Positions 1-64,000 of a DNA stretch of 64,000 bases are shown here, one piece after another (within the stretch, counting starts at the first letter, position 1; each line of letters begins with the position of its first letter). The DNA comes from Armatimonadota bacterium. GTDB taxonomy: Bacteria; Armatimonadota; HRBIN16. Location of the stretch: contig BPGT01000001.1 of assembly GCA_026003175.1 (NCBI GenBank), forward strand, positions 906,839-970,838, written 5' to 3'. A model generated the notes under the pieces. The model was not told where the DNA came from and made no database searches. It saw only the letters and a list, made by a program, of their open reading frames with translations. The position numbers were made by a program, and so were the translations under genes.

Positions 1-329
1 GCCGCTTCACACAGGGCGCGGTCGCGCTCATCACGGGGCAGGAAAACCATGCCTACCCCATAATAGCCTTCGCTGGGCAAATGGCCGTCGCGCTGGCGCA
101 GGAAGAACTGGTGCGGTATCTGAATCAGGATGCCCGCGCCATCGCCCGTTTCGGGGTCGCTTCCCGACGCGCCACGGTGCACCAGATTCTCCAGAATCTG
201 GATACCCCGCTCTACAATCGCGTGCGACTTCTTGCCTTTGATATTGACCACAAAGCCTACGCCGCAGGCGTCATGCTCATGCGCCGGATGGTATAAGCCA
301 TCTGGTTCTGGCAATCCGTGATAATGCAT
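1..329 (-). CDS. gltB: Glutamate synthase large subunit, N-terminal part (runs off left edge)
   Basis: Glutamate synthase makes two glutamates from glutamine and 2-oxoglutarate in cytoplasmic ammonium assimilation. Only the first ~109 residues lie in the window. They carry the start of the class II glutamine amidotransferase domain: the GLYHPAHEHDACGVGF stretch, whose Cys (residue 22) is the expected catalytic nucleophile, followed by ILENLVHRGA and GDGAGILIQIPH, all typical of GltB. The ATG at 327-329 is chosen because an in-frame TGA lies three codons upstream and a GAAGAGG purine run immediately precedes it, although the spacing is unusually short. The family is normally about 1500 residues, so most of the gene lies to the left of the window. 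A promoter and a strong leader hairpin are visible upstream. Family assignment is confident. Confidence 0.93.
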   Translation of the reverse strand, partial: MHYHGLPEPDGLYHPAHEHDACGVGFVVNIKGKKSHAIVERGIQILENLVHRGASGSDPETGDGAGILIQIPHQFFLRQRDGHLPSEGYYGVGMVFLPRDERDRALCEA

Positions 330-393
330 ACCTCTTCATCAACTCCCTGCCGAGCAATACTGGAGATAGTTCCGTTTCCGCAAGACAAATAAT

Positions 394-436
394 GCCCGTT
401 GTCGCAGGTGCGTCTCTTCGCACGCACGACACGGGC
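394..436 (-). promoter_or_regulatory. Long hairpin in the predicted gltB leader
   Basis: GCCCGT...GTCG and GTGCGT on one side pair with ACGCAC, CGAC and ACGGGC on the other, leaving a short CTCTTCGC loop. In the gltB direction the hairpin is followed by ATTATTTGTCTT, a loose U-rich run. It lies between the predicted promoter and the gltB start, so it could act as an attenuator or mRNA stabiliser. The fold is seen; the role is inferred. Confidence 0.5.
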
Positions 437-462
437 GTCTTTGGAACCGTGTGCGTGTGGTT

Positions 463-492
463 ATTTTACCGCAGTTTGTACACTGTTTGCAA
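463..492 (-). promoter_or_regulatory. Predicted sigma-70 promoter of gltB
   Basis: Read on the minus strand, TTGCAA (487-492) and TAAAAT (463-468) are separated by 18 bases. Transcription would start about 125 bases before the gltB ATG and include the leader hairpin. Confidence 0.55.
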
Positions 493-550
493 GCGTCTGG
501 GGGTTATGAGAACCTCATTCGAAAATGTATCTCGTGGACAGCAGCGTCCT

Positions 551-647
551 GCAGAAAGCACAAACTCCCCCCAGTTCCATACCATATCTACCCAGTGCTT
601 GTGGTTGGCGAAGGTGTAGTGCACAAGTCGTTTGGATGAAGGGTGTT
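551..647 (-). pseudogene. 5' fragment of a GH38-type glycosidase gene
   Basis: About 32 codons read almost exactly as the beginning of the intact GH38-like gene that starts at 3730 (HPSS.R.V.YTF.NH.HWVDMVWNWGEFVL). The start codon has become CAA and the similarity stops after the first ~33 residues. It faces away from a broken secreted-protein gene at 890, which reproduces the divergent arrangement at 3.6-4.4 kb. This is therefore the remnant of a duplicated divergent gene pair. It should not be functional. Confidence 0.8.
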
Positions 648-694
648 GCGATTGAACGCACACAACAAGCGATTGCAGAGGAAGGTGAAGCGTT

Positions 695-898
695 ATGTGC
701 AAAGAGGGTGTTCGAGAATTGTTGAGAAGTTGGTTGTAGCGCAAGGAGAGAGGCGTTCTTGCTATCCCTGCCTTACCTCACCCCCGTCCCCTCTCCTACG
801 AGGAGAGGGGCGTTCCCCCTTCCCTTGCAGGGAAGGGGGCAAGGGGGTTAGGTTATCTATCCATTCAACCAGCAATTTCGAACACCCTCATGTGCAAA
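695..898 (+). mobile_element. MITE-like element, copy 1, with 9-bp target duplication
   Basis: The element proper is 704-889 (186 bp). It begins GAGGGTGTTCGAGAATTG and ends CAATTTCGAACACCCTC, forming terminal inverted repeats of about 17 bp. It is flanked by the direct repeat ATGTGCAAA at 695-703 and 890-898. Inside are two hairpins, CCCCTCTCCT/AGGAGAGGGG and CCCCCTTCCCT/AGGGAAGGGGG. It has no coding capacity, so it must be moved by a transposase located elsewhere. It landed exactly on the start codon of a now broken gene. Confidence 0.88.
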
Positions 899-1192
899 TG
901 CCTTTTGGGTGTAACCCTGCTGCTGGCTTTGGCGTCCCATCTCTGCTAGGCGCAGCAGTGGGAGTTTCCCGTCTCTGGCAGTGCTGTCTATCCCCTGCGC
1001 TGGGGCAATGTGGAGAGTAGCGATGACCTCGTGCCCAGTCCACCCGTACTGGGGTTGCCTATCTGTGCCAAAATGGATAGCACGTTGGGGTTGGGTATCC
1101 GCTGGAAAGGCACTCCCGGCGCGCTGATGGGCTGGCGTCCTGCAAAGGTCGTATTGGAAAGCGCGGTGACGGGCGAGGTGATGCGGACATAG
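890..1192 (+). pseudogene. Broken 5' part of a secreted transglutaminase-like gene
   Basis: The reading frame from the ATG at 890 encodes a signal peptide (GVTLLLALASHLC) like that of the intact gene at 4102. It is then interrupted by TAG at 947-949, where the paralog has the Trp codon of its CWAQ segment. After the stop the frame keeps clear similarity (YPLRWG, LG.P.C.KM, GWR) until a second stop at 1190-1192. The bases before the MITE (about 650-694) also resemble the 5' leader of the gene at 4102. The copy is thus truncated, carries a nonsense codon and had a MITE inserted at its start codon. It lacks the catalytic region. Confidence 0.82.
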
Positions 1193-1204
1193 CCTGGCGC
1201 AGGT

Positions 1205-3730
1205 CTATCCTCGGTGTGCTTTGGTGGTGGTCTCCACCCATACGCTCCGATATTCGTCCAGCGGGCGGTACTGCTTACGCGCCTTTTCCAGCAACAGGCG
1301 TACAGTAATTATCTCATGCGGTTTGAACGCGACGGTTACCGTGTTACGCTCCACTGGCAGGGGCGTCGGCTCACGCAGCAACATATTGACCTTCTCCGCC
1401 TTCTCGACCGCACCGTAGAAGGTGAAGCGGGCTTGGGCGGGCTTGCCGTTGACCTCAAACGCCCTCAGCACACACCATTCGCCCTCGCGGTAGAAGGCGG
1501 AGAGCACTATATCGCCCTCCACCTGCAGGAAGCTCATGGAGGCGGGCAGCTGCGGTTCGCCGGATACGTCGCGATGCACCGCCATCATCGAGCGGTTGAA
1601 CGCAATGGCTTCGCGCAGCAACGTATCGCGGCTGGGTACACTGTCCCATACCCGATATCCATAGTGCAATGCCACCTCGCGCACCCAGTTTTCTTCGTCC
1701 CACGCATCGTACATAAACAGGATGTTGCGCACGATATCGCCGTCGCGCAGGAAGCCCTGATTGCCTGCGTGCAGATATTGCAACCCGCGTGTACCGTCGG
1801 TGAGGAAGATGAAGTTTAAGCCCGTAAACGGGTTGACCACCTCCTCGAAGAACTGAGGCGAGGTCATCCAGTCGCCGGTAGGATATTTCTTGCGATACAC
1901 CCCATCAGCGCGGATGGGTGTGACCGCAAACGGGTGGTCGTGCCAGATTTCGGTGCGCTCCAGCCGGGCGGCGATATCGGTTTGCAGCGAGCGCATCATG
2001 GAAGGCTCGGGACGCAGGAGGAAACGCAGGTGGGTCTGCACCTCCACGTTTGCGCTCATGGCGTTGAGGCTGATGCGCGACCAGAACCTCACCACCTCGC
2101 CCAAATCGCCCTCTACCAGCACGCTCGCGAGCACGGGACCGGAATGTTCCACGCGCACAGCGCGTATCCCATCCTGTGAGCGGTACACCCTGTCTCCAAA
2201 CGGAATGTGCAGCGCGTGCAGCGGCACCTCTTCGCGCACGAACTCCGCGCCACCGGAAGCCGACCGCAGGCTGGTGATCACGCCCGTTCGGCGGTCTATG
2301 CAAACCTTCACGTGCGCGTTGGCGAGCTGTACCGTGTCTTCGCTCTCGGTGCTGCTCACCTGCTGAGGGGCAGTTGCGCTCCCTTCTGCAAGGCGGTACG
2401 CCCTGTAGCCAACGGACGGCACATCCTGCGCTGGGAAGCAGACTGTTGCCTGCTCGCCGTCTGCTGCGATGACCTGGGCGGGTAAGGTCTGCCCGTCATC
2501 GCCCACCACGACAGATCTCTCCTGCCCGGCAGGCACAGAGACGGTAGCCATTCCGCTTTGCGCCCAACCCAGCGGGTTGAAAACCACCACGTCCGGCTCT
2601 CCGCTCACGCGCGCGGCGATGTGCTTGAGGTTGCGTTCTAACACCATGCGCGAGAGTTCGAGGCTATCGCGGTAGTACAGCTTGCCCGCGTCGCCGCACA
2701 GCCCCTCGCACTCGTCCACGTCGTGATGCTGCGCCAGCAGCAGGTTGCGCCATGCCTGCCGAATCTCCCACTCAGGGTACACATCCCACTGCGCATACGG
2801 TCTGCCCAGCATCCCCGACACCAGCGCGAAACTCTCCGCGCTCAGCAGCTGGTTCTCCGCCTGTTTGCTGAGGTAACGCACCACGTCGCCGTTCTTGCCG
2901 ATGGACATGCCATGAAACACGTCGTCCAGCGTGTACTCCAGCACCGGCTCATTGCCCTTTGCCCGAGAGAGAAACTCGCTCAGCGTCACCCAGCGGATAT
3001 CGAACTGCGGTTGCGAGGCAATCTCCTTCATGCGCGGGGCAATCAGCTCCGCACGGCACATCCAGTCGGGTGTGGGCAACAGCTCCAGCCACTGGATGAT
3101 GAGTGGGTCCTCCATCTGCTCCACCGCCTCATGCTGCAGCCCCTGTTCAAAGTCCTCGGGCCACTGGTGCAGGCACAGGTCGGTTTTGGGAACGACCAGT
3201 ATCTCGGATCCATCCAGTCCGCGCCATCGCGCTCGGGAGACCTGCTCAATGGGAACGTGCGGCGTGTGCCACGTCCACTGGAAGAAGAGGCAACCATATT
3301 CAAACCCACACTGGCGCAGAATCTGGGGCAGCTGGGGGAAGAAGTCAAACTCCTCCTCCCACCACGTGACCGGACGCACGCCAAATAGTTTCTCGCACAC
3401 CAACACCCCCATCACCAGCTGGCGCACGTTTGCCTCACCCCCACAGAACAAGCCGTAAGGCTGACCATACGATGCCCCCACAATCTCAGCACGTCCTTCC
3501 TGTACCAGTTTTTTCAGCAGTTCAAACGCTTGGGGGTCGGTGAGTGCCAGCTGTTCGTAGCCCACCACGTCGAAGTTCACGTTGCCCTTTGCGCCTGTTG
3601 CGTCCATCAGCAGGAGCATATCCCGCACGCTAGCAGGAAGCACAAACTCCCCCCAGTTCCACACCATATCTACCCAGTGATTATGGTTGCCGAAGGTGTA
3701 GTACACGGTTCGTCTGGATGAAGGATGCAT
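1205..3730 (-). CDS. GH38-type alpha-mannosidase-like glycoside hydrolase
   Basis: This 841-residue protein has the layout of GH38 retaining alpha-mannosidases. An N-terminal beta/alpha catalytic domain opens with a metal-binding-type H.HWVD segment (residues 16-21) and continues with EEEFDFFPQLPQILRQCGF (near 125-145). A helical segment containing WRNLLLAQHHDVDECEG follows (near 330), then long beta-sandwich domains to the C terminus. No signal peptide is evident, so it probably acts in the cytoplasm on imported mannosides or other glycans. The ATG at 3730 is preceded by GGGAG. It is transcribed away from the transglutaminase-like gene at 4102, and a fragment of its 5' end is duplicated at 551-647. 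Substrate is not determinable from sequence. Confidence 0.8.
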   Translation of the reverse strand: MHPSSRRTVYYTFGNHNHWVDMVWNWGEFVLPASVRDMLLLMDATGAKGNVNFDVVGYEQLALTDPQAFELLKKLVQEGRAEIVGASYGQPYGLFCGGEANVRQLVMGVLVCEKLFGVRPVTWWEEEFDFFPQLPQILRQCGFEYGCLFFQWTWHTPHVPIEQVSRARWRGLDGSEILVVPKTDLCLHQWPEDFEQGLQHEAVEQMEDPLIIQWLELLPTPDWMCRAELIAPRMKEIASQPQFDIRWVTLSEFLSRAKGNEPVLEYTLDDVFHGMSIGKNGDVVRYLSKQAENQLLSAESFALVSGMLGRPYAQWDVYPEWEIRQAWRNLLLAQHHDVDECEGLCGDAGKLYYRDSLELSRMVLERNLKHIAARVSGEPDVVVFNPLGWAQSGMATVSVPAGQERSVVVGDDGQTLPAQVIAADGEQATVCFPAQDVPSVGYRAYRLAEGSATAPQQVSSTESEDTVQLANAHVKVCIDRRTGVITSLRSASGGAEFVREEVPLHALHIPFGDRVYRSQDGIRAVRVEHSGPVLASVLVEGDLGEVVRFWSRISLNAMSANVEVQTHLRFLLRPEPSMMRSLQTDIAARLERTEIWHDHPFAVTPIRADGVYRKKYPTGDWMTSPQFFEEVVNPFTGLNFIFLTDGTRGLQYLHAGNQGFLRDGDIVRNILFMYDAWDEENWVREVALHYGYRVWDSVPSRDTLLREAIAFNRSMMAVHRDVSGEPQLPASMSFLQVEGDIVLSAFYREGEWCVLRAFEVNGKPAQARFTFYGAVEKAEKVNMLLREPTPLPVERNTVTVAFKPHEIITVRLLLEKARKQYRPLDEYRSVWVETTTKAHRG

Positions 3731-3755
3731 CGCGGGCTCCCTAACAGGTTGATAT

Positions 3756-3785
3756 TTGGTATGCTTATTCTGTTTGCAGAGTCAA
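3756..3785 (-). promoter_or_regulatory. Possible promoter of the GH38-like gene
   Basis: On the minus strand TTGACT (3780-3785) is followed by CATACC (3758-3763) after 16 bases or TACCAA (3756-3761) after 18. The -10 match is weak, so this is only a candidate. Confidence 0.3.
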
Positions 3786-3825
3786 ACCTCCTCCTGATGG
3801 TTCTGTGCGCCTCCCAGTGCAGTTA

Positions 3826-4033
3826 CTTGAAGCCCTGAGGGTGTTCGAGAATTGTTGAGAAGTTGGTTGTAGCGCAAGGAGAGAGGCGTTCTTGCTATCC
3901 CTGCCTTACCTCACCCCCGTCCCCTCTCCTGCGAGGAGAGGGGCGTTCCCCCTTCCCTTGCAGGGAAGGGGGCAAGGGGGTTAGGTGATCTATCCATTCA
4001 ACCAGCAATTTCGAACACCCTCCTTGAAGCCCT
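3826..4033 (+). mobile_element. MITE-like element, copy 2, with 11-bp target duplication
   Basis: The element proper is 3837-4022, again 186 bp and nearly identical to copy 1 (one visible change in a hairpin loop, TGC instead of TAC, and one or two bases near the right end). It is bounded by the direct repeat CTTGAAGCCCT at 3826-3836 and 4023-4033. It sits between the divergent GH38-like and transglutaminase-like genes, just upstream of the latter's putative promoter. Confidence 0.88.
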
Positions 4034-4057
4034 TGACTTTTTTCGACATGGTATATT
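4033..4057 (+). promoter_or_regulatory. Conserved upstream box of the transglutaminase-like genes
   Basis: TTGACT, a T run, CGACATGG and TATATT are conserved here and again at 7287-7313. The TTGACT-TATATT spacing is 13 here and 15 in the second copy, which is short for a standard sigma-70 promoter. The conservation supports a regulatory role, but the promoter class is unclear. Confidence 0.4.
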
Positions 4058-4101
4058 GCAGTTGGACACGCAGAACAAGCATGAGCAAAGGACGGTGACC
4101 A

Positions 4102-5361
4102 ATGATGTGGAAACGCCTCTTTGGCGTAACCCTGCTATTGGTGCTGGCGTCCAACTTGTGCTGGGCGCAGTACCGCTTCCACGGCACTTTCTACCCGCTG
4201 CGCTGGGGGCAAACGGAGGGCAGCCAGGACCTGATTACGCCCGTGAACGCACTGGGCAATCCGCTGTGTGTGAAGATGGGAACCAGTTGGAGCGCATATC
4301 TGGATGGTGGAGGCAACCTGCTGGGCTGGAAGGTGAGTTATGCGCGGTTGCGCAGCCTGGTGGACGGCACGGTCTATTTCACAGTAAACGACCCCGGCGT
4401 AGGTAACCTGAAACCTCCCGGACAGCCTTATCCTTTACCTGACCTTCCTGCTCATGTAGACCACGCCCAGCTGGATATTTCGTATGTGATATATTATTGG
4501 GGTTCTTGGGGTCCGGTTTACTACCTGACCCCGATATACAGTTCAGAAGTATTCATTGTGCTGGATGCACCGAAGGCTCCGATGGATCCTGCGTGGGTGA
4601 GTGTGTTGCGCAAAAGCAGCCGATGGGCATCGAAGAAAACCAACCTGTTTGACGCGGCGAGAGCGGTGACGTTCGGTGTGTTTTACCAGAAACCCGGTTT
4701 TTACTACCCCGACGATTCGGACTCGCGCTGGGTGCCAGATGGTTCATTCAGACTGAAGGCTCTTCTAGATAAGTGGGCAGCGATGGAGTGGACTAGGGGT
4801 AACTGTGTGGATGTTTCTTTCTTCGCCATGATTGCCTTGTGCTCGCTGGGCATGGATTTCTCTGCAAGACGGCTACTTGCCGCGTCTTTGCTGCCGCCGT
4901 CTCCGGGCTGTGGACGAGAAAGCCACCCGGAAAACCCCTGGCACTGTAGCAATTCGAGTAGCCCACACTTTCATACGAACATGGTTTGCCCTATTGGGAG
5001 TGATCCGACCCCTGGCGATGATCCGAGTGAGCCCATACCACCCTATCCAGACTATACTTACAGATGGTACTCCTGGGCATGGCATCAGGTGTGTGTCCTG
5101 TCTGGCGCTCCCGACACCGGCGCAGGCATTTGGGACCCCACAGCGGCGCAGAAAATAGACCTTTTTGGCAGCAGCTACCGAAACCCGCCGGCCGACCATC
5201 CCGCTTGCTGGTGGATCCAAGAAGATTACTGGCAAATGCCCCGCATGTGGGGAGCACCTCGGGGATTGGTGAATGAACCCGAGCAGATAGATGGAGCCGA
5301 ACCTGTCGTAGAGTGGACGGGCAAGTGTGGGGTGAGTACCCTGCCTTGGACCCCGCCTTGA
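4102..5361 (+). CDS. Secreted transglutaminase-like (papain-fold) protein
   Basis: The 419-residue product begins with a signal peptide (KRLFGVTLLLVLASNLCWAQ). Its middle contains RGNCVDVSFFAMIALCSLG, resembling the G.C.D.A.LL...LR.LG segment of transglutaminase-like proteins, with Cys235 as candidate nucleophile. Further on are WAWHQVCVL (His328) and GIWDPTA (Asp345), spaced as in a Cys-His-Asp triad. It probably acts outside the cytoplasm as a protease, amidase or crosslinking enzyme; the substrate is unknown. Two ATGs stand in tandem (4102, 4105) after AAAGGA. The partner gene at 5386 follows 24 bases downstream. Three broken paralogs lie at 890, 7359 and 9182. The fold assignment is my inference from motifs only. 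Confidence 0.65.
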   Translation: MMWKRLFGVTLLLVLASNLCWAQYRFHGTFYPLRWGQTEGSQDLITPVNALGNPLCVKMGTSWSAYLDGGGNLLGWKVSYARLRSLVDGTVYFTVNDPGVGNLKPPGQPYPLPDLPAHVDHAQLDISYVIYYWGSWGPVYYLTPIYSSEVFIVLDAPKAPMDPAWVSVLRKSSRWASKKTNLFDAARAVTFGVFYQKPGFYYPDDSDSRWVPDGSFRLKALLDKWAAMEWTRGNCVDVSFFAMIALCSLGMDFSARRLLAASLLPPSPGCGRESHPENPWHCSNSSSPHFHTNMVCPIGSDPTPGDDPSEPIPPYPDYTYRWYSWAWHQVCVLSGAPDTGAGIWDPTAAQKIDLFGSSYRNPPADHPACWWIQEDYWQMPRMWGAPRGLVNEPEQIDGAEPVVEWTGKCGVSTLPWTPP

Positions 5362-5385
5362 TAAAAGACCTTAGGAGGTGCGAAA

Positions 5386-6360
5386 ATGAAGAGGAAACTG
5401 CTACTTACCACTCTCACGATCTCTGTCGTCGCCATACTGGCGCTGGCTTCTCACCTGTACGGGCAGATGAGCCACGATAGACTGCGCAAACTTCTTGAAG
5501 AGAGGGTCGCCATTCAGCCGGGGGAACTTCCCTACGTGGAGCGGCAGGGGATAGGAACTGGAGTGCTGGAAGACGTCAATGCACCTTACCTCACTCAATC
5601 GCTGCGTTTCAACCGCCGCGGTCCTCTCGGAAACTTCCTGGCAGAGATTTCATACGTCCTGGCACTCGTGTCGGATGAGAGGCAAGCTTATCGAAAATCT
5701 GTGTTCTTTGCAGGAAGCCAGTTAGCTCCGTTGGGAACTCCTGGCATACCCGAAGGTACCTATAGCCACTTCCCCATCGGTATGAAGAGCTGGGTATACA
5801 CTCCACCTGAGGGAGCTAAACCGGGACCCGGAGCAGGAACCGCAAGGCTTGTCATACATGACGGGTGCCTTACCCTGAAGGTATACGTGGAGTATCAACC
5901 CATAGACCCCAAAGCGAAGACAGGAGTCTTTTTGCCCGTTACCCGCGAGGACCAGGAACGTTCCGAGTTTGTCGCACGCCTTTTGCTTTCTCGGGCGCAT
6001 ATGTTGCTGATAAACTGGGAGGGGCTAGGTACATTGCGCGTGCAGAGCGTGAAGGCTACTGTGCCAGCCAAACGGTCCACGGCGGGGGTGATATACGTTC
6101 CCGCAGGCGCCGTGCTACAGCAGCATGGCGGGTCCCTCAAACAGGGCAAGGCAGGGGTGTTTACTGCTTCCTGGCTGGGCAAGCGGGTAACCATCCCCGT
6201 TGCAGCACGGGTACTGCTAATAGGGAAGCAACAGGTTCCGCTCTCGCAGCCAGTGCTGTATGATGGGCGCGAGGTATGGATAGAAGCACGCGGGTTTGCG
6301 CAGGCGTTTGGCTGGAAGCTGATTCGGCGCGGGCAGATAGTATCGCTCTCGCCTCAGTAA
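5386..6360 (+). CDS. Secreted protein with C-terminal copper-amine-oxidase-N-like domain
   Basis: The 324-residue protein has an N-terminal signal segment (LLLTTLTISVVAILALASHLYG) and an uncharacterised middle of about 190 residues. The C-terminal ~100 residues end in VLYDGREVWIEARGFAQAFG and GQIVSLSP, the pattern of the copper amine oxidase N-terminal-like (PF07833-type) stalk or wall-binding domain. AGGAGGTG lies seven bases before the ATG. It follows the transglutaminase-like gene, and the same gene order recurs twice at 7.4-10.6 kb, so the two products probably work together outside the cell. The middle domain is not recognised. Confidence 0.65.
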   Translation: MKRKLLLTTLTISVVAILALASHLYGQMSHDRLRKLLEERVAIQPGELPYVERQGIGTGVLEDVNAPYLTQSLRFNRRGPLGNFLAEISYVLALVSDERQAYRKSVFFAGSQLAPLGTPGIPEGTYSHFPIGMKSWVYTPPEGAKPGPGAGTARLVIHDGCLTLKVYVEYQPIDPKAKTGVFLPVTREDQERSEFVARLLLSRAHMLLINWEGLGTLRVQSVKATVPAKRSTAGVIYVPAGAVLQQHGGSLKQGKAGVFTASWLGKRVTIPVAARVLLIGKQQVPLSQPVLYDGREVWIEARGFAQAFGWKLIRRGQIVSLSPQ

Positions 6361-6362
6361 AA

Positions 6363-6761
6363 ATGCTAGGAGGAGAATTGCACCTGCTATTACCCCAAAT
6401 AGAAGCCCTTCCCGAAACGCGGTGGGAACGGCATTTCCACCGACAAGCGGGATGGGGCGGCTCTGACTGCGCATACTCTGTGCCGCTGGATGCGTAGCGG
6501 ACACTCTGGCTGTTTGGCGATACCTACTTCGGCGAGGTGCGCGACGGTCGGCGTGTGAATGTCCAACTGGTGATGGGTAACTCCATCGCCATCCAGCAGG
6601 GGAAGGATACCCAGAGCGCACGTCTGCGGTTTTTCTTCGGCGAGGGCGGGGGAGATAAGCCCGCCGCCTTTCTCCGCCCGCGTACCTCACGCGGCTGGTT
6701 CCGGTTTGGACACGGACTGAGGGCGTTCGAGAAATCATATAGACACCCCGTATCCATAACC
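6363..6761 (+). pseudogene. Remnant of a secreted glycan-related beta-propeller-like gene
   Basis: One frame reads GWGGSDCAYSVPLDA, then TAG at 6495-6497, then RTLWLFGDTYFGEVRDGRR and MGNSIAIQ. This G..GAYS.PL..GRTLWLFGDT pattern belongs to DUF4185-like secreted proteins related to glycoside hydrolases. AGGAGGA precedes a possible TTG start at 6378. The stop codon and loss of similarity after about 6720 mark it as a truncated pseudogene. It begins three bases after the preceding stop codon, so it was probably once cotranscribed. The family name is tentative. Confidence 0.5.
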
Positions 6762-7090
6762 ACCACAAAAAACTGCCATCCCCAGCCAACCGCACCACTC
6801 CCACCAAGTTCCACAGCACAAACATCCCACATACCCACACCCGAGCACCTACCCACGAACGCGCTCTACACACATCTCATACGCTCCCTTCACACTCCCA
6901 AACACCTACTACTATTGGTAGGGTCTTCCGCGTCGTTTGGGCAGGGGGTGTTGTTGGCAGAAGCATTGGACGTGGTGGTAGATGACCCTCACGGGGAGGG
7001 TGGTCAAGGTGACGTGTTTATGGTATTGGTGTTTCATAGCCATTTATATACGCCGTATGCACCAACTTTTTGAACATCCTCAGTTGTTTA
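6762..7090. other. Non-coding gap of 329 bases
   Basis: No supported gene is seen. The stretch changes from C-rich to G-rich about halfway. Its right end (near 7058-7080) reads TTTTTGAACATCCTC, which resembles the right terminus of the MITE found in this window and may be a decayed element end. Confidence 0.4.
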
Positions 7091-7278
7091 GAGAGTGTTC
7101 GAAAATTGTTGAGAAGTTGGTTGCAGCGCAAGGAGAGAGGTGTTCTTACTACCCCTTGTCCTACCTCACCGCCGTCCCCTCTCCTACGAGGAGAGGGGCG
7201 TTCCCCCTTCCCTTGCAGGGAAGGGGGCAAGGGGGTTAGGTGATCTATTCATTCTAAACACCAATTTCGAACACCCTC
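7091..7278 (+). mobile_element. MITE-like element, copy 3, diverged, no clear target duplication
   Basis: This 188-bp copy begins GAGAGTGTTCGAAAATTG and ends CAATTTCGAACACCCTC. Both internal hairpins are kept, but point changes and two extra bases are present. Flanking direct repeats are not visible. Its right flank (CCTTGACT...TATATTGC) matches the right flank of copy 2, so it was probably carried along by duplication of the neighbouring gene and not inserted independently here. Confidence 0.8.
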
Positions 7279-7358
7279 TGAATCCCTTGACTTTTTTTTC
7301 GACATGGTATATTGCGGTTGGACACACCGGGCAAGTATACCGGAAGGAGAATGGCACC

Positions 7359-8127
7359 ATGCTCAAACGCCTTTGGGGTGTAACCCTGCTATTGGTGCTG
7401 GCGTCCAACTTGTGCTGGGCGCAGTACCGCTTACAGTTCGGAGGTGTTTGTGGTGTGAGATGCGCCGAAGGCACCGATGAACCCGGCATGGGTGAGTGTT
7501 TTGAGGATAAGTTGTCAATGGGCAAGGGGAGAAAGCACTCCCGATGGGGCGGCAAATGTTCTAACTCAGAGGCTTTGGGAAAATGGAACTTATGATCCCT
7601 CAAGGCGATGGTACACCCGAAATGAGACGGATGCTGATGAGACTTTTTATCTGAGGAGCTTTCTGTCAGATCAGCAGTTTCCTCGTGGACAATGTAATGA
7701 CTTTGCTGACCTCTTAGTCTGTCTTATCAATAGCGTTGGTGCATATGAGACTAAAGCCCAACGCACTTACAGCTTTACAGTTGTTTATTGGGGACCTTTT
7801 GATCCAGATGGCAGCGGTTGGCGTTTTCAAACAAATGAAGTTGATCCTGCCCCTCCTGGTGGTTCTACACAAAAGTTTGATTTTGCTTACCATCAGTTCA
7901 CTATCGCTGGCTCCAGTGTTAGAGATGGGACTGTAAAATTTGCGACAGGTATCGCCTTAGGCTGGGAAAGGGATACAACTTACAAGTTAGCTTTAGTGGA
8001 ATGGTTCCGTGAGTGGCAGAATCATGTAATCGTTCGGACAATAGGTCCTGATGACCCAGGAAATCCTTGGAACCCCACTCCAGTATCTGGGTTTGTTCCT
8101 GAAGTTACTGCTGCTGACTTGCCGTGA
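7359..8127 (+). pseudogene. Transglutaminase-like paralog with internal deletion
   Basis: The first 24 codons (signal peptide, ATG at 7359 with AAGGAG nine bases upstream) match the gene at 4102. The next bases then align with a position about 350 bases further along that gene (TACAGTTC...), so an internal deletion has shifted the frame. A TGA also stands where the paralog reads the L of VLDAPKAP. From about 7477 the frame is open again for 216 codons and keeps the candidate nucleophile segment RGQCNDFADLL and an AYHQF histidine. A shorter protein starting internally is possible but has no visible ribosome site. Confidence 0.7.
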
Positions 8128-8152
8128 AAATCTTATAAGGAGGTGCCTAACC

Positions 8153-9175
8153 ATGATGAAGAAGGGTGTTGTTTTCACCGTTAGTTTAGTAACGGTCGCT
8201 CTGGTGGTCTTCGGGCAATCCCCTGAATCGCTACCACCAAAGGAGGTGCGCAAGGTAGTGGAAAGTAACGGAGAACGATTCCTTGAAGGGCGATGGAAGG
8301 GCATCTATTATAAGGAAATCCTTGAACCTCGTAAGACCGATATAGATGCCCGAACATTACTTGATTTGATCTATGCAAAGGACGAAATCCCTGGCTTCTT
8401 AGCTACTCCAAATCCTTACAATAGTTTACATACAAACATCGTGATTCTCAACGAATGGTCTCGTATTGGTAGAACTTACCGTTCTCTTGAAAAGGTGAGT
8501 ATAGAGCAAACGGAGCGCCCCCTCTATGAAATTGACCTACAAGTGTGGGTAATGCCAAATCGGGAAGAAGCATTGCGGAGAGCTCAAGAGACTATGATGC
8601 ACGCAGCAATGCTATATGAACATCGGGAACTTCCCTCAGGACTTCCTTTGGGGGAACGATTTTGGTATTGGGAGGTTCCAAACAAAATCTGCTTTCTGAT
8701 CGGGAGGGTTGTGGTTTGGGTGACTTGGTATAGTAGTGTTGCGAAAGCCGACCCGTTCATGATAGAAGCCTTAGCATGGGGGATAGAGTATCGCATTCAG
8801 TATCACTCCAAGAAATTGGGCATGGCTCAAAAACCTATGACCGTCTTGGTTTCCAACCGACCTGTTGCGCAGGGAAAAACGATTTTATTGTCAGGAGTGA
8901 CTGTTGTTCCGATTTCTACCCTTGAACCTGCTCAAGTTACCCTCAAAACAAACCGAACAAGCAAGGAATGGATAGTCACGATGACCCGCAATGGACGATG
9001 GATTAAGGTCAAGGCGTTTTCTTGGGAAATGGAGACGGACAAAGGAAAAGTCAAGTTGGAGAGACCTGTTTTCCCATACAAGGGAGAGTTGATAGTTCCC
9101 TTAAGGCAAGTTGCGGAGGCGTTGGGGATGGTTGTCCATCAAAAGGGGCAAACAATTGCGTTGATGCCTCAATGA
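8153..9175 (+). CDS. Secreted protein with C-terminal copper-amine-oxidase-N-like domain (paralog 2)
   Basis: The 340-residue product starts at an ATG eight bases after AGGAGGTG. It has a signal peptide (GVVFTVSLVTVALVVFGQ) and ends in GELIVPLRQVAEALGMVV and GQTIALMP, the copper-amine-oxidase-N-like pattern also seen in the gene at 5386. The central part is only distantly similar to that protein. It lies directly after a broken transglutaminase-like gene, repeating the two-gene module. Base composition is clearly more AT-rich than the genes on either side of the cluster, suggesting a separate origin for this copy. Function is unknown. Confidence 0.6.
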   Translation: MMKKGVVFTVSLVTVALVVFGQSPESLPPKEVRKVVESNGERFLEGRWKGIYYKEILEPRKTDIDARTLLDLIYAKDEIPGFLATPNPYNSLHTNIVILNEWSRIGRTYRSLEKVSIEQTERPLYEIDLQVWVMPNREEALRRAQETMMHAAMLYEHRELPSGLPLGERFWYWEVPNKICFLIGRVVVWVTWYSSVAKADPFMIEALAWGIEYRIQYHSKKLGMAQKPMTVLVSNRPVAQGKTILLSGVTVVPISTLEPAQVTLKTNRTSKEWIVTMTRNGRWIKVKAFSWEMETDKGKVKLERPVFPYKGELIVPLRQVAEALGMVVHQKGQTIALMPQ

Positions 9176-9181
9176 CACAGA

Positions 9182-9553
9182 GCATTTCCACACCAATGAC
9201 AGGGTAGTGACCCGATGGCGGATTGGACCTACTCGCCTCCGGAATGGGGCTTTCATCAGGTTTGTGTTCTTACCAGCGCTCCAGACCCACCAAGCAATGC
9301 TGCAGGGATTTGGGATCCGACAGCGGCGCAGAAGGAAGACCTGAACGGCAACGGTTACCGTAACCCTCCTGCCCATCATCCTAATCACTTGTGGTGGCAG
9401 AAGGATTATTGGCAAAAGCCTCATACACAGGTTCCAGGTGCGTGGTTGGGGTTGGTGAATGAACCGATACAAGGGACAAATGACCCTCAACTTTATGGGT
9501 TGGGAACATGGAAGTGTGGCGTAAGTGCTGGTTCTTGGACGCCGCCACCTTAG
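9182..9553 (+). pseudogene. 3' fragment of a transglutaminase-like gene
   Basis: From 9215 the frame encodes WGFHQVCVL and GIWDPTAAQK, then NPPAHHPNHLWWQKDYW and LGLVNEP. These match residues ~325-419 of the protein at 4102, including the candidate catalytic His and Asp. The Cys-containing part is missing. A short HFHTN match just upstream lies in another frame. No ribosome site precedes it, so it is a remnant; the partner gene downstream keeps its own start. Confidence 0.75.
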
Positions 9554-9576
9554 ACTTTGGATGGAGGTGAGTTGTG

Positions 9577-10553
9577 ATGTTCAGATTAACCGCTTTGGCG
9601 GTTATTGTATTGCTCATGGTGACCGTTGCAGGAATCAACATTTTGGAGGGGCAAAAGATGGACGAAGTGGAGAAACTACTAAAGGAGTTCGTTGCTCTTA
9701 AGCCTGATGAAATGCCTGGGTTCAGCACGAGAGGTGGATTTACCTTCCGCACCAACACAAAGTGGGGTGTCATGTCTTTGACTCTTTCTCAATGCCTGCG
9801 TAGAACGGGGACAGGAATTATTGGCAGAGACCCAACAGATATTATTGTCCGAGTCCATTACTTTCCCGACCGAAAGATTGCTTATGAGGCAGCAATTTGG
9901 ATGACATGGACTCAACTCACTCTTGAGCCTCCAGGGCTTCCAGAAGGTTCATGGACAGGGCTGCCGATCGGTGAAAAGTCATGGTATTCAGGAGTGTTGC
10001 CCGAAGGAACAAAGCCTGCCCCTGGACTTGGAAGTGCTGTTTTAGTCGTCTGGGATGACAAATTAGCATTGGAAGTGGAGGTTCACTATCAACCTATTGG
10101 CGGACCAAAGGCGAAGACAGCCATCTTTTTGCCCATTGCAAAGGAAGACCTGGAGTTGGGCGAATGGGCGGCAAGACTCATTCTTGCCAAAGCCAACCTC
10201 GTCCTTTTGGGTTGGAGAGACCTTCCCACTGTTCGTCTGGTCGCCAACGGGAAAGACCTGGAAGGCAAAAGGACACGGGAAGGGGTAGTGTTGGTACCTG
10301 TGTCAGCCCTTTTGAAGGCGGTTGGGGCGAAAGTGGAGAGGGGGTTAGGGGTGATCGTGGCTTCTTGGGGAGGCAAGAAGGTGACGACACCCATTGGGGC
10401 GAGGGTGCTGTTGGTTGGCAAGGGTAAAGTTGCCTGGATTTGCCGGTATTGTGGGATGGGAAGGAAGGATGGGTAGAGGCGACGGGTTTAGCGAAAGGTT
10501 TAGGGCTTGCGATGCGATGGGAGAAGGGGCAGCTGGTGTTGGCAAGGCGGTGA
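9577..10553 (+). pseudogene. Frameshifted copper-amine-oxidase-N-like secreted protein (paralog 3)
   Basis: The ATG at 9577 follows GGAGGTG by seven bases and opens a signal peptide (LTALAVIVLLMVTVAG). The protein aligns along its length with the product of the gene at 5386. Near 10433 one base appears to be missing. The original frame runs to a TAG at about 10476, while the other frame continues as LPVLWDGKEGWVEATGLAKG and GQLVLARR, stopping at 10553, exactly the expected C-terminal domain. The gene would encode about 325 residues if repaired. Confidence 0.68.
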
Positions 10554-10592
10554 GATTTGCTTCAAAGTGTAGGCTCAGCACGGTGCCGATAA

Positions 10593-10660
10593 GAGGTGTG
10601 CGAGAATGGTTGTACAGCTGCTCATAGCGCAGGGAGAAGATATTTTCCCGCTTCCCTAAA
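10593..10660 (+). repeat. Decayed left half of the MITE-like element
   Basis: GAGGTGTGCGAGAATGGTTG and the following bases up to CATAGCGCAGGGAGAAG align with gaps to the left 70 bases of the MITE. The right half is absent. It lies immediately upstream of the flagellin promoter. Confidence 0.5.
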
Positions 10661-10683
10661 GAACCCAGCAACTTTACCGATAA
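10657..10683 (+). promoter_or_regulatory. Sigma-28 (FliA/SigD) promoter of flagellin
   Basis: TAAAGAAC (10657-10664), 11 bases, then ACCGATAA (10676-10683). This is close to the sigma-28 consensus TAAAGTTT-N11-GCCGATAA with the exact spacing. Transcription should begin near 10689-10690. Confidence 0.85.
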
Positions 10684-10688
10684 TCAGT

Positions 10689-10754
10689 GGTGACAAGCCA
10701 GCAATCTTGCGGGCTGAGAGGTTTTGTAGAAATGGCAGGAAGCCTACAGTCACC
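10689..10754 (+). promoter_or_regulatory. Structured 5' leader of the flagellin mRNA
   Basis: GGTGAC (10689-10694) pairs with GTCACC (10749-10754), closing a 66-base domain that begins at the predicted transcription start. Inside, GGC-AGGAA-GCC (10734-10744) shows a GGA in a hairpin loop, and a second GGA lies in the ribosome site AAGGAGGAG. Two such GGA sites are typical of CsrA-regulated flagellin leaders. Structure is seen; CsrA control is inferred. Confidence 0.5.
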
Positions 10755-10776
10755 GTTCAAGGAGGAGCGATAGCCG

Positions 10777-12255
10777 ATGAGTTTACGCATTAACACCAAC
10801 ACCGCCGCAATGAACGCGCTGCGGAACCTGACCAACACCTCTGACATGTTTGCGCGTTCTATCGAGCGGTTATCTTCGGGACTGCGCATCAATCGTGGCG
10901 CAGATGACCCCGCAGGGCTGATTATCTCCGAAAACCTGCGCGCCCAGATGGTGGGATTGGCACAGGCAACTTCCAATGCACAGGATGCAGCAAACCTGGT
11001 GAAGACTGCCGAAGGAGCACTGGACGAAATCCATAACCTGCTGCGCACCATGCGACAACTCGCGGTGCACGCGGCGAACACGGGCGTGAACGACCTCACC
11101 GCCGTTCAGGCAGACCAGACCCAAATCCGCTCCGCTCTGGAAAGCCTCAACCGCATCGCCGAACAGACCCAGTTCGGTACCAAAAAGCTGCTGGACGGAA
11201 CCGCAGGCATCTCCGCCCAGGTCACCGATACCGCACGACTGGCGGGCATCTTCATGGGGAGCACCTTCAACGGCGTCATCGTGCAAAGCGGCGATGTCAC
11301 CATCACCGTCAACAACGCTGCCACCCGCGCTCAGGTGCTGGGCACTGCTACCTATGCCAGCGTCAACGCCTCCATCTCCACCGTCGGCGGCGGAACCAGC
11401 GGCGCAGGAGGCACGGTGGTCATCAACGGACAGTCCATCACCGTCTCGGGCAATGACACCGTGCAGACCCTCATTGACCGCATCAACGCGCTGACCAGTG
11501 TGACCGGTGTGAGCGCGATGTTCAGTTCCGGCAACGGCAGTGGCGTGGTGGTGCTGACGCAGGTGAACTACGGAGCGAACTTCAGCGTGCAGGCGAACCA
11601 GAGCGCGACGTTGCTGTTTGCGTCGGGCACGTCCAGTTCCAGCACGGGTGTCGATGCGGTGGTGACGGTTTCGGTGACCACATCGGCTGGAGTGACCTCT
11701 GCGACGTTCACGGGAGGTCGTGCTTCTGGCGACAGTGGTTTGAAGGTGAAGGACGCCTACGGCAACACGTTGTTGTTGACGGAGGCAGGCAACAGCACGG
11801 CGATTAGCAACGCGCGGGTAGCGGTGGTCTCGGCGCAGAGCTTGGTGTTCCAGATAGGCGCGAACGCAGGGCAGACAGCACGCATTTCGCTGCGCGACAC
11901 ACGCGCCAGCCAGCTGGGTACCACGGTCATAGCCAACAAGTCGTTACAGGACATCGATGTGACCACCCAGCAGGGTGCGCAAGATGCCATCCGCATCATC
12001 GACGAGGCGATTTCGCAGATTAGCCAGGTGCGTGGCAATATTGGTGCTTTCCAGAAACAGGTACTGGAGAGCACGATGCGTTCATTGAACGTTGCCCGCG
12101 AGAATCTGGCAGCCTCGGAGAGCGCGATTCGCGACACCAACGTTGCCGAGGAAGTGATGAACTACACGAAGTTGCAGATTCTGCAGCAGGCGGGCATGGC
12201 GGTGCTGGCACAGGCGAACGCCGCGCCGCAAGCGGTACTGTCCCTCCTGAGGTAA
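10777..12255 (+). CDS. fliC: Flagellin
   Basis: The 492-residue protein is the filament subunit exported by the flagellar type III system. The N terminus has the conserved flagellin D0/D1 sequence (INTNTAAMNALRNL, SIERLSSGLRIN, ADDPAGLIISENLRAQ). The C terminus has RENLAASESAIRDTN and ends QANAAPQAVLSLLR. The central ~250 residues are Ser/Thr/Gly/Val-rich variable domain, making it larger than minimal flagellins of about 270 residues. AAGGAGGAG precedes the ATG. Expression is predicted from the sigma-28 promoter at 10657, with a structured leader that may give post-transcriptional control. It stands alone here; its anti-sigma factor FlgM is at 40.1 kb. Confidence 0.96.
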   Translation: MSLRINTNTAAMNALRNLTNTSDMFARSIERLSSGLRINRGADDPAGLIISENLRAQMVGLAQATSNAQDAANLVKTAEGALDEIHNLLRTMRQLAVHAANTGVNDLTAVQADQTQIRSALESLNRIAEQTQFGTKKLLDGTAGISAQVTDTARLAGIFMGSTFNGVIVQSGDVTITVNNAATRAQVLGTATYASVNASISTVGGGTSGAGGTVVINGQSITVSGNDTVQTLIDRINALTSVTGVSAMFSSGNGSGVVVLTQVNYGANFSVQANQSATLLFASGTSSSSTGVDAVVTVSVTTSAGVTSATFTGGRASGDSGLKVKDAYGNTLLLTEAGNSTAISNARVAVVSAQSLVFQIGANAGQTARISLRDTRASQLGTTVIANKSLQDIDVTTQQGAQDAIRIIDEAISQISQVRGNIGAFQKQVLESTMRSLNVARENLAASESAIRDTNVAEEVMNYTKLQILQQAGMAVLAQANAAPQAVLSLLR

Positions 12256-12281
12256 TCCACACCCTCCTGACACCACACGCA

Positions 12282-12311
12282 AACCAGCCGCCCTCGGCGG
12301 GGCGGCTGGTT
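12282..12311. terminator. Hairpin between convergent flagellin and DUF309 genes
   Basis: AACCAGCCGCCC and GGGCGGCTGGTT form a perfect 12-bp stem with a 6-base loop, placed between two convergent genes. No long T run follows, so termination efficiency is uncertain. Confidence 0.65.
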
Positions 12312-12314
12312 CAT

Positions 12315-12689
12315 TCACCCGAGATAGCGAACGAACAATAGGGGCTGAGCTTGCAGGCAGGCTATCTCTTCATCACTCATCCGCTGTACCTGCTCCAGTA
12401 GCGCCTGCACCTGCTGGCGTAAATCCTCTACATCCAGCAAGCCCATCACCGCGGGGAACTGTTGTAGTTTCGCCAGACCCTCGCGCAGTTTGTTTACCCC
12501 ACCCCGGCGGTTGTGGCGCACAGTGAGGTGATAACACCCCACCGCTACCTGCAAGATACCCTGATAAAACAGGCGCAGGGATGTTTTCTCTTCGAGCCAG
12601 AGAGCCTCTAGCACCTCATGGCACTCGAAGTACTCGCCGTCGTGCAGCAGCGCAAGCGCATCGTAGAATCTGGGTGGCAGTTCCAGCAC
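12315..12689 (-). CDS. DUF309 domain protein
   Basis: The 124-residue protein matches the DUF309 family: ALLHDGEYFECHEVLEALW is followed by FYQGILQVAVGCYHL. The family is small and helical with conserved His and Glu residues; its biochemical role is not known. The GTG at 12689 has AGGAG nine bases upstream. The gene begins 14 bases after the stop of the large GH106-like gene on the same strand, so they are probably cotranscribed. Confidence 0.8.
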   Translation of the reverse strand: MLELPPRFYDALALLHDGEYFECHEVLEALWLEEKTSLRLFYQGILQVAVGCYHLTVRHNRRGGVNKLREGLAKLQQFPAVMGLLDVEDLRQQVQALLEQVQRMSDEEIACLQAQPLLFVRYLG

Positions 12690-12703
12690 CGCCTATTCTC
12701 CTG

Positions 12704-15700
12704 TTAGAGCATCACCAGCTCCGCGCCTCCGAGCAAGCCGTAGTTGAAGCTGTTCAGCTCCTCGCGCAGGAACCACTCCTCCTGGAAGGCATTGGGACCT
12801 GCCCACAGGTTGTCGTCGCCGTTTTTCTCGTGCAACGGTCCCCAGGCGTTCTGCAGGGAGGAGACCACCTCTATCTCCAGACGGTTGGTTCCGGGCTGCG
12901 CCTGTGGGGTCAGCTCTAGCACGTAAGGTCGCCACAGGATTTTGCCCGCTTCTTTGCGGTTCACGCGCACCTTGAACAGGATACCCGACGGGTTGAGCAG
13001 GCGAAGAAAAATCCGCTTGCCCGCAGGGGCGTCGAAGCTCGCGTGGTACACCATCCTGCCAGTGTAGAAGGGATAACCCTGCGTGCTCCACGAGCCTACC
13101 TTCAACCGCTGCGGCTCCGCTACCAGCTTGCCCCGGAAGGGGTCTACCATTGCCACGCCGAAATCGCCCACCACGTAGGCGGTCTCTACCTCCGTCAGGA
13201 AGTCGTAGTGTACCGCGAAGTCCACGATGTTCTCACCTTTGTGCACCAGGCTGGTCACCTCCACCATCTGGAAGCCCTTATCCCAGTACCAACCGAGGTC
13301 TTCAGCACGATCCCAGCTGATGGGTGCGCCGTTGACGGTAATCCTGCCTTTATGCAGGTCTTCGATCACCACGAAGCTCTTTGGCTTCTCGAGGTCGCTG
13401 AGGAAGCGATAGCGCAGCACAATGTCGCCCCTCTTGCCCTCGAAGAGCTTCTTGCGGATGGCTACCCATGGCTGCCACTGCAGGGTCTCCTCCGTGCCGA
13501 AGCGTTTTGCCAGCGATTTGCGCACGCGCCACTCGTACTCTTCGGGTTCGAACGTCTTGCCTCCGTCGTAGGAGACGCTGATGCGGTCCATCACCAGCAC
13601 GTTGAGGTCGGTGCGGGTGAAGTCGAACTCGCGCGGAAGGGGGATAACCTCACCCTGTCGCAGGTCGGGTAGCCGTTCCTCCACCTGCGCAGCGGGCACA
13701 TCCGCACCGACGGTCAACAGCAGGGAGCCACACGGTGGCAGGCTAAATTCGTAGCGCAGGTCATCGCCTACCTGCCGGGTAGACACCCGCTGGCAATCTC
13801 CCGTCACTGCGTCCCACTTCAGCGCAGGCTTGCCAGCAGCCTTCTTCAAGGTCAGCACATAGTCCCTGCCTGCGTCGCGGTCGGAGTTGACGATGAAGAA
13901 GATGTGCTCCTCGCCGTCGACGCGGTGCTGGAGATAGGTTTTGGGCACCGCCTTGCCATCCGCGCCCTTCAGCGTGAAGTCACCAGGGGCGATGTCGTCG
14001 ATGGCGTTCTGGATGGCTTCCACCGCGCAGGGGAGGGAACGCACGTTGGGATGCGAGGCAAACTCTACCCATTTCTCCCGTGCGGGTTCACAATCCAGTT
14101 CGGAGGGCAACTCGCCCAGAATAATCACCTTTCCGCCGTTATCTGCGAACTGCTTCAGCAGCTGGAAGGTCTTCGGTCGCCAGGTAGTCGCTGGAGGCAC
14201 CACCACCACCTGATAGCTCATCTCGCCGATAACAAAACGGTTGCCCTGCACGCTGCCCATGTCTTGGATGTATCCCTCATCGCCGAGGTCGCAGTCGTAG
14301 CCCGCGTTGAGGATGGCGTCCAGCGTCTTGCGCATCAGGTTGTCCAGTTCGTCGGCCGCGCGCAGGTCGGGTGTGGGCACATCCAACGGGGTGCGACGGG
14401 CGTTATCCTGCACCTGTCCCTGCACATCCACTCCGAACCTTCGGGCAGCGGTTGCGCTTTCAATGGAGTGCAGTAACAGAATGTCCACCGACGCCTTGCC
14501 TCGTGTGAGAGCATACGCCACGCGAGTGAAGTAGTCGTTGAGAGGGTTGAGCTCCTTCCAGTAGGTCTGCTGATAGTTCCAGTTCGGCGGGTAGTCACGC
14601 TTGCGTCGCCCCTTGCCGGAGTACCAGGTGAGGTGCGGGCAGAAGAAATTCGCCCCCAGCACCAGGTCGTAATCGCCCAGCCACTTGAAGTCCTCAAAGG
14701 TGTTCGTGTGCCGGCTGACACCGAAGATTTCGGTCAGCACGCGCTTCCTGCCCAGTTGTCGCGCCGCCGAAGAGACCTGCTTGACGGTGAACAGGTGGTT
14801 GTGTGCTACACGACACAGGTGGTCAATGCCCGGCGCTTGCTGGTAACGATAGTGCGCCATGATACCGCCGTAGTGGCACACAATCTGACCGTGGAAAGTG
14901 TCCTCGGCGTTGTAGTGTCCGGTATGCTCCAGATGGTGCTGCTCGCACCATTCGTAGATAGGCTTGCTGTACGCCTCCAAAAACTGGCGCAGGATGGTAC
15001 GGTGGATGAGCAGGCGAATCTTTCGTGATTCCGCGCCGTCAAAGAACAGGAAGGGCACATCCTTCCAGAAGTCTCGCCCCGTCCACTCACTGTAGCGGTC
15101 GGGCAACCCCTCGTACCATGCGAAGCCGTTGGGGGCGGAGGGTACCTGTGGCTCGTCGGTGAAGATACCGGGGATGCGCTTGCCGAACTCCTCGCCTAGC
15201 TCACGGTAGTATCTTTCGTGCGTGAGGCGGATGAACTCACGCATAGCCTCGGGGTGTAGCAGATTGGCGTACGATTCGCCACCCCACCAGCCGGTTTTTG
15301 GCTGATAGGTACGCACGAGGAAGAGCCTTTCGTAACCTCTGGCTTCCTGCAGAGTATCCAGTGGTACCATTTCGTACTCCAGCAGGGTCAGTCGCTCACG
15401 CTTCTTGATAGCATAGCAGGCACGCAGCGCCTGGTCCTCGTGCAACGCGGGTTCTGGCTCGCCCGCCGCAACGAGGATGGCGTTCAGCGTGGCGGCGCGA
15501 TATTCGTGCTTCATACCCGCTACCTGTCCGCCCGCATTGCCGCTGGGCCAGAGGTCCTCATCATATAGCCACAGGTAGCCGTTGTGTTCCTTCGCGGCTT
15601 GCAGGGCGGCGCGCATACAAGCAAACCACTCGTCGCCCAGATAGTCGGTGATGAGACCGTGCCGTGAATGGAAGAACCCACCAGATAGTCCCACGCTAAT

Positions 15701-15811
15701 CATGTCCGCCATCTGCCTGGCGACTTCGTTCGGGTTCAACTTGTCGTTAATCGCCCAGAAGGGCGCGGGACGCAGGATGCTATCGGGTTTTCGGAATGCT
15801 TCGGTGTTCAT
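12704..15811 (-). CDS. Large GH106/GH2-like glycoside hydrolase
   Basis: The 1035-residue protein opens with RPAPFWAINDKLNPNEV, GGFFHSRHGLITDYLGDEWF and LYDEDLWPSGNAGG, the start of GH106-type (alpha-L-rhamnosidase-like) catalytic barrels. A middle region has the beta-rich parts of such enzymes (FVIGEMSYQVVVVPPATTW). The C-terminal ~250 residues contain a GH2-type sugar-binding/jelly-roll region (RITVNGAPISWDRAEDLGW). No signal peptide is evident. It may remove rhamnose or a related sugar from plant or microbial polysaccharides. GGAGCGAGCG precedes the ATG. The family-level call is reasonable; the substrate is not established. Confidence 0.68.
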   Translation of the reverse strand: MNTEAFRKPDSILRPAPFWAINDKLNPNEVARQMADMISVGLSGGFFHSRHGLITDYLGDEWFACMRAALQAAKEHNGYLWLYDEDLWPSGNAGGQVAGMKHEYRAATLNAILVAAGEPEPALHEDQALRACYAIKKRERLTLLEYEMVPLDTLQEARGYERLFLVRTYQPKTGWWGGESYANLLHPEAMREFIRLTHERYYRELGEEFGKRIPGIFTDEPQVPSAPNGFAWYEGLPDRYSEWTGRDFWKDVPFLFFDGAESRKIRLLIHRTILRQFLEAYSKPIYEWCEQHHLEHTGHYNAEDTFHGQIVCHYGGIMAHYRYQQAPGIDHLCRVAHNHLFTVKQVSSAARQLGRKRVLTEIFGVSRHTNTFEDFKWLGDYDLVLGANFFCPHLTWYSGKGRRKRDYPPNWNYQQTYWKELNPLNDYFTRVAYALTRGKASVDILLLHSIESATAARRFGVDVQGQVQDNARRTPLDVPTPDLRAADELDNLMRKTLDAILNAGYDCDLGDEGYIQDMGSVQGNRFVIGEMSYQVVVVPPATTWRPKTFQLLKQFADNGGKVIILGELPSELDCEPAREKWVEFASHPNVRSLPCAVEAIQNAIDDIAPGDFTLKGADGKAVPKTYLQHRVDGEEHIFFIVNSDRDAGRDYVLTLKKAAGKPALKWDAVTGDCQRVSTRQVGDDLRYEFSLPPCGSLLLTVGADVPAAQVEERLPDLRQGEVIPLPREFDFTRTDLNVLVMDRISVSYDGGKTFEPEEYEWRVRKSLAKRFGTEETLQWQPWVAIRKKLFEGKRGDIVLRYRFLSDLEKPKSFVVIEDLHKGRITVNGAPISWDRAEDLGWYWDKGFQMVEVTSLVHKGENIVDFAVHYDFLTEVETAYVVGDFGVAMVDPFRGKLVAEPQRLKVGSWSTQGYPFYTGRMVYHASFDAPAGKRIFLRLLNPSGILFKVRVNRKEAGKILWRPYVLELTPQAQPGTNRLEIEVVSSLQNAWGPLHEKNGDDNLWAGPNAFQEEWFLREELNSFNYGLLGGAELVML

Positions 15812-16021
15812 CGCTCGCTCCTGTTTGCATCAGAGTTAGGGTGATGAGTCCCTGTTCGTGGCACGGGCGGGTTTCCCCTTCGGGGGAGGCAGGATTTGCG
15901 AAACAAACGTCTCTGTCTGGCGATAGCAGCAAAAATTTTATAAAATTTTCCCGTGAAATCCCCAGAAACCCCGTTTGTGGTACGATTCTTGCATACATAT
16001 GGGGTGGAAAGCTCTGGGGCG
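15812..16021. other. Divergent intergenic region before the Rhs array
   Basis: Includes a perfect AAAATTTTATAAAATTTT palindrome (about 15933-15950), which could be an AT-rich promoter core for the minus-strand glycosidase gene. No recognisable Rhs N-terminal coding sequence is present, so the array starts without the usual head of an Rhs gene. Confidence 0.4.
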
Positions 16022-17248
16022 ATGGCGATGAGAACCCTGTTGTATGACGGCGTGGGCAACCGCACGGGGATGACAGTCAGTTTCCCTGCCCAGCCCAACC
16101 TGGCGGGTGTGACCAACTACGCCTACGACCTCAAGAACCAGTTGCTCTCCGAGCAGTCCACGCGGGCTGGTGGATACACCTTCAGTTTTGGCTATGACCC
16201 GGCGCAGAACCCCACCACCTTCAAGGGGCAACCGCGCACCTACAACGCCAACAACCAGCTCATCGGCACCGGCTTTGCGTATGACGGCAACGGCAACCCG
16301 GTGTTGTATAAGGGGGTGAACCTGGCGTTTGACCCCGAGAACCGGATGACGGCATATGGCAGCATATTGACCGCCGGCTACAACGGGGACGGTTTGCGGG
16401 TGTGGAAGCAGACGGCGTCTGGCAGGCGGTATTACCTGTATGATGGGGAGGAGCTGGTGTGCGAGCTGGACGCAGCGGGCAACGTGGTGGCTCCGGTGGT
16501 GTTCGGGGCGAACGGGCTGATAGCGTATGGCAGTTTCATCTACCAGTTTGACCCTCAGGGTAACGCTGTTCACATCATGGATAACAGTCGTAACGTGTTG
16601 GCGAACCTTGCGTATGATGCGTGGGGTCAGCTTATCTCTGGAAGCAACCCCACCCCCTACGGCTACAAAGCCCAGTGGGGCTACACCACCGACGTGGAAA
16701 CTGGTATACTGTTACTGACGCACCGTTACCTTGACCCCGCGACGGGGAGGTTTTTGACGAGAGGAACCATAGGACTAGAAGGCGGGATTAACCTGTACTC
16801 CCTTGATGGGAACAAAGTTATAAACCCACCAAAAGTGATACCAGGCGACGAACCCAAAGATGGATTGAGGCCGATGCCTCCCCCCGAAAGACCATCACCT
16901 CCTAGGGTGAGCCCGCCGTTTTTGGCTCGCTGTATATGCATTTTAGGATTACTATTGTGTGCTAAGCCGACCGCTCCACCAGAAAGTGACGAGATACACC
17001 CGAGGCCGCCGGGTGCAGATTGCTCTGAGGAAGCTATCAGAAAGTGGCTCAGGAAGAACGCCCCTAAAGTTGAGAAAGATAATCAAGCGCGAAAGACGTT
17101 TCACGACTGCTTGGCAAAGATGAAGGGAAAACTCAAGAATGTATGTGTTACTCCCGATGGTAACGTATACAATCCTATCAACTGGGGGCACATAGGTGAC
17201 CTATGGGAGTGCGTGGAGGAAGCAGAGTCAAAGTTACCCAGGAGGTAA
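16022..17248 (+). CDS. Rhs/YD-repeat protein, head-less, with C-terminal tip 1
   Basis: About 408 residues. Residues ~1-260 are YD repeats (YDLKNQLLSEQ, YDGNGNPVLY, YDAWGQLISG). They lead into the Rhs core end, GYKAQWGYTTDVETGILLLT followed by HRYLDPATGRFLTR and GLEGGINLY. After the core the sequence is non-conserved: a Pro-rich linker, a hydrophobic stretch (RCICILGLLLCA), then a charged Cys-containing tail ending ESKLPRR. Full Rhs proteins exceed 1000 residues, so the N-terminal part is missing. The ATG at 16022 is chosen because similarity begins just after it; no strong ribosome site is seen. It is followed by an LRR gene whose ribosome site overlaps this stop codon. The toxin role of the tail is inferred from Rhs architecture. 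Confidence 0.7.
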   Translation: MAMRTLLYDGVGNRTGMTVSFPAQPNLAGVTNYAYDLKNQLLSEQSTRAGGYTFSFGYDPAQNPTTFKGQPRTYNANNQLIGTGFAYDGNGNPVLYKGVNLAFDPENRMTAYGSILTAGYNGDGLRVWKQTASGRRYYLYDGEELVCELDAAGNVVAPVVFGANGLIAYGSFIYQFDPQGNAVHIMDNSRNVLANLAYDAWGQLISGSNPTPYGYKAQWGYTTDVETGILLLTHRYLDPATGRFLTRGTIGLEGGINLYSLDGNKVINPPKVIPGDEPKDGLRPMPPPERPSPPRVSPPFLARCICILGLLLCAKPTAPPESDEIHPRPPGADCSEEAIRKWLRKNAPKVEKDNQARKTFHDCLAKMKGKLKNVCVTPDGNVYNPINWGHIGDLWECVEEAESKLPRR

Positions 17249-17257
17249 GGGGCTAAT

Positions 17258-18439
17258 ATGGGGTTTATATACAAAAAGATCAGATTTCCTAGCGATCGCT
17301 CTATGGGTGATCTACTCATCGAAGCCTCGGACGTGCAACCTGACACCAGAGCGATGCCACAAGTTGTGATGGCAAGGGGAGAGATCCTTGTTCGCAATGA
17401 CGAGAGAACGACTTTGTTGGTTGCCGACGAAGCAGTACACGATCTTTCTCCTCTAGCATCCCTCGCCCCGGACGATCTGAATAATCTCCATTTGGCTGAA
17501 ACGGGGGTTGAAGATAGCCAATTGGCACACGTCCAGCACCTCGCTGGGATAGACGGTTGGTTGAACCTGCATAAAACCCGCATCACAAGCAGTGGTTTGT
17601 CCCATTTGTCCACATTAACCAGCTTGCGCGAGCTGATGCTCTCCGAAACGTTCATCGATTCGGAGGGATTGGTTGCTATATCCTCTCTGAAAGCTCTCCG
17701 AATCTTGGACATGCGGAGCACCTCCATAGGCGACGTAGGCATCCAATACCTTTCTAGGCTAGACAACCTGCATACTCTCAGCCTTGCCCAAACTTCTGTT
17801 GGTGACAGGGGCACAGAACCATTAGCTCACCTGGGTAACCTGCGTCATCTTGATATCTCCCAAACACTTATAACAGACAAATCTATGCCGACTATTACGA
17901 GATTGGGTGGATTGCGAGTTCTTTCTCTTTCAGAGAACACCATTACGGATGCAGGTCTGGAACACATGCCCCGTTGCTTTGGACTACTAGAGCTAGATCT
18001 GACAGGAACACGGATAACCGATACTGGTGTGCACTATATTGCGCAGCTACCTCATTTGCGCGAATTGATCCTGGACTATACACGGGTGACCAATGCGGGT
18101 ATCCGAATGCTGATTCATTTGCCGATTGAGCGACTGTCAATAAGAGGCACTGCTATAGACGATGGTTGCGTCGACAGTTTGCTTCAGATGAGCATGTTGC
18201 GAAAGTTGGAGTTAGACGACACTCACATAACGGACCAGGCTATCGGGGCGCTGTATGAACTACCCTTAGTGGAACTGGGTTTGCGTAATACAGATATTTC
18301 CGATGACAGTGTGACTTTCATATCCCAAATGAGTCTCCTACAACGTATCAATCTATGGGGCACGAAGGTGAGTGTGTCTGGTGCACGCAGGCTGCGTGCT
18401 ACTTTACGCACAGCGCGAGTGCTGCACCATGCAGGCTAA
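17258..18439 (+). CDS. Leucine-rich-repeat protein, candidate immunity protein 1
   Basis: The 393-residue protein has about twelve 22-24-residue leucine-rich repeats of the type L..L..L.L..T.ITD.GL (for example LLELDLTGTRITDTGVHYI). An uncharacterised N-terminal region of about 80 residues precedes them, and there is no signal peptide. AGGAGG lies on the upstream rhs stop codon and the ATG is nine bases later, so translation is probably coupled to rhs tip 1. LRR folds bind proteins, which suits an immunity protein that blocks the preceding toxin, but this role is inferred only from position. Confidence 0.6.
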   Translation: MGFIYKKIRFPSDRSMGDLLIEASDVQPDTRAMPQVVMARGEILVRNDERTTLLVADEAVHDLSPLASLAPDDLNNLHLAETGVEDSQLAHVQHLAGIDGWLNLHKTRITSSGLSHLSTLTSLRELMLSETFIDSEGLVAISSLKALRILDMRSTSIGDVGIQYLSRLDNLHTLSLAQTSVGDRGTEPLAHLGNLRHLDISQTLITDKSMPTITRLGGLRVLSLSENTITDAGLEHMPRCFGLLELDLTGTRITDTGVHYIAQLPHLRELILDYTRVTNAGIRMLIHLPIERLSIRGTAIDDGCVDSLLQMSMLRKLELDDTHITDQAIGALYELPLVELGLRNTDISDDSVTFISQMSLLQRINLWGTKVSVSGARRLRATLRTARVLHHAG

Positions 18440-18462
18440 GTGGGATGCCATCCCTCTCAGTT

Positions 18463-18924
18463 TGCAAAGCCCAACAGGGCTACTACACCGACATGGAAAC
18501 AGGTATACTGTTACTGACGCACCGCTACTTTGACCCCGCGACGGGGAGGTTTTTGACGAGGGCCCCGATGGGGATGGAGGGTGGAATCAATCTGTATGCT
18601 TATGTGGGCAATGGGGTGGTGGTGCTTAAAGACCCTACTGGGCTTATACCCCCTATTGTCGGTCTGTTGGTAAAGCAGTGCTTGGAGGGGGCAGCGGGTT
18701 CAGCTTTGGGTAACTTGGCTGAGTGGCTCACGTGCATGCTCGGTGCGCTGATTCGTGGCTACGGTATTAAAGAAGCAGCGTCAGCATGTGGAGGGCTTCC
18801 GGTGAACCAGTGTGAGATCCTGGCTGGCTGCATTGGCAGAATACTTGGGGGACCTTTCGCAAAGAGATTACTGCCATGGCTGCAGAAGAAGCTGCAAGAT
18901 CTATCAGAGGAGATTGTGGGTTAG
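18463..18924 (+). CDS. Orphan Rhs C-terminal tip 2
   Basis: Starting 24 bases after the LRR gene stop, the frame repeats the end of the Rhs core (KAQQGYYTDMETGILLLTHR, then FDPATGRFLTR and GMEGGINLYAYVGNG). It continues into a unique 100-residue tail rich in hydrophobic and small residues, with Cys residues (GLLVKQCLEGAAGSALGN, CEILAGCIGRILGG). A tail like this could insert into membranes. No convincing start codon precedes it (a possible ATG is at 18493 without ribosome site), so it is probably silent until joined to a complete rhs gene. A TAG ends it at 18922, but the same frame continues as a Pro-rich sequence to 19059. Confidence 0.6.
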   Translation, partial: CKAQQGYYTDMETGILLLTHRYFDPATGRFLTRAPMGMEGGINLYAYVGNGVVVLKDPTGLIPPIVGLLVKQCLEGAAGSALGNLAEWLTCMLGALIRGYGIKEAASACGGLPVNQCEILAGCIGRILGGPFAKRLLPWLQKKLQDLSEEIVG

Positions 18925-19089
18925 CTTACGTCTGGTTTCTGCCGGGGTATTACACTCCCTCCACCTCCTAAGCGTCCACGTCCGAAGCCGGTGCCTATGC
19001 CTCGTCCTCCTGATGACCCAAAGCAATGTGGTTACCAACCACCTCCGCGTTATCCATAAAAACGGTGCAGTCGAGGAAGGAGGTATAGC

Positions 19090-19356
19090 ATGAGGGAGTT
19101 CCTGTTGTATACGACTATAGGTTTAGCCATGATACTGAGCCAAACCTGGTGGTACCCCAAGCATATAGGATGGGCACGCACCTTGGCGATTTGGCTAGTA
19201 GGGGCACTTGTAGTGGCAGCTTTCGCTTCCATAACACGCTTGTTATCATTTCATCACGAGCGGTATAGAGATTGGCTTGCGATTTTAGTGGTTGCCATAT
19301 TAGCAGCAGCAGTTATTGGCTTAACAAGAGGATTGTGGGTGGTTCCAAAGCCGTAG
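19090..19356 (+). CDS. Small membrane protein, candidate immunity protein 2
   Basis: The 88-residue product has three predicted membrane segments (about residues 3-16, 30-48 and 62-80) separated by short basic loops. AAGGAGG lies five bases before the ATG. It follows Rhs tip 2, whose tail is hydrophobic. Small multi-span proteins commonly protect against membrane-acting toxins, so an immunity role is plausible but unproven. No sequence family is recognised. Confidence 0.55.
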   Translation: MREFLLYTTIGLAMILSQTWWYPKHIGWARTLAIWLVGALVVAAFASITRLLSFHHERYRDWLAILVVAILAAAVIGLTRGLWVVPKP

Positions 19357-19372
19357 AGCAGAGCCTTGTTGG

Positions 19373-19992
19373 ACCGACCCCACGCCTTACGGCTACAAAG
19401 CGCAATGGGGCTACACCACGGATGTGGAAACAAGTATACTGTTACTGACACACCGTTACCTTGACCCCGCGACGGGCAGGTTTCTGACCAGAGACCCGAT
19501 TGGGTTGGAGGGAGGCGTGAACCTGTATGCGTACAACGAGAACAAAGTTGTAGCTCCTCCTGAACAGCTGCCGGGGCAGCGTACTGGTGGAGGAAATGGG
19601 TATAAGCCTGTGCCGCCTAGAGTGCCTAATCCTCCTTTTATCGTTCGCTGTATTTGTGTATTAGGTTTGCTGTTGTGTGCGAAGCCGACTGCGCCTCCAG
19701 AAACGGACGAGTTGACCCCGGGCCCGAGCCACCTTGCAGCGACTATGAACAGCAGGGTTATCTCTGGGCGAATGAGATGTACGCTGCATCAAAGTGCCGT
19801 GAACCGGGAGACAATCTTAAAGGACGACCTAAAAAAAGTGACTCTACGAAGTGTCCAGGCGGAAAACACTATATGTGGGAAGTAAGCAGGTCCTCCCATA
19901 TCAGTGTGTTGTGCTGTCCCTGCACAACACCAAGTGGCGTGATGTCTTGGAGGTGCAAGTGCTGGAGGAAGCCAAACAAATGGAAACAGTGA
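19373..19992 (+). pseudogene. Orphan Rhs C-terminal tip 3, frameshifted
   Basis: Beginning 17 bases after the membrane protein stop, the frame repeats the Rhs core end (GYKAQWGYTTDVETSILLLT, RDPIGLEGGVNLYAY). It then carries a linker and a hydrophobic segment (RCICVLGLLLCAKPTAPPE) shared with tip 1. Near 19720-19735, in a run of C and G bases, the frame is apparently lost. The original frame ends at 19885, while the neighbouring frame gives a Cys-rich tail (CSDYEQQGYLWANEMYAASK, CCPCTT, CKCW) ending at 19992. The second reading overlaps the following gene by 13 bases, as a coupled immunity gene would. No start codon with ribosome site is seen. Confidence 0.6.
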
Positions 19993-20777
19993 TAGATCGT
20001 CATACTTACCTTGCGCGAATTGGCCGGCTCGTGCGTCCGCCAAGATGCATCTTCCTACCTAAGTCCTACGACTGGGAAGAGAGGTTTTCAAAAGCTATAG
20101 ACTACCTGCCCCGCTTCTTGCATGGACTGCCTGTAGAGGTGCAGGTAAGTTTGGCACTCAGGGCGGTCAACCGCTATCGCCCGAATTATGAGTTCTGCAA
20201 TCCGGGTGACCAGCGGGTGAGTCGGGTGGTGGAAGCGGTTGAAACGTGGCTGAACGACAGGTCAGAAGGAAACGCCAGACTGCAGGAGTGTCGTGTGGGT
20301 AACTGTTCAGAGCCGAAGGGATACTGGCAGTTCTTAGAGGCAGTGAGCCTGCTCAGGTACAGTACGCTACGCTGGTGTGGGGAAGTAGATCGTCTCACCG
20401 TGGCAACAGCGAGCATATTGGAAGGATGTATTCGGCAGCGCATGGATGACATCTGGCGGGCAGACAACCCGCGAGATTACGAGGCAGAGAAGAGAATACA
20501 GGAGATCGATGAAATACTTGGGGTAAACGGAGACAGATTGTCTGATGAGGAGAAACGACGCCTTGAGCAGGAGATGGATACGCTGATAGAGATGCAGGAG
20601 AGCTCGCAGCGTAATAATATCGTGGTGCGTGCAGTAGCTTGCCGCGAGCTGTCCATATTGACGGAGTGGATGCGGGAGATTGCCGATTTGTATCCTGAAG
20701 GAGCCCGACCGAGCCGGCGCACAATCAGAATGTGGTGGGGAGGCTGGGACGACGCCGAACGTGTGTTACGTGGTTGA
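19980..20777 (+). CDS. Hypothetical protein, candidate immunity protein 3
   Basis: The 265-residue protein is not recognised. It is soluble-looking, charged and mostly helical in character, with Trp-rich patches (MWWGGWDDAERVL at the C terminus). The ATG at 19980 is chosen over an upstream GTG because GGAGGAA lies ten bases before it. The gene then starts inside the end of Rhs tip 3. Position and overlap suggest it neutralises tip 3; nothing in the sequence shows the mechanism. Confidence 0.5.
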   Translation: METVIDRHTYLARIGRLVRPPRCIFLPKSYDWEERFSKAIDYLPRFLHGLPVEVQVSLALRAVNRYRPNYEFCNPGDQRVSRVVEAVETWLNDRSEGNARLQECRVGNCSEPKGYWQFLEAVSLLRYSTLRWCGEVDRLTVATASILEGCIRQRMDDIWRADNPRDYEAEKRIQEIDEILGVNGDRLSDEEKRRLEQEMDTLIEMQESSQRNNIVVRAVACRELSILTEWMREIADLYPEGARPSRRTIRMWWGGWDDAERVLRG

Positions 20778-20784
20778 GTAGATT

Positions 20785-21531
20785 ATGCGCCCATGCAACG
20801 TCGTTCTCCTGCTGGATGATGACGGTCGCACGGTGTTGGCGAACCTTGCGTATGATGCGTGGGGTCAGTTGATGTTCGGTTCCAACCCTACGCCTTACGG
20901 TTACAAAGCGCAATGGGGCTACTACACCGATGCAGAAACAGGTATACTCTTACTGACGCACCGTTACCTTGACCCCGCGATGGGGAGGTTTCTGACGAGG
21001 GACCCGATGGGGATTGAGGGCGGGATTAATCTGTATGCGTATGTGGGGAATAATGCTGTCGTCTTCGGGGATCCTACTGGTTACGATAGCTTTCGCCGTG
21101 ACTGCGACAAGAAAGCGAAAGAGTTACAAGATGCTATCGACGAGCTGGAGCATGACTGGAATAAATGGGATCGGAACAACCCAGGTCATACTAACGAGAT
21201 TTTCGGGCGCTGCGTAAAACTGCTCAACAAGATTGAGGAGTTCGCACGCCAGTGTGCCCAGGAGTGTTACAAACTGACATGGCAAGAGGTTTGGGACTAC
21301 TTTAAGGGAACCTGTCAGAAGGAAGCACGACGACGTTATAAAAAAGACAAGAGGTGGCGCCTGTTATTAAAGGAGGTAATTTGGGATCCTGGGTTGAGAG
21401 ACTGTACAGCAGACCTGTTTTGGGGCTGTCTTGCTGGCCGAGCTGTTAAGATAGGGTGCGGAATAGTAGCAGGTGCCGTCCGATGCCTACCGCGATTGGT
21501 GCCACAGCCTCCTGTAGTTGTCCCGCGGTGA
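20785..21531 (+). CDS. Orphan Rhs C-terminal tip 4
   Basis: The 248-residue frame contains the longest core repeat of the orphan tips, from VLANLAYDAWGQLMFGSNPT through ILLLTHRYLDPAMGRFLTR and GIEGGINLYAYVGNN to DPTG. A 150-residue unique tail follows with many Cys, Lys and Trp residues (CDKKAKELQDAIDELEHDW, ARRRYKKDKRWRLLLKEVIW) and a Pro-rich end. The ATG at 20785 lacks a ribosome site, so independent expression is doubtful. It precedes an unrelated gene by ten bases. A toxin role is inferred from the Rhs layout. Confidence 0.62.
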   Translation: MRPCNVVLLLDDDGRTVLANLAYDAWGQLMFGSNPTPYGYKAQWGYYTDAETGILLLTHRYLDPAMGRFLTRDPMGIEGGINLYAYVGNNAVVFGDPTGYDSFRRDCDKKAKELQDAIDELEHDWNKWDRNNPGHTNEIFGRCVKLLNKIEEFARQCAQECYKLTWQEVWDYFKGTCQKEARRRYKKDKRWRLLLKEVIWDPGLRDCTADLFWGCLAGRAVKIGCGIVAGAVRCLPRLVPQPPVVVPR

Positions 21532-21541
21532 GGGGTGTAAA

Positions 21542-23026
21542 ATGGCGAAACAGCCTCTTCCGTATATCGATATACCACCAGAGCCTTTCGCCAGTCGCCT
21601 GCTTTTCTTGGCGACGTCTATCCGTCCACCTTGTTCTGTAGAGGAGATGATAGCACATCTCAAGCTGCCCAGGAAAAAAGACTGGAGTTTGTGGAAGCGA
21701 GACGGCAACTTGCAAAGCGAGGATACTGCTACGCGCACTAAGGCGTGGATGATATGGGTAGAATCTCTCGCTGATCTGCTTTTGACGCACACTCTGATTG
21801 ATTTTGCTGCATTGAAGACATGCAGATTTCCGTCAGGTGTCTCGTATGAAGGCAAGTGTGAGTTCGAACCGGCGTACTTGTGGCTGCGACCTGAGGATGT
21901 ATGGTGGTTCGTTTGCCATCTGATGGCGATTCCACCTGAGAGATGGTTACCAAAAGACTGTACTGCGGGTCAGCTCAGCCTCCTCGAGGAGGCAGTGAAG
22001 CGTTGGGGGCAGGCGTTCCTTTACCCCCGCCACAATTTGCCTGAAGTCGCGACGCTTCTGCCAGGCTGTGCTTTCCAAGAATCCTCTCCGGAATCTGCCG
22101 GGCCGGTTCGCCAGCTTGAGCATGCGCTCAAAAGACTTTTCGTCTGGCTAGATGCATGGCAGACGTGTCCATACGATACGCTTGGCCTTTTGCAGAGTCT
22201 TGGAGAACTTGCTAAGGTGTATTATGAGGTCTACAACTCGCTAACACAGCTTCTTCTTGGGGAACAACTTCATAGGGAACAAGCGGATAGACCGGTGACG
22301 CTGGCAACCTCTGCGCCATCCCAAATATGTGTGAAGGTCGCTGCACGTTTCGTATACCTAATGGTAGGTAGGCAGATAGAAGGAGCCTCGTCCCTGAGCG
22401 GACTCGCAGAGTTACCGCTAACTACCCCTTCCCCGCGGCAGGAGCCTTCTCCCAGTTACGACGAGACAACAGAGATAGCGAATAGTACCTATGACTACAA
22501 CGAGTACTTGAGGTACAGGTTTCGAACAGCGCTGCGGCAGTCATACCGGCTTGTCGATTTGATTCACCGATTTGTCATATGGTGGGAACAGCCTTCGGAG
22601 CACAACTACGGTTTTGTGCATCCGGTATATAGCATTTGCGATTTCTGGGAATGGCACGCAGCAGAGATAGTTAAAGGGATTCTCTATTTCTCGGGAGCCG
22701 ATTTTGAGCGTTATGTTGCCCTATCCGCCCAACAACAGGCAGAATTGGAGACGCGCGTGAAGAGATATCTTCTAGGAAAGGGATGTATTAAAAGATACCG
22801 GAACCTTTTAGCAACGTTAGGACATGGAAAGCAGACGAGTACAGACCACTCAAACAGAGGGGCGGCATTGCCCATATTCGAGTGGCTAAACAAATTTGCT
22901 CTGCTACCATACAATGCGGTAGACCTGGTGCACTCAGTTAACGAATTGCAGAAACATGTCTGGGCATATCACGAGGTCCTTGTTGAACAGTGGTTGGCGA
23001 ACGTGAGCAACCACCTGCGAGGCTAA
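21542..23026 (+). CDS. Hypothetical protein, candidate immunity protein 4
   Basis: The 494-residue product is not recognised and has no signal peptide. It is Trp- and Leu-rich and probably mainly helical. The ATG at 21542 has GAGGGGTG about seven bases upstream, while an in-frame TTG at 21518 lies inside the preceding gene without such a site. It closes the Rhs array. It is larger than most known immunity proteins, so it could instead be an accessory protein or a passenger. Confidence 0.5.
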   Translation: MAKQPLPYIDIPPEPFASRLLFLATSIRPPCSVEEMIAHLKLPRKKDWSLWKRDGNLQSEDTATRTKAWMIWVESLADLLLTHTLIDFAALKTCRFPSGVSYEGKCEFEPAYLWLRPEDVWWFVCHLMAIPPERWLPKDCTAGQLSLLEEAVKRWGQAFLYPRHNLPEVATLLPGCAFQESSPESAGPVRQLEHALKRLFVWLDAWQTCPYDTLGLLQSLGELAKVYYEVYNSLTQLLLGEQLHREQADRPVTLATSAPSQICVKVAARFVYLMVGRQIEGASSLSGLAELPLTTPSPRQEPSPSYDETTEIANSTYDYNEYLRYRFRTALRQSYRLVDLIHRFVIWWEQPSEHNYGFVHPVYSICDFWEWHAAEIVKGILYFSGADFERYVALSAQQQAELETRVKRYLLGKGCIKRYRNLLATLGHGKQTSTDHSNRGAALPIFEWLNKFALLPYNAVDLVHSVNELQKHVWAYHEVLVEQWLANVSNHLRG

Positions 23027-23218
23027 GTTTCTTGTGCCTGCACTCCTCTGCATTTCGCAATCCGAAGGCGATGGCATACAGAATATGGCGGTGGGACAAA
23101 CGCAAGTAACAGTTCGTGATTGCCAGTTTGTGGCGGATAGGCAAATGGTCGCGAGCAGACTACAGGCGGTTTGGATTTTGGGAGTGAGGGTGAGCGGTTT
23201 TAGGCGGGGTTCTCTGCT

Positions 23219-24596
23219 ATGCTCCATGTCGATAACAACCTGACCCCTTCTGACCTGTTACCCGCTATCGAGCGGATGTGGCAGTTGTCGGCGGCGAAGA
23301 TACTGGCAATCGAGCAAACATGGTCGCCCGAGGCGGGTGCGCCGGTATTTACGGTGCGGGGACGCTACACCAGCCGCGCCTGGACGGACTGGACACACGG
23401 CTTCCAGTTCGGTTCCGCCCTGCTGCAGTTTGATGCCACCGGCGAGGAACGGTTCCTGCACATTGGGCGCGAGGGGACATACCGTCATATCCCTATCCAC
23501 ATCACGCACACAGGCGTGCACGATCATGGCTTCAACGTGGTCAGCACCTACGGCAACCTGTGGCGGCTGATGCGGGAGGGAAGGATCCCCCACGACGAGA
23601 ATGAACGACGCCTGTGTGAACTCGCCATCCGTTGTAGCGGCGCGGTGCAGGCAACCCGCTGGACACGTACCGCCGACGGTGGCGGGTACATCTACTCCTT
23701 TAACGGACCGCATTCACTGTTTGCGGACACCATGCGTACCCTGCGCGCGCTGGCTTTAGCACACCGGTTGGGACATGTGCTCAAAGAGGAGGGTGACCGA
23801 CCGGTTTCGCTACTGGAAAGGCTGATCCTGCATGCCCGCACCACCGCTCGCTACACTGTGTACTACGGCGAGGGGCGCGATATTTACGACGTGCGCGGGG
23901 CGAGTAGCACACGAGAGCCTATTCAACCCCAAGGACGGTAGCTACCGTTGCCCTTCCACGCAGCAGGGCTACTCACCCTTCAGCACATGGACGCGCGGGC
24001 TGGCATGGGTGATGCTGGGTTTTGCCGAACAGCTGGAGTTTGTGGAAACGCTGGGTGATGCGGAGATGGAACCCTTTGGCGGTCGCAAAGCGGTGCAGGA
24101 GTTGCTGCTTCAGCCTGCGCTGGCAACCTGCGATTTCTATATCGAGAACACACCTACCGATGGCGTTCCCTATTGGGATACCGGTGCACCGCGCCTGCGT
24201 GAGCTGGGCGACTACCTGAACCGCCCCGCCGACCCGTACAACGACTGCGAACCGGTAGACAGCTCCGCCGCCGCCATCGCCGCGCAGGGACTGCTGAGGC
24301 TGGGACACTGGATGTCCGTACACGGAAGCGGAGGCGAACACTACTGGCAAGCTGGCTTGACCGTGCTGAAACGTCTGTTGCAAGAACCCTACCTCAGCAC
24401 CGATGAAGGGCATCAGGGGTTGTTACTACACAGTGTGTACCACCGCCCGAACGGCTGGGACCATGTGCCCGAAGACAGGCGCATCCCCTGCGGCGAGGCG
24501 AGCATGTGGGGCGATTACCACCTGCGCGAGGTGTGCCTGTATGTGCAGCGTGTTGCAATAGGGCGTGGTTACTATGCTTTCTTCGGTGGAGGGTGA
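23219..24596 (+). pseudogene. GH88-like glycoside hydrolase with frameshift
   Basis: Two overlapping frames together give a protein of about 459 residues resembling GH88/GH105 unsaturated glucuronyl or rhamnogalacturonyl hydrolases. These cytoplasmic enzymes finish degradation of lyase-treated polysaccharides. The first frame has WTHGFQFGSALLQF and HDHGFNVVSTYGNLWRL. The second has FSTWTRGLAWVMLGFAEQLE, YWDTGAPRL and CGEASMWGDYHLREVCLYVQ. The break lies in the GGGG run at 23897-23900, where one extra G would explain it. The ATG at 23219 has only a weak ribosome site. Either a sequencing slip or recent inactivation is possible. Confidence 0.7.
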
Positions 24597-24853
24597 TTGG
24601 CGACCGCCTGGACGAACTACGCCGCGTGCTGCTGGAGAAGTCCAGAATGGGCATACAAAGAATGAAGAGATACTCGAACGAGTCAGGCAGCCGGCTACGC
24701 GCGTGGAACCTCAAGTTCGGGTTTTCGTCATCCGAGAGAAGCAGGACGACAACCATATCCTGGAGAGATCTCTGGTTGGAGGAAGCTTAGGCGCACGGAC
24801 GCACCGTGCGATACGCCCACTTTGATGGTACAATACCTCCGGAGGTGTTTCCG
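24597..24853 (+). other. Gap before toxin-antitoxin modules
   Basis: Short open stretches exist in two frames, including RLDELRRVLLEKSR, but I do not recognise a gene and no ribosome site supports one. TGCGAT (about 24807-24812) and TACAAT (24829-24834) form a possible promoter, which would place the mRNA start almost on the ribosome site of the first antitoxin. Confidence 0.3.
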
Positions 24854-25087
24854 ATGAAAACGCTTATCCATGCTCGTTATGACGGCAAAGTGTTTATCCC
24901 TGAAGAGCCTGTGGAGTTGCAGGAGGGACAGAGAGTCACGATGTTACTTTTAGACCCTCTGCAGAGGGCAGAATCGCTCTCGGTGGAAGAAAAAATCGCT
25001 GCGCTCAGGCGTTTTGTAGAGGGCGGTATACATGGTGTGAACCTGCCCCCAGAAGCGCTGAGCCGCGAAACCATCTATGAGGACTGA
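24854..25087 (+). CDS. VapB-like antitoxin (AF2212/DUF104 type), copy 1
   Basis: The 77-residue protein begins MKTLIHARYDGKVFIPEEPV and continues LQEGQRVTMLLLD, a pattern of the AF2212-like antitoxin family, which pairs with PIN-domain toxins. The C-terminal half is charged and would wrap the toxin. CGGAGGTG precedes the ATG. The toxin ATG is one base after this stop codon, but that toxin carries a nonsense codon. The first 60 bases are nearly identical to copy 2 at 25579. Confidence 0.75.
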   Translation: MKTLIHARYDGKVFIPEEPVELQEGQRVTMLLLDPLQRAESLSVEEKIAALRRFVEGGIHGVNLPPEALSRETIYED

Positions 25088-25088
25088 G

Positions 25089-25544
25089 ATGGTCTGCCTG
25101 GTGGATAGCAATATCCTGATACGTCTACGTGACCTCGACAGCCCAGATAGACAGATATGCGAGGAAGCTATTCAGGCTGGCTTACGACATAGTATGCCGA
25201 TGTACCTTTGTGCCTAGGTGCTTATCGAGTTCTGGGCAGTAAGCACACGCCCGCGTGAGGCAAATGGATTAGGGCTGAACACAGAGCAGGTGTATTCAGG
25301 TATCACACACATTGTACGTAGCCTGCCCCTGCTGGAGGAACCTCCCGATATAGCGCATCGCTGGCTGGAGCTGGTGCGCCGGTATAAGGTCAAAGGCAAA
25401 GAGGTGCACGACGCGCGGCTGGTGGCTTTCTCCGCAGCACATAGTATCCCCTACATCCTTACCCTCAACCCCGACGATTTCAGCCGATACCAGGAGGTTA
25501 CCGCTATTACCCCAGCACAGCTGGTGGAGCAGCTGAGCGGTTGA
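25089..25544 (+). pseudogene. PIN-domain (VapC-like) toxin with nonsense codon, copy 1
   Basis: The frame starts MVCLVDSNILIRLRD and is stopped by TAG at 25215-25217, where the intact copy has the Gln codon of CTQALIEFW. It then continues with VLIEFWAV and KGKEVHDARLVAFSAAH to 25544. PIN ribonuclease acidic residues are otherwise present (Asp near residue 6, Glu of IEFW, Asp of HDARLV, Asp of NPDDF). The full-length toxin cannot be made without suppression, leaving antitoxin 1 without a partner. A single C-to-T change would account for it. Confidence 0.8.
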
Positions 25545-25578
25545 AAAGTGGTAGAATGAGTATCAGGAGGTGTTTCCG

Positions 25579-25815
25579 ATGAAAACGCTTATCCATGCTC
25601 GTTATGACGGCAAAGTGCTTATCCCGGAGGAACCTCTGGAATTGGAGGATGGGCAAGAGGTTACCCTGCAAATCATCGAGCAAAGAGGGCGAACTGACAA
25701 TAGCCCATCGCGCGAACAACGGCTCAGAGCGTTGAAACAGCTAGTAGCTACTGCTGTAGAGGGGGCAAACATCCCGGATGAAGCCCTCCGACGCGAGAAT
25801 CTGTACGAGGATTGA
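25579..25815 (+). CDS. VapB-like antitoxin (AF2212/DUF104 type), copy 2
   Basis: The 78-residue paralog of the antitoxin at 24854 has an almost identical N-terminal 20 residues and a diverged C-terminal half (SREQRLRALKQLVATAVEGA), where toxin specificity normally lies. AGGAGGTG is conserved upstream. The intact PIN toxin begins eight bases downstream, so the pair is a small operon that should regulate itself through the antitoxin. Confidence 0.75.
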   Translation: MKTLIHARYDGKVLIPEEPLELEDGQEVTLQIIEQRGRTDNSPSREQRLRALKQLVATAVEGANIPDEALRRENLYED

Positions 25816-25822
25816 ACGCGCG

Positions 25823-26284
25823 ATGAGGCTGATGGTGGACACCAACGTGCTTGTCCGATTGCGTGACAAGAACAGTCCTCAACTTGTAGAATGCGAGCGT
25901 GCTATTGAACTGCTCATCGATGGTGAGCACGAACTGTACCTCTGCACGCAAGCGCTCATCGAGTTCTGGAGCGTAGCCACTCGCCCTCTGGAAGCAAACG
26001 GCTTAGGACGCAGCATAGAGCAGGCTTACTCCGATTGCCATTTGTTTCTCGATACTATGCCCCTGCTGGAGGAGCCTCCAGACATCGCCCATCGCTGGCT
26101 GGAGTTGGTGCGTCACTATGAGGTGAAAGGCAAAGAGGTGCACGACGCGCGGCTGGTAGCTTTCTCCGTAGCACATAGTATCCCCTACATCCTTACCCTC
26201 AACCCCGACGATTTCAGCCGATACCAGGAGGTCACCGCTGTTACCCCGGCGAAGCTGATAGAGCAGCTCGCCGGAGGAGAGTAG
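25823..26284 (+). CDS. PIN-domain (VapC-like) toxin, copy 2
   Basis: The 153-residue protein has the expected PIN-domain acidic residues: LMVDTNVLVRLRD near the start, ALIEFWSVATRP around residue 50, VHDARLVAFSVAH near 115 and NPDDFSRY near 135. VapC-type toxins are magnesium-dependent ribonucleases that halt translation by cutting tRNA or rRNA. It follows its antitoxin closely. Its 3' half is almost identical in DNA to the broken copy at 25089, while the middle differs. Confidence 0.8.
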   Translation: MRLMVDTNVLVRLRDKNSPQLVECERAIELLIDGEHELYLCTQALIEFWSVATRPLEANGLGRSIEQAYSDCHLFLDTMPLLEEPPDIAHRWLELVRHYEVKGKEVHDARLVAFSVAHSIPYILTLNPDDFSRYQEVTAVTPAKLIEQLAGGE

Positions 26285-26287
26285 ACA

Positions 26288-27928
26288 ATGCCCACACGGC
26301 CGCGTATCGAAGCCAGCGATGTGGTGTTTATGTACGCCCCGGAACCGAGGCAATATGATCTGTATTCGGGCACGGTCACCGGATGGGGCGGCAGGGCTCG
26401 CTCGCGAGAGGGGCACGCTCTAGAGCAGTTCCTCGCCCAAGTGGATGAGGCGAAGCGACGCAAGATGCGCTACTGTGCCAGCGTGGATTTTCTGGTGGAT
26501 TTTGGAGGCTTTATCGATTTTTGTCCCGACCGTTTCATGGACTCTGTCTGCCGTGACCTGAACGGCAAGCCTCTTACGGTGCCTTGGCTACACGACCATT
26601 CGCACAAAGGACATCCCGCTTACTGGTTCTGTTCCAACAGCTCGGACTACCGTGCTTACCTGATGGATCAAACCGAACGCGCCTGCCTTGCTTCGGTGGA
26701 CGGACTACATATCGACGACTACCGGGGTACGTCCGCATGCGCTGCGTGGAACGGAGGTTGCTTTTGTGAACACTGTCTGAAAGGTTTTCGCGAATACCTG
26801 AGGCGCGCTGGCAAGCTGAGTGCAAGTGAAGCGGAGAAGTTCAATTACCGTGACTACTTACTCCAGCAGGGCATCACCGCCGATCGCTATCGCCAGAACC
26901 CCTGGACGGTACCCTTGGGAGCAGAGTTTCAACGTTTCCAGCGCGAGGCAATGATGACGCTTGTCCAGCAGGTGTATGAAAAGGCAGAGCGCATTCGGCG
27001 CAAGGCTCTGTTACGCAGCGTCAACTCCAGCGCATCCAGTCCCGAGGCGCTGCTGGTCGAGCCGCTGGTAGACTACTTCTGCGGAGAGGTAGACCACCAC
27101 GCGGCGTCAGGCAAGGTGTCGGTGGAACCGCTGTTTGTCTACCGACTGGTAGAAGCGTTCAACAAGCGACAAACCGCAACCGCCAGCGGATGGGACTGGG
27201 CGTGGATAGCCGCCAACGAGAAGCCGGGTATGGTGCGCACCTGGGTTGTGCAGGCATACGCCTTCGGCTCGGTGTTCATGGTGCCGCACAACCAGTGGTG
27301 CTACACACCCGAAAAGGGCACACACTGGTGGCACGGCAAACCCGAAGATTTTGCCTATCTGTATCGCTTTGTCCGCGAGCATCGTGACCTGTTCGATGGC
27401 TACTTGCCTCTGACCAACACCCTGCTGGAGGTCGACGAGCAACGCTTCGAAGCCGCGAAACGCCTGGCGCTGGCGATGCTGGAGGCGAGTGTGCCGTTCG
27501 CGGTGCTGTACCGTACCCCCGATGGGCGTGCTCACACCGCTGGCAACGCCAGAGCGAGCAGCTACCGCGTACTCTCCGCAGAGCAATCGCTTTCCAACCT
27601 GCTAGAAGAGACGCAGAGCCAGCTGCGTGTAGAAAGTGCGGGCAGTTTCGTGGCGTCCTTGCGCCGGCGCTTGCAGAGAGGTGGCTACCCGCTGGTGATT
27701 CACCTGCTGAACCGCGGCTACCGTGTGGAGGCAGATGGCATCGCCCCTGCGGACGTGAAGGTGCGCCTTGGCGGCATGTTGCTCAGGCGTCTGGGTATCT
27801 CACCTCACGAGGCAACCGTCTTTTCGCCAGAGGGCAAGGCGATCACGGTCACCCTGCAGAAGACCAAAGAAGACGTCTCGGTAGAGGTTCAAAGCGCGGG
27901 ATTATGGACGGTAGTGGCGATCCAGTAA
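26288..27928 (+). CDS. Putative TIM-barrel glycoside hydrolase
   Basis: The 546-residue protein contains VDGLHIDDYRGTSACAAWNG followed by CFCEHCLKGFREYL, a pattern seen in GH42-like and related uncharacterised glycosidase barrels where an acidic strand end is followed by a Cys cluster. A second conserved-looking region is GWDWAWIAANEKPGMVRTWV. The C-terminal ~100 residues look like a beta-sandwich. There is no signal peptide. The ATG at 26288 follows the PIN toxin stop by three bases with GGAGGAG upstream. A downstream dehydrogenase follows by two bases. Family and substrate are uncertain. Confidence 0.5.
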   Translation: MPTRPRIEASDVVFMYAPEPRQYDLYSGTVTGWGGRARSREGHALEQFLAQVDEAKRRKMRYCASVDFLVDFGGFIDFCPDRFMDSVCRDLNGKPLTVPWLHDHSHKGHPAYWFCSNSSDYRAYLMDQTERACLASVDGLHIDDYRGTSACAAWNGGCFCEHCLKGFREYLRRAGKLSASEAEKFNYRDYLLQQGITADRYRQNPWTVPLGAEFQRFQREAMMTLVQQVYEKAERIRRKALLRSVNSSASSPEALLVEPLVDYFCGEVDHHAASGKVSVEPLFVYRLVEAFNKRQTATASGWDWAWIAANEKPGMVRTWVVQAYAFGSVFMVPHNQWCYTPEKGTHWWHGKPEDFAYLYRFVREHRDLFDGYLPLTNTLLEVDEQRFEAAKRLALAMLEASVPFAVLYRTPDGRAHTAGNARASSYRVLSAEQSLSNLLEETQSQLRVESAGSFVASLRRRLQRGGYPLVIHLLNRGYRVEADGIAPADVKVRLGGMLLRRLGISPHEATVFSPEGKAITVTLQKTKEDVSVEVQSAGLWTVVAIQ

Positions 27929-27930
27929 CC

Positions 27931-28702
27931 ATGCATCCAGTCGCACTGATCACAGGCAGCACGCGAGGCATTGGGCTGGGCATCGCACGGTGTCTGGCGC
28001 AGGAAGGATACGCACTTGCGTTGAACGGCGTGCGCCCGCCCGGGGCGGTGGACGATGTATTGCAGCAACTGCGCGCGCTGGGCGTGCCCGTCGAGTATTT
28101 TCAGGCGGACATCTCCCAGTCCGAACAGCGCCGCCAGCTGGTGCAATCGGTGCGTGAACGTTTTGGGCGGTTGAACGTGCTGGTGAACAACGCAGGCGTT
28201 GCGCCACAGGTGCGGGCGGATATTCTGGAAGCCAGCGAGCAGAGCTTCGAGCAGCTCATCTGCACCAACCTGCAGGCTCCTTACTTCCTCACGCAAGCGA
28301 TCGCCCGCTGGATGATTGAACAAAAGCGGCAGGATACCGACTTCCGTGCCCTGCATCGTGTTTATCACCTCCATTTCGGCGACGGTGGCTTCGGTCAATC
28401 GGGGAGACTACTGCATCTCCAAAGCGGGGCTCTCGATGGCAGCGCAGCTGTGGGCGGTGCGACTGGCGGAGTTCGGTATACCCGTGTACGAGGTACGCCC
28501 CGGTATCATCCGCACCGACATGACCGCCCCTGTGCAGGAGCGCTACGATCGCCTGATCGCCGAAGGTTTAACCCTGCAGCCGCGCTGGGGCACGCCGGAG
28601 GACGTAGGCAAGGCAGTGGCGATGCTGGTGCGTGGCGACCTGCCCTACTCCACCGGCGCAGTCATTATGGTAGATGGCGGCTTGACGGTGGCACGGTTGT
28701 AA
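27931..28702 (+). pseudogene. Short-chain dehydrogenase/reductase with frameshift
   Basis: The first frame has the SDR cofactor motif ITGSTRGIGLGIARCLA and NNAG. Near 28330-28345 the frame shifts by one base. The second frame then carries [37 protein letters not shown] (catalytic Tyr and Lys) and [14 protein letters not shown], ending at 28702. The order matches 3-ketoacyl-ACP-reductase-like SDRs about 255 residues long, probably oxidising or reducing a sugar-derived substrate given its neighbour. It starts two bases after the glycosidase stop. The frameshift may be real or a sequencing slip. Confidence 0.75.
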
Positions 28703-28703
28703 A

Positions 28704-30437
28704 CTACGGTATCTCACTGCGGTCCAGCGGACGCGCCGACGGTATCACCTCAGCAAACGCAAAAGAGCGACGCACGTCCAGCAACCTTACCTTTACTCGC
28801 TGACCAGCGTATTCCGCGCCATCGGTGAGGTCCAGCAGAAAGCCGTCCACCCATCCGATAAACTTCATGCTGCCGTTTGCGCTCAGCGAGGACGGCTCCA
28901 CCAGGCACTCTACCACCTGCGCACGGCGATACCCCAGCCACGAGCGGTCGAAGTCCGCCATAGTGCCCTGCCGGATTTCGTAACTTTCCAGATGCCTATC
29001 GGGGTCGCTGCGCACGTAGATGGCGCAGTGCAGGGCGTGCTCCAGCTCGTCCACGTTCTCGCCCTCGGGACCGATAACCAGTTCCGCTACCTTAGGATGG
29101 GCGATGACCAGATACGCCTCGGCGTGCTCGGCGGTGGCGCGGCGAGTCAGCTCTCGCTCGATATCCATGCTCACCGATTCGGGAGCGATGATGCGCCCAC
29201 GCCCTCCGCAGTATGGACACGGCTCCATCAGCAACTCCACCACCGACTCGCCCGTGCGCTTGCGCGTCATCTGCACTAGCCCTAGCGGACTGATGTGGCT
29301 GATTTTGGTGCGGGCGCGGTCACGCTTGAGGGCGCGTTCCAAGGTGCGCATCACCTGCTGGCGGTCGTGCGAACTGGTCATATCGATAAAGTCAATCACG
29401 ATAATCCCGCCTAGGTCGCGCAAGCGCAGTTGCCGCGCCACCTCCTCGGCGGCTTCGATATTCGTGCGCAGGATGGTATCAGCAAGGCTGGTGCTGCCGG
29501 TGAATTTGCCGGTGTTTACATCGATGGTGGTCAACGCCTCGGTCTCGTCTATGGTCAGATAACCGCCCGACTTCAGATACACCTGCCTCTTCATCAGGCG
29601 GTCGATTTCCTGCTCGATGCGGAAGTGGTCAAAAATCGGTTCATTCTTGTCATACAGCTCAATGCGCGACTTGAGCTTGGGCGCGAAACGGTTGGCAAGC
29701 TCCACCGCTTTCTGGTACTCCTCGGGGTCGTCGATGACCATGCGCGTGGTGTCGGAGCTGAAGATATCGCGCACCGTTTTGTACAGCAGGGAATAGTCTT
29801 TGTGAATCAACGCAGGCGCTTTCGCCTTGCGGGCGGTCTCCTGAATGGTGCGCCACTGCTCCAGCAACCACTCGATATCCTGTAGCAGCTGCTCCTCGCT
29901 TTTGTCCTCCGCCTCGGTACGGATAATCAGCCCGAAGCCTTCGGGGCGAAGCTCGCGCCCCAGTCGCTTCAGCCTCTCGCGCTCTTTGGGATCGGTGATT
30001 TTGCGCGAGACGCCCAGATGCTCGCCCTCCGGGGTAAGTACCACATACCTGCCGGGCAGGGTGATGCGCGTAGAGACGCGGCAGCCCTTCGTGCCTCGCG
30101 GTCCCTTGGTCACCTGCACTAAAATCTCCTGACCGACGCGCAATATCTCTTTGATGTTGCGATTGCGTAAAGCGGAACGACGCATCGAAGCGGGCGCAGG
30201 GGTATCGTCGCCACTATCGGGCAAGATGTCGCCCACATACAGGAACGCATTACGTTCCAGACCGATATCCACGAACGCCGCATCCATGCCGGGCAGCACG
30301 TTCGCCACACGCGCCTTGTAGATACTGCCCACGATACGCTCCTCGCGCTCCACGTGCAGCTCCATCAGCCGGTCGTCTTCCAGCACGGCGATGCGCGTCT
30401 CACGGCTGCCCACGTTCACGATGATTTCCTTTTTCAC
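28704..30437 (-). CDS. rng: Ribonuclease E/G family protein
   Basis: The 577-residue endoribonuclease begins KKEIIVNVGSRETRIAVLED and SIYKARVANVLPGMDAAFVD, the interrupted S1 domain. It has the catalytic-domain segments TIDVNTGKF and IIVIDFIDM with metal-binding Asp residues, and the zinc-link CPYCGGRGRI near residue 405. It lacks the long RNase E scaffold tail, so RNase G-like is the better name. The last ~90 residues resemble a TRAM-type RNA-binding domain. It acts in rRNA maturation and mRNA decay. The GTG at 30437 overlaps the moaC stop (GTGA) and follows GGAGGTG. Confidence 0.92.
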   Translation of the reverse strand: MKKEIIVNVGSRETRIAVLEDDRLMELHVEREERIVGSIYKARVANVLPGMDAAFVDIGLERNAFLYVGDILPDSGDDTPAPASMRRSALRNRNIKEILRVGQEILVQVTKGPRGTKGCRVSTRITLPGRYVVLTPEGEHLGVSRKITDPKERERLKRLGRELRPEGFGLIIRTEAEDKSEEQLLQDIEWLLEQWRTIQETARKAKAPALIHKDYSLLYKTVRDIFSSDTTRMVIDDPEEYQKAVELANRFAPKLKSRIELYDKNEPIFDHFRIEQEIDRLMKRQVYLKSGGYLTIDETEALTTIDVNTGKFTGSTSLADTILRTNIEAAEEVARQLRLRDLGGIIVIDFIDMTSSHDRQQVMRTLERALKRDRARTKISHISPLGLVQMTRKRTGESVVELLMEPCPYCGGRGRIIAPESVSMDIERELTRRATAEHAEAYLVIAHPKVAELVIGPEGENVDELEHALHCAIYVRSDPDRHLESYEIRQGTMADFDRSWLGYRRAQVVECLVEPSSLSANGSMKFIGWVDGFLLDLTDGAEYAGQRVKVRLLDVRRSFAFAEVIPSARPLDRSEIP

Positions 30438-30922
30438 GGGTGGTTTTCACCTCCTTCCCGTCGGTACGCACCCGACTTCCCTCCCGTCTTCTCCAACAAG
30501 CAGATGTCGGTGATGGTGATTCCCTTGTCCACTGCCTTGCACATATCGTACACGGTGAGCGCAGCTACCGAAGCGGCGGTCAACGCCTCCATCTCTACTC
30601 CTGTGCGCCCAACCACCGACGCGCTCGCCACGATACGCAAGCCATCAGGCAGAAACTCGAACTGCACATCAGCATGGGTGAGAGGCAGAGGGTGACATAG
30701 CGGGATAATCTCTCCCACACGCTTCGCCGCCATAATGCCCGCCACGCGCGCCACCGCCAGCGCGTCGCCCTTCTCTAACGAATTGTCACGCACCATCTCC
30801 AGCAACTGCGGGGAGAGATGCACCACTGCCTGCGCTGTGGCAGTGCGGACGGTCTCGGGCTTCGCACTGACGTCCACCATGTGCGCCTTACCTTGCTCGT
30901 CTATATGGCTGAGTTCTGCCAC
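30434..30922 (-). CDS. moaC: Cyclic pyranopterin monophosphate synthase
   Basis: MoaC completes formation of cyclic pyranopterin monophosphate in molybdenum cofactor synthesis. The protein has EVMRDNS-type (EMVRDNSLEKGD), AGIMAAKRVGEIIPLCHPLP and TGVEMEALTAASVAALTVYD, all hallmarks of the family. The GTG at 30922 has GGAG at a suitable distance and gives the usual start AELSHID; longer in-frame starts reach into mobA without support. It overlaps the mobA end by 22 bases, and its stop overlaps the rng start. Confidence 0.95.
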   Translation of the reverse strand: MAELSHIDEQGKAHMVDVSAKPETVRTATAQAVVHLSPQLLEMVRDNSLEKGDALAVARVAGIMAAKRVGEIIPLCHPLPLTHADVQFEFLPDGLRIVASASVVGRTGVEMEALTAASVAALTVYDMCKAVDKGITITDICLLEKTGGKSGAYRREGGENHP

Positions 30923-31494
30923 GCTTGCCACTCCTGCAGCGTATTCAGGTTCACGAAACACCTGCCTTCGGCATCGAATCGACGGATAATCTCCTCATCT
31001 GCCCATTGTAGTGTACCCGCTTCTTCCATGCACCGTAGAATGCGCCACACGGTGCGCTCCCCTGCCTGCAGGCTTTCTTCCAGAAGAGGCATCGCCTGAG
31101 GGAACCATGCAGCGTGCAGAGGTTGTGCCTGTTGCTGCCAGCGAGGCACATGCACCGCCACTCCCGACGCATTCTCTATCAACCACCTGCCGAACTCCGC
31201 GTGGACAAAGGGCATATCGCAGGCACACACGAAGCAGGGTTGTTGCAAGCGACGCAGGGCGGTTAGTATGGCTGCCGCTACACCTGCGCCCGGCTTTTCG
31301 TCCGGTACCCAGAGGACACCCTGTAACGTTACCCATTCTGGGCGACCACCCACTACTGCCAACTGCTCAAAGCTGGCGCCCAGACGGTTAAGAATATGCT
31401 CCAGCAGGGGACGGCCTTGCCAATCCAACAGCGCTTTATCGCTGCCCATGCGCCGGCTGCTTCCCCCCGCGAGCACGACGGCTGTAGAGGGCAC
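30901..31494 (-). CDS. mobA: Molybdenum cofactor guanylyltransferase
   Basis: MobA attaches GMP to molybdopterin. The N terminus has STAVVLAGGSSRRMGSDKAL, the nucleotide-binding signature. FVCACDMPFV carries the metal-binding Asp, and the C-terminal FVNLNTLQEW is also typical. The GTG at 31494 gives the standard short lead before AVVLAGG; an upstream in-frame GTG at 31533 would add 13 residues. It overlaps moaC, so the two are cotranslated and both serve molybdenum cofactor synthesis. Confidence 0.93.
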   Translation of the reverse strand: MPSTAVVLAGGSSRRMGSDKALLDWQGRPLLEHILNRLGASFEQLAVVGGRPEWVTLQGVLWVPDEKPGAGVAAAILTALRRLQQPCFVCACDMPFVHAEFGRWLIENASGVAVHVPRWQQQAQPLHAAWFPQAMPLLEESLQAGERTVWRILRCMEEAGTLQWADEEIIRRFDAEGRCFVNLNTLQEWQAWQNSAI

Positions 31495-31544
31495 TGCCTT
31501 TTCACGACCTTTCGAAAATGCTAGCGGTGGCACTCAGGGTGAAA

Positions 31545-31628
31545 CCTAACCTTCTGCCCCCTTTCCCTGCAGGGAAGAAGGACAGTTCCCCTCTCCTTGT
31601 TGTAGGAGAGGGGAAACGGGTTGAGGTT
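31545..31628 (-). repeat. Degenerate inner part of the MITE-like element
   Basis: The palindromes CCCCCTTCCCTGCAGGGAAG and CCCCTCTCCT...AGGAGAGGGG, flanked by CCTAACC and GGGTTGAGGT, match the interior of the MITE in reverse orientation. The terminal inverted repeats are absent. It lies between metG and mobA within the operon. Confidence 0.55.
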
Positions 31629-31639
31629 ATGTCCCGGCA

Positions 31640-33574
31640 TCAGCGCACCTTACTCCCAGCGGGCACCGGTTTATCAGGTGTGAGCAGGATGGCTTTGCCG
31701 TCCACTTCCGCTGCCAACAACATACCCTGCGATTGCACGCCGCGAATGGTTGCGGGTTGCAGGTTGGTCAACACTACAATCTGTTTGCCGATAACATCCG
31801 GTGGGCTGTAGGTCTCGGCGATACCAGCCACCAGCGTGCGCTCCTCGCCGCCGATGTCCACCGTGAGCTTCAACAGCTTGGAGGTGTTTGGCACGGGTTC
31901 CGCCAGCTTGACCTCGGCGATTCTGATTTCCAGCTTCTGAAAATCCTGAATGGTTATCACGTTGCTCTGTTCCATCTCGGTCTCCTTTTCTGTTGTCACC
32001 GTCAATGCTTCTTCGGTAATACGTGGGAAGAGGGGTTGAGGTTGCTGTACGCTCGTGCCCGGTTGCAGTCGCCCCCACACGTTTTCCGTTTGCCAGTTCG
32101 CCAGCACAGGCTGGATACCGATGCCCAGCTGCTCCCAGATGCGGGCGGTTGCAACAGGCATCGTGGGTGCCAGCCACAGTGCGCACAGTCGGATACCCTC
32201 CAGCACATCGTACAGCACGTCCTGTGCGCGTTCTACCTCGCCGTTACGGTAAAGGCTCCAGGGTGCTTGCTCGTCCAGATATTTATTCAGGCGCGATACC
32301 ATTCGCCATATCTGCTCCAACACCCCGTTGAGGCGGAAGCGGTATACCTCCTCGTCGATGCCTCTATCGATGTCTTCCGCCAGCTGAGCCAGCTCCGCGT
32401 TATGTTCCAGTGGTCTCGGTACGCGTCCTTCCGTGTAGCGCCGCACCATGTTCAGCGTGCGATTGAGCAGGTTGCCCAGGTCGTTGGCGAGGTCGCTATT
32501 ATAGCGTTTGCGGAACGATTCCTCTGAGAACTCGCTGTCCAGACCGAACTGCATCTCACGAATCAGCAGGTAGCGTTCGGCGTCCACCGCGATATCGAAC
32601 TCCGCGCCGGACCATGCGGCGATGTCCCTTGCCAGCTGCACCGGATGGGGCAAGTTGCCCTTGGACTTGCTGCCCTTCTCTCCACCGATAGTCCACCAGC
32701 CGTGTCCGAAGATGCGCTCCGGCACGGGCAAACCGATGGACATCAGCATGGCGGGCCAGAGTGTGGCATGGAAGCGCACGAAAATCTCCTTGCCCATCAG
32801 GTGCACGGCGGGCCAGAGCTGTTGATACCGCTCCACGTCATCGGGCCAGCCGGTAGCAGAGACGTAGTTAATCAGCGCGTCGAACCACACATAAATCACC
32901 TTGTCCGGCTCGCCAGGCACGGGAATGCCCCAGCCCGGGTTGGCGCGGGTAACACTTTGGTCACGCAATCCCTGCTTGATGAAAGCGATGACCTCGTTTT
33001 TACGAAACTCCGGCTCCAGCCAGTCGGGATGCTCTTCGATGTATTGCAGTAAGCGGTCGCCGTACGCTGAGAGGCGGAAGAAGTAGTCCTCTTCCTGCAC
33101 CCACTGCAGAGGGCGACGGCATTCGGCGTTTGGACAGAGGCGGTCTTCGCCTACGTCGGAGGGGGCGAAGAAGGTCTCATCCGACACGCAGTACCAGCCC
33201 TCGTAGACACCTTTGTAAATATCGCCGTTCTCCAGCATCCGGCGGAAGAACTCCTGCACGACGCGCACGTGGCGCGGCTCGGTAGTGCGGATGAAGTCGT
33301 CGTATTCGATGTGCATGGTCTTCCATGCCTGCTGGAACTCAGCAGCGAGCTCGTCTACAAACTGCTGCGTGGGCACACCACGTTCCTGCGCGGCGCGATG
33401 CACCTTAATCGCGTTCTCGTCGGTTCCGGTCAGGAACCATACCCTGCGCCCTTGCATCCTCTGGTAACGCGCCAGCATATCCGCCGCCAGTGTGGTCAAT
33501 GTGCTGCCGATGTGCGGCGAGCTGTTCACGTAGTAAATCGGCGTGGTAATGTAATATGCCTTCTCACTGCCCAT
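31640..33574 (-). CDS. metG: Methionyl-tRNA synthetase
   Basis: The 644-residue enzyme charges tRNA-Met. It has the class I ATP-binding HIGH-type motif as HIGS (residues 21-24, within YYVNSSPHIGSTL), the tRNA-contacting LTGTDENA, one zinc-knuckle Cys pair (CPNAEC), and the KMSKS loop as GSKSKGN near residue 300. The C-terminal ~110 residues (DFQKLEIRIAEVKLAEPVP, NLQPATIRGVQSQGM) form the Trbp111-like tRNA-binding dimerisation domain. The start overlaps the preceding small gene by 11 bases. No T-box leader is visible. Confidence 0.96.
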   Translation of the reverse strand: MGSEKAYYITTPIYYVNSSPHIGSTLTTLAADMLARYQRMQGRRVWFLTGTDENAIKVHRAAQERGVPTQQFVDELAAEFQQAWKTMHIEYDDFIRTTEPRHVRVVQEFFRRMLENGDIYKGVYEGWYCVSDETFFAPSDVGEDRLCPNAECRRPLQWVQEEDYFFRLSAYGDRLLQYIEEHPDWLEPEFRKNEVIAFIKQGLRDQSVTRANPGWGIPVPGEPDKVIYVWFDALINYVSATGWPDDVERYQQLWPAVHLMGKEIFVRFHATLWPAMLMSIGLPVPERIFGHGWWTIGGEKGSKSKGNLPHPVQLARDIAAWSGAEFDIAVDAERYLLIREMQFGLDSEFSEESFRKRYNSDLANDLGNLLNRTLNMVRRYTEGRVPRPLEHNAELAQLAEDIDRGIDEEVYRFRLNGVLEQIWRMVSRLNKYLDEQAPWSLYRNGEVERAQDVLYDVLEGIRLCALWLAPTMPVATARIWEQLGIGIQPVLANWQTENVWGRLQPGTSVQQPQPLFPRITEEALTVTTEKETEMEQSNVITIQDFQKLEIRIAEVKLAEPVPNTSKLLKLTVDIGGEERTLVAGIAETYSPPDVIGKQIVVLTNLQPATIRGVQSQGMLLAAEVDGKAILLTPDKPVPAGSKVR

Positions 33575-33824
33575 AATGTCCGTTATCTCCTTCTTTCGGT
33601 TCGGCAGCCTCCTTTGCTTCGTTCAGTACCTGTTGTGCACGATCCAGCTCTTCCTGAGGCACAAGAATATCCACCGGGCTCGTCCACTGCACGTAGATAT
33701 GCCCCTGCGAGCGCGATATAGCATGAATACCCGCATCCCGTAGCAGGTTCAGCACGATGTTGCCCTCCATCGCGTCAGCTGCGGTATACAGATGCACCCA
33801 CCGCTCGCGAGAAACTTTGCGCAT
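33564..33824 (-). CDS. DUF2007-like small protein
   Basis: The 86-residue protein (VHLYTAADAMEGNIVLNLL, DILVPQEELDRAQQVL) resembles the DUF2007 putative signal-transducing domain, related in fold to PII-like proteins. Function is unknown. It lies seven bases after the fmdB-like stop and overlaps the metG start, so it is part of the ricT-metG-mob-rng operon. Confidence 0.65.
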   Translation of the reverse strand: MRKVSRERWVHLYTAADAMEGNIVLNLLRDAGIHAISRSQGHIYVQWTSPVDILVPQEELDRAQQVLNEAKEAAEPKEGDNGHYGQ

Positions 33825-33830
33825 TCTCTG

Positions 33831-34067
33831 TCACTCACAAACAGGGCACCCACCCGGCTCGCAGAACGGCGGCGGATTGCCCGCACACCGGTCGCAACCG
33901 ACAACTCCCACATCCTGACTACTCTTTGGCGAGAAGAACAGCGAGATGAGGCGCGATACCTCTGATGAACCGCACTGGGGACAGGTCACCCCAGATACGT
34001 CGGCGCTCGAAAGCCTCCGTTCGAACTTCTGTCCGCATCCTTTACAGCGAAACTCATAGATAGGCAT
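33831..34067 (-). CDS. FmdB-type zinc-ribbon protein
   Basis: The 78-residue protein starts MPIYEFRCKGCGQKFERR and has CPQCGSSEVSRL, the FmdB/CxxC-CxxC regulatory ribbon. Extra Cys residues near the C terminus (CDRC, CEPGGCPVCE) could bind a second metal. Such proteins are suspected regulators or metal carriers. The start overlaps the ricT end by 14 bases. Confidence 0.85.
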   Translation of the reverse strand: MPIYEFRCKGCGQKFERRLSSADVSGVTCPQCGSSEVSRLISLFFSPKSSQDVGVVGCDRCAGNPPPFCEPGGCPVCE

Positions 34068-34950
34068 CGGTATCCGGCACCTCCTCGTCTACCACTATTT
34101 CCTCGACCGCTTCCGGTGATTCACCGGCAGCACAGGCGCAGCCGGTCGTCTGCTTTTCCCATTGCAGTTGCGAGGCAGGGTATGTGGCTATCGTGCCGTC
34201 GGAAAACTCCACCATTACCTCTTCCTTCAGGATGTTCAGGTCGTTGACACGCCCTTCGCCACGCGGGGTAGTCACCATTTCGCCGATACGTGGCAGGCGC
34301 GTGCGAGCCTCCTTATACATATCGTGTTCATACTGCAGGCAGCACATCAGCTTACCACATACGCCGGAGAACTTCACCGGGTTCAGGAACAGACTCTGGT
34401 CTTTCGCCATCTTCATAGAGATGGGGGTAAACTCCTTCAGGAAAGTGCTACAGCACAGCGTCAGCCCGCAGGGACCGATTCCGCCCATTGCCTTTGCCTG
34501 GTCGCGCGGACCGATTTGCATCAGCAGGATACGCGTGCGGAAAGTGGCGGCGAGGTCGCGTACCAGCTCACGGAAGTCCACCCGGTTCTCCGCCACAAAA
34601 TAGAACGTGAGCTGTGAGCGGTCAAAAGCGTACTCCGAGTGTACCAGCTTCATGGGCAAGCCATGTTTGGCAATTTTCTGCTTGCAAATGGCTATTGCCT
34701 CTTTCGCCATATAGAGGTTCTCTTTGTGCTGCTGCACGTCTTCTGGAGTAGCAGGGCGTAGTATAGGCTTCAGAGGTGCTTGCAACTCCTCTTCGCTCAC
34801 TTCGCGCGGCGGGATGCGCACCGTACCCAGCTCCTGGCCGCGCGTGGTCTCCACGATAACCTTGTCCCACTCCTTCAGTTCATAACCTGCGGGATCGAAC
34901 CAGTAGGAACGCGCTACCCGCTTGAACGCTACACCGACCGCAATGGGCAT
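34054..34950 (-). CDS. ricT: PSP1-domain protein RicT (YaaT)
   Basis: The ~298-residue protein begins MPIAVGVAFKRVARSYWFDP and contains GGIGPCGLTLCCSTF and FSGVCGKLMCCLQYE, the Cys clusters of the RicT/YaaT family. In Bacillus, RicT joins RicA and RicF in an iron-sulfur-containing complex that affects RNase Y and thus mRNA maturation. An association here with the downstream rng gene would suit RNA processing, but that is inference. ATG 34950 is preferred over ATG 34962 because GGAG lies seven bases before it. Confidence 0.88.
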   Translation of the reverse strand: MPIAVGVAFKRVARSYWFDPAGYELKEWDKVIVETTRGQELGTVRIPPREVSEEELQAPLKPILRPATPEDVQQHKENLYMAKEAIAICKQKIAKHGLPMKLVHSEYAFDRSQLTFYFVAENRVDFRELVRDLAATFRTRILLMQIGPRDQAKAMGGIGPCGLTLCCSTFLKEFTPISMKMAKDQSLFLNPVKFSGVCGKLMCCLQYEHDMYKEARTRLPRIGEMVTTPRGEGRVNDLNILKEEVMVEFSDGTIATYPASQLQWEKQTTGCACAAGESPEAVEEIVVDEEVPDTDAYL

Positions 34951-35013
34951 TGTTGTCTCCATCCTGTCATGACAAATACCAGCGAAGCATCTCCCGTGGA
35001 GGCTCCTTTTTTA

Positions 35014-35043
35014 ATTTTAACATAATTCGCAGAAGGTGGGCAA
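35014..35043 (-). promoter_or_regulatory. Predicted promoter of the ricT-rng operon
   Basis: On the minus strand TTGCCC (35038-35043), 18 bases and TAAAAT (35014-35019). It would drive the seven-gene operon ending with rng. Confidence 0.5.
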
Positions 35044-35134
35044 ACAGCGTGTAGAACCCGCCAGTTTCGTCTGTGTGGAGAAGAACTCGCTAAATTGCCC
35101 AGACCTTTGCTTGCAAAAACAGCCTTGCCCCCTT

Positions 35135-35164
35135 TTCAAATCGCAAAAGCTGGTGTACTATATT
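35135..35164 (+). promoter_or_regulatory. Candidate promoter of pyruvate:ferredoxin oxidoreductase
   Basis: TTCAAA (35135-35140), 18 bases, TATATT (35159-35164). The implied leader of about 220 bases contains a large inverted repeat. Confidence 0.4.
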
Positions 35165-35205
35165 TGGTGTAGTGAATCGAGTGTGCTCTGTTGCAAAGAT
35201 ACAGT

Positions 35206-35290
35206 GGGAGATTGCTTCGGTTACTGTGCTCCCTCGCAGGGACACGATGCACGTTGCCTGGTGCCATTGCGAAGCATGAAGCAATCCCCT
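35206..35290. repeat. REP-like palindromic repeat
   Basis: GGGAGATTGCTTC on the left pairs with GAAGCAATCCC on the right, enclosing CATTGCGAAGCATG. A related unit (CATTGCGAGCGACAAAGG, GCGAAGCAATCCCC) occurs at 53398-53440. Both resemble dispersed palindromic intergenic repeats found in many bacteria. Confidence 0.5.
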
Positions 35291-35393
35291 GCGATAGAAT
35301 GTTTGCAACAGGCTGGTCAGGCAGTACGCCTTTGAGATAGAAGATTCCACACGGTGTACGACTGACAACGCTAACACAGAAAGGGTTACGACG

Positions 35394-38300
35394 ATGAGAC
35401 GTTCCTATATCACCTGCGACGGCAACGAAGCTGCGGCTTATACCGCATATCGCACCAACGAAGTGATCGCAATCTACCCCATCACCCCCTCTTCCCCTAT
35501 GGGCGAACTCAGCGACGAATGGGCAGCGAAAGGTATTCCCAACATCTGGGGTACCGTGCCCCACGTACGTGAGATGCAGTCGGAAGGGGGGGCGGCTGGA
35601 GCCGTACACGGTGCATTACAGGCAGGAGCTCTGACCACCACCTTCACCTCAAGTCAGGGACTTCTGCTGATGATACCCAACATGTTCAAAATTGCGGGCG
35701 AGCTCACCAGCACGGTATTCCACATCGCCGCGCGAACGGTAGCGACGCACGCCCTCTCTATCTTCGGCGACCACAGTGACGTGATGGCGTGTCGCTCCAC
35801 CGGCTGGGCGATGCTGTTCGCCAATGACCCACAGGAGGTCATGGACTTTGCGCTTATCGCCCAAGCAGCTACGCTGGAGGCGCGGGTACCCTTCCTGCAT
35901 GTGTTTGACGGGTTCCGTACCTCACACGAGATACGCAAAATCGAGCAGATTACCGAAGACGATATGCGCGCCATGATAGACGACGATCTGGTGCGCGCCC
36001 ATCGTGAGCGGGCGATGAACCCGGAGCGTCCGTTTATTCGCGGTACCGCCCAAAACCCTGACACCTTCTTCCAGTCGCGGGAACGGATTAACCCCTTCTA
36101 TCTGGCAACGCCAGGCATCGTGCAGAAGGCGATGAACAAGTTCGCCAGCATCGTCGGCAGGCAGTATCACCTGTTCGACTACGTGGGCGCACCCGATGCC
36201 GAACACGTGATTATCATGATGGGCTCGGGCTGCGGCACCGCCGAGGAAACGGTGCAGGCGTTGCTGGAGAAGGGCGAAAAGGTGGGGCTGGTAAAGGTGC
36301 GCCTGTATCGCCCATTCTCACGCGAGCACCTGATCAAGGCGTTGCCCGCTACGGTGAGAGCCATCGCGGTGCTTGACCGCACCAAAGAGCCGGGCGCGCT
36401 GGGCGAGCCACTGTATGAAGACGTAGTCACCGCGCTGGGCGAGGCGATGATGGAGGGAACCCTGCCCTTCGAGTGCGTGCCGCGCGTCATCGGTGGACGA
36501 TATGGGCTGTCCTCCAAAGAGTTTACCCCGGCGATGGTTAAGGCGGTGTACGATGAACTGGCGAAAGACAAGCCGAAAAACCATTTCACGGTGGGCATTA
36601 TCGACGACGTGACGCACACCAGCCTGGAGGTAGACCCCAACTTCAGCACCGAGTCGCCCGATGTGGTACGTGCGGTGTTCTGGGGGCTGGGCGCGGACGG
36701 AACCGTCGGCGCAAACAAAAACTCCATCAAAATCATCGGCGAGGAGACGCCTAACTGGGCGCAGGGTTACTTCGTGTACGACTCTAAGAAGTCGGGAGCA
36801 GTGACCGTTTCGCACCTGCGCTTTGGTCCGCGTCCCATACTGGGATCATATCTCATCCAGCGGGCGAACTTTGTCGCATGTCACCAGTTCCACTTCCTGG
36901 AGCGGTACAACGTGCTGGAGATGGCGGAGGAGGGCGCGACCTTCTTGCTCAATAGCCCCTACGGACCCGAAGAGGTATGGGACCACCTACCTCGCTCGGT
37001 GCAGCAACAGATCATCGACAAGAACCTCCGGTTCTACGTCATCAATGCCTACGATGTGGCGAAGCGCGTCGGGCTGGGGGTGCGTATCAATACCATCATG
37101 CAGACCTGCTTCTTCGCCATCAGCGGCGTGCTTCCGCGCGAGGAAGCCATCGCTAAGATCAAGGAAGCCATCCGCAAGACCTACGGACGGCGCGGGGAGG
37201 CAGTGGTACAACAAAACTTCGCAGCAGTAGACGCGGCGGTGGGTAACCTGTTCGAGGTCAAAGTGCCTGCACAGGTAACCAGCACTTTCGACCGCCCGCC
37301 GCTGGTTCCCGACCACGCCCCCGAATTTGTCAAGCGCGTCACGGCGGAGCTGATGGCAGGGCGCGGCGACCTGTTGCCGGTGAGCGCGTTTCCCGCAGAC
37401 GGCACGTACCCGAGCGGGACCGCCGCCTGGGAGAAGCGCAATATCGCGCTGGAAGTGCCCGTCTGGGAGCCGGACATCTGCATCCAGTGCGGTAAGTGCG
37501 TGTACATCTGCCCGCATTCGGTCATCCGCGCGAAGGTGTACGACAAAGAGCTACTCGCCAGTGCCCCTGCCACCTTCAAGGCGACCCCCGCCAAGTGGCG
37601 CGAACTATCCGACAAAATGTACACCATCCAGGTGTCGGTAGAAGACTGCACCGGCTGCCAGCTGTGCGTGGAGGTGTGTCCCGCTAAAGATAAAAGCGAC
37701 AGCTCGCGCAAGGCGCTGAACATGCACCCGCAGATACCCCTGCGCGAGCAGGAACGCGCCAACTGGGAGTTCTTCCTGAGCCTGCCGGACATACCGAAAC
37801 ACGACAGCCTGCGCTTCAACAACATCAAGAACGTGCAGCTGTTGCGACCGCTATTCGAGTTCTCCGGCGCGTGCAGCGGCTGTGGCGAGACGCCATACGT
37901 GCGACTACTCACCCAGCTGTTCGGCGACCGGCTATACATCGCCAACGCAACGGGGTGCTCTAGCATCTACGGCGGCAATCTGCCTACCACACCGTACACT
38001 ACCGACAGCGAGGGCAGAGGACCTGCCTGGAGCAACTCCCTATTTGAAGACAACGCCGAGTTTGGGCTTGGCATGAGGCTGGCTATCAACCGCCAAAACG
38101 CCTACGCCCGCCATCTGCTTCAGGATCTACGCCCGCTCATTGCCGACGACGAACTAGTGGATGGCTTGCTGAACGCTGACCAGTCGGACGAGGCAGGCAT
38201 TCACGCTCAGCGAGAGCGAGTGGCGCGACTGATAGAAAAGCTGGCTGGCAACGATCATCCGCGAGTGCGCGACCTGCTCGCTGTTGCCGATATGCTGATT

Positions 38301-38963
38301 CGCAAGAGCGTGTGGATAGTGGGCGGCGACGGCTGGGCGTATGACATCGGCTACGGTGGGCTAGACCACGTTATCGCCAGCGGCGAGGACGTGAACATCC
38401 TCATCCTCGACACGGAGGTATACTCCAACACGGGTGGGCAGGCGTCCAAAGCCACGCCGATGGGAGCGGTTGCCCGATTCGCCGCGGGCGGTAAGCCTAC
38501 TGCCAAGAAGGACCTTGGCATGATGGCGATGCACTACGGCAACGTGTACGTGGCGCAGGTGGCCATGGGCGCGAACGAACTGCAGACGCTGAAAGCGTTT
38601 CTCGAGGCGGAGGCATACCCCGGACCCTCCATTATCATTGCCTATAGCCACTGTATCGCGCACGGCATCGATATGTCCAAGGGCCATATCCAGCAAAAGC
38701 TGGCGGTGGACACCGGCTATTGGCCGCTCTACCGCTATAACCCGCTGCTGGCGCAGCAGGGCGAAAATCCCTTCCAGCTCGACTCCAGCGGACCCACCAT
38801 CCCGCTGAAAGAATACACCTCGAAGGAAGGGCGTTACCGCATCCTGATGCAGTCTAACCCCGAAGCCGCCGAGCGATTGTTGCAGGAGGCGCAGGAGATT
38901 ATCCAGCAGCGATGGCGCTACTACCAGATGCTAGCGGGTAAAAGCGCCGACAGCACGAAGTAA
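35394..38963 (+). CDS. nifJ: Pyruvate:ferredoxin (flavodoxin) oxidoreductase
   Basis: The single-chain 1189-residue enzyme oxidises pyruvate and CoA to acetyl-CoA and CO2 and reduces ferredoxin. The domain order is complete: N-terminal pyruvate-binding domain ([31 protein letters not shown]), CoA-binding region, a two-cluster ferredoxin domain ([12 protein letters not shown] near residue 697, [12 protein letters not shown] near 752), then the thiamine diphosphate domain with CSGCGETPY and [17 protein letters not shown] near 980 and the C-terminal [15 protein letters not shown]. The ATG is preceded only by AAAGG. A DHOD-like gene follows 86 bases later, a pairing seen in other bacteria. Confidence 0.96.
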
Positions 38964-38968
38964 CCGGT

Positions 38969-38994
38969 CAGGGGCTGGCGAGCGTCAGCCCCTG
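38969..38994 (+). terminator. Hairpin after the oxidoreductase gene
   Basis: CAGGGGCTG and CAGCCCCTG form a 9-bp stem just after the stop codon. It lacks a T run, so it may be a partial terminator or RNA-stabilising hairpin before the next gene. Confidence 0.45.
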
Positions 38995-39049
38995 CTATAG
39001 CATCGCGCCCAAGAGGTTTTTTAGCAGACTACTGTTCAGGAGGAACACG

Positions 39050-40054
39050 ATGCCGGTAGATTTCAGCACCACATACATGGGCTTAACGCTGCGCAACCCG
39101 CTGGTTGCCTCCTCTTCACCCCTGTCGCATAAGGTAGATACTATCTGTAAGCTGGAGGAGGCGGGCATTGGCGCAGTGGTGATGTACTCGCTGTTCGAGG
39201 AACAGATTACGCTGGAGAGCCAGCAGCTGGATTATTTCCTCACCCACGGTACCGAGAGCTACGCCGAGGCGCTCAGCTACTTCCCGGACATCGGCGAATA
39301 CAACGTCGGTCCCGACGAGTACCTGAACCTCATCCGCAAGGCGAAGGAGCGGGTAAACATCCCTGTCATTGGGAGTTTGAACGGCGTATCCGCCGGTGGA
39401 TGGGTGAAATACGCCCGCATGATACAAGAGGCTGGCGCGGATGCGCTGGAGCTGAACGTCTATTATCTGCCCACCGACCCCGATATGCCTGGCACTGAGG
39501 TGGAGCAGATGACGGTGGATGTGGTGAGAGCAGTACGTAACGAGGTCACCATCCCTCTGGCGGTGAAGATGGCTCCTTTCTTCAGCTCCATCCCCAACAT
39601 GGCGAAACGCCTGGCGGAAGCGGGTGCGAACGCGCTGGTGCTCTTCAACCGTTTCTACCAGCCTGACATCGATATCGAGAACATGGAAGTAACGCCCCAT
39701 CTGGTGCTCAGCAACTCGGATGAGCTGCGCCTGCCCCTGCGCTGGACGGCGATACTGTACGGTCGCGTGCCTGTAGACCTGGCAATCACTACTGGCGTAC
39801 ACACCTATCGTGACGTGCTAAAGGGCTTAATGGCAGGCGCAAAGGTAACCATGATGGCGTCGGAGCTATTGCAGAACGGCCTGGGGCGAATTGAACAGAT
39901 TCTGCAGGAGATGGAGTCGTGGATGTCGGAGTACGAGTACTCCTCCGTCCGCCAGATGATAGGCAGCGTCAGCCAGAAGAACGTAGCGGAGCCTGCCGCC
40001 TTCGAGCGTGCTAACTACATGAAGGTGCTGGATTCCTACCCGCGCTTGCCGTAA
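39050..40054 (+). CDS. Dihydroorotate-dehydrogenase-like flavoprotein
   Basis: The 334-residue TIM-barrel protein begins [20 protein letters not shown] and has [32 protein letters not shown] and the phosphate-binding-type region [19 protein letters not shown], typical of the DHOD-like FMN family. True dihydroorotate dehydrogenases sit with pyrimidine genes; this one sits after pyruvate:ferredoxin oxidoreductase, a recurring context for this subfamily. A role connected with reduced ferredoxin is inferred, and the substrate is unknown. AGGAGGA precedes the ATG. Confidence 0.85.
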
Positions 40055-40058
40055 GCAA

Positions 40059-40088
40059 TCGCGGGGGCACACCACTGCGCCCCCGCGA
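40059..40088. terminator. Terminator hairpin
   Basis: TCGCGGGGGC and GCCCCCGCGA form a 10-bp GC-rich stem with a 10-base loop, five bases after the DHOD-like stop and upstream of the convergent flgM end. Confidence 0.65.
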
Positions 40089-40142
40089 CTCAGGCTCCTG
40101 ATCCGAAACTAGCTGCCCGTGGTTGTAGACCGGGGATACAGA

Positions 40143-40460
40143 CTACCGCACGCTGTCGGCGATAGTGCGCCGAACGATAAGGTCGGCAATCTCCGCGGAG
40201 GAGACGTTGTACTCGCCCGCCTCAATCTTGCGGCGAAGCTCTTGCACCATCTCTTCTCGCACTTCCGGTATTTCGTCCAGAATGAACTTGATTCGCCGGA
40301 TTTCCTGTGCGCGGGGAGAAAGCTCCACCGAAACGGCGGGAGGAAGCTCCTCCTGAGCGTCAGCTGGCGGAGGGGCAGGCAACACTGCCGCACCCACCCT
40401 GCCCGTGCGGCTTAACTGCAACACCCGGCTGTACTCGTCCAGCGATATTTTCATGCTCAT
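40143..40460 (-). CDS. flgM: Anti-sigma-28 factor FlgM
   Basis: The 105-residue protein has a disordered-looking N-terminal half and ends with RAQEIRRIKFILDEIPEVRE, REEMVQELRRKIEAGEYNVS and SAEIADLIVRRTIADSVR, the helices by which FlgM binds sigma-28. FlgM holds sigma-28 inactive until the flagellar hook is finished and FlgM is exported. Two in-frame ATGs (40460 and 40454) follow GGAGG. The leader contains a c-di-GMP-I riboswitch and upstream lies a sigma-28-like promoter, so FlgM would limit its own sigma factor under second-messenger control. Confidence 0.88.
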   Translation of the reverse strand: MSMKISLDEYSRVLQLSRTGRVGAAVLPAPPPADAQEELPPAVSVELSPRAQEIRRIKFILDEIPEVREEMVQELRRKIEAGEYNVSSAEIADLIVRRTIADSVR

Positions 40461-40474
40461 CCTGCCTCCTTCAA

Positions 40475-40612
40475 CGACGCTCCTGCGGAGATGCGTCGTG
40501 TCGCTCGGCAGAACTTCGGCAGCCGGGCGATCATATCCCGACCCTCGTCGGGACTTAGACCCCTGTAGCTTTGCGTCCCCACATTTCTGTGGGTTTGCCT
40601 TTATCGGATCCG
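40475..40612 (-). promoter_or_regulatory. Cyclic-di-GMP-I (GEMM-I) riboswitch and expression platform of flgM
   Basis: The minus-strand RNA reads AAAGGCAAACC, then a CCACA-GAAA-UGUGG hairpin with a GNRA tetraloop, then GGGACGCAAAGC, a second hairpin (GUCCCGAC/GUCGGGAU) and CCCGGCUGCCGAAG. These are the ordered conserved elements of the GEMM-I aptamer (about 40511-40612). Downstream, ACGACGC/GCGTCGT (40475-40500) forms a hairpin just before the GAAGGAGG ribosome site, with no T run. Control of translation is therefore more likely than termination. The direction of the response cannot be read from sequence. Confidence 0.85.
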
Positions 40613-40626
40613 CCTGTCACTATGCA

Positions 40627-40654
40627 TTATCGGCAAAGCTTTCGAGAAACTTGA
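40627..40654 (-). promoter_or_regulatory. Sigma-28-like promoter of flgM
   Basis: On the minus strand TCAAGTTT (40647-40654), 12 bases, GCCGATAA (40627-40634). The -10 is a perfect sigma-28 element, and the spacing is one base longer than usual. The predicted start is only a few bases before the riboswitch aptamer. Confidence 0.72.
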
Positions 40655-40747
40655 GGGTTGCAACCACCCATTTTCTCATATTTTTTCCACCGTGCAGTAT
40701 AGCAAAAAAGCCGCAGCTATTGCAAGCGGTGCGCTAACAGCGGGCAG

Positions 40748-40870
40748 GAGGGTGTTCGAAATTGGTGGTTGAATGGATAGATAACCTAACCCTCTTGCCC
40801 CCTTCCCGGCGAGGGAAGGGGGAACGCCCCTCTCCTTGTAGGAGAGGGGTCTGGGGAGAGGTTTACCAAC
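40748..40870 (-). mobile_element. Truncated MITE-like element, reverse orientation
   Basis: GAGGGTGTTCGAAATTGG and the following bases match the right end and both hairpins of the MITE read in reverse. The remaining ~65 bases, including the other terminal repeat, are missing. It lies downstream of the dockerin-bearing gene that ends at 40913. Confidence 0.75.
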
Positions 40871-40912
40871 AGGAGCCCCGCTCTCCTCAAGAGAGGATTC
40901 AGGAAACGAAAC

Positions 40913-42496
40913 CTACTCGTCCCCAATCGCGCCGAAGTTGCGCACTAGCACGCCGAAGTCGAACAGCGTTACTTCCATGTCCCCGTCCAGGTCGGCGTCG
41001 GGGTTCCAGTTGTCGTCGCCTGGTACACTGCCGAAAGCGGCGACGAGTGCGCCGAAGTCGAACAGCGTCACTTCGTTATCGCCGTCGATGTCGCCGTTAA
41101 TCAGACTGAAATCCAGCGTCACCGGCGTGCCCGTCAGGCTCACAGACGGGATGACCTGGCGCAGCCAGTGCGAAGCCTTTGCAGCGACGTCGAAGGTACC
41201 ATACAGCGAGGTGATGAGCGCGTATGCACCGGTGCTATCGGGCTGGACCACATGCGTTTCGATGGGGGTAGTCTCGCCTGGATTGCGGATTTCGAAGACG
41301 ACGGGTACTGTGCCCACATCCCCACCGAAATCGCCGAGCGTCACCGTACCGCTGACCTCGATAGCAGGTAGCACCTCCAGAATATCCAGGCGGTCAATGG
41401 TGCCAACCGGAGAGGCAGGCACATGTCCGCTCGCCACGAATAGCAGCAGCCTGCCGGTGGGGGTGATGTAATAGGTGGCGTTAATCAGGTTGTGCCCAAA
41501 GGCATTGACGTTCACCCCGTCCTCTGTCTGCCCACTACCATCCCAGCTGCCCAGCGGGTTGCCGTTAGGGTCAGCCAGATACAGCTTGTGGGTGTTGGGG
41601 TCCAGCGTCGGCGTGCGCAGGTTATAGGCAATGAAGTCGCTCAGTGTGGGATACACTGCCGAGAAAGGCACATAGGTCACGGTACCTTGCTGGAAGTTGC
41701 CCGCGTCGAAGGCGACAATGCGCACAGGTGCTGCATAGCTATCCACGCCCGTCCGCACCGCCTTGAAGATGCCGTCATTGGCGTCTGTAGAGGCGCGATG
41801 CATGTACAGGTCGCCATTGGGCGCGAAGGCGATATCACGCGTGAAGGTAGGCACTACGGTGTTGCTCGTACCCAATACCGTACCCAGAGGTAGGGACACG
41901 CTACGCACTGCCTGCGCAGAGCCGGTGTTCAAAGGAGCTACTGCCAGAGATGCTCCCGAACCACCAAAGCCGGGGTCTATTGCGATGGTGTCATATCGGG
42001 AGACACCCAAGTCCGCCAGCGATAGCAACCCATCGCCCGACCACGCGAACTGCAGTAATCCGTTTGTATCGTACTTGCGGATAGCGGTATCGGGGTTCGC
42101 ATTATGCCCCAACCCGTAGCCGAAGTACAGGAAACCGTCGTGGTACACGAGCCGGGTATCCCGTGACCCCCCCGCGGCGGTGACACCGATAATCTTGGTG
42201 ACCCCAGCCCCAAAGCCAAGGCTGCCACTCGGCAGGTCAAGCACATTGTCTACCCGGATGACGCCGACCGGACCTGCACCAGTCTGCGCCCGAAAGCCTG
42301 CCAGGTACGCGTTCATGCCGTCAAACGCAACGTCGATAACCCCGTCGCCACCGGAGGCAGCGGAGCCATCGAACAGCGTGGATACGTTAAAGCTGCGCAC
42401 AAGCCTGAGCTGTACCTGAGCGTGGGAAGACACAGCGAGACCGAGCACCACAACTACAGCGCACGTCAATGTGGCGAGAGACAGCGTACGCTTCAT
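40913..42496 (-). CDS. Secreted protein with C-terminal dockerin-like calcium repeats
   Basis: The 527-residue protein has a signal peptide (LATLTCAVVVVLGLAVSSHAQ) and a central ~340-residue region with repeated short beta-rich units, possibly a propeller (YHDGFLYFGYGLGH, DIAFAPNGDLYMHR). A carboxypeptidase-like or surface beta-sandwich region follows (VSGTVTLGDFGGDVGTVPVV). The last ~65 residues hold two calcium-loop repeats, DIDGDNEVTLFDFGALV and DLDGDMEVTLFDFGVLVRNF, arranged like dockerin type I. It may bind the cell surface or a partner through the dockerin-like tail. AAGGAGG precedes the ATG, and a sigma-70 promoter lies upstream. Confidence 0.75.
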   Translation of the reverse strand: MKRTLSLATLTCAVVVVLGLAVSSHAQVQLRLVRSFNVSTLFDGSAASGGDGVIDVAFDGMNAYLAGFRAQTGAGPVGVIRVDNVLDLPSGSLGFGAGVTKIIGVTAAGGSRDTRLVYHDGFLYFGYGLGHNANPDTAIRKYDTNGLLQFAWSGDGLLSLADLGVSRYDTIAIDPGFGGSGASLAVAPLNTGSAQAVRSVSLPLGTVLGTSNTVVPTFTRDIAFAPNGDLYMHRASTDANDGIFKAVRTGVDSYAAPVRIVAFDAGNFQQGTVTYVPFSAVYPTLSDFIAYNLRTPTLDPNTHKLYLADPNGNPLGSWDGSGQTEDGVNVNAFGHNLINATYYITPTGRLLLFVASGHVPASPVGTIDRLDILEVLPAIEVSGTVTLGDFGGDVGTVPVVFEIRNPGETTPIETHVVQPDSTGAYALITSLYGTFDVAAKASHWLRQVIPSVSLTGTPVTLDFSLINGDIDGDNEVTLFDFGALVAAFGSVPGDDNWNPDADLDGDMEVTLFDFGVLVRNFGAIGDE

Positions 42497-42548
42497 CGTA
42501 AAGACCTCCTTTCGCTGAAGCCAGCGTTATATAATGCTGTGTACACTC

Positions 42549-42577
42549 ATTATAGCGTGTTCGCAACAACATGTCCA
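42549..42577 (-). promoter_or_regulatory. Sigma-70 promoter of the dockerin-bearing gene
   Basis: On the minus strand TGGACA (42572-42577), exactly 17 bases, TATAAT (42549-42554). Confidence 0.75.
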
Positions 42578-42693
42578 GCATTTTTGAAGGGGGACGAAAC
42601 AAAATAGCGAAAAAACAACTCGCCCGTTTTCCCTCACTGCTTTTATCGGGTAAGATAGCGTATGGAAGGCTATAGTGGAGGCGTTTGGAAGCA

Positions 42694-44436
42694 ATGTTCT
42701 GGCGTTTACTGGGCTTAATGCGTCCCTACATGGTTCCCATTATTGTGGGGTTTACCTGCCTCGTGCTCGCGACACCCGCTCAAATGTTCCCCCCGTTGGT
42801 GTGGAAGTACGTGGTGGACGAGGTGATTATGAACCACAAGGTGGGGCATCTGATTCCCGCGATGCTGGTGATGCTGGCGGTACACCTTGTAGGTATGGGC
42901 TTGTCTGCCGCGCGCACCTACCTGCTGGGGGTAGCTGGGCAGAGGTTTGTGGCGGACCTGCGCAGTCGCCTGCATGACAAGTTGATGCGCCAGTCGGTGC
43001 GGTACCACCACGACCGCAAAAGCGGCGACCTGATGGCGCGTGTCATCGGCGACGTGGATACGCTGCAGGAAGTGGTGATAAACGGTGTGGATAACATCCT
43101 GGGCAACGCGCTGAGCCTGATATGGGTGGCAGGCATCATCGTGTGGCTGAACTGGAAAGTGGGCACGCTCACGCTGTTGCCGCTGGCGGTGGTGGCGGTA
43201 ATGGTATGGTTCTTCAACCTGCGCGTGAAGGGGTTGTATCGCGCCATCCGTGATCGGCTGGGCGACCTGTCCGCCAAGCTGCAGGAAAACTTGCTGGGTG
43301 TGCTGATTGTGAAGGCGTTTGCGCGAGAAGCGTACGAGCAGGAACGGTTCCAGCAGGTGAACACCGAATACCTGAACACCAGTTTGAAAGGGGTGAAGGT
43401 GCGCTCTATATACTTCCCTGGCGTGATGACCGTCGGCTTCCTGAGCAATATCGCGATGGTGGGCGCGGGAGCGTACTTCGTGCTGAAAGGTGAGTTCACC
43501 ATCGGCGGGCTGGTAGCCTATCGCGGCTACTGGTGGCAGCTGTTTGCGCCCGTGTTCTCGCTGGCACAGGTGAACGAGATGATTCAACGTGCGATAGCAG
43601 CTGCCTCGCGCGTGTTCGAGGTGCTGGATGCCCCTGAAGAGATTACCGACGCTGCCGATGCCGTCGCCCTCGACACGGTGCAAGGTCATATCCGTTTCGA
43701 CAGGGTAAGTTTTTCTTACACCCCAGAACGCCCCATCCTGCAGGATGTCTCCTTCGAGGTTCTGCCGGGGCAACGTATCGGCATCGTGGGTCCCAGCGGC
43801 ACCGGAAAGACCACCATCCTCAACCTGATGCTGCGCCTCTACGACCCACAGGAGGGAGTAATTACTCTGGACGGGCACGACCTGCGCCAGCTGCAGCAGC
43901 AAGCGTTCCGTCGCCATATCGCGCTGGTGACGCAGGAACCGTTCCTGTTCAACGACACGGTACGTCAGAACATCCTCTTCGGCAGACTAGACGCAACCGA
44001 TGAGGAGATAGAGACCGCTGCGCGGCTGGCGAACGCGCACGATTTCATCTGCGACTTGCCCAACGGCTACGACACCCTCGTTGGCGAGCGAGGCGTGAAG
44101 TTGTCAGGTGGGCAGAAACAGCGCATCTGCATCGCGCGGGCGTTTCTGGCGAATCCAAAGGTGCTTTTACTGGACGAAGCCACAGCCTCGGTGGAGCCGG
44201 AGTCGGAGGCGCTGATTCAAGCTGCGCTAGAGCGGTTAATGCAGGGGCGCACGACGGTTATCGTCACGCATCGCCTTTCCCTAGTGCGCGACTGCGACCG
44301 CATTTTGGTGATTGACGAAGGGCGCGTGATCGAATCGGGCAGGCACGAGGAGCTGCTGGAGATAGACGGCTGGTATGCCCGTATGTACCGCCTGCAGATG
44401 GAAGGCGGGGCGATGGTAGGGGATATGATAAAATAA
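42694..44436 (+). CDS. ABC transporter, fused permease and ATPase (exporter type)
   Basis: The 580-residue half-transporter has six membrane segments in residues ~15-310 and a C-terminal ATPase. The ATPase has Walker A GPSGTGKTT near 366, the Q-loop VTQEPFLFNDTV, signature LSGGQKQR near 470, Walker B VLLLDEATA near 489 and the switch His of VTHRL near 522. It would act as a dimer exporting lipids, peptides or drugs. No partner permease is adjacent, so it is probably a homodimer. ATG 42694 is used; a TTG nine bases upstream is an alternative nearer to GGAGG. Confidence 0.9.
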   Translation: MFWRLLGLMRPYMVPIIVGFTCLVLATPAQMFPPLVWKYVVDEVIMNHKVGHLIPAMLVMLAVHLVGMGLSAARTYLLGVAGQRFVADLRSRLHDKLMRQSVRYHHDRKSGDLMARVIGDVDTLQEVVINGVDNILGNALSLIWVAGIIVWLNWKVGTLTLLPLAVVAVMVWFFNLRVKGLYRAIRDRLGDLSAKLQENLLGVLIVKAFAREAYEQERFQQVNTEYLNTSLKGVKVRSIYFPGVMTVGFLSNIAMVGAGAYFVLKGEFTIGGLVAYRGYWWQLFAPVFSLAQVNEMIQRAIAAASRVFEVLDAPEEITDAADAVALDTVQGHIRFDRVSFSYTPERPILQDVSFEVLPGQRIGIVGPSGTGKTTILNLMLRLYDPQEGVITLDGHDLRQLQQQAFRRHIALVTQEPFLFNDTVRQNILFGRLDATDEEIETAARLANAHDFICDLPNGYDTLVGERGVKLSGGQKQRICIARAFLANPKVLLLDEATASVEPESEALIQAALERLMQGRTTVIVTHRLSLVRDCDRILVIDEGRVIESGRHEELLEIDGWYARMYRLQMEGGAMVGDMIK

Positions 44437-44454
44437 GTAAGAGGGGTGATGGTG

Positions 44455-44778
44455 ATGCCGACGCTAGAACTGACGAACGAGCAAGTGATACAGCTCGTCA
44501 AACAGCTACCTCCAGACCAGCAAAAGATGCTGCTCCAGCACTTGTTGACGAGCGTATGGGGTACATGGGAAGAATTGTCGCGCTACGGTGCAGCGCGGGT
44601 GCGGCAGGTAGCAGCACAATGCGGTCTGGATTGGGACGCCATGAGCGAAGCGCAGCGCGAGGCATTTATCGACGACCTTATTACGGGTGACCGTCGTCAC
44701 TTGCTACCTTTGGGGAGTTATCAAGGCATTTCCATCGTCACTGCTGCTGAATTTCTCGCTCTGATGTCTACGCGGTAA
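44455..44778 (+). CDS. Hypothetical small protein
   Basis: The 107-residue protein begins with LTNEQVIQLVKQLPPDQQKM, resembling the N termini of small antitoxin-like or DUF2281-like proteins. The middle carries a CGLDWDAMSEAQREAFIDDL segment. The C-terminal ~25 residues look extended. No toxin gene is adjacent. GAGGGG lies eight bases before the chosen ATG at 44455; other ATG and GTG codons lie just upstream. Function is unknown; the antitoxin resemblance is weak. Confidence 0.5.
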   Translation: MPTLELTNEQVIQLVKQLPPDQQKMLLQHLLTSVWGTWEELSRYGAARVRQVAAQCGLDWDAMSEAQREAFIDDLITGDRRHLLPLGSYQGISIVTAAEFLALMSTR

Positions 44779-44808
44779 CACATATCAATTCCGCACATCT
44801 CCTCATTA

Positions 44809-45216
44809 CTACACCGAATAGCTCCCTATCGGCGTTTTGTGGAAGTGCACCATCAGCCAGCGACCGTCCTCGCGCACGAATACGCGCGTCTCGTTGGTGG
44901 TTGTGAAGAGGATACCGTTCTCTCCTGAACGGGTGACCACCAGCGTGTAGGTAGCGATAGCCACGTTACCATATATCTGCACGCGAGGGTTCACGATGTC
45001 CAGGCGGTACTGAGCGGAGGGAGGACGCACTGCCTTTTGCTGGCGCATATAGTGCAGATGGAAGTCCAACGTGTCGATGCGCGCAGGCGTTTCCGCCTCG
45101 AAGGAGGACACATCGTCTGCCACCAGATCGCGGTAGGTATCGGTGTCCTGGCAGTAGATGGCGTGCAGTAGCCTCTCTAGGGTCTGCATCACTTCTTGCT
45201 GGCGTCGTCGGTTCAT
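44809..45216 (-). CDS. NTF2-like (SnoaL/DUF4440-type) protein
   Basis: The 135-residue protein fits the cone-shaped NTF2-like fold: an N-terminal helix pair ([30 protein letters not shown]) is followed by strands ending [20 protein letters not shown]. The family includes both enzymes and ligand-binding proteins, and no catalytic assignment can be made. Its ATG overlaps the aroC stop by four bases, so the genes are cotranslated. Confidence 0.72.
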
Positions 45217-46301
45217 CGCTCACCTCCACACTGGGCGCGGTGGCGCAGGTAGTGGTCTACCAGCACCAGTGCCATCATCGCCTCTACGATGGGCACGGCG
45301 CGGGGCAGCACGCAGGGGTCGTGTCTGCCTTTTGCCTGCAATATCGCCGGCTCGCGGTGTATGTTTATCGTCTCCTGCGGCATCATGATAGTGGCGGTTG
45401 GCTTGAACGCCACACGGATGACGATGTTCTCGCCGTTGGAGATTCCGCCCTGCACGCCGCCGGAGTAGTTCGTGCGGGTGCGCACTCTGCCGGTGTCGTC
45501 TATGTAAAACGGGTCATTGTGCTGTGAGCCGCTCAGGTCGGTTCCTGCAAAGCCGGAGCCGATTTCAAATCCCTTGGCGGCAGGAATGGAGAGCATCGCC
45601 TTGGCGAGGTCGGCGTCCAGCTTATCGAACACCGGTTCGCCCCAGCCGGGCGGCACCCCTCGCGCCACGCAGCCTATTACTCCCCCCAGCGAATCGCCAC
45701 GCTTACGTGCCTGCTCAATCGCCTGAGCCATCGCTTCGGCAACAGCAAGGTCAGGGCAACGCACTGGGGTGGCTTCCACCTGTTCCAGCGTGACCGTATC
45801 GGGGTCTACCTGTGCACGCAGGGTATGTATCTTCTCCACCCAGCCTATAATGTACACGCCCAGCTCATGCAGGATCTTTTTAGCGACCGCCCCCGCCGCC
45901 ACCCGTCCAACGGTCTCCCGTGCGCTGGAACGTCCACCGCCCCGCCAGTCACGGATGCCGTACTTCGCGTCGTAGGTGTAGTCCGCATGGGAAGGACGAT
46001 ACAGTTCGCGGAGGGACTCATACGCTTGGGGACGAGCGTCTTCGTTCCATACCAGCAGGCAGATGGGTGTGCCCAGCGTTTTGCCTTCAAACACGCCGGA
46101 GAGAATATGCACGGTGTCGCTCTCGCGTCGCTGGGTGACCAGTTTGCTCTGTCCCGGACGTCGCCTGTCCAGCTCACGCTGAATCTCCTCTGCTGAAATG
46201 GGGACATGGGGCGGGCAGCCGTCGATAACTACACCGACCGCCCCGCCGTGTGACTCGCCGAAGGTCGTAATACGAAAGAGATGTCCAAAGGTGTTTCCCA
46301 T
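45213..46301 (-). CDS. aroC: Chorismate synthase
   Basis: The 362-residue enzyme makes chorismate from EPSP, the last shared step of aromatic synthesis, and needs reduced FMN. The signatures [40 protein letters not shown] and SGSQHNDPF are present, with the C-terminal AFKPTATIM. The ATG at 46301 gives the standard MGNTFG start; a longer in-frame start upstream has no support. It is divergent from the isocitrate dehydrogenase gene. Confidence 0.96.
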
Positions 46302-46390
46302 ATGCTCACCGTTTTCATTATACAAGGAATCCCCTGTTAACACCTCTAAATACACGATGTATAGTGCATTTCTGTAACCGGAGGGAAGAG

Positions 46391-47857
46391 ATGAGCGTCC
46401 ATATCACACCATCTGGTAAGAAGCTGATTACAGTGATTCCGGGCGACGGCGTCGGTCCCGAATGTATCCACTCTGCTTTGCGCCTGATTGAAGCCACAGG
46501 AGCTCCGATAGAGTGGGAGGTACGGGAAGCCGGCGCCAGTGTGTTCAAGAAGGGTCTGGAAAGCGGTGTGCCGCCGGAGACGATCGAGTCCATCCGCAAG
46601 ACACGCGTGGTGTTGAAGGGTCCGCTGGAGACTCCTGTTGGCTACGGCGAGAAGAGCGCGAATGTGACCCTGCGCAAGCTGTTCGAGACCTACGCCAACG
46701 TGCGCCCCGTGCGTGAGATGCCCAATGTGACCACCCCTTACAGCGGGCGCGGTATCGACTTGGTGGTTGTGCGGGAGAACGTAGAAGACCTGTATGCGGG
46801 TATCGAGCATATGCAGACGCCGGGCGTGGCGCAGGCTCTGAAGCTTATCTCGCGCAAAGGGTGCGAGAAGATTGTGCGGTTTGCCTTCGAACTGGCTCGG
46901 GCAGAGGGGCGCAAAAAGGTGCACTGCGCCACCAAGTCCAACATCATGAAGCTCACCGAGGGGATGCTGAAGCGCACCTTTGAAGAGATTGCGCCCGAGT
47001 ACCCCGACATCGAAGCCGTACACATCATTGTGGACAACTGTGCGCACCAGCTGGTCAAACGCCCAGAGCAGTTCGACATCATCGTCACCACCAACATGAA
47101 CGGCGACATCCTCAGCGACCTGAGCTCCGCGCTGATAGGAGGATTGGGCTTTGCACCCTCGGCGAACATCGGCAACGAGGTGGCAATCTTCGAGGCGGTG
47201 CATGGCTCCGCGCCCAAGTACGCGGGCAAAAACGTAATTAACCCCACGGCGGTCATCCTCTCGGCGGTGATGATGCTGCGCTACATCGGCGAGTTCGAGG
47301 CGGCGGCAACCATCGAGAACGCGATTATGGTCACCCTGGAGGAGGGCAAGGTGCGCACCGGCGATGTGGTGGGCTACGACCGCTGCAACACTACCACCGA
47401 ATACACCGACGCCATCATCGCCAACCTGGGCAAGAAGCCCAGCCAGACCTTTGTGCGCGAATACCGCCCCATCCAGCTGCCGCAGGTGACGCGCGAACCG
47501 GTGATGGTGCGCCCGCAGAAGCGACGCGTGGTGGGCATGGATGTGTTCGTGGAGTTCGACGGCACTTCCGAACAGTTGGGCAAGAGTATGGAACAGCTCG
47601 CGGAAGGCACTGCGCTGAGGCTCAAAGCCGTAGCTAGTCGGGGCACATTGGTTTACCCTGCCGTCGGCTTCATGACCGACCTGGTAGACCACTGGGCATG
47701 TCGGTTCGTGCTGCGCGACGGGGACGGTGAGCTGAACGACGCGCAGGCAATGGATTTACTGCAGCGCATCAGCAGCCGGCACCGCTGGACGCATGTGGAG
47801 AAACTGCACGAAATCGACGGTCAGCCGGGCTTTACCAAGTCGCAGGGCGAGGACTGA
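46391..47857 (+). CDS. icd: Isocitrate dehydrogenase, Thermus-type with C-terminal extension
   Basis: The 488-residue protein belongs to the isocitrate/isopropylmalate dehydrogenase family: [48 protein letters not shown] and [17 protein letters not shown]. After the ~335-residue catalytic core it has a further ~140 residues, like the roughly 496-residue Thermus-type isocitrate dehydrogenase. It should convert isocitrate to 2-oxoglutarate in the TCA cycle. GGAGGGAAGAG precedes the ATG at 46391. Homoisocitrate or isopropylmalate activity is less likely given the extension. Confidence 0.85.
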
Positions 47858-47862
47858 GTGAA

Positions 47863-47900
47863 ACACCCCTCTCCTGTCGCTGGGCAGGAGAGGGTGGTGT
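47863..47900. terminator. Hairpin between convergent icd and HEAT-repeat genes
   Basis: ACACCCCTCTCCTG and CAGGAGAGGGTGGTGT pair with a two-base bulge. It is placed six bases after the icd stop and 20 bases from the end of the opposite gene. Confidence 0.65.
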
Positions 47901-47919
47901 CTTCCCGCTATCGCGCAGA

Positions 47920-49344
47920 CTAACGCTTCTTCTTCTGCAAAGCGTCGATGGTGTTCTTGATGTCGCCCGCCAGGTAGCTTTCCTCTGTTTGCAGTCGCTG
48001 TTCCAGTGCAGGAATAGCCGCCGGAGTACCTGCCCTCGCCAGAGCCTTAATCGCCTCCCTGCGGACCCGGGAGTCTGGATGCTGAGTAGCCAGGCGCAAC
48101 AGCAGAGGTTCTGCAGCAGGATCACCTAACTCCCGCAATCCCTGAATGGCTCCTTCCTTAAGCACGAAAGAGTCATCTTGCTCCGCCGCATTAAGCAGGT
48201 CTAGCAACGCCTCTCTAGCCTTTAGCACCCCCAGGCTGGCTGCAGCAGTCGCGCCGAGAATGGTTCGATCGCCACGACGCAGGATATCCAAGTAGATATC
48301 TACCGCCTGCTGGGAATTCATGCCGTTCAGGACACCCATAGCCTCCAGCTTCATCGCAACCCGGACGTTGGGGTCTTTGAGCAGGGCTAGCAAGGCGGGT
48401 TCAGCGGGCTTGCCGATATGTATGAGACCCTCCAGAGCGCCAGGTACCATCTCGTCCATACCGCGGATGAGTTCCGCAACCGCCTGTTCTACACTCATGC
48501 CGTCCGTGCGCATCTGCCAATATGCCCACGCAATATCAGGCTCGCCCGGCTCCAGAGGCACTTCGTCGTTATAAGCACGATAGACTGTTATCCAATTGCC
48601 GATGGCACCTCTCAATACCTGCATTGCCCGTTTGTCGCCGATGCGCGCCAGCGCACGCGCACATTCGCATGCGACGTAGTCATCATATACACTTACACCA
48701 GGGCGATCTTTCGTTCGTTCTATCAATGCATCCACTGCCTCCCTGGCTTTGATGACGCCAAGCGCGCGTGCCCCCTGCGTTATTCTCATCAGGGCTTTGT
48801 CGACCTCGCGGTTGGTTTCCCCAGGCGCTGGTATTGGGGTACGAAGCCATTGTATCATTGTTTGGACATAAACGTTCCTCCCCTGCGCCCGTAGCCTGAT
48901 GCGTTCGATAGCCAGGCGTGCCAGAACCGCGAAGTGCTCGTACACTCTGCTGTGGGAGTTTTCCCTTTTGCTTTGCGCTTCGTAAATCTGGGCGTAACGT
49001 TCCAGGGCAGGTATCAGGTCGGTACCGGCGATATCACCTAGACGAACCAGGGCGTACTGCCGCAATCGGGCATATGTCTCGCCGAGTGGGGTGAGGAACA
49101 GATTGCCCGTGTCGTCCGAACCTTGCGACTTGAGGAAGTACGCGTCGTCCAGATAGCGTAGCAGTGCGGAGGGGTTGCGCTCCGAGGCACGATACATCCG
49201 TATCCATTCCAGAGGCGTGGGGTGCTGAATAACTGCTGGCATTTGCAGGGTCGGCTTCAGTTTAAGGGGCGAGTCGCTTGCCACAATGCCAGACGACAAC
49301 AGCATCACGCTCAGTACAGCGAACACGGTCCAACATGTTTTCAT
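47920..49344 (-). CDS. Exported HEAT-repeat protein
   Basis: The 474-residue protein has a signal peptide (TVFAVLSVMLLSSGIVAS) and HEAT/PBS-lyase-type repeats, clearest in the C-terminal half (ALLALLKDPNVRVAMKLEAM, LLRLATQHPDSRVRREAIKA, AIPALEQRLQTEE). These form protein-binding superhelices. It follows the dockerin/HExxH protein gene by 26 bases with AAGGAGGACGAAC before the ATG, so the two are likely cotranscribed. Function is unknown. Confidence 0.8.
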   Translation of the reverse strand: MKTCWTVFAVLSVMLLSSGIVASDSPLKLKPTLQMPAVIQHPTPLEWIRMYRASERNPSALLRYLDDAYFLKSQGSDDTGNLFLTPLGETYARLRQYALVRLGDIAGTDLIPALERYAQIYEAQSKRENSHSRVYEHFAVLARLAIERIRLRAQGRNVYVQTMIQWLRTPIPAPGETNREVDKALMRITQGARALGVIKAREAVDALIERTKDRPGVSVYDDYVACECARALARIGDKRAMQVLRGAIGNWITVYRAYNDEVPLEPGEPDIAWAYWQMRTDGMSVEQAVAELIRGMDEMVPGALEGLIHIGKPAEPALLALLKDPNVRVAMKLEAMGVLNGMNSQQAVDIYLDILRRGDRTILGATAAASLGVLKAREALLDLLNAAEQDDSFVLKEGAIQGLRELGDPAAEPLLLRLATQHPDSRVRREAIKALARAGTPAAIPALEQRLQTEESYLAGDIKNTIDALQKKKR

Positions 49345-49370
49345 GTTCGTCCTCCTTACGCATCGCCTCG

Positions 49371-51603
49371 TCAGTAATCGTTGCGACCTCCAATCGACCA
49401 GTCGTCCGCGTCTTTGCTTCCGATACGGAACCCCTGGAATGGGGTATTTGCTTCACCCCATTCGCCCCAAAGGTAGGCGTGCATCTCGAGGTCTATGTAT
49501 GCGCTATTCTTGATGGTCTGATCGCCAAACCACCAGCGCGCGATTGAATACGTGAAGGGCAAAATGTATCTATAAAGTGCGTCTAAGTTAGGGAACCGAA
49601 GTGTATGATCCGGGGCTGCAAAGTGGTACCGCTCCGCTGCAGAAGTTTTTTCATACCTGTCTCTGACCCCGTCACCGTCTCTATCGTAAAACTCGTCCGG
49701 AGGACCCGTTCCCGTTTCAGCAGTCGGGTTTCCTGGGAAAAACCAGCCGGGTATTCCTATCTCGTCTTCTGTAAATCCTTCCCAGTTGTTCGGTAGCAGC
49801 CAGAGCTTCCGGTGTGCGCTCTCGTGGGCTACTACCCTTCCCACGTGGTCAATACCTCCTGCGGACAAGAATGAAGGATATTCCAGTGGCGCTTCGTCGC
49901 TAGGCTGCGTGATTCGCCCTCCGAACAGGTAGATACGCCCACGGTAGCCAAGGGAATGCTCGTGCCCAGGCGGGGCGCAAACTCCCCTCCAGTCAAACAT
50001 TGCGTGCCAGTTTCGTAACGCGGTGGGAGCATCAGGGGCATAGTAAACAACGTATTGCCCCGCAAGATTTGGGTCAATCTCGTCAAAGCCTTCTAAAACG
50101 TGTCCCCAGTGCCCGTCGTGCCCGGGTTTGGCATCGAACCAGTTCGGTGGATTGCGTTCACCCATGAAGGAGATACCACGAAAGATGTTTTGCCACTCGT
50201 CATGGTCGGTTTTGCTGAAGCACAGCGGGAACCGGCGGGTCTTTGTGTCCCTTACATACTCATATTCCGGTTCGGGCGGCGGTGGCAGTATTGGCTTCAG
50301 CCTGCGGAAAGTCGCCGACACGGTTACGTTGAAAAAGTCGTGAGGCTCCGATGGTTGGATAGGCTCTGTGGTAAATATCTCTCCTTTGTCGCCTGAAGCA
50401 GTGCCCGGCCATGGAACCTGCCACTGCACCTCGTACAACTCCCAAACCGTCTTGTTCCGACGCGCCGAGAAGGTAAAACGGAGGCGAACGCGATCGGTAG
50501 AGGCTGTGCCAGAGGCTATTGGCGCACTGCTGACAGCGCTACCATCATCACTTATCGCTTGGCAGTCAATGGTAGCGATAGTGGGGTCCTTGACCAGGGT
50601 AAACTCCACGTCAGTCACCGCCGCTGGCACAGGAGGAATAGCATCCGGATTACCATCTCTTCGGGGAGGGTCGTTCGCATTTTCGTCCCAAATCTTGCAT
50701 CGTAACTTTACCTGGCGAGAAGATTCGCCTGCCCCAAGCGAAGGTGGTATATACGCGGTGTCAAAGCCTAGAGGATTGAGGAACGCAATGGAACCTCCGC
50801 CGTTGACTATCTCCCACTGTGCCCGCAGTCTTGAGGGCTTCTCTCTTTCTCTGTTCTTCAGCTCTACACTGCCATCAGAGGACGTATAAGTAACATCATC
50901 ATAGTCGAACGCATGTATGTGGATGGGTATCGGCTTGTCGTCCACCGAGCCATCACCGAACTTCTCGTACTGCACCGTTCCCTCAGGAAGTGCCTCTTGG
51001 GAAGGATATACCACGATGACCTGGACGGCATCGCCCTTCGAGTAGGCTTTCTTCGCTGAGCGTTGCGCCCTGAGAGCATGAGGTATTCCACTCACCTTCA
51101 CCCACCATAAACCCGACTGCGGCAGGTGCAGGGTAAACGGCTCACTGCTTTGCACCTCCATCCAGTACACTATCTGCTCAGGGTCGTCCTCACGCAACGC
51201 CTCAATCCGTACCGGCTGTGAGGAGCCCAACCAATCCTCCAATTCTATAAATCCTGGCAGAGCATAACCCTCACTCGGTGCAGGCTGCCGAGGCAACGCG
51301 GGGTCAAACGGCTCCGCACCCACTGCACCGAAGTTGCGTACCACGATGCCGTAGTCCAACAGCGTCACTTCCAGATCACCGTCCAGGTCGGCGCGAGGGT
51401 CCCAGTTGGGGTCATTCGGGGTGCTACCGAAAGCGTTCACCACAATGCCGAAGTCAAAGAGGGGCACTTCGTTATCGCCGTCGCAGTCGCCGTTGAGCAG
51501 GGTGATGTGCAGGTCTTGCGCTTGCAGGGGAGACAACAGCAAGCACAGACTGAAAACTGCCCAGGCGATAAGGGGGGATAGGAAAGCGTGATTTGCAGGA
51601 CAC
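49371..51603 (-). CDS. Secreted protein with N-terminal dockerin-like repeats and HExxH motif
   Basis: The frame encodes a signal peptide (AWAVFSLCLLLSPLQAQ) followed at once by two calcium repeats, DCDGDNEVPLFDFGIVV and DLDGDLEVTLLDYGIVVRNF. Several beta-rich domains follow, then VGRVVAHESAHRKLWL, a possible zinc-metallopeptidase HExxH helix about 150 residues before the C terminus. The best start is a GTG at 51601-51603 eight bases after GGAGGT, giving MSCKSRFPIPP. It connects to the main frame only if the six-C run at 51572-51577 had one more C. An in-frame TTG at 51671 lies inside the promoter and is not credible. Peptidase activity is unproven. Confidence 0.6.
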
Positions 51604-51651
51604 CTTGAAGAACCTCCCTTCGTCCATCGCCTGTTCCACAGGCTTACTTGC

Positions 51652-51681
51652 AGTATATACCTGATGTGCAATGTTTGTCAA
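51652..51681 (-). promoter_or_regulatory. Sigma-70 promoter abutting MITE copy 5
   Basis: On the minus strand TTGACA (51676-51681), 18 bases, TATACT (51652-51657). The -35 box shares its first base (51681) with the MITE target duplication. Confidence 0.7.
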
Positions 51682-51884
51682 GCGTTTTTGAGGGTGTTCG
51701 AGAATTGTTGAGAAGTTGGTTGTAGCGCAAGGAGAGAGGCGTTCTTGCTATCCCTGCCTTACCTCACCCCCGTCCCCTCTCCTACGAGGAGAGGGGCGTT
51801 CCCCCTTCCCTTGCAGGGAAGGGGGCAAGGGGGTTAGGTTGTCTATCCATTCAACCAGCAATTTCGAACACCCTCAGCGTTTTT
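51681..51884 (+). mobile_element. MITE-like element, copy 5, with 9-bp target duplication
   Basis: The element proper is 51690-51875 (186 bp), nearly identical to copies 1 and 2. The direct repeat AGCGTTTTT flanks it at 51681-51689 and 51876-51884. It lies between the pafA stop and the promoter of the secreted HExxH protein. Confidence 0.9.
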
Positions 51885-51896
51885 CGGGAAGCGATT

Positions 51897-53369
51897 TCAC
51901 AAACTGCGAATAAACCGCTCCGCTTCCTTTTCGTAGGTGCGGAAGGGGTTGCGCAGCTCCAGCTGGCGACCCTTGTCTACGTACACCATATCCCAGTCCA
52001 CGATATAAGCGCGGTTACGCGAGGCAAGCAAGTGCTGGATGGCACGACTGCGCCCGTAGGCTCGCGTGTTGTCGGGAGCGGTCGTGGTGGCGTTCTGGAT
52101 GTCCTCGTCGGTGACGATGCGCTTCATCAGCCCCGCCTCTGCCAGCCCATAGTACAACCCGCGCGAGGGGTCGGTGTTATGGTACTCCATGTCCAGGCTG
52201 AACATGATGTCGTCGTTCCAGCTCAATCCCTCTTGCTGGCGGAAAGCGTCCAGCAGTTTGCGCTTGGCCACCCAATCTAGGCGGTCATCGAGGCTCATGG
52301 GGTCCAGCTCCAGTGCGTCCAGCACGTACTCCCACTCGCGTAATACCCAGTCGGTATCCTCGTCGCGCCCGGCGAGGTGTTTTTGAGCCGCCTGCAGGTA
52401 GATGCGCTGCAGGTCTATCGCGCGGATGGTGGAGCCATCATGCCGGCGTACCACCCACCGCCAGGTGGGGTCACGGCTGACGCTACGCAACGCCTCCAGC
52501 GGGTCGGCGAGGCGCACGTCGGGGTGAATCAGGTTGCGCTCCAGCAAGTCTAACACCAGACTGGTGGTTCCTATCTTGAGGGCGGTAGCGTATTCGCTCA
52601 TGTTGCCCTCACCGAACAGGATATGCAGGCGGTGCATGCTGTTGTACGAGTAGTAGCTGTCCCACTTGGGGTTAATGATGGCGCGGTTGAACCGCACGCG
52701 CGAGGAGATGGTTTTCACGATGTGGTCGGCGCGTTGCGAAAGCTGGTATTCTACGGTGGGGTCTATCTCCACCGCGTAGAAGCGGCTCACCCACACGTAG
52801 TCCATCTCGTGCTCGCCGAGGTCCATAATGTTGTTGGAAAAATCGTTGTAGTTCAGGCGATGTCCGCCCACACGCCCCGTGCCTGCGAAAATCTGGCGCG
52901 TGACGAGGAAGGGCAACAGGTTGTACAGCGAGTCGAGAAAATAACGGTCTTCGATACTCACCAGATAGTTCTCATGACAGCCGAAGGTGTGTCCGCCGAA
53001 GTGGTCTACCGCGTTATTGTAGAAAGATACCTTATCCTGCCAGCCCAGTGCATACAGTGCTTCGTTCAGGATGCGCTGTCCTGCCTTTTCGTGCGCCACG
53101 ATATCGGACAGGCGCGAGCATTCAGGGGTAGCATATTCCTCGTGGTCGCCCACTGCGTCGATGTAGAGGCGTCCGCCGTTAATCAGGAACCCACCGCCTC
53201 GCGCGGGCTCAAAGGCGAAGTCGCGGCTGTGCAGGTCAATCAATCCCCGACGCAGGCGGTAGAAAACGCAGTCTTTCACCTTCTCTACCACCCTCTCAGG
53301 TCTGCCTACACTGTCATCTCGGACGAAGCACCCAAACTCCGTCTCGATACCGAAGATACGGTTTTCCAT
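51897..53369 (-). CDS. pafA: UBact/Pup protein ligase PafA
   Basis: The 490-residue carboxylate-amine ligase uses ATP to join the C-terminal Glu of the Pup-like modifier to target lysines. It begins MENRIFGIETEFGCFVRDD and has RLYIDAVGDHEEYATPECSR with the active-site Asp, GGHTFGCHENYL and FGEGNMSEYATALKIGT. It ends LELRNPFRTYEKEAERFIRS, the C-terminal pattern of PafA and not of Dop. The usual HPEYA reads HEEYA here. The ATG at 53369 follows GGAGGTGCAGG. It is the last gene of the proteasome operon, after a 188-base gap. Confidence 0.9.
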   Translation of the reverse strand: MENRIFGIETEFGCFVRDDSVGRPERVVEKVKDCVFYRLRRGLIDLHSRDFAFEPARGGGFLINGGRLYIDAVGDHEEYATPECSRLSDIVAHEKAGQRILNEALYALGWQDKVSFYNNAVDHFGGHTFGCHENYLVSIEDRYFLDSLYNLLPFLVTRQIFAGTGRVGGHRLNYNDFSNNIMDLGEHEMDYVWVSRFYAVEIDPTVEYQLSQRADHIVKTISSRVRFNRAIINPKWDSYYSYNSMHRLHILFGEGNMSEYATALKIGTTSLVLDLLERNLIHPDVRLADPLEALRSVSRDPTWRWVVRRHDGSTIRAIDLQRIYLQAAQKHLAGRDEDTDWVLREWEYVLDALELDPMSLDDRLDWVAKRKLLDAFRQQEGLSWNDDIMFSLDMEYHNTDPSRGLYYGLAEAGLMKRIVTDEDIQNATTTAPDNTRAYGRSRAIQHLLASRNRAYIVDWDMVYVDKGRQLELRNPFRTYEKEAERFIRSL

Positions 53370-53392
53370 TTCGCCTGCACCTCCGCTTCTGG

Positions 53393-53445
53393 ATGTTGTG
53401 CGTGTCATTGCGAGCGACAAAGGGGCGAAGCAATCCCCCGTTGAG
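53393..53445. repeat. REP-like palindromic repeat between prcA and pafA
   Basis: CATTGCGAGCGACAAAGG and GCGAAGCAATCCCC repeat the pattern found at 35206-35290. A further AGCAATCTCGCTG lies at about 53480. The spacer of 188 bases separates pafA from the rest of the operon. Confidence 0.45.
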
Positions 53446-53557
53446 CCTGACTGTGTGCCCTGCAGCCTGTCACTCTGAGCAATCTCGCTGTATTGCAACC
53501 TTGGGATGCTTCGCTCACGCTCAGCCGCGTGATATTCTGTCACTGCCCGTAATACCC

Positions 53558-54325
53558 TTACGGTAGCGCTGGAAGGATTTCGTCCTCTTTCAACAGGCGG
53601 AACTTGCGCTCGCGCTTGGTGAAGCGGTCCAGGATGGCTGCCTCCACCTGCAAATCCTGCAGCTGTTCGCGCAGGAAGGATTCGATGCGTTCCTCGCTCA
53701 GGCTTTCTGCTCCCTCTTCCTCCAGATGTGCATCCATCGCCCACAGTCTGCCTACTGTCCAGGCTCGCAAGGCGCGACGCAGTGCTGTCTGCAAATCGGG
53801 CGCGCCTTCGGCGTCTTCAGGAACCAGCTGGCGGATCATCTGTTCTTCCGCTTCGGGTGTGCCAGCTACCGCTGCTGCCCAGCTCAGCGGGACGAACTCG
53901 CCGTCATAGTTCAATGTGTAGAACAGGTCTTCTTCGGGGGTCTTGCCCATTTCGGCGAAGAGCGCACGCACCACGAAGGGCGCGTTCAGCACGTCACCGA
54001 ATGCCCGCTTAATGCCCGGGCTGATAGCAAAGCCCACCACGCGCTGGATGGTCACATCATCGGGACTGCGAGCATAACCTTCCTGATGGGCGAAGTCTAT
54101 TGCGCCCACGCGGATAATCTCCAAATCGCTCTGGTTGCCCAGCCCTGCGAACATCAGGCGGTCGTAAATCTCGAAGATTTTGCGCTGTGTACGACGCAGG
54201 GTGAGCAATAACACCCCGCCTTCGTAGCTGATACCTGCGACAGGGCTACCGTCGCGCAGCCGTTCCTCGATATATTCCGTGCGGTGACGCACACTTTCGT
54301 TGAAGTCGTAGGGTGTGTAGACCAT
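53558..54325 (-). CDS. prcA: 20S proteasome alpha subunit
   Basis: The 255-residue alpha-ring subunit begins MVYTPYDFNESVRHRTEYIE and continues GISYEGGVLLLTL and KIFEIYDRLMFAGLGNQSDL, as in actinobacterial PrcA. The alpha ring gates the chamber and docks the ATPase ring. It lies one base downstream of the prcB stop, so stoichiometric translation is likely. Confidence 0.92.
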   Translation of the reverse strand: MVYTPYDFNESVRHRTEYIEERLRDGSPVAGISYEGGVLLLTLRRTQRKIFEIYDRLMFAGLGNQSDLEIIRVGAIDFAHQEGYARSPDDVTIQRVVGFAISPGIKRAFGDVLNAPFVVRALFAEMGKTPEEDLFYTLNYDGEFVPLSWAAAVAGTPEAEEQMIRQLVPEDAEGAPDLQTALRRALRAWTVGRLWAMDAHLEEEGAESLSEERIESFLREQLQDLQVEAAILDRFTKRERKFRLLKEDEILPALP

Positions 54326-54326
54326 G

Positions 54327-55109
54327 CTATCGCCTCAAACTCTCCTTCATCTGCGCCAGTTGCTCCTCGGGGATATCCAGTATCCCCTCTGCGGTCACCG
54401 CCCGCGCGATGGGCAACACCTTCTCGATGCCTGCGGTCGCCGAGTCGAGGTCGGCGGCGATGTCCAGTAGCAGCAGGCATTCGCGCAGAGCCTCCTCCAG
54501 CGTCATCTCGTGGAAAGGTCCCTTGGTTTTCAAGATGTAGTCGAACACGCCGCGGATTCGCTCCGAGCCAGACCCCGCCGCGCCGAACTCCACGCTCTCG
54601 AAGCGCGCGCCCATGCCGTCGTAGAAGAAGATGCGCCCCTCGCCGCGCTCCAGATCGTAGGCAGAGACCACGGGAATAAACAGCCCGATGCCCTGCAGTG
54701 CCATGCTGAGGTTGCCCGCCAGTGCGCGCGACACCTCCGCCAACTTGCCCTCCAGACTCATCTCCTGCAGCTGGGTGCGAGCGTAGTACTTGAAGGAGTG
54801 CTGCAGGTAACGCACAATCTCCATCGCGCGCGCGTAGGAGCCTGCGATGGCAATTAGCGTATAATCGTCCAGCGGCAGGATCTTCTCCGCGCGGTCATAC
54901 ATGATGGCGTTAGCAGAGGTAGCGCGTCGGTCGCCGACGTTGAGCACCCCTTCACGGTACTTCAGCGCGATGACGGTCGTGCCGTGCGCCTCCTGTACCG
55001 CAGGCTGAGATTGTCCCAATGGGACCGCTTCCGGTTTTCTCCATAGCCCCCGTGCCTGCAGCAACGCCATGAAGTCGCCGGAACGATTTGCGGACAGATA
55101 CTCTCCCAC
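54327..55109 (-). CDS. prcB: 20S proteasome beta subunit
   Basis: The 260-residue beta subunit carries a 43-residue propeptide ending QEAHG. Removal exposes Thr44 of TTVIALKYREGVLNVGDRRA, the catalytic nucleophile, with the family Asp of GDRRAT and Lys of AEKIL. The GTG start at 55109 has GGGGAG upstream and lies three bases after the ubact stop. Together with PrcA it forms the degradation chamber. Confidence 0.93.
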   Translation of the reverse strand: MGEYLSANRSGDFMALLQARGLWRKPEAVPLGQSQPAVQEAHGTTVIALKYREGVLNVGDRRATSANAIMYDRAEKILPLDDYTLIAIAGSYARAMEIVRYLQHSFKYYARTQLQEMSLEGKLAEVSRALAGNLSMALQGIGLFIPVVSAYDLERGEGRIFFYDGMGARFESVEFGAAGSGSERIRGVFDYILKTKGPFHEMTLEEALRECLLLLDIAADLDSATAGIEKVLPIARAVTAEGILDIPEEQLAQMKESLRR

Positions 55110-55112
55110 TGC

Positions 55113-55301
55113 TTACTCCCCACTGCGCTGGCGATAGCGTCGTGCCTGGTCCGGGTCCACGCGCTTCATACGCTTCAGCAGGTCGTTCACGTCGGGTCGG
55201 CTGACCTTGGGCGTGGTGGGACCTCCCTCTTCGCCCCCTTTGCGCGTGATAGGGTCGGAAGGGATGGTTCGGGTTAATCGGTCGTCGGCTCGCCACTGCA
55301 T
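55113..55301 (-). CDS. ubact: UBact/Pup-type ubiquitin-like modifier
   Basis: The 62-residue protein has a disordered, charged N-terminal half and ends DVNDLLKRMKRVDPDQARRY followed by RQRSGE. This C terminus is characteristic of UBact, the Pup-like modifier of several Gram-negative phyla including Armatimonadota. It ends in Glu and so should need no deamidation before ligation. The ATG at 55301 follows AAGGAGG by nine bases and overlaps the end of dop by 28 bases. Position between dop and prcB confirms the assignment. Confidence 0.88.
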   Translation of the reverse strand: MQWRADDRLTRTIPSDPITRKGGEEGGPTTPKVSRPDVNDLLKRMKRVDPDQARRYRQRSGE

Positions 55302-56845
55302 GGCTGGTTCCCTCCTTCTGCTTCGTGCTTGCGCGAGGCGTGCAACTCGCGAAACGTGTTGACAAACTCGGTCAGGTTGTGTGCCTTTGCCAATCTTTGT
55401 ATCTTGTACGGCACTCGCTGGGTCACCCAATCGCGCAGGTCCAGCGTCACCAGCTGCTCGCCGAAGCTGAGCAGCACGCGGCTCCACGTGATCCCACTGA
55501 TTGCCTGCGGATAACGCTCCACCAGCGTGCCACGCACCCAGGCGCGGGTGCTGTTGGGCGGATGGCACATCGCGCGTTCAATATCCTTATCCGTAACTAC
55601 GCGCCTTACCGCCCCCATTTGTTCCAGTCCCGCGAACAAGCCGTCCTGCGGGTCTATACTATGATACGCCAAATCCAGACTTTGCACAATAGGCTCTTTC
55701 CACGTCACGCCTTCGCTTTCGATAAACTGCTCCAGCAAGAGCCGCTTGGCAACCCAGTCCAAACTGTCCGCCAGTTGCTGCGGGTCGCGTTCGAGAGCAT
55801 TCAACGTGCTCTCCCAAGCCATTAACAGCCATCGCGTCTCAGTATCCGCGTGGGCGAACCGATTCTGTGCTTCCTGCAGATAGAGACGTTGTACCTCTAT
55901 CGCCGAAACGGTGCGTCCATCCTCCAGCTCCACCTGCCACTTCCACTCCGGGTCGCGCGAGAGACGGCGGATGGTCTCCACCGGATTGCGGATGGCGATT
56001 CCCGGCTGCCAGCCCATTTCTATCATCTCTGCTACCAGACGTGTCGTGCCCACCTTCAGCGCGGTAGCGTACTCGCTCATGTTGGCATCGCCGCATATCA
56101 CGTGCAGCCGCCGATAGCGCGATGGGGTAGCGTGTGGCTCGTCGCGCGTGTTGATGATAGGGCGTTGGTACAGCGTGTCCACGCTCGCCTCTGTGGAGAA
56201 GAAATCCGCCCGCTGCGATAGCTGGTAGGGCACATCACCGAAGACACCGGGCGTTTCCACCCCTACCTTGCCTGCGCCTGCGTACAGGATGCGCGTGACG
56301 AAGAAGGGCATCATGCCGCGGATGATGTTTTCAAAGGGCACGCTCCGGCGCATCAGATAGCCTTCATGGCACCCGTAGCTTGCGCCGTGAAAGTCGGTGT
56401 TGTTTTTGTAGATGTGCACCTTCAGACCGGTGCGGCGCATGTACTCCTGCGCACATGACCAGACGATGCGCTCGCCCGCGCGGTCCTGGGCTACCAGCTC
56501 TCGCAGGCTGACGCACTCGGGGGTGGAGTATTCCGGGTGTCCATGGTCGTTGTAAAGTCGTGCGCCATTCGGCAACACGCGGTCGCTGCGCGTCTCTGCC
56601 GACATGCTGGCGGAGGATGTGCCCTCGGCGTCGTACTGGGCGTCTACCGGGTCGGTTTGCAGGTACTCTACGTGGAAGCCTCGCGCGTCTTTACGCGGGT
56701 CCTCACGCCGGTAGTCCCATGGCGAGGCGAAAGCGGAGGCGTTGTAGCAACGCACCACCTCCGCCGCCTCAAATACCAGCTCCGAGGGGTTCTTGCCCTC
56801 GATATATAGCCCGTATTCGGTCTCTAGCCCGACAAGCCTCTGCAT
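55274..56845 (-). CDS. dop: Depupylase/deamidase Dop
   Basis: The 523-residue PafA paralog removes the modifier from proteins. It begins MQRLVGLETEYGLYIEGKNP and contains the Dop-specific insertion between KDARGFHVEYLQTDP and LPNGARLYNDHGHPEYSTPE. The nucleophilic Asp lies in YNDHGHPEYS, and HGASYGCHEGYLM and CGDANMSEYATALKVGTTR follow. The insertion and the absence of the PafA tail favour Dop. The modifier ends in Glu, so a deamidase step is probably not needed and depupylation would be the main job. It starts 11 bases after the arc stop. Confidence 0.88.
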   Translation of the reverse strand: MQRLVGLETEYGLYIEGKNPSELVFEAAEVVRCYNASAFASPWDYRREDPRKDARGFHVEYLQTDPVDAQYDAEGTSSASMSAETRSDRVLPNGARLYNDHGHPEYSTPECVSLRELVAQDRAGERIVWSCAQEYMRRTGLKVHIYKNNTDFHGASYGCHEGYLMRRSVPFENIIRGMMPFFVTRILYAGAGKVGVETPGVFGDVPYQLSQRADFFSTEASVDTLYQRPIINTRDEPHATPSRYRRLHVICGDANMSEYATALKVGTTRLVAEMIEMGWQPGIAIRNPVETIRRLSRDPEWKWQVELEDGRTVSAIEVQRLYLQEAQNRFAHADTETRWLLMAWESTLNALERDPQQLADSLDWVAKRLLLEQFIESEGVTWKEPIVQSLDLAYHSIDPQDGLFAGLEQMGAVRRVVTDKDIERAMCHPPNSTRAWVRGTLVERYPQAISGITWSRVLLSFGEQLVTLDLRDWVTQRVPYKIQRLAKAHNLTEFVNTFRELHASRKHEAEGGNQPCSGEPTTD

Positions 56846-56856
56846 GGGTACACCGC

Positions 56857-58557
56857 CTAAATGATGTTGCGCCGGCTCGCCGACTGCCGCTCGCGGTCTT
56901 GTGGGCGGATTGGGCGCACATCCGCCACGTTGTCCGGCTCGTAGTCCAGCAGCTTCAGCCAGTCTTCCTGCGAGTCGGACTTGGGGAAGATTTCGCTCTC
57001 CTTGTACTCCATGCGGATGGCTTGTTGCAGGTCGGGCAGGGAGATACCGCTGTCCTCGCCGCACTCGATGGCTCGCTTGATAGCGTAGTCTTTGGCGCGG
57101 TCTACCACCGACTTGAGCAGTGCGCCGCTCACCAGGTCACGCCAGTAGAGCGTTTCCACCGAACCGTTGCGCAGGTACACCTGCACGAACTCGGTCTCGG
57201 TGTGTTTGCGCCACAGATATTCGATAGCTCCGTCCAGTAACGCCTCGCGTGCCGCCTCTTCCGAGCCGTATTCGCGTACCGTCGCCGGGTCCAGCGGGAT
57301 GTTGGGGTGCAGGTAAATCGCCAAAATGTCCCGCGAAGCCCGCTTGTCCGGGCGAGAGACCTTCACTTTGCGGTCGATGCGTCCGGGGCGCAGCACCGCC
57401 GGGTCAATGTAGTCCGGACGGTTGGAAGTGAGCATTACCACCACGTTCTCCAGCGTTACCAACCCGTCCATCTCCGCGCAGAACTGCGGTACAACGGTGT
57501 TAGAGATATGGGTGAACCTGCCGGAGTTACGCACGCGCAGGATGGATTCGGCTTCATCGATGAAGATGAAGACCAGATGTCCTTCGCGCGCCTTCTCGCG
57601 GGCGGCGGCGAAGATTTCGCGCACCATCCGCTCGCTTTCTCCCAGCCACATGTTCAGTATCTTGGGACCGCTGATATACATGAAGTACTCGCGTACATCG
57701 CGGTTGAGCTGCTTACGATACTCTTGCGTCAGGTTATAGGCAGTCGCCTTGCCGATAAGCGTTTTGCCGCAACCGGGGGGTCCATACAGCAAAATGCCTT
57801 TGATCGGCTGCTTTTCGAACTTGCGGAACAGTTCTGGATGGAGCAGCGGCAGTTCGATGGTGTCGCGGATGACGCGGATAGCTTCTTCCTGACCGCCAAT
57901 GGCGCTCCAGGGTATCTCGGGAACCTCCTCAAAGTAGTAGTCGCGTGCCTCGCGCTGCGCAAAGTGTTCCAGAGCCACTTTCAGGTTCGGCTCCATGCGC
58001 ACCTCGTCGCCTGGTTTGATGGTCGCGTCTTGCAGTTCGTGTCCGCGCAGCACCAGCCGTCCCGACATGCCCTGCGGGTCGGAAGCTACGCGCAGGCGCC
58101 CGTCCTCCAGAACTTCCTGCACTTTCACAATGGGACCCTGCGGATGGTAACCCAGGTCGCCCACTACGGCAAACGCCTCGTTGATACGCACGCGCGTGCC
58201 CACCTTCAGCGTGCTGGCGTCCATCTTCGGGTCGATGTTGGCGTAGTACTCGGTGTCACCCACTGCAATCATGGCGACCCCTTCGGCAGGTGACCCCAGG
58301 TACACGCCAATGCGGTTCGCCGGAGAGGTGAGCTTTTCATAAACCTGTTCGTACTCCTGCAGCGCTTTCTGCGCCTCCTGAAACTGCTTCTCGTCCACCT
58401 CCAGCTGATGGCGCAGCAACAGCAGGTAGTTCAGGAGCCGAGCGTCCTGTGGTGGACGAGCGCGGAGGATTTCGTCAAGGAGCGTTAGCGCACGCAGGGA
58501 GGTTTCCGGCGGCTGAAACTCCTCGAACTTTTGCTCTTCGTAACGGTCGCGTTTCAT
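56857..58557 (-). CDS. arc: Proteasome-activating AAA ATPase (ARC/Mpa)
   Basis: The 566-residue ring ATPase unfolds tagged proteins for the proteasome. An N-terminal coiled coil (about residues 50-85) is followed by two OB domains (about 90-215) and an AAA domain with Walker A GPPGCGKTLIG near residue 255, Walker B FIFIDEAES near 335, and TSNRPDYIDPAVLRPGRIDR. The C terminus is RRNII and lacks the QYL-type gate-opening motif of mycobacterial Mpa. It leads the operon from its own promoter. Confidence 0.92.
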   Translation of the reverse strand: MKRDRYEEQKFEEFQPPETSLRALTLLDEILRARPPQDARLLNYLLLLRHQLEVDEKQFQEAQKALQEYEQVYEKLTSPANRIGVYLGSPAEGVAMIAVGDTEYYANIDPKMDASTLKVGTRVRINEAFAVVGDLGYHPQGPIVKVQEVLEDGRLRVASDPQGMSGRLVLRGHELQDATIKPGDEVRMEPNLKVALEHFAQREARDYYFEEVPEIPWSAIGGQEEAIRVIRDTIELPLLHPELFRKFEKQPIKGILLYGPPGCGKTLIGKATAYNLTQEYRKQLNRDVREYFMYISGPKILNMWLGESERMVREIFAAAREKAREGHLVFIFIDEAESILRVRNSGRFTHISNTVVPQFCAEMDGLVTLENVVVMLTSNRPDYIDPAVLRPGRIDRKVKVSRPDKRASRDILAIYLHPNIPLDPATVREYGSEEAAREALLDGAIEYLWRKHTETEFVQVYLRNGSVETLYWRDLVSGALLKSVVDRAKDYAIKRAIECGEDSGISLPDLQQAIRMEYKESEIFPKSDSQEDWLKLLDYEPDNVADVRPIRPQDRERQSASRRNII

Positions 58558-58610
58558 CGTCTTGCCCCCTGCAGCCCGACGCGAATTGGTTGCCGTCGGG
58601 CGGTGTACTG

Positions 58611-58639
58611 ATTATACCCGAACGGTACGCCTTTCGGAA
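58611..58639 (-). promoter_or_regulatory. Predicted promoter of the proteasome operon
   Basis: On the minus strand TTCCGA (58634-58639), 17 bases, TATAAT (58611-58616). The -10 box is perfect and the -35 weak. Confidence 0.6.
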
Positions 58640-58761
58640 GCCCTTTTGCCCGCAAAATGTATAGAATCGCTAGGAAGTTCGGGGGATACAGCCCGCCCTG
58701 CAGGGAGGCAGCTTCTGTGTCCAATAATGGTAATAGCAGGTACAAAACGGGAGGATTCCTC

Positions 58762-59728
58762 ATGGTTAGATGTGTCTTCTGCCGGATGGCAGTCTGGTTC
58801 TTTCTGGTTGGGTGTGTATGGAGTTTGGCAACAATTGTCCATGCTCAACGAACGCAACCTACCGCACGATTGGGGGTTATCCTGCGCTTCGAGCAGGATG
58901 CGTCCGGCAAGGTATATGCGGTGGTCACCGAAGTGGTGCGCGGCAGCACAGCCGATTCGGCAGGAGTTCAAGCTGGAGACATTCTCCTCTCCGTTTCCGG
59001 GGTGAACATAGACGGTCCTGTCGCGATTCGGCAGATTCAGCGTTTGCTTGCCGACGGGCAACCGCTCTCTTTCGTGGTGTCTCGCGGGGGCAAGGTGATG
59101 ATGCTGGGCGCAGAGCCACCTTCTTCTACTGCATCTCCACCTGCGGTATGGCTAGGGGTAAGTTTTGGAGGAGATACCCTCAGCATGGGGTATAAAGGGC
59201 GTACTGGTGAACGAGGTCATCGCGGGCTCCCCCGCCGAAGAAGCGGTTATCCTCTCTGGCGACATCATCCTGCAGGTGGATGACGCCCCTGTAGACAGCA
59301 TTAAAGCGTTGCAACAAACTGTTCGACGGATGTCGCCTGGGCAAGCGTGCACGGTGCATCTGCAGCGCGGTCGTTCGCTGCTGCAGAAGATGGAAAAGGT
59401 GCGCACTCTCGCGGAAGCTATAGACCTTGCTGTCCGCGAGAAGCAGACTCTGGCGCAAGTGCTGGAAGCGGTACGAGACGGCATCGGTTTGCTGGCGGAC
59501 TTCACGCCGCTCAAGGAACATCCCGCTACCCTCGCGTGGAAGTACGGCAGCAACGTGGTGGACCTGGTGCACTCCTTCTTCACGTACCACGAGACGTGGT
59601 ACGGTATCACTCAGCTGGAGCGCACCAACGACCAGTATCTCTACCGGGTATACCGGCTCGCCGATGAACTGAAGGTGTTGATGGAGCGGGCGAAGGTGTT
59701 GCGCGAGCGCATCGCCTCAGCAGAGTAG
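58762..59728 (+). pseudogene. Exported two-PDZ protein with frameshift
   Basis: The ATG at 58762 follows GGGAGG by seven bases and encodes a signal peptide (AVWFFLVGCVWSLATIVHAQ). A first PDZ-like domain follows (STADSAGVQAGDILLSVSG). In the GGGG run near 59189 one extra G appears to break the frame. The other frame continues IKGVLVNEVIAGSPAEEAVI and SGDIILQVDDAPVDSIKALQ, a second PDZ domain, then a helical tail to 59728. No protease domain is present. Such proteins act as periplasmic adaptors. A sequencing slip is possible. Confidence 0.7.
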
Positions 59729-59787
59729 GCAGGATTTGGCACATTTGTAGCAGAACAGGTACGGAAACGCGCTACAGGAGGAGAACG

Positions 59788-60813
59788 ATGCCTGTACCTG
59801 CTACCGTTACACGCGCTCTGAAGAAGGGCATCAACCTGAGCCACTGGCTCTCGCAACACTCACTGGATGAGCCGCACCTGCAATCTTACATCGGAGAACG
59901 CGACTTCGCTCTGATTGCCCGGCTGGGCTTTACGCACGTGCGTCTGCCGATAGATACCGCGCTGCTCCAATCGCCGGACGGCAACCTGCGCGAGCAGGGT
60001 TTCGCATACGTAGACCGCGCTCTGGACTGGGCACAGGCGAGCCGCCTCGGCGTGGTGATTGACCTGCACCCCGTGCCTGCTCCCAAAGTGGCTCGCGGAC
60101 CCACTGCATACGGGCACTTTGAGGCACTGTGGATAGCCATCGCGCAACGCTACGCTCGTCGCCCGCTGAGCGTGGTGTACGAGCTGCTGAATGAGCCGGT
60201 AGAAACCAATGCGCAGCTGTGGCGCGAGACAAGCACCAAATTGGTCAAAGCCATCCGCTCGGTAGATAAGCGTCACACCATCATCGTCTGCGGACACAAC
60301 TGGAGCGGTCCCGATGACCTGCCCGCCATCCGCCCGATAGAGGACGATAATATTGTGTACACCTTCCACTTCTACCTGCCGCATGAGTTCACCCATCAGG
60401 GCGCCACGTGGGGTAGCGCGCACTGGCGACCGATGCGCAACGTGCCTTATCCCCTGAACAGGGACAACGTGCAGCCGGTGCTAGCAGGGTTGCCCGAGAA
60501 CTCTGCCTCCGCGCTGCGTCGGCTCGCCGAGGAGGGAGTAGATATCGGCTGGATAGAGAAGCGCATGTCGCCGGTGGTGGAATACCAGAAGCAGTACCGC
60601 GTGCCCCTGTACTGCGGAGAGTTCGGGGTGTACCGCGCCTTTTCTCCACCCGAGTCACGCGCTCGCTGGCTGGCGGACGTGGTGAAGACATTGCAGAAAT
60701 ACCGCATCGGCTGGGCGATGTGGGACTATAAGGGTGGATTTGCCCTGCTTCGAACGGATAAGCCAGAGCCGGTAGCGGACGAGGTGGTGGTGAAGGCGTT
60801 AGGGCTCGGTTGA
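59788..60813 (+). CDS. GH5 family endoglucanase-like glycoside hydrolase
   Basis: The 341-residue TIM-barrel enzyme has GINLSHWLSQ, IARLGFTHVRLPIDTALL, the acid/base VVYELLNEPV (Glu near residue 136), NIVYTFHFYLPHEFTHQG, and the nucleophile YCGEFGVYRAF (Glu near residue 275), as in GH5 cellulases and related beta-glycanases. There is no signal peptide, so it may act on imported oligosaccharides. CAGGAGGAG precedes the ATG. The exact substrate is unknown. Confidence 0.85.
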   Translation: MPVPATVTRALKKGINLSHWLSQHSLDEPHLQSYIGERDFALIARLGFTHVRLPIDTALLQSPDGNLREQGFAYVDRALDWAQASRLGVVIDLHPVPAPKVARGPTAYGHFEALWIAIAQRYARRPLSVVYELLNEPVETNAQLWRETSTKLVKAIRSVDKRHTIIVCGHNWSGPDDLPAIRPIEDDNIVYTFHFYLPHEFTHQGATWGSAHWRPMRNVPYPLNRDNVQPVLAGLPENSASALRRLAEEGVDIGWIEKRMSPVVEYQKQYRVPLYCGEFGVYRAFSPPESRARWLADVVKTLQKYRIGWAMWDYKGGFALLRTDKPEPVADEVVVKALGLG

Positions 60814-60825
60814 CAGAACTCTCAG

Positions 60826-60855
60826 TTGACGGATGACCCCTATAACCGATATAAT
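60826..60855 (+). promoter_or_regulatory. Sigma-70 promoter of hisG
   Basis: TTGACG (60826-60831), 18 bases, TATAAT (60850-60855), about 40 bases before the hisG GTG. Confidence 0.72.
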
Positions 60856-60894
60856 CTTCTACGCGAAACTCTGTAAGAAGTTGGGAGTACCAGC

Positions 60895-61764
60895 GTGAAG
60901 CTTAAAATCGGTTTGCCGAAGGGCAGTCTACAAGAAGCCACCTTCGAACTGTTCAAAAAGGCAGGCTTCGACTTCCACGTCTCTTCGCGTTCTTACGAGC
61001 CGACGGTAGACGATCCTGAACTGGAACCCTGGCTCATCCGTCCGCAGGAAATCCCACGTTACGTGCAGGACGGCGTGCTGGACGTGGGCATCAGCGGGAA
61101 GGACTGGATTGAGGACAACGGTGCAGACGTGGTAGAAGTTGCCGACCTGACATATTCCAAAGTGACCCGCAACCCGGTGCGTGTGGTGCTGGCGGTGCAG
61201 GAGAGCAGCCCCATCCAGAGCGTGAAAGACCTGCAGGGCAAGCGCATTGCTACCGAATATGTGCGCCTCACCGAAAGGTATCTCCGTCAGCATGAGGTGC
61301 AAGCAACGGTAGAGTTCTCCTGGGGCGCATGCGAGGTGAAAGTGCCCACCCTCGCCGATGCCATCGTGGTAAACACCGAGACAGGCAGTAGCCTGCGGGC
61401 GCACAACCTGCGTATTGTAGACACTTTGCTGGTCTCTACTCCACGCCTCATCGCCAACAAGCAAGCCTGGCAGGATGCGTGGAAACGCGAAAAGACCGAA
61501 AACATCGCGATGCTGCTGACCGCCGCGCTCAACGCGGGCGTGCTGGTGGGCTTGAAGATGAACGTGGAACGCGCGAACCTGCCCACCGTGCTGAGCGTGT
61601 TGCCCGCATTGAAGAACCCCACTATCTCGCCGCTGTCGGACGAGGGATGGGTGGCGGTAGAGACCATTCTGGAAGAGAAGCAGGTGCGCGAACTGATACC
61701 GCAGCTCAAACGTGCTGGAGCGCAGGGCATCGTGGAATATCCTCTCAATAAGGTGATTTACTGA
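60895..61764 (+). CDS. hisG: ATP phosphoribosyltransferase, long form
   Basis: HisG catalyses the first step of histidine synthesis. The 289-residue protein has [60 protein letters not shown] and the product-binding [19 protein letters not shown]. The C-terminal ~75 residues ([20 protein letters not shown]) form the ACT-like regulatory domain, so it should be histidine-inhibited and need no HisZ. The start is GTG. Other his genes are not in view; ruvA follows two bases later. Confidence 0.94.
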
Positions 61765-61766
61765 CC

Positions 61767-62384
61767 ATGATTGCGCATGTGCGCGGCACGCTGGTAGAAA
61801 AGGAACCGTCGTCGGTAGTGGTGGATGTAAACGGTGTCGGTTACCGCGTGCTGGTGCCCGAAACGGTGTCGGCGACGCTTCCCGCGGTGGGTGAGCAGGT
61901 ACATCTGCTCACCACCTTTTATGTACGCGAGGAGGAGATGAGCCTGTACGGCTTCCTCACCAATGAACAGCGCAGGCTCTTCGAAATGCTTATCAGTGTC
62001 AGTGGTGTGGGACCGAAGGCTGCGCTGAGCCTGCTCAGCGTGATGGACGCCGAGCAGCTGGCGATGGCGATTGCCGCCGAAGACATCAAACGCCTGACGG
62101 GCGCGCCCGGAGTGGGCACCAAAATCGCACAGCGCATCGCGATGGAGCTGAAGGACAAGGCGGCGGAAATCGCGTGGGAGCGCAAGGTAGACCGTCTCGC
62201 GGCAAAGGGCAAGCCGTTGCCTTCGGACCGGCTAGAAGACGCCGTAGAGGCTTTAATGGCACTAGGATACAGCCGAACCGACGCCCGACGTGCAGTGGAA
62301 TCCGCCGCTAAATCGCTTCCTGCCGACGCCGAAACCGCCGCGGTGGTGCGCAGCGCGCTGCAGGTGTTGACTACAGGACGGTAA
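61767..62384 (+). CDS. ruvA: Holliday junction helicase subunit RuvA
   Basis: RuvA binds four-way DNA junctions and loads RuvB. The 205-residue protein has the OB domain start MIAHVRGTLVEKEPSSVVVD, helix-hairpin-helix regions (LISVSGVGPKAALSLLS, LTGAPGVGTKIAQRIAMEL) and the C-terminal RuvB-binding domain (DAVEALMALGYSRTDARRAV). It is placed between hisG and ruvB, probably in one transcript; ruvC is not adjacent. Confidence 0.96.
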   Translation: MIAHVRGTLVEKEPSSVVVDVNGVGYRVLVPETVSATLPAVGEQVHLLTTFYVREEEMSLYGFLTNEQRRLFEMLISVSGVGPKAALSLLSVMDAEQLAMAIAAEDIKRLTGAPGVGTKIAQRIAMELKDKAAEIAWERKVDRLAAKGKPLPSDRLEDAVEALMALGYSRTDARRAVESAAKSLPADAETAAVVRSALQVLTTGR

Positions 62385-62477
62385 CAAAACATCGTTAACG
62401 GTCGTCTAAAATGTAGACAGATGTATGGAATTGCCCTCTGTGTGGCAGAGGGATAAGGGGTGAGGGAAAAGCGCACT

Positions 62478-63521
62478 ATGCGCCGAACGGATGATGCCGA
62501 AGAGCAGCGAATAGTGACCCCACGCCGGTGGGTGGAGGAAGCGGAAGAAGAGCTCAGTCTGCGCCCGCGCTGGTTGCGTGAGTTCATCGGCCAGGCGCGC
62601 CTGAAGGAGAACCTGGGCATCTTTATCGAGGCGGCAAGACAGCGTGGCGAAGCGCTGGACCACGTCTTGCTGTTCGGTCCGCCTGGGCTGGGCAAGACCA
62701 CCATCGCGCATATCATCGCCAACGAGATGGGCGCGCCCATCCGCTCCACCTCCGGTCCCGCCATCGAGCGACCAGGTGACCTCGCGGCGATCCTGACTAA
62801 CCTGGAACCAAACAGTGTGCTGTTCATCGACGAGGTGCATCGCCTGAGCCGACCGGTGGAGGAGATACTCTACCCGGCAATGGAAGACTATCAGCTCGAT
62901 CTGGTCATCGGCAAGGGACCGGCGGCGCGCACGATTAAGCTCGACCTGCCCCCCTTCACACTGGTAGGTGCAACTACCCGGGCGGGGCTGCTGACCTCGC
63001 CGTTGCGGGCGCGTTTCGGCATCGTGCTGTATTTCCAGTTCTACACGCCGGAGGAACTGCAGACCATCGTACTGCGCTCGGCTGAGATACTGAACGTGCC
63101 GATGGAGCGCGAGGGGGCAGCGGAGATTGCCCGACGTTCGCGCGGTACCCCGCGTATTGCCAACCGCTTGCTGAGGCGTGTGCGCGACTACGCCCAGGTG
63201 CGCGGCGACGGCGTTATCACCCAGCAGATTGCGGATGAGGCGCTGCAACTGCTGGAAGTAGATACGCTGGGGCTGGACGAATTTGACAGACGGTTCCTGC
63301 GCCTGATTATCGAGAAGTTCGACGGTGGCCCGGTGGGCATCGATACCCTTTCTGCCGCCACCAATGAGGAACGGGATACCATCGAGGACGTGTACGAGCC
63401 TTTCCTGATACAAATCGGCTTACTGAACCGTACCTCGCGAGGGCGAGTAGCAACGCGCCTCGCGTATGAACATCTGGGGCTACTGCCGAGAGGCGAGAGC
63501 CACCAGCAGCGCCTCTTATAG
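62478..63521 (+). CDS. ruvB: Holliday junction helicase motor RuvB
   Basis: RuvB is the hexameric AAA motor for branch migration. The ~347-residue protein has [12 protein letters not shown], Walker [39 protein letters not shown], the sensor region [20 protein letters not shown] and the winged-helix end ([19 protein letters not shown]). ATG 62478 gives a usual length; a GTG at 62460 after a G-rich run would add six residues. A small hairpin (about 62434-62455) precedes it. Confidence 0.95.
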
Positions 63522-63534
63522 GGAGGTGGAAAGC

Positions 63535-64000
63535 GTGTTCTGCACGCAATGCGGTGCATACAATACCGACAATAGCCGGTTTTGCCACCAGTGCGGACAT
63601 CGGCTACAGCCGGAACGCAAAATGCCAACGCTGGACGAGAGCGCGTTCCAGCTGGATTCGCCGGAGCAACAGGAGAAAATCCGGCAGCTGCTGAGCGACG
63701 CGCTGACGCATGAGGCGGAGGGACGGCTGAACGAAGCCATTCTGGCGTGTGAGGGCGTGCTGGTGCTGGACCCGGCGAACACATCCGCACACTCGTTGTT
63801 AGGGCTGATTTACGAGAAACAGGGCGAGTTGCAAAAGGCGATAGCGGAGTACGAGAAGGTAGTTGCGCTTAACCCGGATAGCGTAGCAGACCGCGCCAAG
63901 CTGGAGGAACTGCGTCGCCGCCTGCGGATGCCGACCCCCAAGCCTCCTCACAAGGAGATGAACCAGACGCCCCTGCTCATTGGCATCTTTGTCGCCGTCG
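63535..64000 (+). CDS. Zinc-ribbon and TPR protein, 5' part (runs off right edge)
   Basis: The GTG at 63535 follows GGGAGGTG by seven bases. The frame stays open to the window edge (155 codons). It begins with a zinc ribbon of two CxxC pairs (FCTQCG, FCHQCG). A TPR-like helical repeat follows (HEAEGRLNEAILACEGVLVL, LLGLIYEKQGELQKAIAEYE), then a basic Pro-rich linker and the start of a membrane segment (LLIGIFVAV). It looks like a membrane-anchored scaffold or assembly protein; function is unknown. It follows ruvB by 13 bases. Confidence 0.75.
   Translation, partial: MFCTQCGAYNTDNSRFCHQCGHRLQPERKMPTLDESAFQLDSPEQQEKIRQLLSDALTHEAEGRLNEAILACEGVLVLDPANTSAHSLLGLIYEKQGELQKAIAEYEKVVALNPDSVADRAKLEELRRRLRMPTPKPPHKEMNQTPLLIGIFVAV

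Follow-up and report, generated by a model that had tools for sequence, protein, structure and literature searches.

The 64,000-nucleotide stretch of DNA analysed here (the window) belongs to a genome whose closest named relatives are Chthonomonadia/HRbin16 (Armatimonadota). Over 7.3 kb it very probably carries an insertion (the island) made up of displaced Rhs C-terminal cassettes, each consisting of the end of the Rhs core, a variable tail and a partner gene. The same tails and partners recur together elsewhere in the genus, where they occupy other loci and, for one tail of the island, the C-terminus of a complete Rhs. The features of the island are as follows.

15899..23202 (approximate ends), no strand: whole inserted island, from flank homology in sister genomes
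15916..16019, + strand: rhs operon leader with sigma-54-type site TGGTACGATTCTTGCA at 15978-15993, from leader similarity
16022..17248, + strand: tip 1, headless rhs, in which initial TPR-gene codons run in frame into Rhs
16600-16830, + strand: core-end repeat 1, from repeat alignment
17258..18439, + strand: 393-aa leucine-rich-repeat (LRR) protein, presumed tip 1 immunity gene (PF13516, E 1.2e-19)
18445..18924, + strand: tip 2, core end and Gly/Ala/Cys-rich tail with a premature stop; longer copies elsewhere
18462-18620, + strand: core-end repeat 2, from repeat alignment
19090..19356, + strand: 88-aa hydrophobic (membrane-type) protein, presumed tip 2 immunity gene, from hydropathy and recurrence
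19374..19885, + strand: tip 3, core end and tail, frameshifted, without a start ahead of the core; copies elsewhere
19374-19533, + strand: core-end repeat 3, from repeat alignment
19980..20777, + strand: 265-aa protein, presumed tip 3 immunity gene; homologues in L039, L094 and L101
20785..21531, + strand: tip 4, core end and intact 149-aa Cys-rich tail, from tail homologues
20838-21090, + strand: core-end repeat 4, from repeat alignment
21542..23026, + strand: 494-aa protein, presumed tip 4 immunity gene; homologues in L045 and L096

Empty sites in sister species

The equivalent flanks lie about 50–90 bp apart in four sister species (G002, G003, G005 and G009), with flank homology ending at 15837-15899 and restarting at 23200-23219. 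These four came from a set of nine same-genus genomes. G004 is rearranged, the flanks of G001 are split over two contigs, G006 and G008 have no continuous flank pair, and G007 has no flank. The genomes are drafts, the majority assembled from metagenomes, where repeats may be joined wrongly.

The rearrangement in G004 involves two arrays. One joins the left flank of the island to one side of a distant site, and the second joins the other side of that site to the right flank of the island. Since the other flanks of these G004 arrays (L095 and L096) are about 50 bp apart here, with no array between them, G004 has undergone either a crossover between arrays at two sites or a misjoin during assembly.

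Repeated core ends

A sequence-only reading of the window had described a four-fold Rhs core end, and this was confirmed at 16.60, 18.46, 19.37 and 20.84 kb. Tips 1–4 match TIGR03696 (Rhs_assc_core) with 42.6, 57.2, 47.3 and 70.2 bits, all above the cut-off of 32.5. The four core ends are 82–87% identical to each other at the DNA level, and 18 DNA-level copies are distributed over six loci of the genome; this identity and copy number rule out a chance origin of the repeats. One of these copies lies inside a complete 1,327-aa rhs gene (L047:3580-7560), so the full-length gene that the earlier reading proposed to look for is present in this genome. At the tail boundary, where a DPxG-type motif would be expected, tips 2 and 4 read DPTG, and the motif is altered in tips 1 and 3.

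Each core end is followed by a different tail and a different gene, as had been noted, with the qualification that an RCIC[IV]LGLLLCAKPTAPPE segment is common to tips 1 and 3 ahead of their variable ends. The tails of these two tips are therefore not wholly unrelated.

A headless first tip with an rhs leader

The Rhs portion of tip 1 comprises the final ~265 residues of the Rhs body, with its core end and tail, and the first codons of tip 1 are those of the TPR gene of the rhs operon. The missing Rhs head had also been recognised earlier; tip 1 is an in-frame fusion of the rhs-operon leader to the Rhs core. Leaders 85–95% identical to that of tip 1 precede the headless genes of L039 and L041 and the complete rhs genes of L042, L046 and L052, the last with an altered –12 part of the sigma-54-type site. 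The sigma-54-type pattern has one match in the window (≤1 mismatch) compared with 0.01 expected. The proposal that the tips are silent displaced cassettes holds as regards displacement and recombination. Nevertheless, silence is not a full description of the array: tip 1 has an in-frame start behind a leader that complete rhs genes also have, and the silent-only reading was rejected to that extent. The tail of tip 1 and the LRR gene occur together again at L094 of G004; the LRR gene there is unbroken, with 98.7% identity, and the reading frame of the tail is broken.

Tips 2 to 4 and their partner genes

Longer versions of the tip 2 tail are found at L045 (14518-15108) and in the complete Rhs of L094. 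The neighbouring 88-aa protein has an identical copy in L045 and a copy with one residue changed in L094. It had been described as a three-span membrane protein; two long hydrophobic stretches (26-55 and 58-86) pass the hydropathy threshold, while a third is possible below it. Tip 3 is a recombinant within the core, with an upstream half that matches the L045 15374 cassette and a tail that matches those of L039, L094 and L101, which are likewise followed by homologues of the 265-aa protein. Its reading frame is shifted relative to the copies elsewhere. The tip 4 tail has homologues at L045 (12084) and G004 L096, each followed by a 443-aa homologue of the 494-aa protein.

Three of the tips had been thought to lack a usable start. 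This applies to tip 3, whereas an ATG is present directly past the stop of the preceding gene in tip 2 (18445) and tip 4 (20785); no ribosome-binding site was seen in the sequence ahead of tips 2–4. Tips 2 and 3 are broken while their partner genes are intact.

Recurrence of pairs and movement of cassettes

All four tail–partner pairs of the window were found together again elsewhere. For the genus, 79 of 120 core-bearing ORFs were kept, the remainder lying outside the genus or having a truncated core or a tail of <60 aa. Among those kept, 58 belong to family A, and the 57 of these with a picked partner form the basis of the family-A pairing statistic. Homologous tails had homologous partners in 46 of 66 family-A pairs, compared with a mean of 2.1 and a maximum of 9 in 2000 shuffles; the partner mismatch in the other 20 is in part a result of the automatic choice of the next gene. 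With families A and B combined, 48 of 75 homologous-tail pairs share partners (shuffle mean 1.5).

Cassettes of the island occupy other loci in a sister species with 91–98% identity, compared with 86–95% for the allelic flanks of the same two species. The 14 non-allelic cassette blocks have 23 of their 28 ends inside core copies on both sides, while about 11% of the island is core. For body blocks, the same comparison counts L047 and its near copy L098 twice. Moreover, a complete 1,317-aa Rhs of the sister species G004 (L094) ends in the tip 2 tail. Two further tail families occur both on complete Rhs and as orphans; in the genus tip set the tails of tips 1, 3 and 4 were not seen on complete rhs genes. 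The recurring pairs, the cassettes at other loci and the tip 2 tail on a complete Rhs bear out the displaced-cassette logic that had been borrowed from Enterobacteria.

Candidate toxins and immunity proteins

The tails are predicted to be toxic and the partners to neutralise them. Searches of Pfam and NCBIfam gave no toxin family above cut-off for the four window tips, and three of the four window partners match no recognised family. An AlphaFold2 model of the tip 4 tail alone was mostly helical, with a pLDDT of 58.8 that is too weak to use. Among seven partners from other arrays, four have no family and one has a WD40 match below cut-off. The LRR partner of the window and the ankyrin and HEAT partners of other arrays belong to types listed among immunity proteins (Zhang 2012). 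In addition, one tail in a second-family array of the same genome matches an HNH/LHH nuclease above the Pfam cut-off.

A defence-system reading was dropped, as PADLOC gave no match at E 0.01 for the LRR, 265-aa, 494-aa and tip 1 proteins or the complete L047 Rhs. A permuted papain-like fold was suspected from motifs in the FATWC tail family of other arrays. Pfam and a PDB sequence search (none to E 1) did not support this, and a fold search from a poor two-sequence model (pLDDT 51.9) gave a best E of 3.2; no papain-like claim is therefore made.

Proposed mechanism and alternatives

Each cassette is organized as expected for a polymorphic toxin followed by its immunity gene. The 150–250-bp core-end repeat is very probably the crossover zone, where homologous recombination carries a tail with its partner from one array to another elsewhere on the chromosome, from species to species and onto complete rhs genes. 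Export of the tail would then fall to such a complete gene, which codes for about 1,300 aa, has a signal-peptide-like start and follows a TPR gene. In the window, the complete operon has very probably been shrunk by an in-frame internal deletion that joined the leader, its promoter-like site and the first TPR codons to the Rhs core. This fusion would leave tip 1 with transcription and translation signals and without an export signal. Tips 2–4 would be reserve or decaying cassettes and, as their partner genes are intact, the array most likely serves now mainly to store immunity genes and to supply tails.

It is rather unlikely that headless tip 1 is instead an expressed, non-exported toxin–antitoxin unit kept under its promoter with the LRR protein as antidote. 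The leader junction is identical at three loci, each with leader, ATG and reading frame, as such a unit would have, although a single deletion copied to three loci would look alike without selection. A separate headless fusion in G001 has the same kind of leader joined at a different Rhs residue, but it has no clear start codon, and the G004 copy of the tip 1 tail is frame-broken. That the islands are rearrangement hot spots in a cell-surface programme, with a PEP-CTERM-shared sigma-54 promoter driving rhs, repeated deletions yielding internal toxin–antidote units and inter-island crossovers re-joining chromosome arms, is as a joint proposal unlikely.

Loss of the head, the broken tips 2 and 3 and the ribosome sites not seen on tips 2–4 could also describe the drifting debris of a former rhs operon with no present role. 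This is very unlikely given that, over a set of 54 cassettes, breaks affect 6 of the 50 tails and none of the 41 partner genes that had a match (two of the 41, T00 and T42, belong by position to a neighbouring cassette). Tail dN/dS is 0.04–0.19 in 7 of 12 measurable comparisons and 0.38 in one. The values near 1 that would fit drift, shown by some recent pairs (0.69–1.28, in four comparisons), are based on 3–16 changes in three cases and on a broken tail in the fourth. The identity of non-allelic cassettes, set against that of the allelic flanks, also argues against debris. Tails that serve a surface Rhs as interchangeable ends for structure or binding, with chaperones as partners, would suit the cysteine content of family-A tails (7.5%, compared with 2.1% for partners and 1.4% for family-B tails) and the scanned family-A tails that match no toxin family. 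Such a role is highly improbable in view of the immunity-type LRR, ankyrin and HEAT partners, the nuclease tail in the second-family arrays and the co-inheritance of tail and partner.

Relation to known systems

The arrangement is of a kind known from Enterobacteria; what is new is a variant in another phylum. In the cited parts of the Enterobacteria reports (Jackson 2009 PMC2935791; Poole 2011 PMC3150448; Koskiniemi 2014 PMC3967940), orphan rhs-CT/rhsI modules are displaced pieces of the core end, arranged in arrays, that carry a variable tail followed by an immunity gene and mostly lack initiation signals; they share tails with complete rhs genes and recombine through the conserved core, and in the cdi relatives homology spans one VENN motif exactly to the next. 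The array, its presumed immunity genes, the tail on a complete rhs gene and recombination in the core are alike here. Unlike those modules, as there described, the complete Rhs here has a signal-peptide-like start and a preceding TPR gene, cassettes have been swapped among six loci that belong to a single core family within the genome, and the headless array has an rhs leader, an in-frame start and Cys-rich tails of no recognised family. An orphan rhs of Salmonella acts as a type II toxin–antitoxin (PMC7043789, cited part), and here too a headless Rhs-CT could be produced intracellularly along with its immunity protein. For Salmonella, measurements of internal promoters and start sites exist, whereas here a deletion-joined leader is known from sequence.

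The sigma-54-type site (GG-N10-GC) is common to rhs leaders and PEP-CTERM-type genes of this genome. A PEP-CTERM/EpsH sigma-54 regulon motif was described for Proteobacteria (Haft 2006 PMC1569441, cited part), and the –24 GG/–12 GC site upstream of PEP-CTERM-type genes here has the same consensus. In contrast to that regulon as described, the site here is found ahead of rhs genes and of the headless tip as well. RpoN is present, with one PrsR-like activator; the best TIGR02915 (PrsR) match scores 412.8 bits, below the 502.6 cut-off. The shared site suggests a link between surface-matrix production and contact competition.

The cassette-swapping logic of enterobacterial Rhs is thereby extended to a poorly known phylum, and the snapshots from related species show which cassette went where. 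The 15 tail families with a recurring partner, whose scanned tails mostly have no Pfam match, are ready-paired candidates for new antibacterial toxins and their antidotes.

Cassettes and their distribution

The Rhs core end occurs four times in the window, with a mutual DNA identity of 82–87%, and all four tips passed the TIGR03696 cut-off in a profile search. As the sequence-only reading had described, each copy leads into a different tail and a different next gene (the partner):

16600-16830, core end of tip 1, followed by its own tail and an LRR protein
18462-18620, core end of tip 2, followed by its own tail and an 88-aa hydrophobic protein
19374-19533, core end of tip 3, followed by its own tail and a 265-aa protein
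20838-21090, core end of tip 4, followed by its own tail and a 494-aa protein

The tails are presumed toxins and the partners presumed immunity proteins. No recognised family was found for the window tails, and structure prediction gave no usable model. In two other arrays of the genome, otherwise unlike tails (L041:7118-8446 and L045:15374-16018) have the terminal motif LPG[QE]CIRLPNGR..CG in common.

The 4.1-Mb genome (7 contigs) holds 18 copies of the core end at the DNA level, in six loci. At the protein level there are 34 matching places, among them a second core-end family (34–44% identity to the query) with further arrays of its own, which include:

tail, HNH/LHH nuclease (PF14411, 30.4 bits vs cut-off 23.3)
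tail, DUF4258 (25.1 vs cut-off 25)
partner, HEAT protein

Across the 41 genomes searched, the core-end profile matched in at least 28, including at least eight of the nine others of the genus; the genomes compared are drafts. The 13 named loci with the core end belong mostly to Chthonomonadia, Chthonomonadales, Armatimonadetes and HRbin16 assemblies, two being labelled Acidobacteria. A literature search found no paper joining Chthonomonad with polymorphic toxin, and three joining rhs with Armatimonad.

A complete rhs gene with the same core end, which the sequence-only reading had left to be checked, was found at L047 (frame 1,349 aa; 1,327 aa counted from ATG), behind a TPR gene, a consensus sigma-70 promoter and a tyrosine recombinase.

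Conservation of tail–partner pairs

For the 57 tips of the window's core-end family that had a picked partner, homologous tails formed 66 pairs, of which 46 also had homologous partners, against a mean of 2.1 and a maximum of 9 in 2000 shuffles. With tails below 70% identity only, the count was 21 of 37 (shuffle mean 1.1, maximum 6). The pair of tip 1 and the LRR gene recurs in L094, an array of the related genome G004, that of tip 2 in L045 and L094, that of tip 3 in L039, L094 and L101, and that of tip 4 in L045 and L096. In 54 cassettes, each comprising core end, tail and partner, a stop or frame change was present in 6 of 50 matched tails and in none of 41 matched partners, two of which belong to a neighbouring cassette. 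Tip 1 is likewise frame-broken in its G004 copy, where the LRR gene is intact. dN/dS was obtained in 12 of 18 tail comparisons: seven values were 0.04–0.19, some with near-saturated synonymous change, one was 0.38, and four were 0.69–1.28; three of the last four were computed from 3 to 16 changes, and the fourth involved a broken tail.

Exchange between loci and species

The tip-2 cassette with its 88-aa gene (18487-19533) is also present in L045 at 97.1% identity, the interior being nearly identical and the differences lying mostly in the core at either end. It is followed by an LRAL... tail in L045 and G004, but by the tip-3 tail in the window; this switch falls inside the core and forms a recombinant junction. 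The G004 array L094 sits at the site of L039, and its cassettes match the window at 98.2%, L041 at 94.4%, L045 at 95.6% and L039 itself at 90.2%. Allelic flanks of the two genomes are 86–95% identical, a 99.2% segment (L047/L098) excepted. For 14 non-allelic cassette blocks (91–98% identity), 23 of 28 ends lie inside core copies in both sequences; 16 of 17 non-allelic Rhs-body blocks end in core, a count that takes the near copies L047 and L098 twice. Since alignments of repeat-flanked cassettes always extend into the repeats, these ends mark cassette borders at the core and not the exact crossover base. Tip exchange between loci and a circular intermediate had already been suggested by Jackson 2009 (PMC2935791).

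Tails also occur on complete Rhs proteins. In L094 a 1,317-aa Rhs ends in the tip-2 tail. A tail family displaced in the genome studied (L041 9662) terminates complete Rhs proteins of G004 (L095) and G001 (L100), and the tail of the complete Rhs of G003 (L108) was found displaced in G001 and G009. No complete Rhs in the genomes compared carried the tail of tip 1, 3 or 4. Complete Rhs bodies of this kind are 75–95% identical within the genus, the identical L047/L098 pair excepted.

The headless first gene and its leader

The leader at 15916-16019 is common to the genes of L039 and L041, which have no Rhs N-terminal body, and to the complete rhs genes L042, L046 and L052. In G004 it is followed by a TPR gene and a complete rhs, including at the site of the window's left flank. 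The tip-1 gene begins MAMR, as does the TPR gene of L047, and its reading frame continues into the Rhs body from residue ~908 onward, with the same junction at three loci. Tip 1 has lost its Rhs head, as had been claimed; it thus possesses a leader, a start and an open frame, without a signal peptide. The proposal of silent cassettes recombining into full-length rhs through the core end is supported by exchange at the core and by the tip-2 tail on a complete Rhs, with the correction that tip 1, having a leader and an in-frame start, is not simply a silent cassette. A different headless fusion, L101:4165-5046 in G001, joins a similar sigma-54-type leader at about Rhs residue 1048 and has no obvious start codon.

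Within the leader, TGGTACGATTCTTGCA at 15978-15993 has its -24 GG and -12 GC spaced as in sigma-54 sites. Genome-wide there are 16 matches to the pattern TGGTACGNNTCTTGCA and 0 to its backward reading. At seven of ten other leader-like places (L139-L148) the script's rule identified a gene with a ribosome site; five of these genes end in tails judged by eye to be of PEP-CTERM type (VPEPGG, VPDPAS, IPDAST, VPDAST, VPEPGT) and two do not. Leaders of rhs genes and genes whose C-termini are of PEP-CTERM type have a predicted sigma-54-type site in common. RpoN is encoded in the genome, one long PrsR-like activator match (C1:535133-536281) lies below the family cut-off, and the other 16 PrsR matches cover little beyond the receiver. 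No such site was seen in L047, L098, L100 or L108, the L047 operon having its sigma-70-type promoter instead. A comparable site precedes PEP-CTERM genes of Proteobacteria, according to Haft 2006 (PMC1569441); of two papers found that mention PEP-CTERM together with rhs, neither dealt by title with a shared promoter.

Insertion and possible rearrangement

The array-flanking genes lie 50–90 bp apart in G002, G003, G005 and G009, against which left-flank homology ends at 15837-15899 and right-flank homology begins at 23200-23219. The 7.3 kb between the flanks thus represents an insertion, barring repeated loss; the scoring covered these four genomes, G004 being rearranged, the G001 flanks lying on two contigs and G006, G007 and G008 being incomplete. 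In G004 (L095, L096, L135), the island's left and right flanks adjoin two different arrays, whose other flanks are array-free neighbours in the genome studied (C3:71125-77568, L152). Such an order would be left by crossing over of one island with another, or may come from repeats misjoined in the assembly. Jackson 2009 (PMC2935791) notes the lack of any published chromosomal rearrangement through rhs.

A 14-kb segment with the complete rhs, the tyrosine recombinase and the sigma-70 consensus promoter is 99.2% identical in two species, at contig ends (L047, C3:474000-488339; L098, G004:C1:1-14000), which may reflect transfer or misbinning.

Copies of an element of ~187 bp at 704-890, 3836-4022, 7091-7278 and 51689-51876 are 92–100% identical to one in L152; the element also occurs in L039 and L045, and part of it lies in reverse at 40748-40862. 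A small-protein and PIN-like gene pair, presumably a toxin–antitoxin unit, is duplicated in tandem at 24838-25534 and 25563-26268 (72% identical). A c-di-GMP-I riboswitch lies at 40515-40609 on the minus strand (77.6 bits vs gathering score 35).

Relation to known systems

The sequence-only reading had inferred the logic of the displaced Rhs tips of Enterobacteria, the system described in Jackson 2009, in Poole 2011 (PMC3150448) and in Koskiniemi 2014 (PMC3967940). Judged by its sequence organization, the window array is this displaced-tip system in another phylum.

Follow-up and report, generated by a model that had tools for sequence, protein, structure and literature searches.

The flgM locus and its flagellar context

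The 64,000-nucleotide stretch of Armatimonadota DNA that we analysed (the window) carries on its minus strand a short gene, flgM, preceded by a structured leader. The open reading frame (105 codons, 40460 to 40143) lies directly 3' of the aptamer described below and encodes FlgM, the anti-sigma-28 factor, with its conserved C-terminal domain (PF04316, 56.1 bits against 25; TIGR03824, 49.7 bits against an equivalog cut-off of 40.75), confirming the identity given to the gene in the original prediction, which had been made from the bare sequence. The interval assigned there, which stops at 40654, fits the leader and misses the extent of flgM, which runs on to 40143. The first ATG of the frame is at 40460; the other species of the genus share a start ATG that corresponds to 40454 in the window (MKIS...), and flgM may be translated from it. 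On the 3' side of the gene a GC-rich hairpin (TCGCGGGGGC...GCCCCCGCGA, 40061 to 40088, minus strand) may serve as a terminator both for flgM and for the gene converging on it, and flgM looks monocistronic. The same genome encodes FliA, that is sigma-28 (TIGR02479, 261.5 bits against a cut-off of 189.6), three flagellin-type genes and ten GGDEF domains. One flagellin gene begins in the window near 10777, and the second of the genome is on another contig (C2).

A complete c-di-GMP-I aptamer precedes flgM

Scanning the whole window with cmscan against Rfam gave a single gathering-level match, the c-di-GMP-I (GEMM-I) riboswitch aptamer RF01051, at 40609 to 40515 on the minus strand. The original prediction had placed a complete GEMM-I aptamer in front of flgM, to be checked with the c-di-GMP-I covariance model. 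The match proved clearly significant (score 77.6 bits, gathering threshold 35, E 1.6e-13) and spans the complete model, positions 1 to 87, with no non-standard pairs flagged. This E value and the recurrence of the aptamer across families, described below, rule out a chance match. It is the sole RF01051 match in the 4.1 Mb genome, and a search for c-di-GMP-II (RF01786) gave no match in this genome or in the control genomes, so that it is no proof of absence. Among 21 homologues, P2 and P3 are kept by compensatory changes, which affect both sides at 14 of the 23 consensus pairs, and across nine species of the genus the aptamer is near-identical whereas its flanks drift. The cmscan alignment contains a GAAA tetraloop in P2 and its receptor CUAAG...UAUGA in P3, into which the loop presumably docks. 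The closing helix P1 adjoins the binding core and is formed by GGCGGA (40614 to 40609) with UCUGCC (40512 to 40507); it is pairable in all nine species, its 5' strand reading GGCGG except for GGUGG in one of them.

The aptamer is a typical representative of an established class, and by its sequence it should bind c-di-GMP. GEMM-I variants that bind 3',3'-cGAMP are known in Geobacter (PMC8835794), and the aptamer might sense that dinucleotide or both. We regard this as very unlikely, given that the best Rfam match is the c-di-GMP-I model and that ten GGDEF domains are encoded in the genome. Further, the position that we take to set ligand specificity, G20 of the Vc2 aptamer, is a G in the window aptamer (AAAGGCAAAC).

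Two candidate promoters upstream of the aptamer

A sigma-28-type promoter, TCAAG-N16-CCGATAAT, can be read on the flgM strand at 40654 to 40626 (complete sequence TCAAGTTTCTCGAAAGCTTTGCCGATAAT), as originally proposed. Judged on consensus alone the call was weak, since the pattern carries one mismatch and about 0.56 occurrences per window would be expected of a version with two mismatches, and we accepted it only with comparative support. At this site CCCTAAAGTT...TTTGCCRATAAT is conserved in the genus's eight other species, and sigma-28-type elements recur in the flgM leaders of other families. The pattern TMAAG-N15-GCCRATAAT has three exact matches genome-wide (4.1 Mb; none in a reversed control), and one of the other two precedes flagellar rod-type genes. 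A perfect copy, TAAAG-N15-CCGATAAT, at 10657 to 10684 on the plus strand, precedes the flagellin gene in the window, so that TAAAG and GCCGATAA-type elements about 15–16 nt apart are common to the flgM leader and the flagellin promoter. Genus conservation, the rarity of the pattern in the genome, the flagellin copy and the presence of FliA together strengthen the assignment. From the geometry of this promoter the transcript would start at about 40620, which puts the P1 helix (40614) some 6 nt downstream and agrees with the earlier expectation that the aptamer begins a few bases after the start. The remaining one of the three strict sigma-28 matches in the genome (G000:C1:1499296-1499324) lies within or beside a polysaccharide-export-like frame; it may be a chance match or a late-flagellar link to exopolysaccharide.

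Farther upstream, and unmentioned in the original prediction, a consensus scan found a possible housekeeping (sigma-A-type) promoter, TTGCAA...TGC-TATACT, at 40725 to 40696 on the minus strand. It fits 9 of 12 consensus positions and has a TG ahead of the second hexamer, and CTTG and TGyTATAmTG are invariant in the eight species of the genus that have this region. Because of this conserved element, flgM may have two promoters. Salmonella flgM has two promoter types, which the upstream element recalls.

A predicted helix over the ribosome site excludes P1

The segment between the aptamer and flgM contains the ribosome-binding site, AAGGAGG, and a 3' arm, GGCAGGAU (40466 to 40459), which together occupy 40471 to 40459 on the minus strand. 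Free-energy folding of the leaders of nine species gave, in nine of nine, an 8-bp helix between GUUCUGCC (40514 to 40507) and GGCAGGAU, covering the end of the Shine-Dalgarno sequence and, in the window species, the first AUG. The pairing was not part of the original prediction. Since the last six bases of GUUCUGCC are the 3' strand of P1, the two helices are mutually exclusive. In the ligand-free ensembles of the nine species the sequestering helix has a probability of 0.96–1.00 and P1 of 0.00; when the aptamer and P1 were imposed, accessibility from the ribosome site to the AUG rose in eight of nine. In the ninth, G005, the forced fold pairs the Shine-Dalgarno sequence and leaves it unexposed.

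Both arms are invariant in the nine species (16 of 16 positions, against 14 of 38 in the remaining 3' leader; Fisher p 8.8e-6), although the role of one arm in the ribosome site and of the other in P1 could explain part of this. With the arms unchanged, the sequestering helix shows no covariation within the genus. Enclosed by it is the hairpin that had been noticed beside the ribosome site, ACGACGC/GCGTCGT (40499 to 40493 with 40480 to 40474, minus strand), and it stood up to comparison, three of its pairs showing both-sided changes among the nine species. No U-tract follows this hairpin in the genus, and no intrinsic terminator was seen in the sequence 3' of the aptamer; the only match of the terminator scan is on the opposite strand and is the P2 helix.

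The sequestering arm being shared with the 3' strand of P1, ligand binding would free the ribosome site. By nearest-neighbour energies, which omit ligand and tertiary contacts, the free fold is favoured by 8–13 kcal/mol over the one with aptamer and P1, so that switching would have to be largely kinetic and aided by co-transcriptional folding. The original prediction gave no direction for the switch; the comparative structure predicts that in this genus c-di-GMP turns translation of FlgM on.

The aptamer-flgM link is widespread in Armatimonadota

We surveyed 61 Armatimonadota genomes (that of the window, nine of the same genus and others of the phylum). Of these, 35 have GEMM-I, 39 have FlgM and 31 have both, and the aptamer stands directly upstream of flgM in 24 of the 39 FlgM-bearing genomes, which belong to ten families. 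By coordinate matching, these 24 aptamers lie on the strand of the FlgM match, 129–230 bases ahead of it; three have scores close to or under the cut-off, though at the right position (G020, 34.0 bits; G033, 36.0; G046, 30.6). Within the genus, the order promoter, aptamer, flgM is kept in nine of nine species where either element was found. In G008, an 80% complete assembly and the one genome of the genus that lacks the pair, we found neither aptamer nor FlgM.

We also scanned about 85,000 species genomes for the exact pattern of a sigma-28 promoter followed by GGCAAAC and obtained 87 stretches. Seventeen of them continue into a GEMM core and then FlgM, and 12 more have a GEMM-I confirmed by Rfam (RF01051 or RF03167). 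The labels of these 29 sigma-28 promoter/GEMM-I/flgM loci all read Armatimonadota (or its classes or orders) or just "bacterium". Close relatives of our locus are Bacterium HR16 (HRbin16), Chthonomonadia bacterium Ch118 (Chthonomonadia being a class within Armatimonadota) and Armatimonadetes RSWS16.

Outside the phylum, none of 64 FlgM loci has the aptamer. The first control was a sample of 148 genomes of Desulfobacterota (the phylum of a Desulfatibia genome), with FlgM in 89 and GEMM-I, often in several copies, in 64. Model R1 found no aptamer at the best 30 FlgM loci of this sample or at five FlgM loci taken from further genomes outside Armatimonadota, and in the same run found one at 19 of 30 Armatimonadota FlgM loci. 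Among the Desulfobacterota GEMM matches listed, none of those compared by eye adjoins FlgM. The second control came from the phylum to which a Peptococcaceae genome belongs; 102 of 119 genomes had FlgM, and 29 FlgM loci lacked the aptamer. As the link is missing from the loci sampled in a GEMM-rich phylum, abundance of GEMM alone does not yield it. The recurrence of the arrangement in ten families and its absence from the 64 outside loci favour the proposal that c-di-GMP tunes expression at flgM.

The aptamer might also be real and yet act mainly in premature termination or RNA stability, or be a relic, leaving FlgM output to the promoters. The 15 FlgM-bearing genomes of the phylum without the linkage, and a platform hairpin without a U-tract in the window's genus, are in keeping with such a role, which we nevertheless hold to be quite unlikely. 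The near-identity of the aptamer in nine species amid drifting flanks and its recurrence in ten families argue for selection on sensing.

Several stretches of the pattern scan from outside the phylum do not show this arrangement. Two combine the promoter with a FlgM-like protein, with no GEMM seen (L116, Hydrogenedentota; L137, Halomonas), and seven have a GEMM-like core and no FlgM in the stretch read (L107, L118, L122, L123, L127, L142 and L162). Among the latter, L142 and L162 (Atribacteria), L118 (Actinobacteria) and L127 (Actinomycetota) have a sigma-28-like promoter and the core in front of genes that by eye look like cupin/mannose-6-phosphate isomerase, glycosyl hydrolase and type IV pilin genes. 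Closely spaced tandem GEMM-I pairs were also observed away from flgM in several Armatimonadota (G019, C116 and C93; G027, C49; G040, C3; G057, C175).

Other families use different leader sequences

In leaders of other families the 3' arm of the aptamer is again complementary to the ribosome site: UUGCCGUCCUC to GAGGAGGCAA in G029, UUGCCGUCUUUC to GAGAAAGGGGCAA in G052 and UUGCCGCGCUU to AAGCGAGGCAA in G021. When arms and ribosome sites were swapped among 17 leaders, with related leaders unweighted and the two segments overlapping in the shortest ones, native pairs averaged -15.2 kcal/mol against -12.5 for mismatched pairs (permutation p 1.5e-4). Leaders of three families (G034, G020 and G033) showed no good pairing in this test. 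The long GC-rich helix over the ribosome site could also serve chiefly as a temperature sensor, with the aptamer as a secondary input; HRbin16 and other MAGs that may come from hot environments are among the named relatives. We give this only a slight chance, because one arm coincides exactly with the 3' strand of P1 in a conserved ligand aptamer and because other families achieve the same sequestration with different sequences.

A second group of 14 leaders has instead a U-tract preceded by a segment complementary to the 5' strand of the aptamer itself (G013, G027, G028, G040, G051, L093, L104, L108, L110, L119, L130, L140, L149 and L158; the stored stretch of L104 ends too soon for FlgM to be seen downstream). 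An example is AAAGGCAAAC with GUUUGCCUUUU, and the helices have energies of -11.5 to -18.8 kcal/mol. In this second clade the 5' strand GGCAAAC pairs with GUUUGCC-UUUU, a helix absent from most other leaders. A helix of this kind breaks up the binding core and resembles a terminator, so the ligand should block termination, and the platform of the second clade is predicted to be an ON switch as well.

These observations bear on the sign of the switch. Riboswitches of the c-di-GMP-I class with both signs exist (PMC6366702), and another part of the leader could capture the ribosome site in the bound state, as the forced G005 fold illustrates, so that c-di-GMP would lower FlgM and release sigma-28. 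We consider this OFF arrangement improbable. Sequestration is seen in the free state in nine of nine species and accessibility increases with aptamer and P1 in eight, the unrelated terminator-type platform in the second clade likewise points to ON, and high c-di-GMP would, under an OFF switch, promote late flagellar genes.

A predicted ON switch inside the sigma-28/FlgM loop

Taken with the conserved helices, this makes it likely, in our judgement, that the leader is a translational c-di-GMP-I riboswitch that switches FlgM synthesis on. Sigma-28 (FliA), perhaps together with the upstream housekeeping promoter, would transcribe flgM, the aptamer being the first structured element of the leader. 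In cells lacking c-di-GMP, GUUCUGCC would pair with GGCAGGAU over the ribosome site and start, and little FlgM would be made; with c-di-GMP bound, GUUCUGCC would be retained in P1, leaving the ribosome site free and allowing FlgM to be produced. FlgM would then bind sigma-28 and silence the late flagellar genes, so that the feedback loop would close strongly only at high c-di-GMP, in the sessile state. An ON effect on translation gives a coherent outcome, in which high c-di-GMP means more FlgM and less sigma-28 activity, and it agrees with the usual repression of motility by c-di-GMP (PMC6366702). Extended to the phylum, the proposal is of a late-flagellar checkpoint at which active sigma-28 makes flgM mRNA and c-di-GMP decides whether FlgM follows, the link having been kept, with the same ON sign, across a change of platform; we see the chances of this wider reading as even.

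Usually c-di-GMP stops swimming by way of proteins, or by a riboswitch that silences an early flagellar operon. The route suggested here is of the opposite kind, in that c-di-GMP would switch on the late sigma factor's inhibitor, expressed from the promoter of that same sigma. If true, a conditional negative feedback loop would be contained in one short mRNA leader, conserved in a phylum whose motility has hardly been studied by experiment, and with a testable sign and named nucleotides. It would also be a natural case of a regulatory link retained while the RNA output mechanism changed.

Comparison with known systems

The flgM gene of Salmonella and E. coli is transcribed by the sigma factor that FlgM inhibits, and we know of no riboswitch described before flgM in these species or in C. 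difficile. All three have the same feedback loop, to which the Armatimonadota version adds a second-messenger sensor. In C. difficile flgM is SigD-dependent, and the c-di-GMP-I riboswitch Cd1 of this organism lies upstream of the flgB operon (PMC5386303, PMC6366702). Cd1 resembles the predicted flgM switch in aptamer class, in having a flagellar target and in giving fewer flagella at high c-di-GMP. It differs in being a transcription-terminating OFF switch with a sigma-A promoter, controlling a whole early operon that includes sigD, whereas the flgM switch has an anti-sigma factor as target, a sigma-28-type promoter and a predicted ON sign.

The Vc2 riboswitch, in front of a tfoX-like gene of Vibrio cholerae, has the same aptamer as the flgM leader, with GNRA tetraloop and receptor, and differs in target and genomic setting. 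Its expression-platform sequence is unrelated to that of the flgM leader. Vc2 reportedly does not act via transcription termination (PMC6366702).

In the open literature that we searched, we found nothing linking a c-di-GMP riboswitch to flgM and no description of riboswitches in Armatimonadetes; an earlier mention in a supplementary table of the original GEMM surveys is conceivable. A GEMM-I aptamer placed on an anti-sigma factor, inside the sigma-28/FlgM loop, therefore appears to be new, in that we did not find it described.

The window aptamer belongs to the main RF01051 family. In the Fimbriimonadales (L092, L103, L128, L160 and L163) the flgM-linked aptamer matches instead the variant c-di-GMP-I-GGC, RF03167, and at several of these loci flgM lies behind an open reading frame with a UvrB-looking C-terminus.
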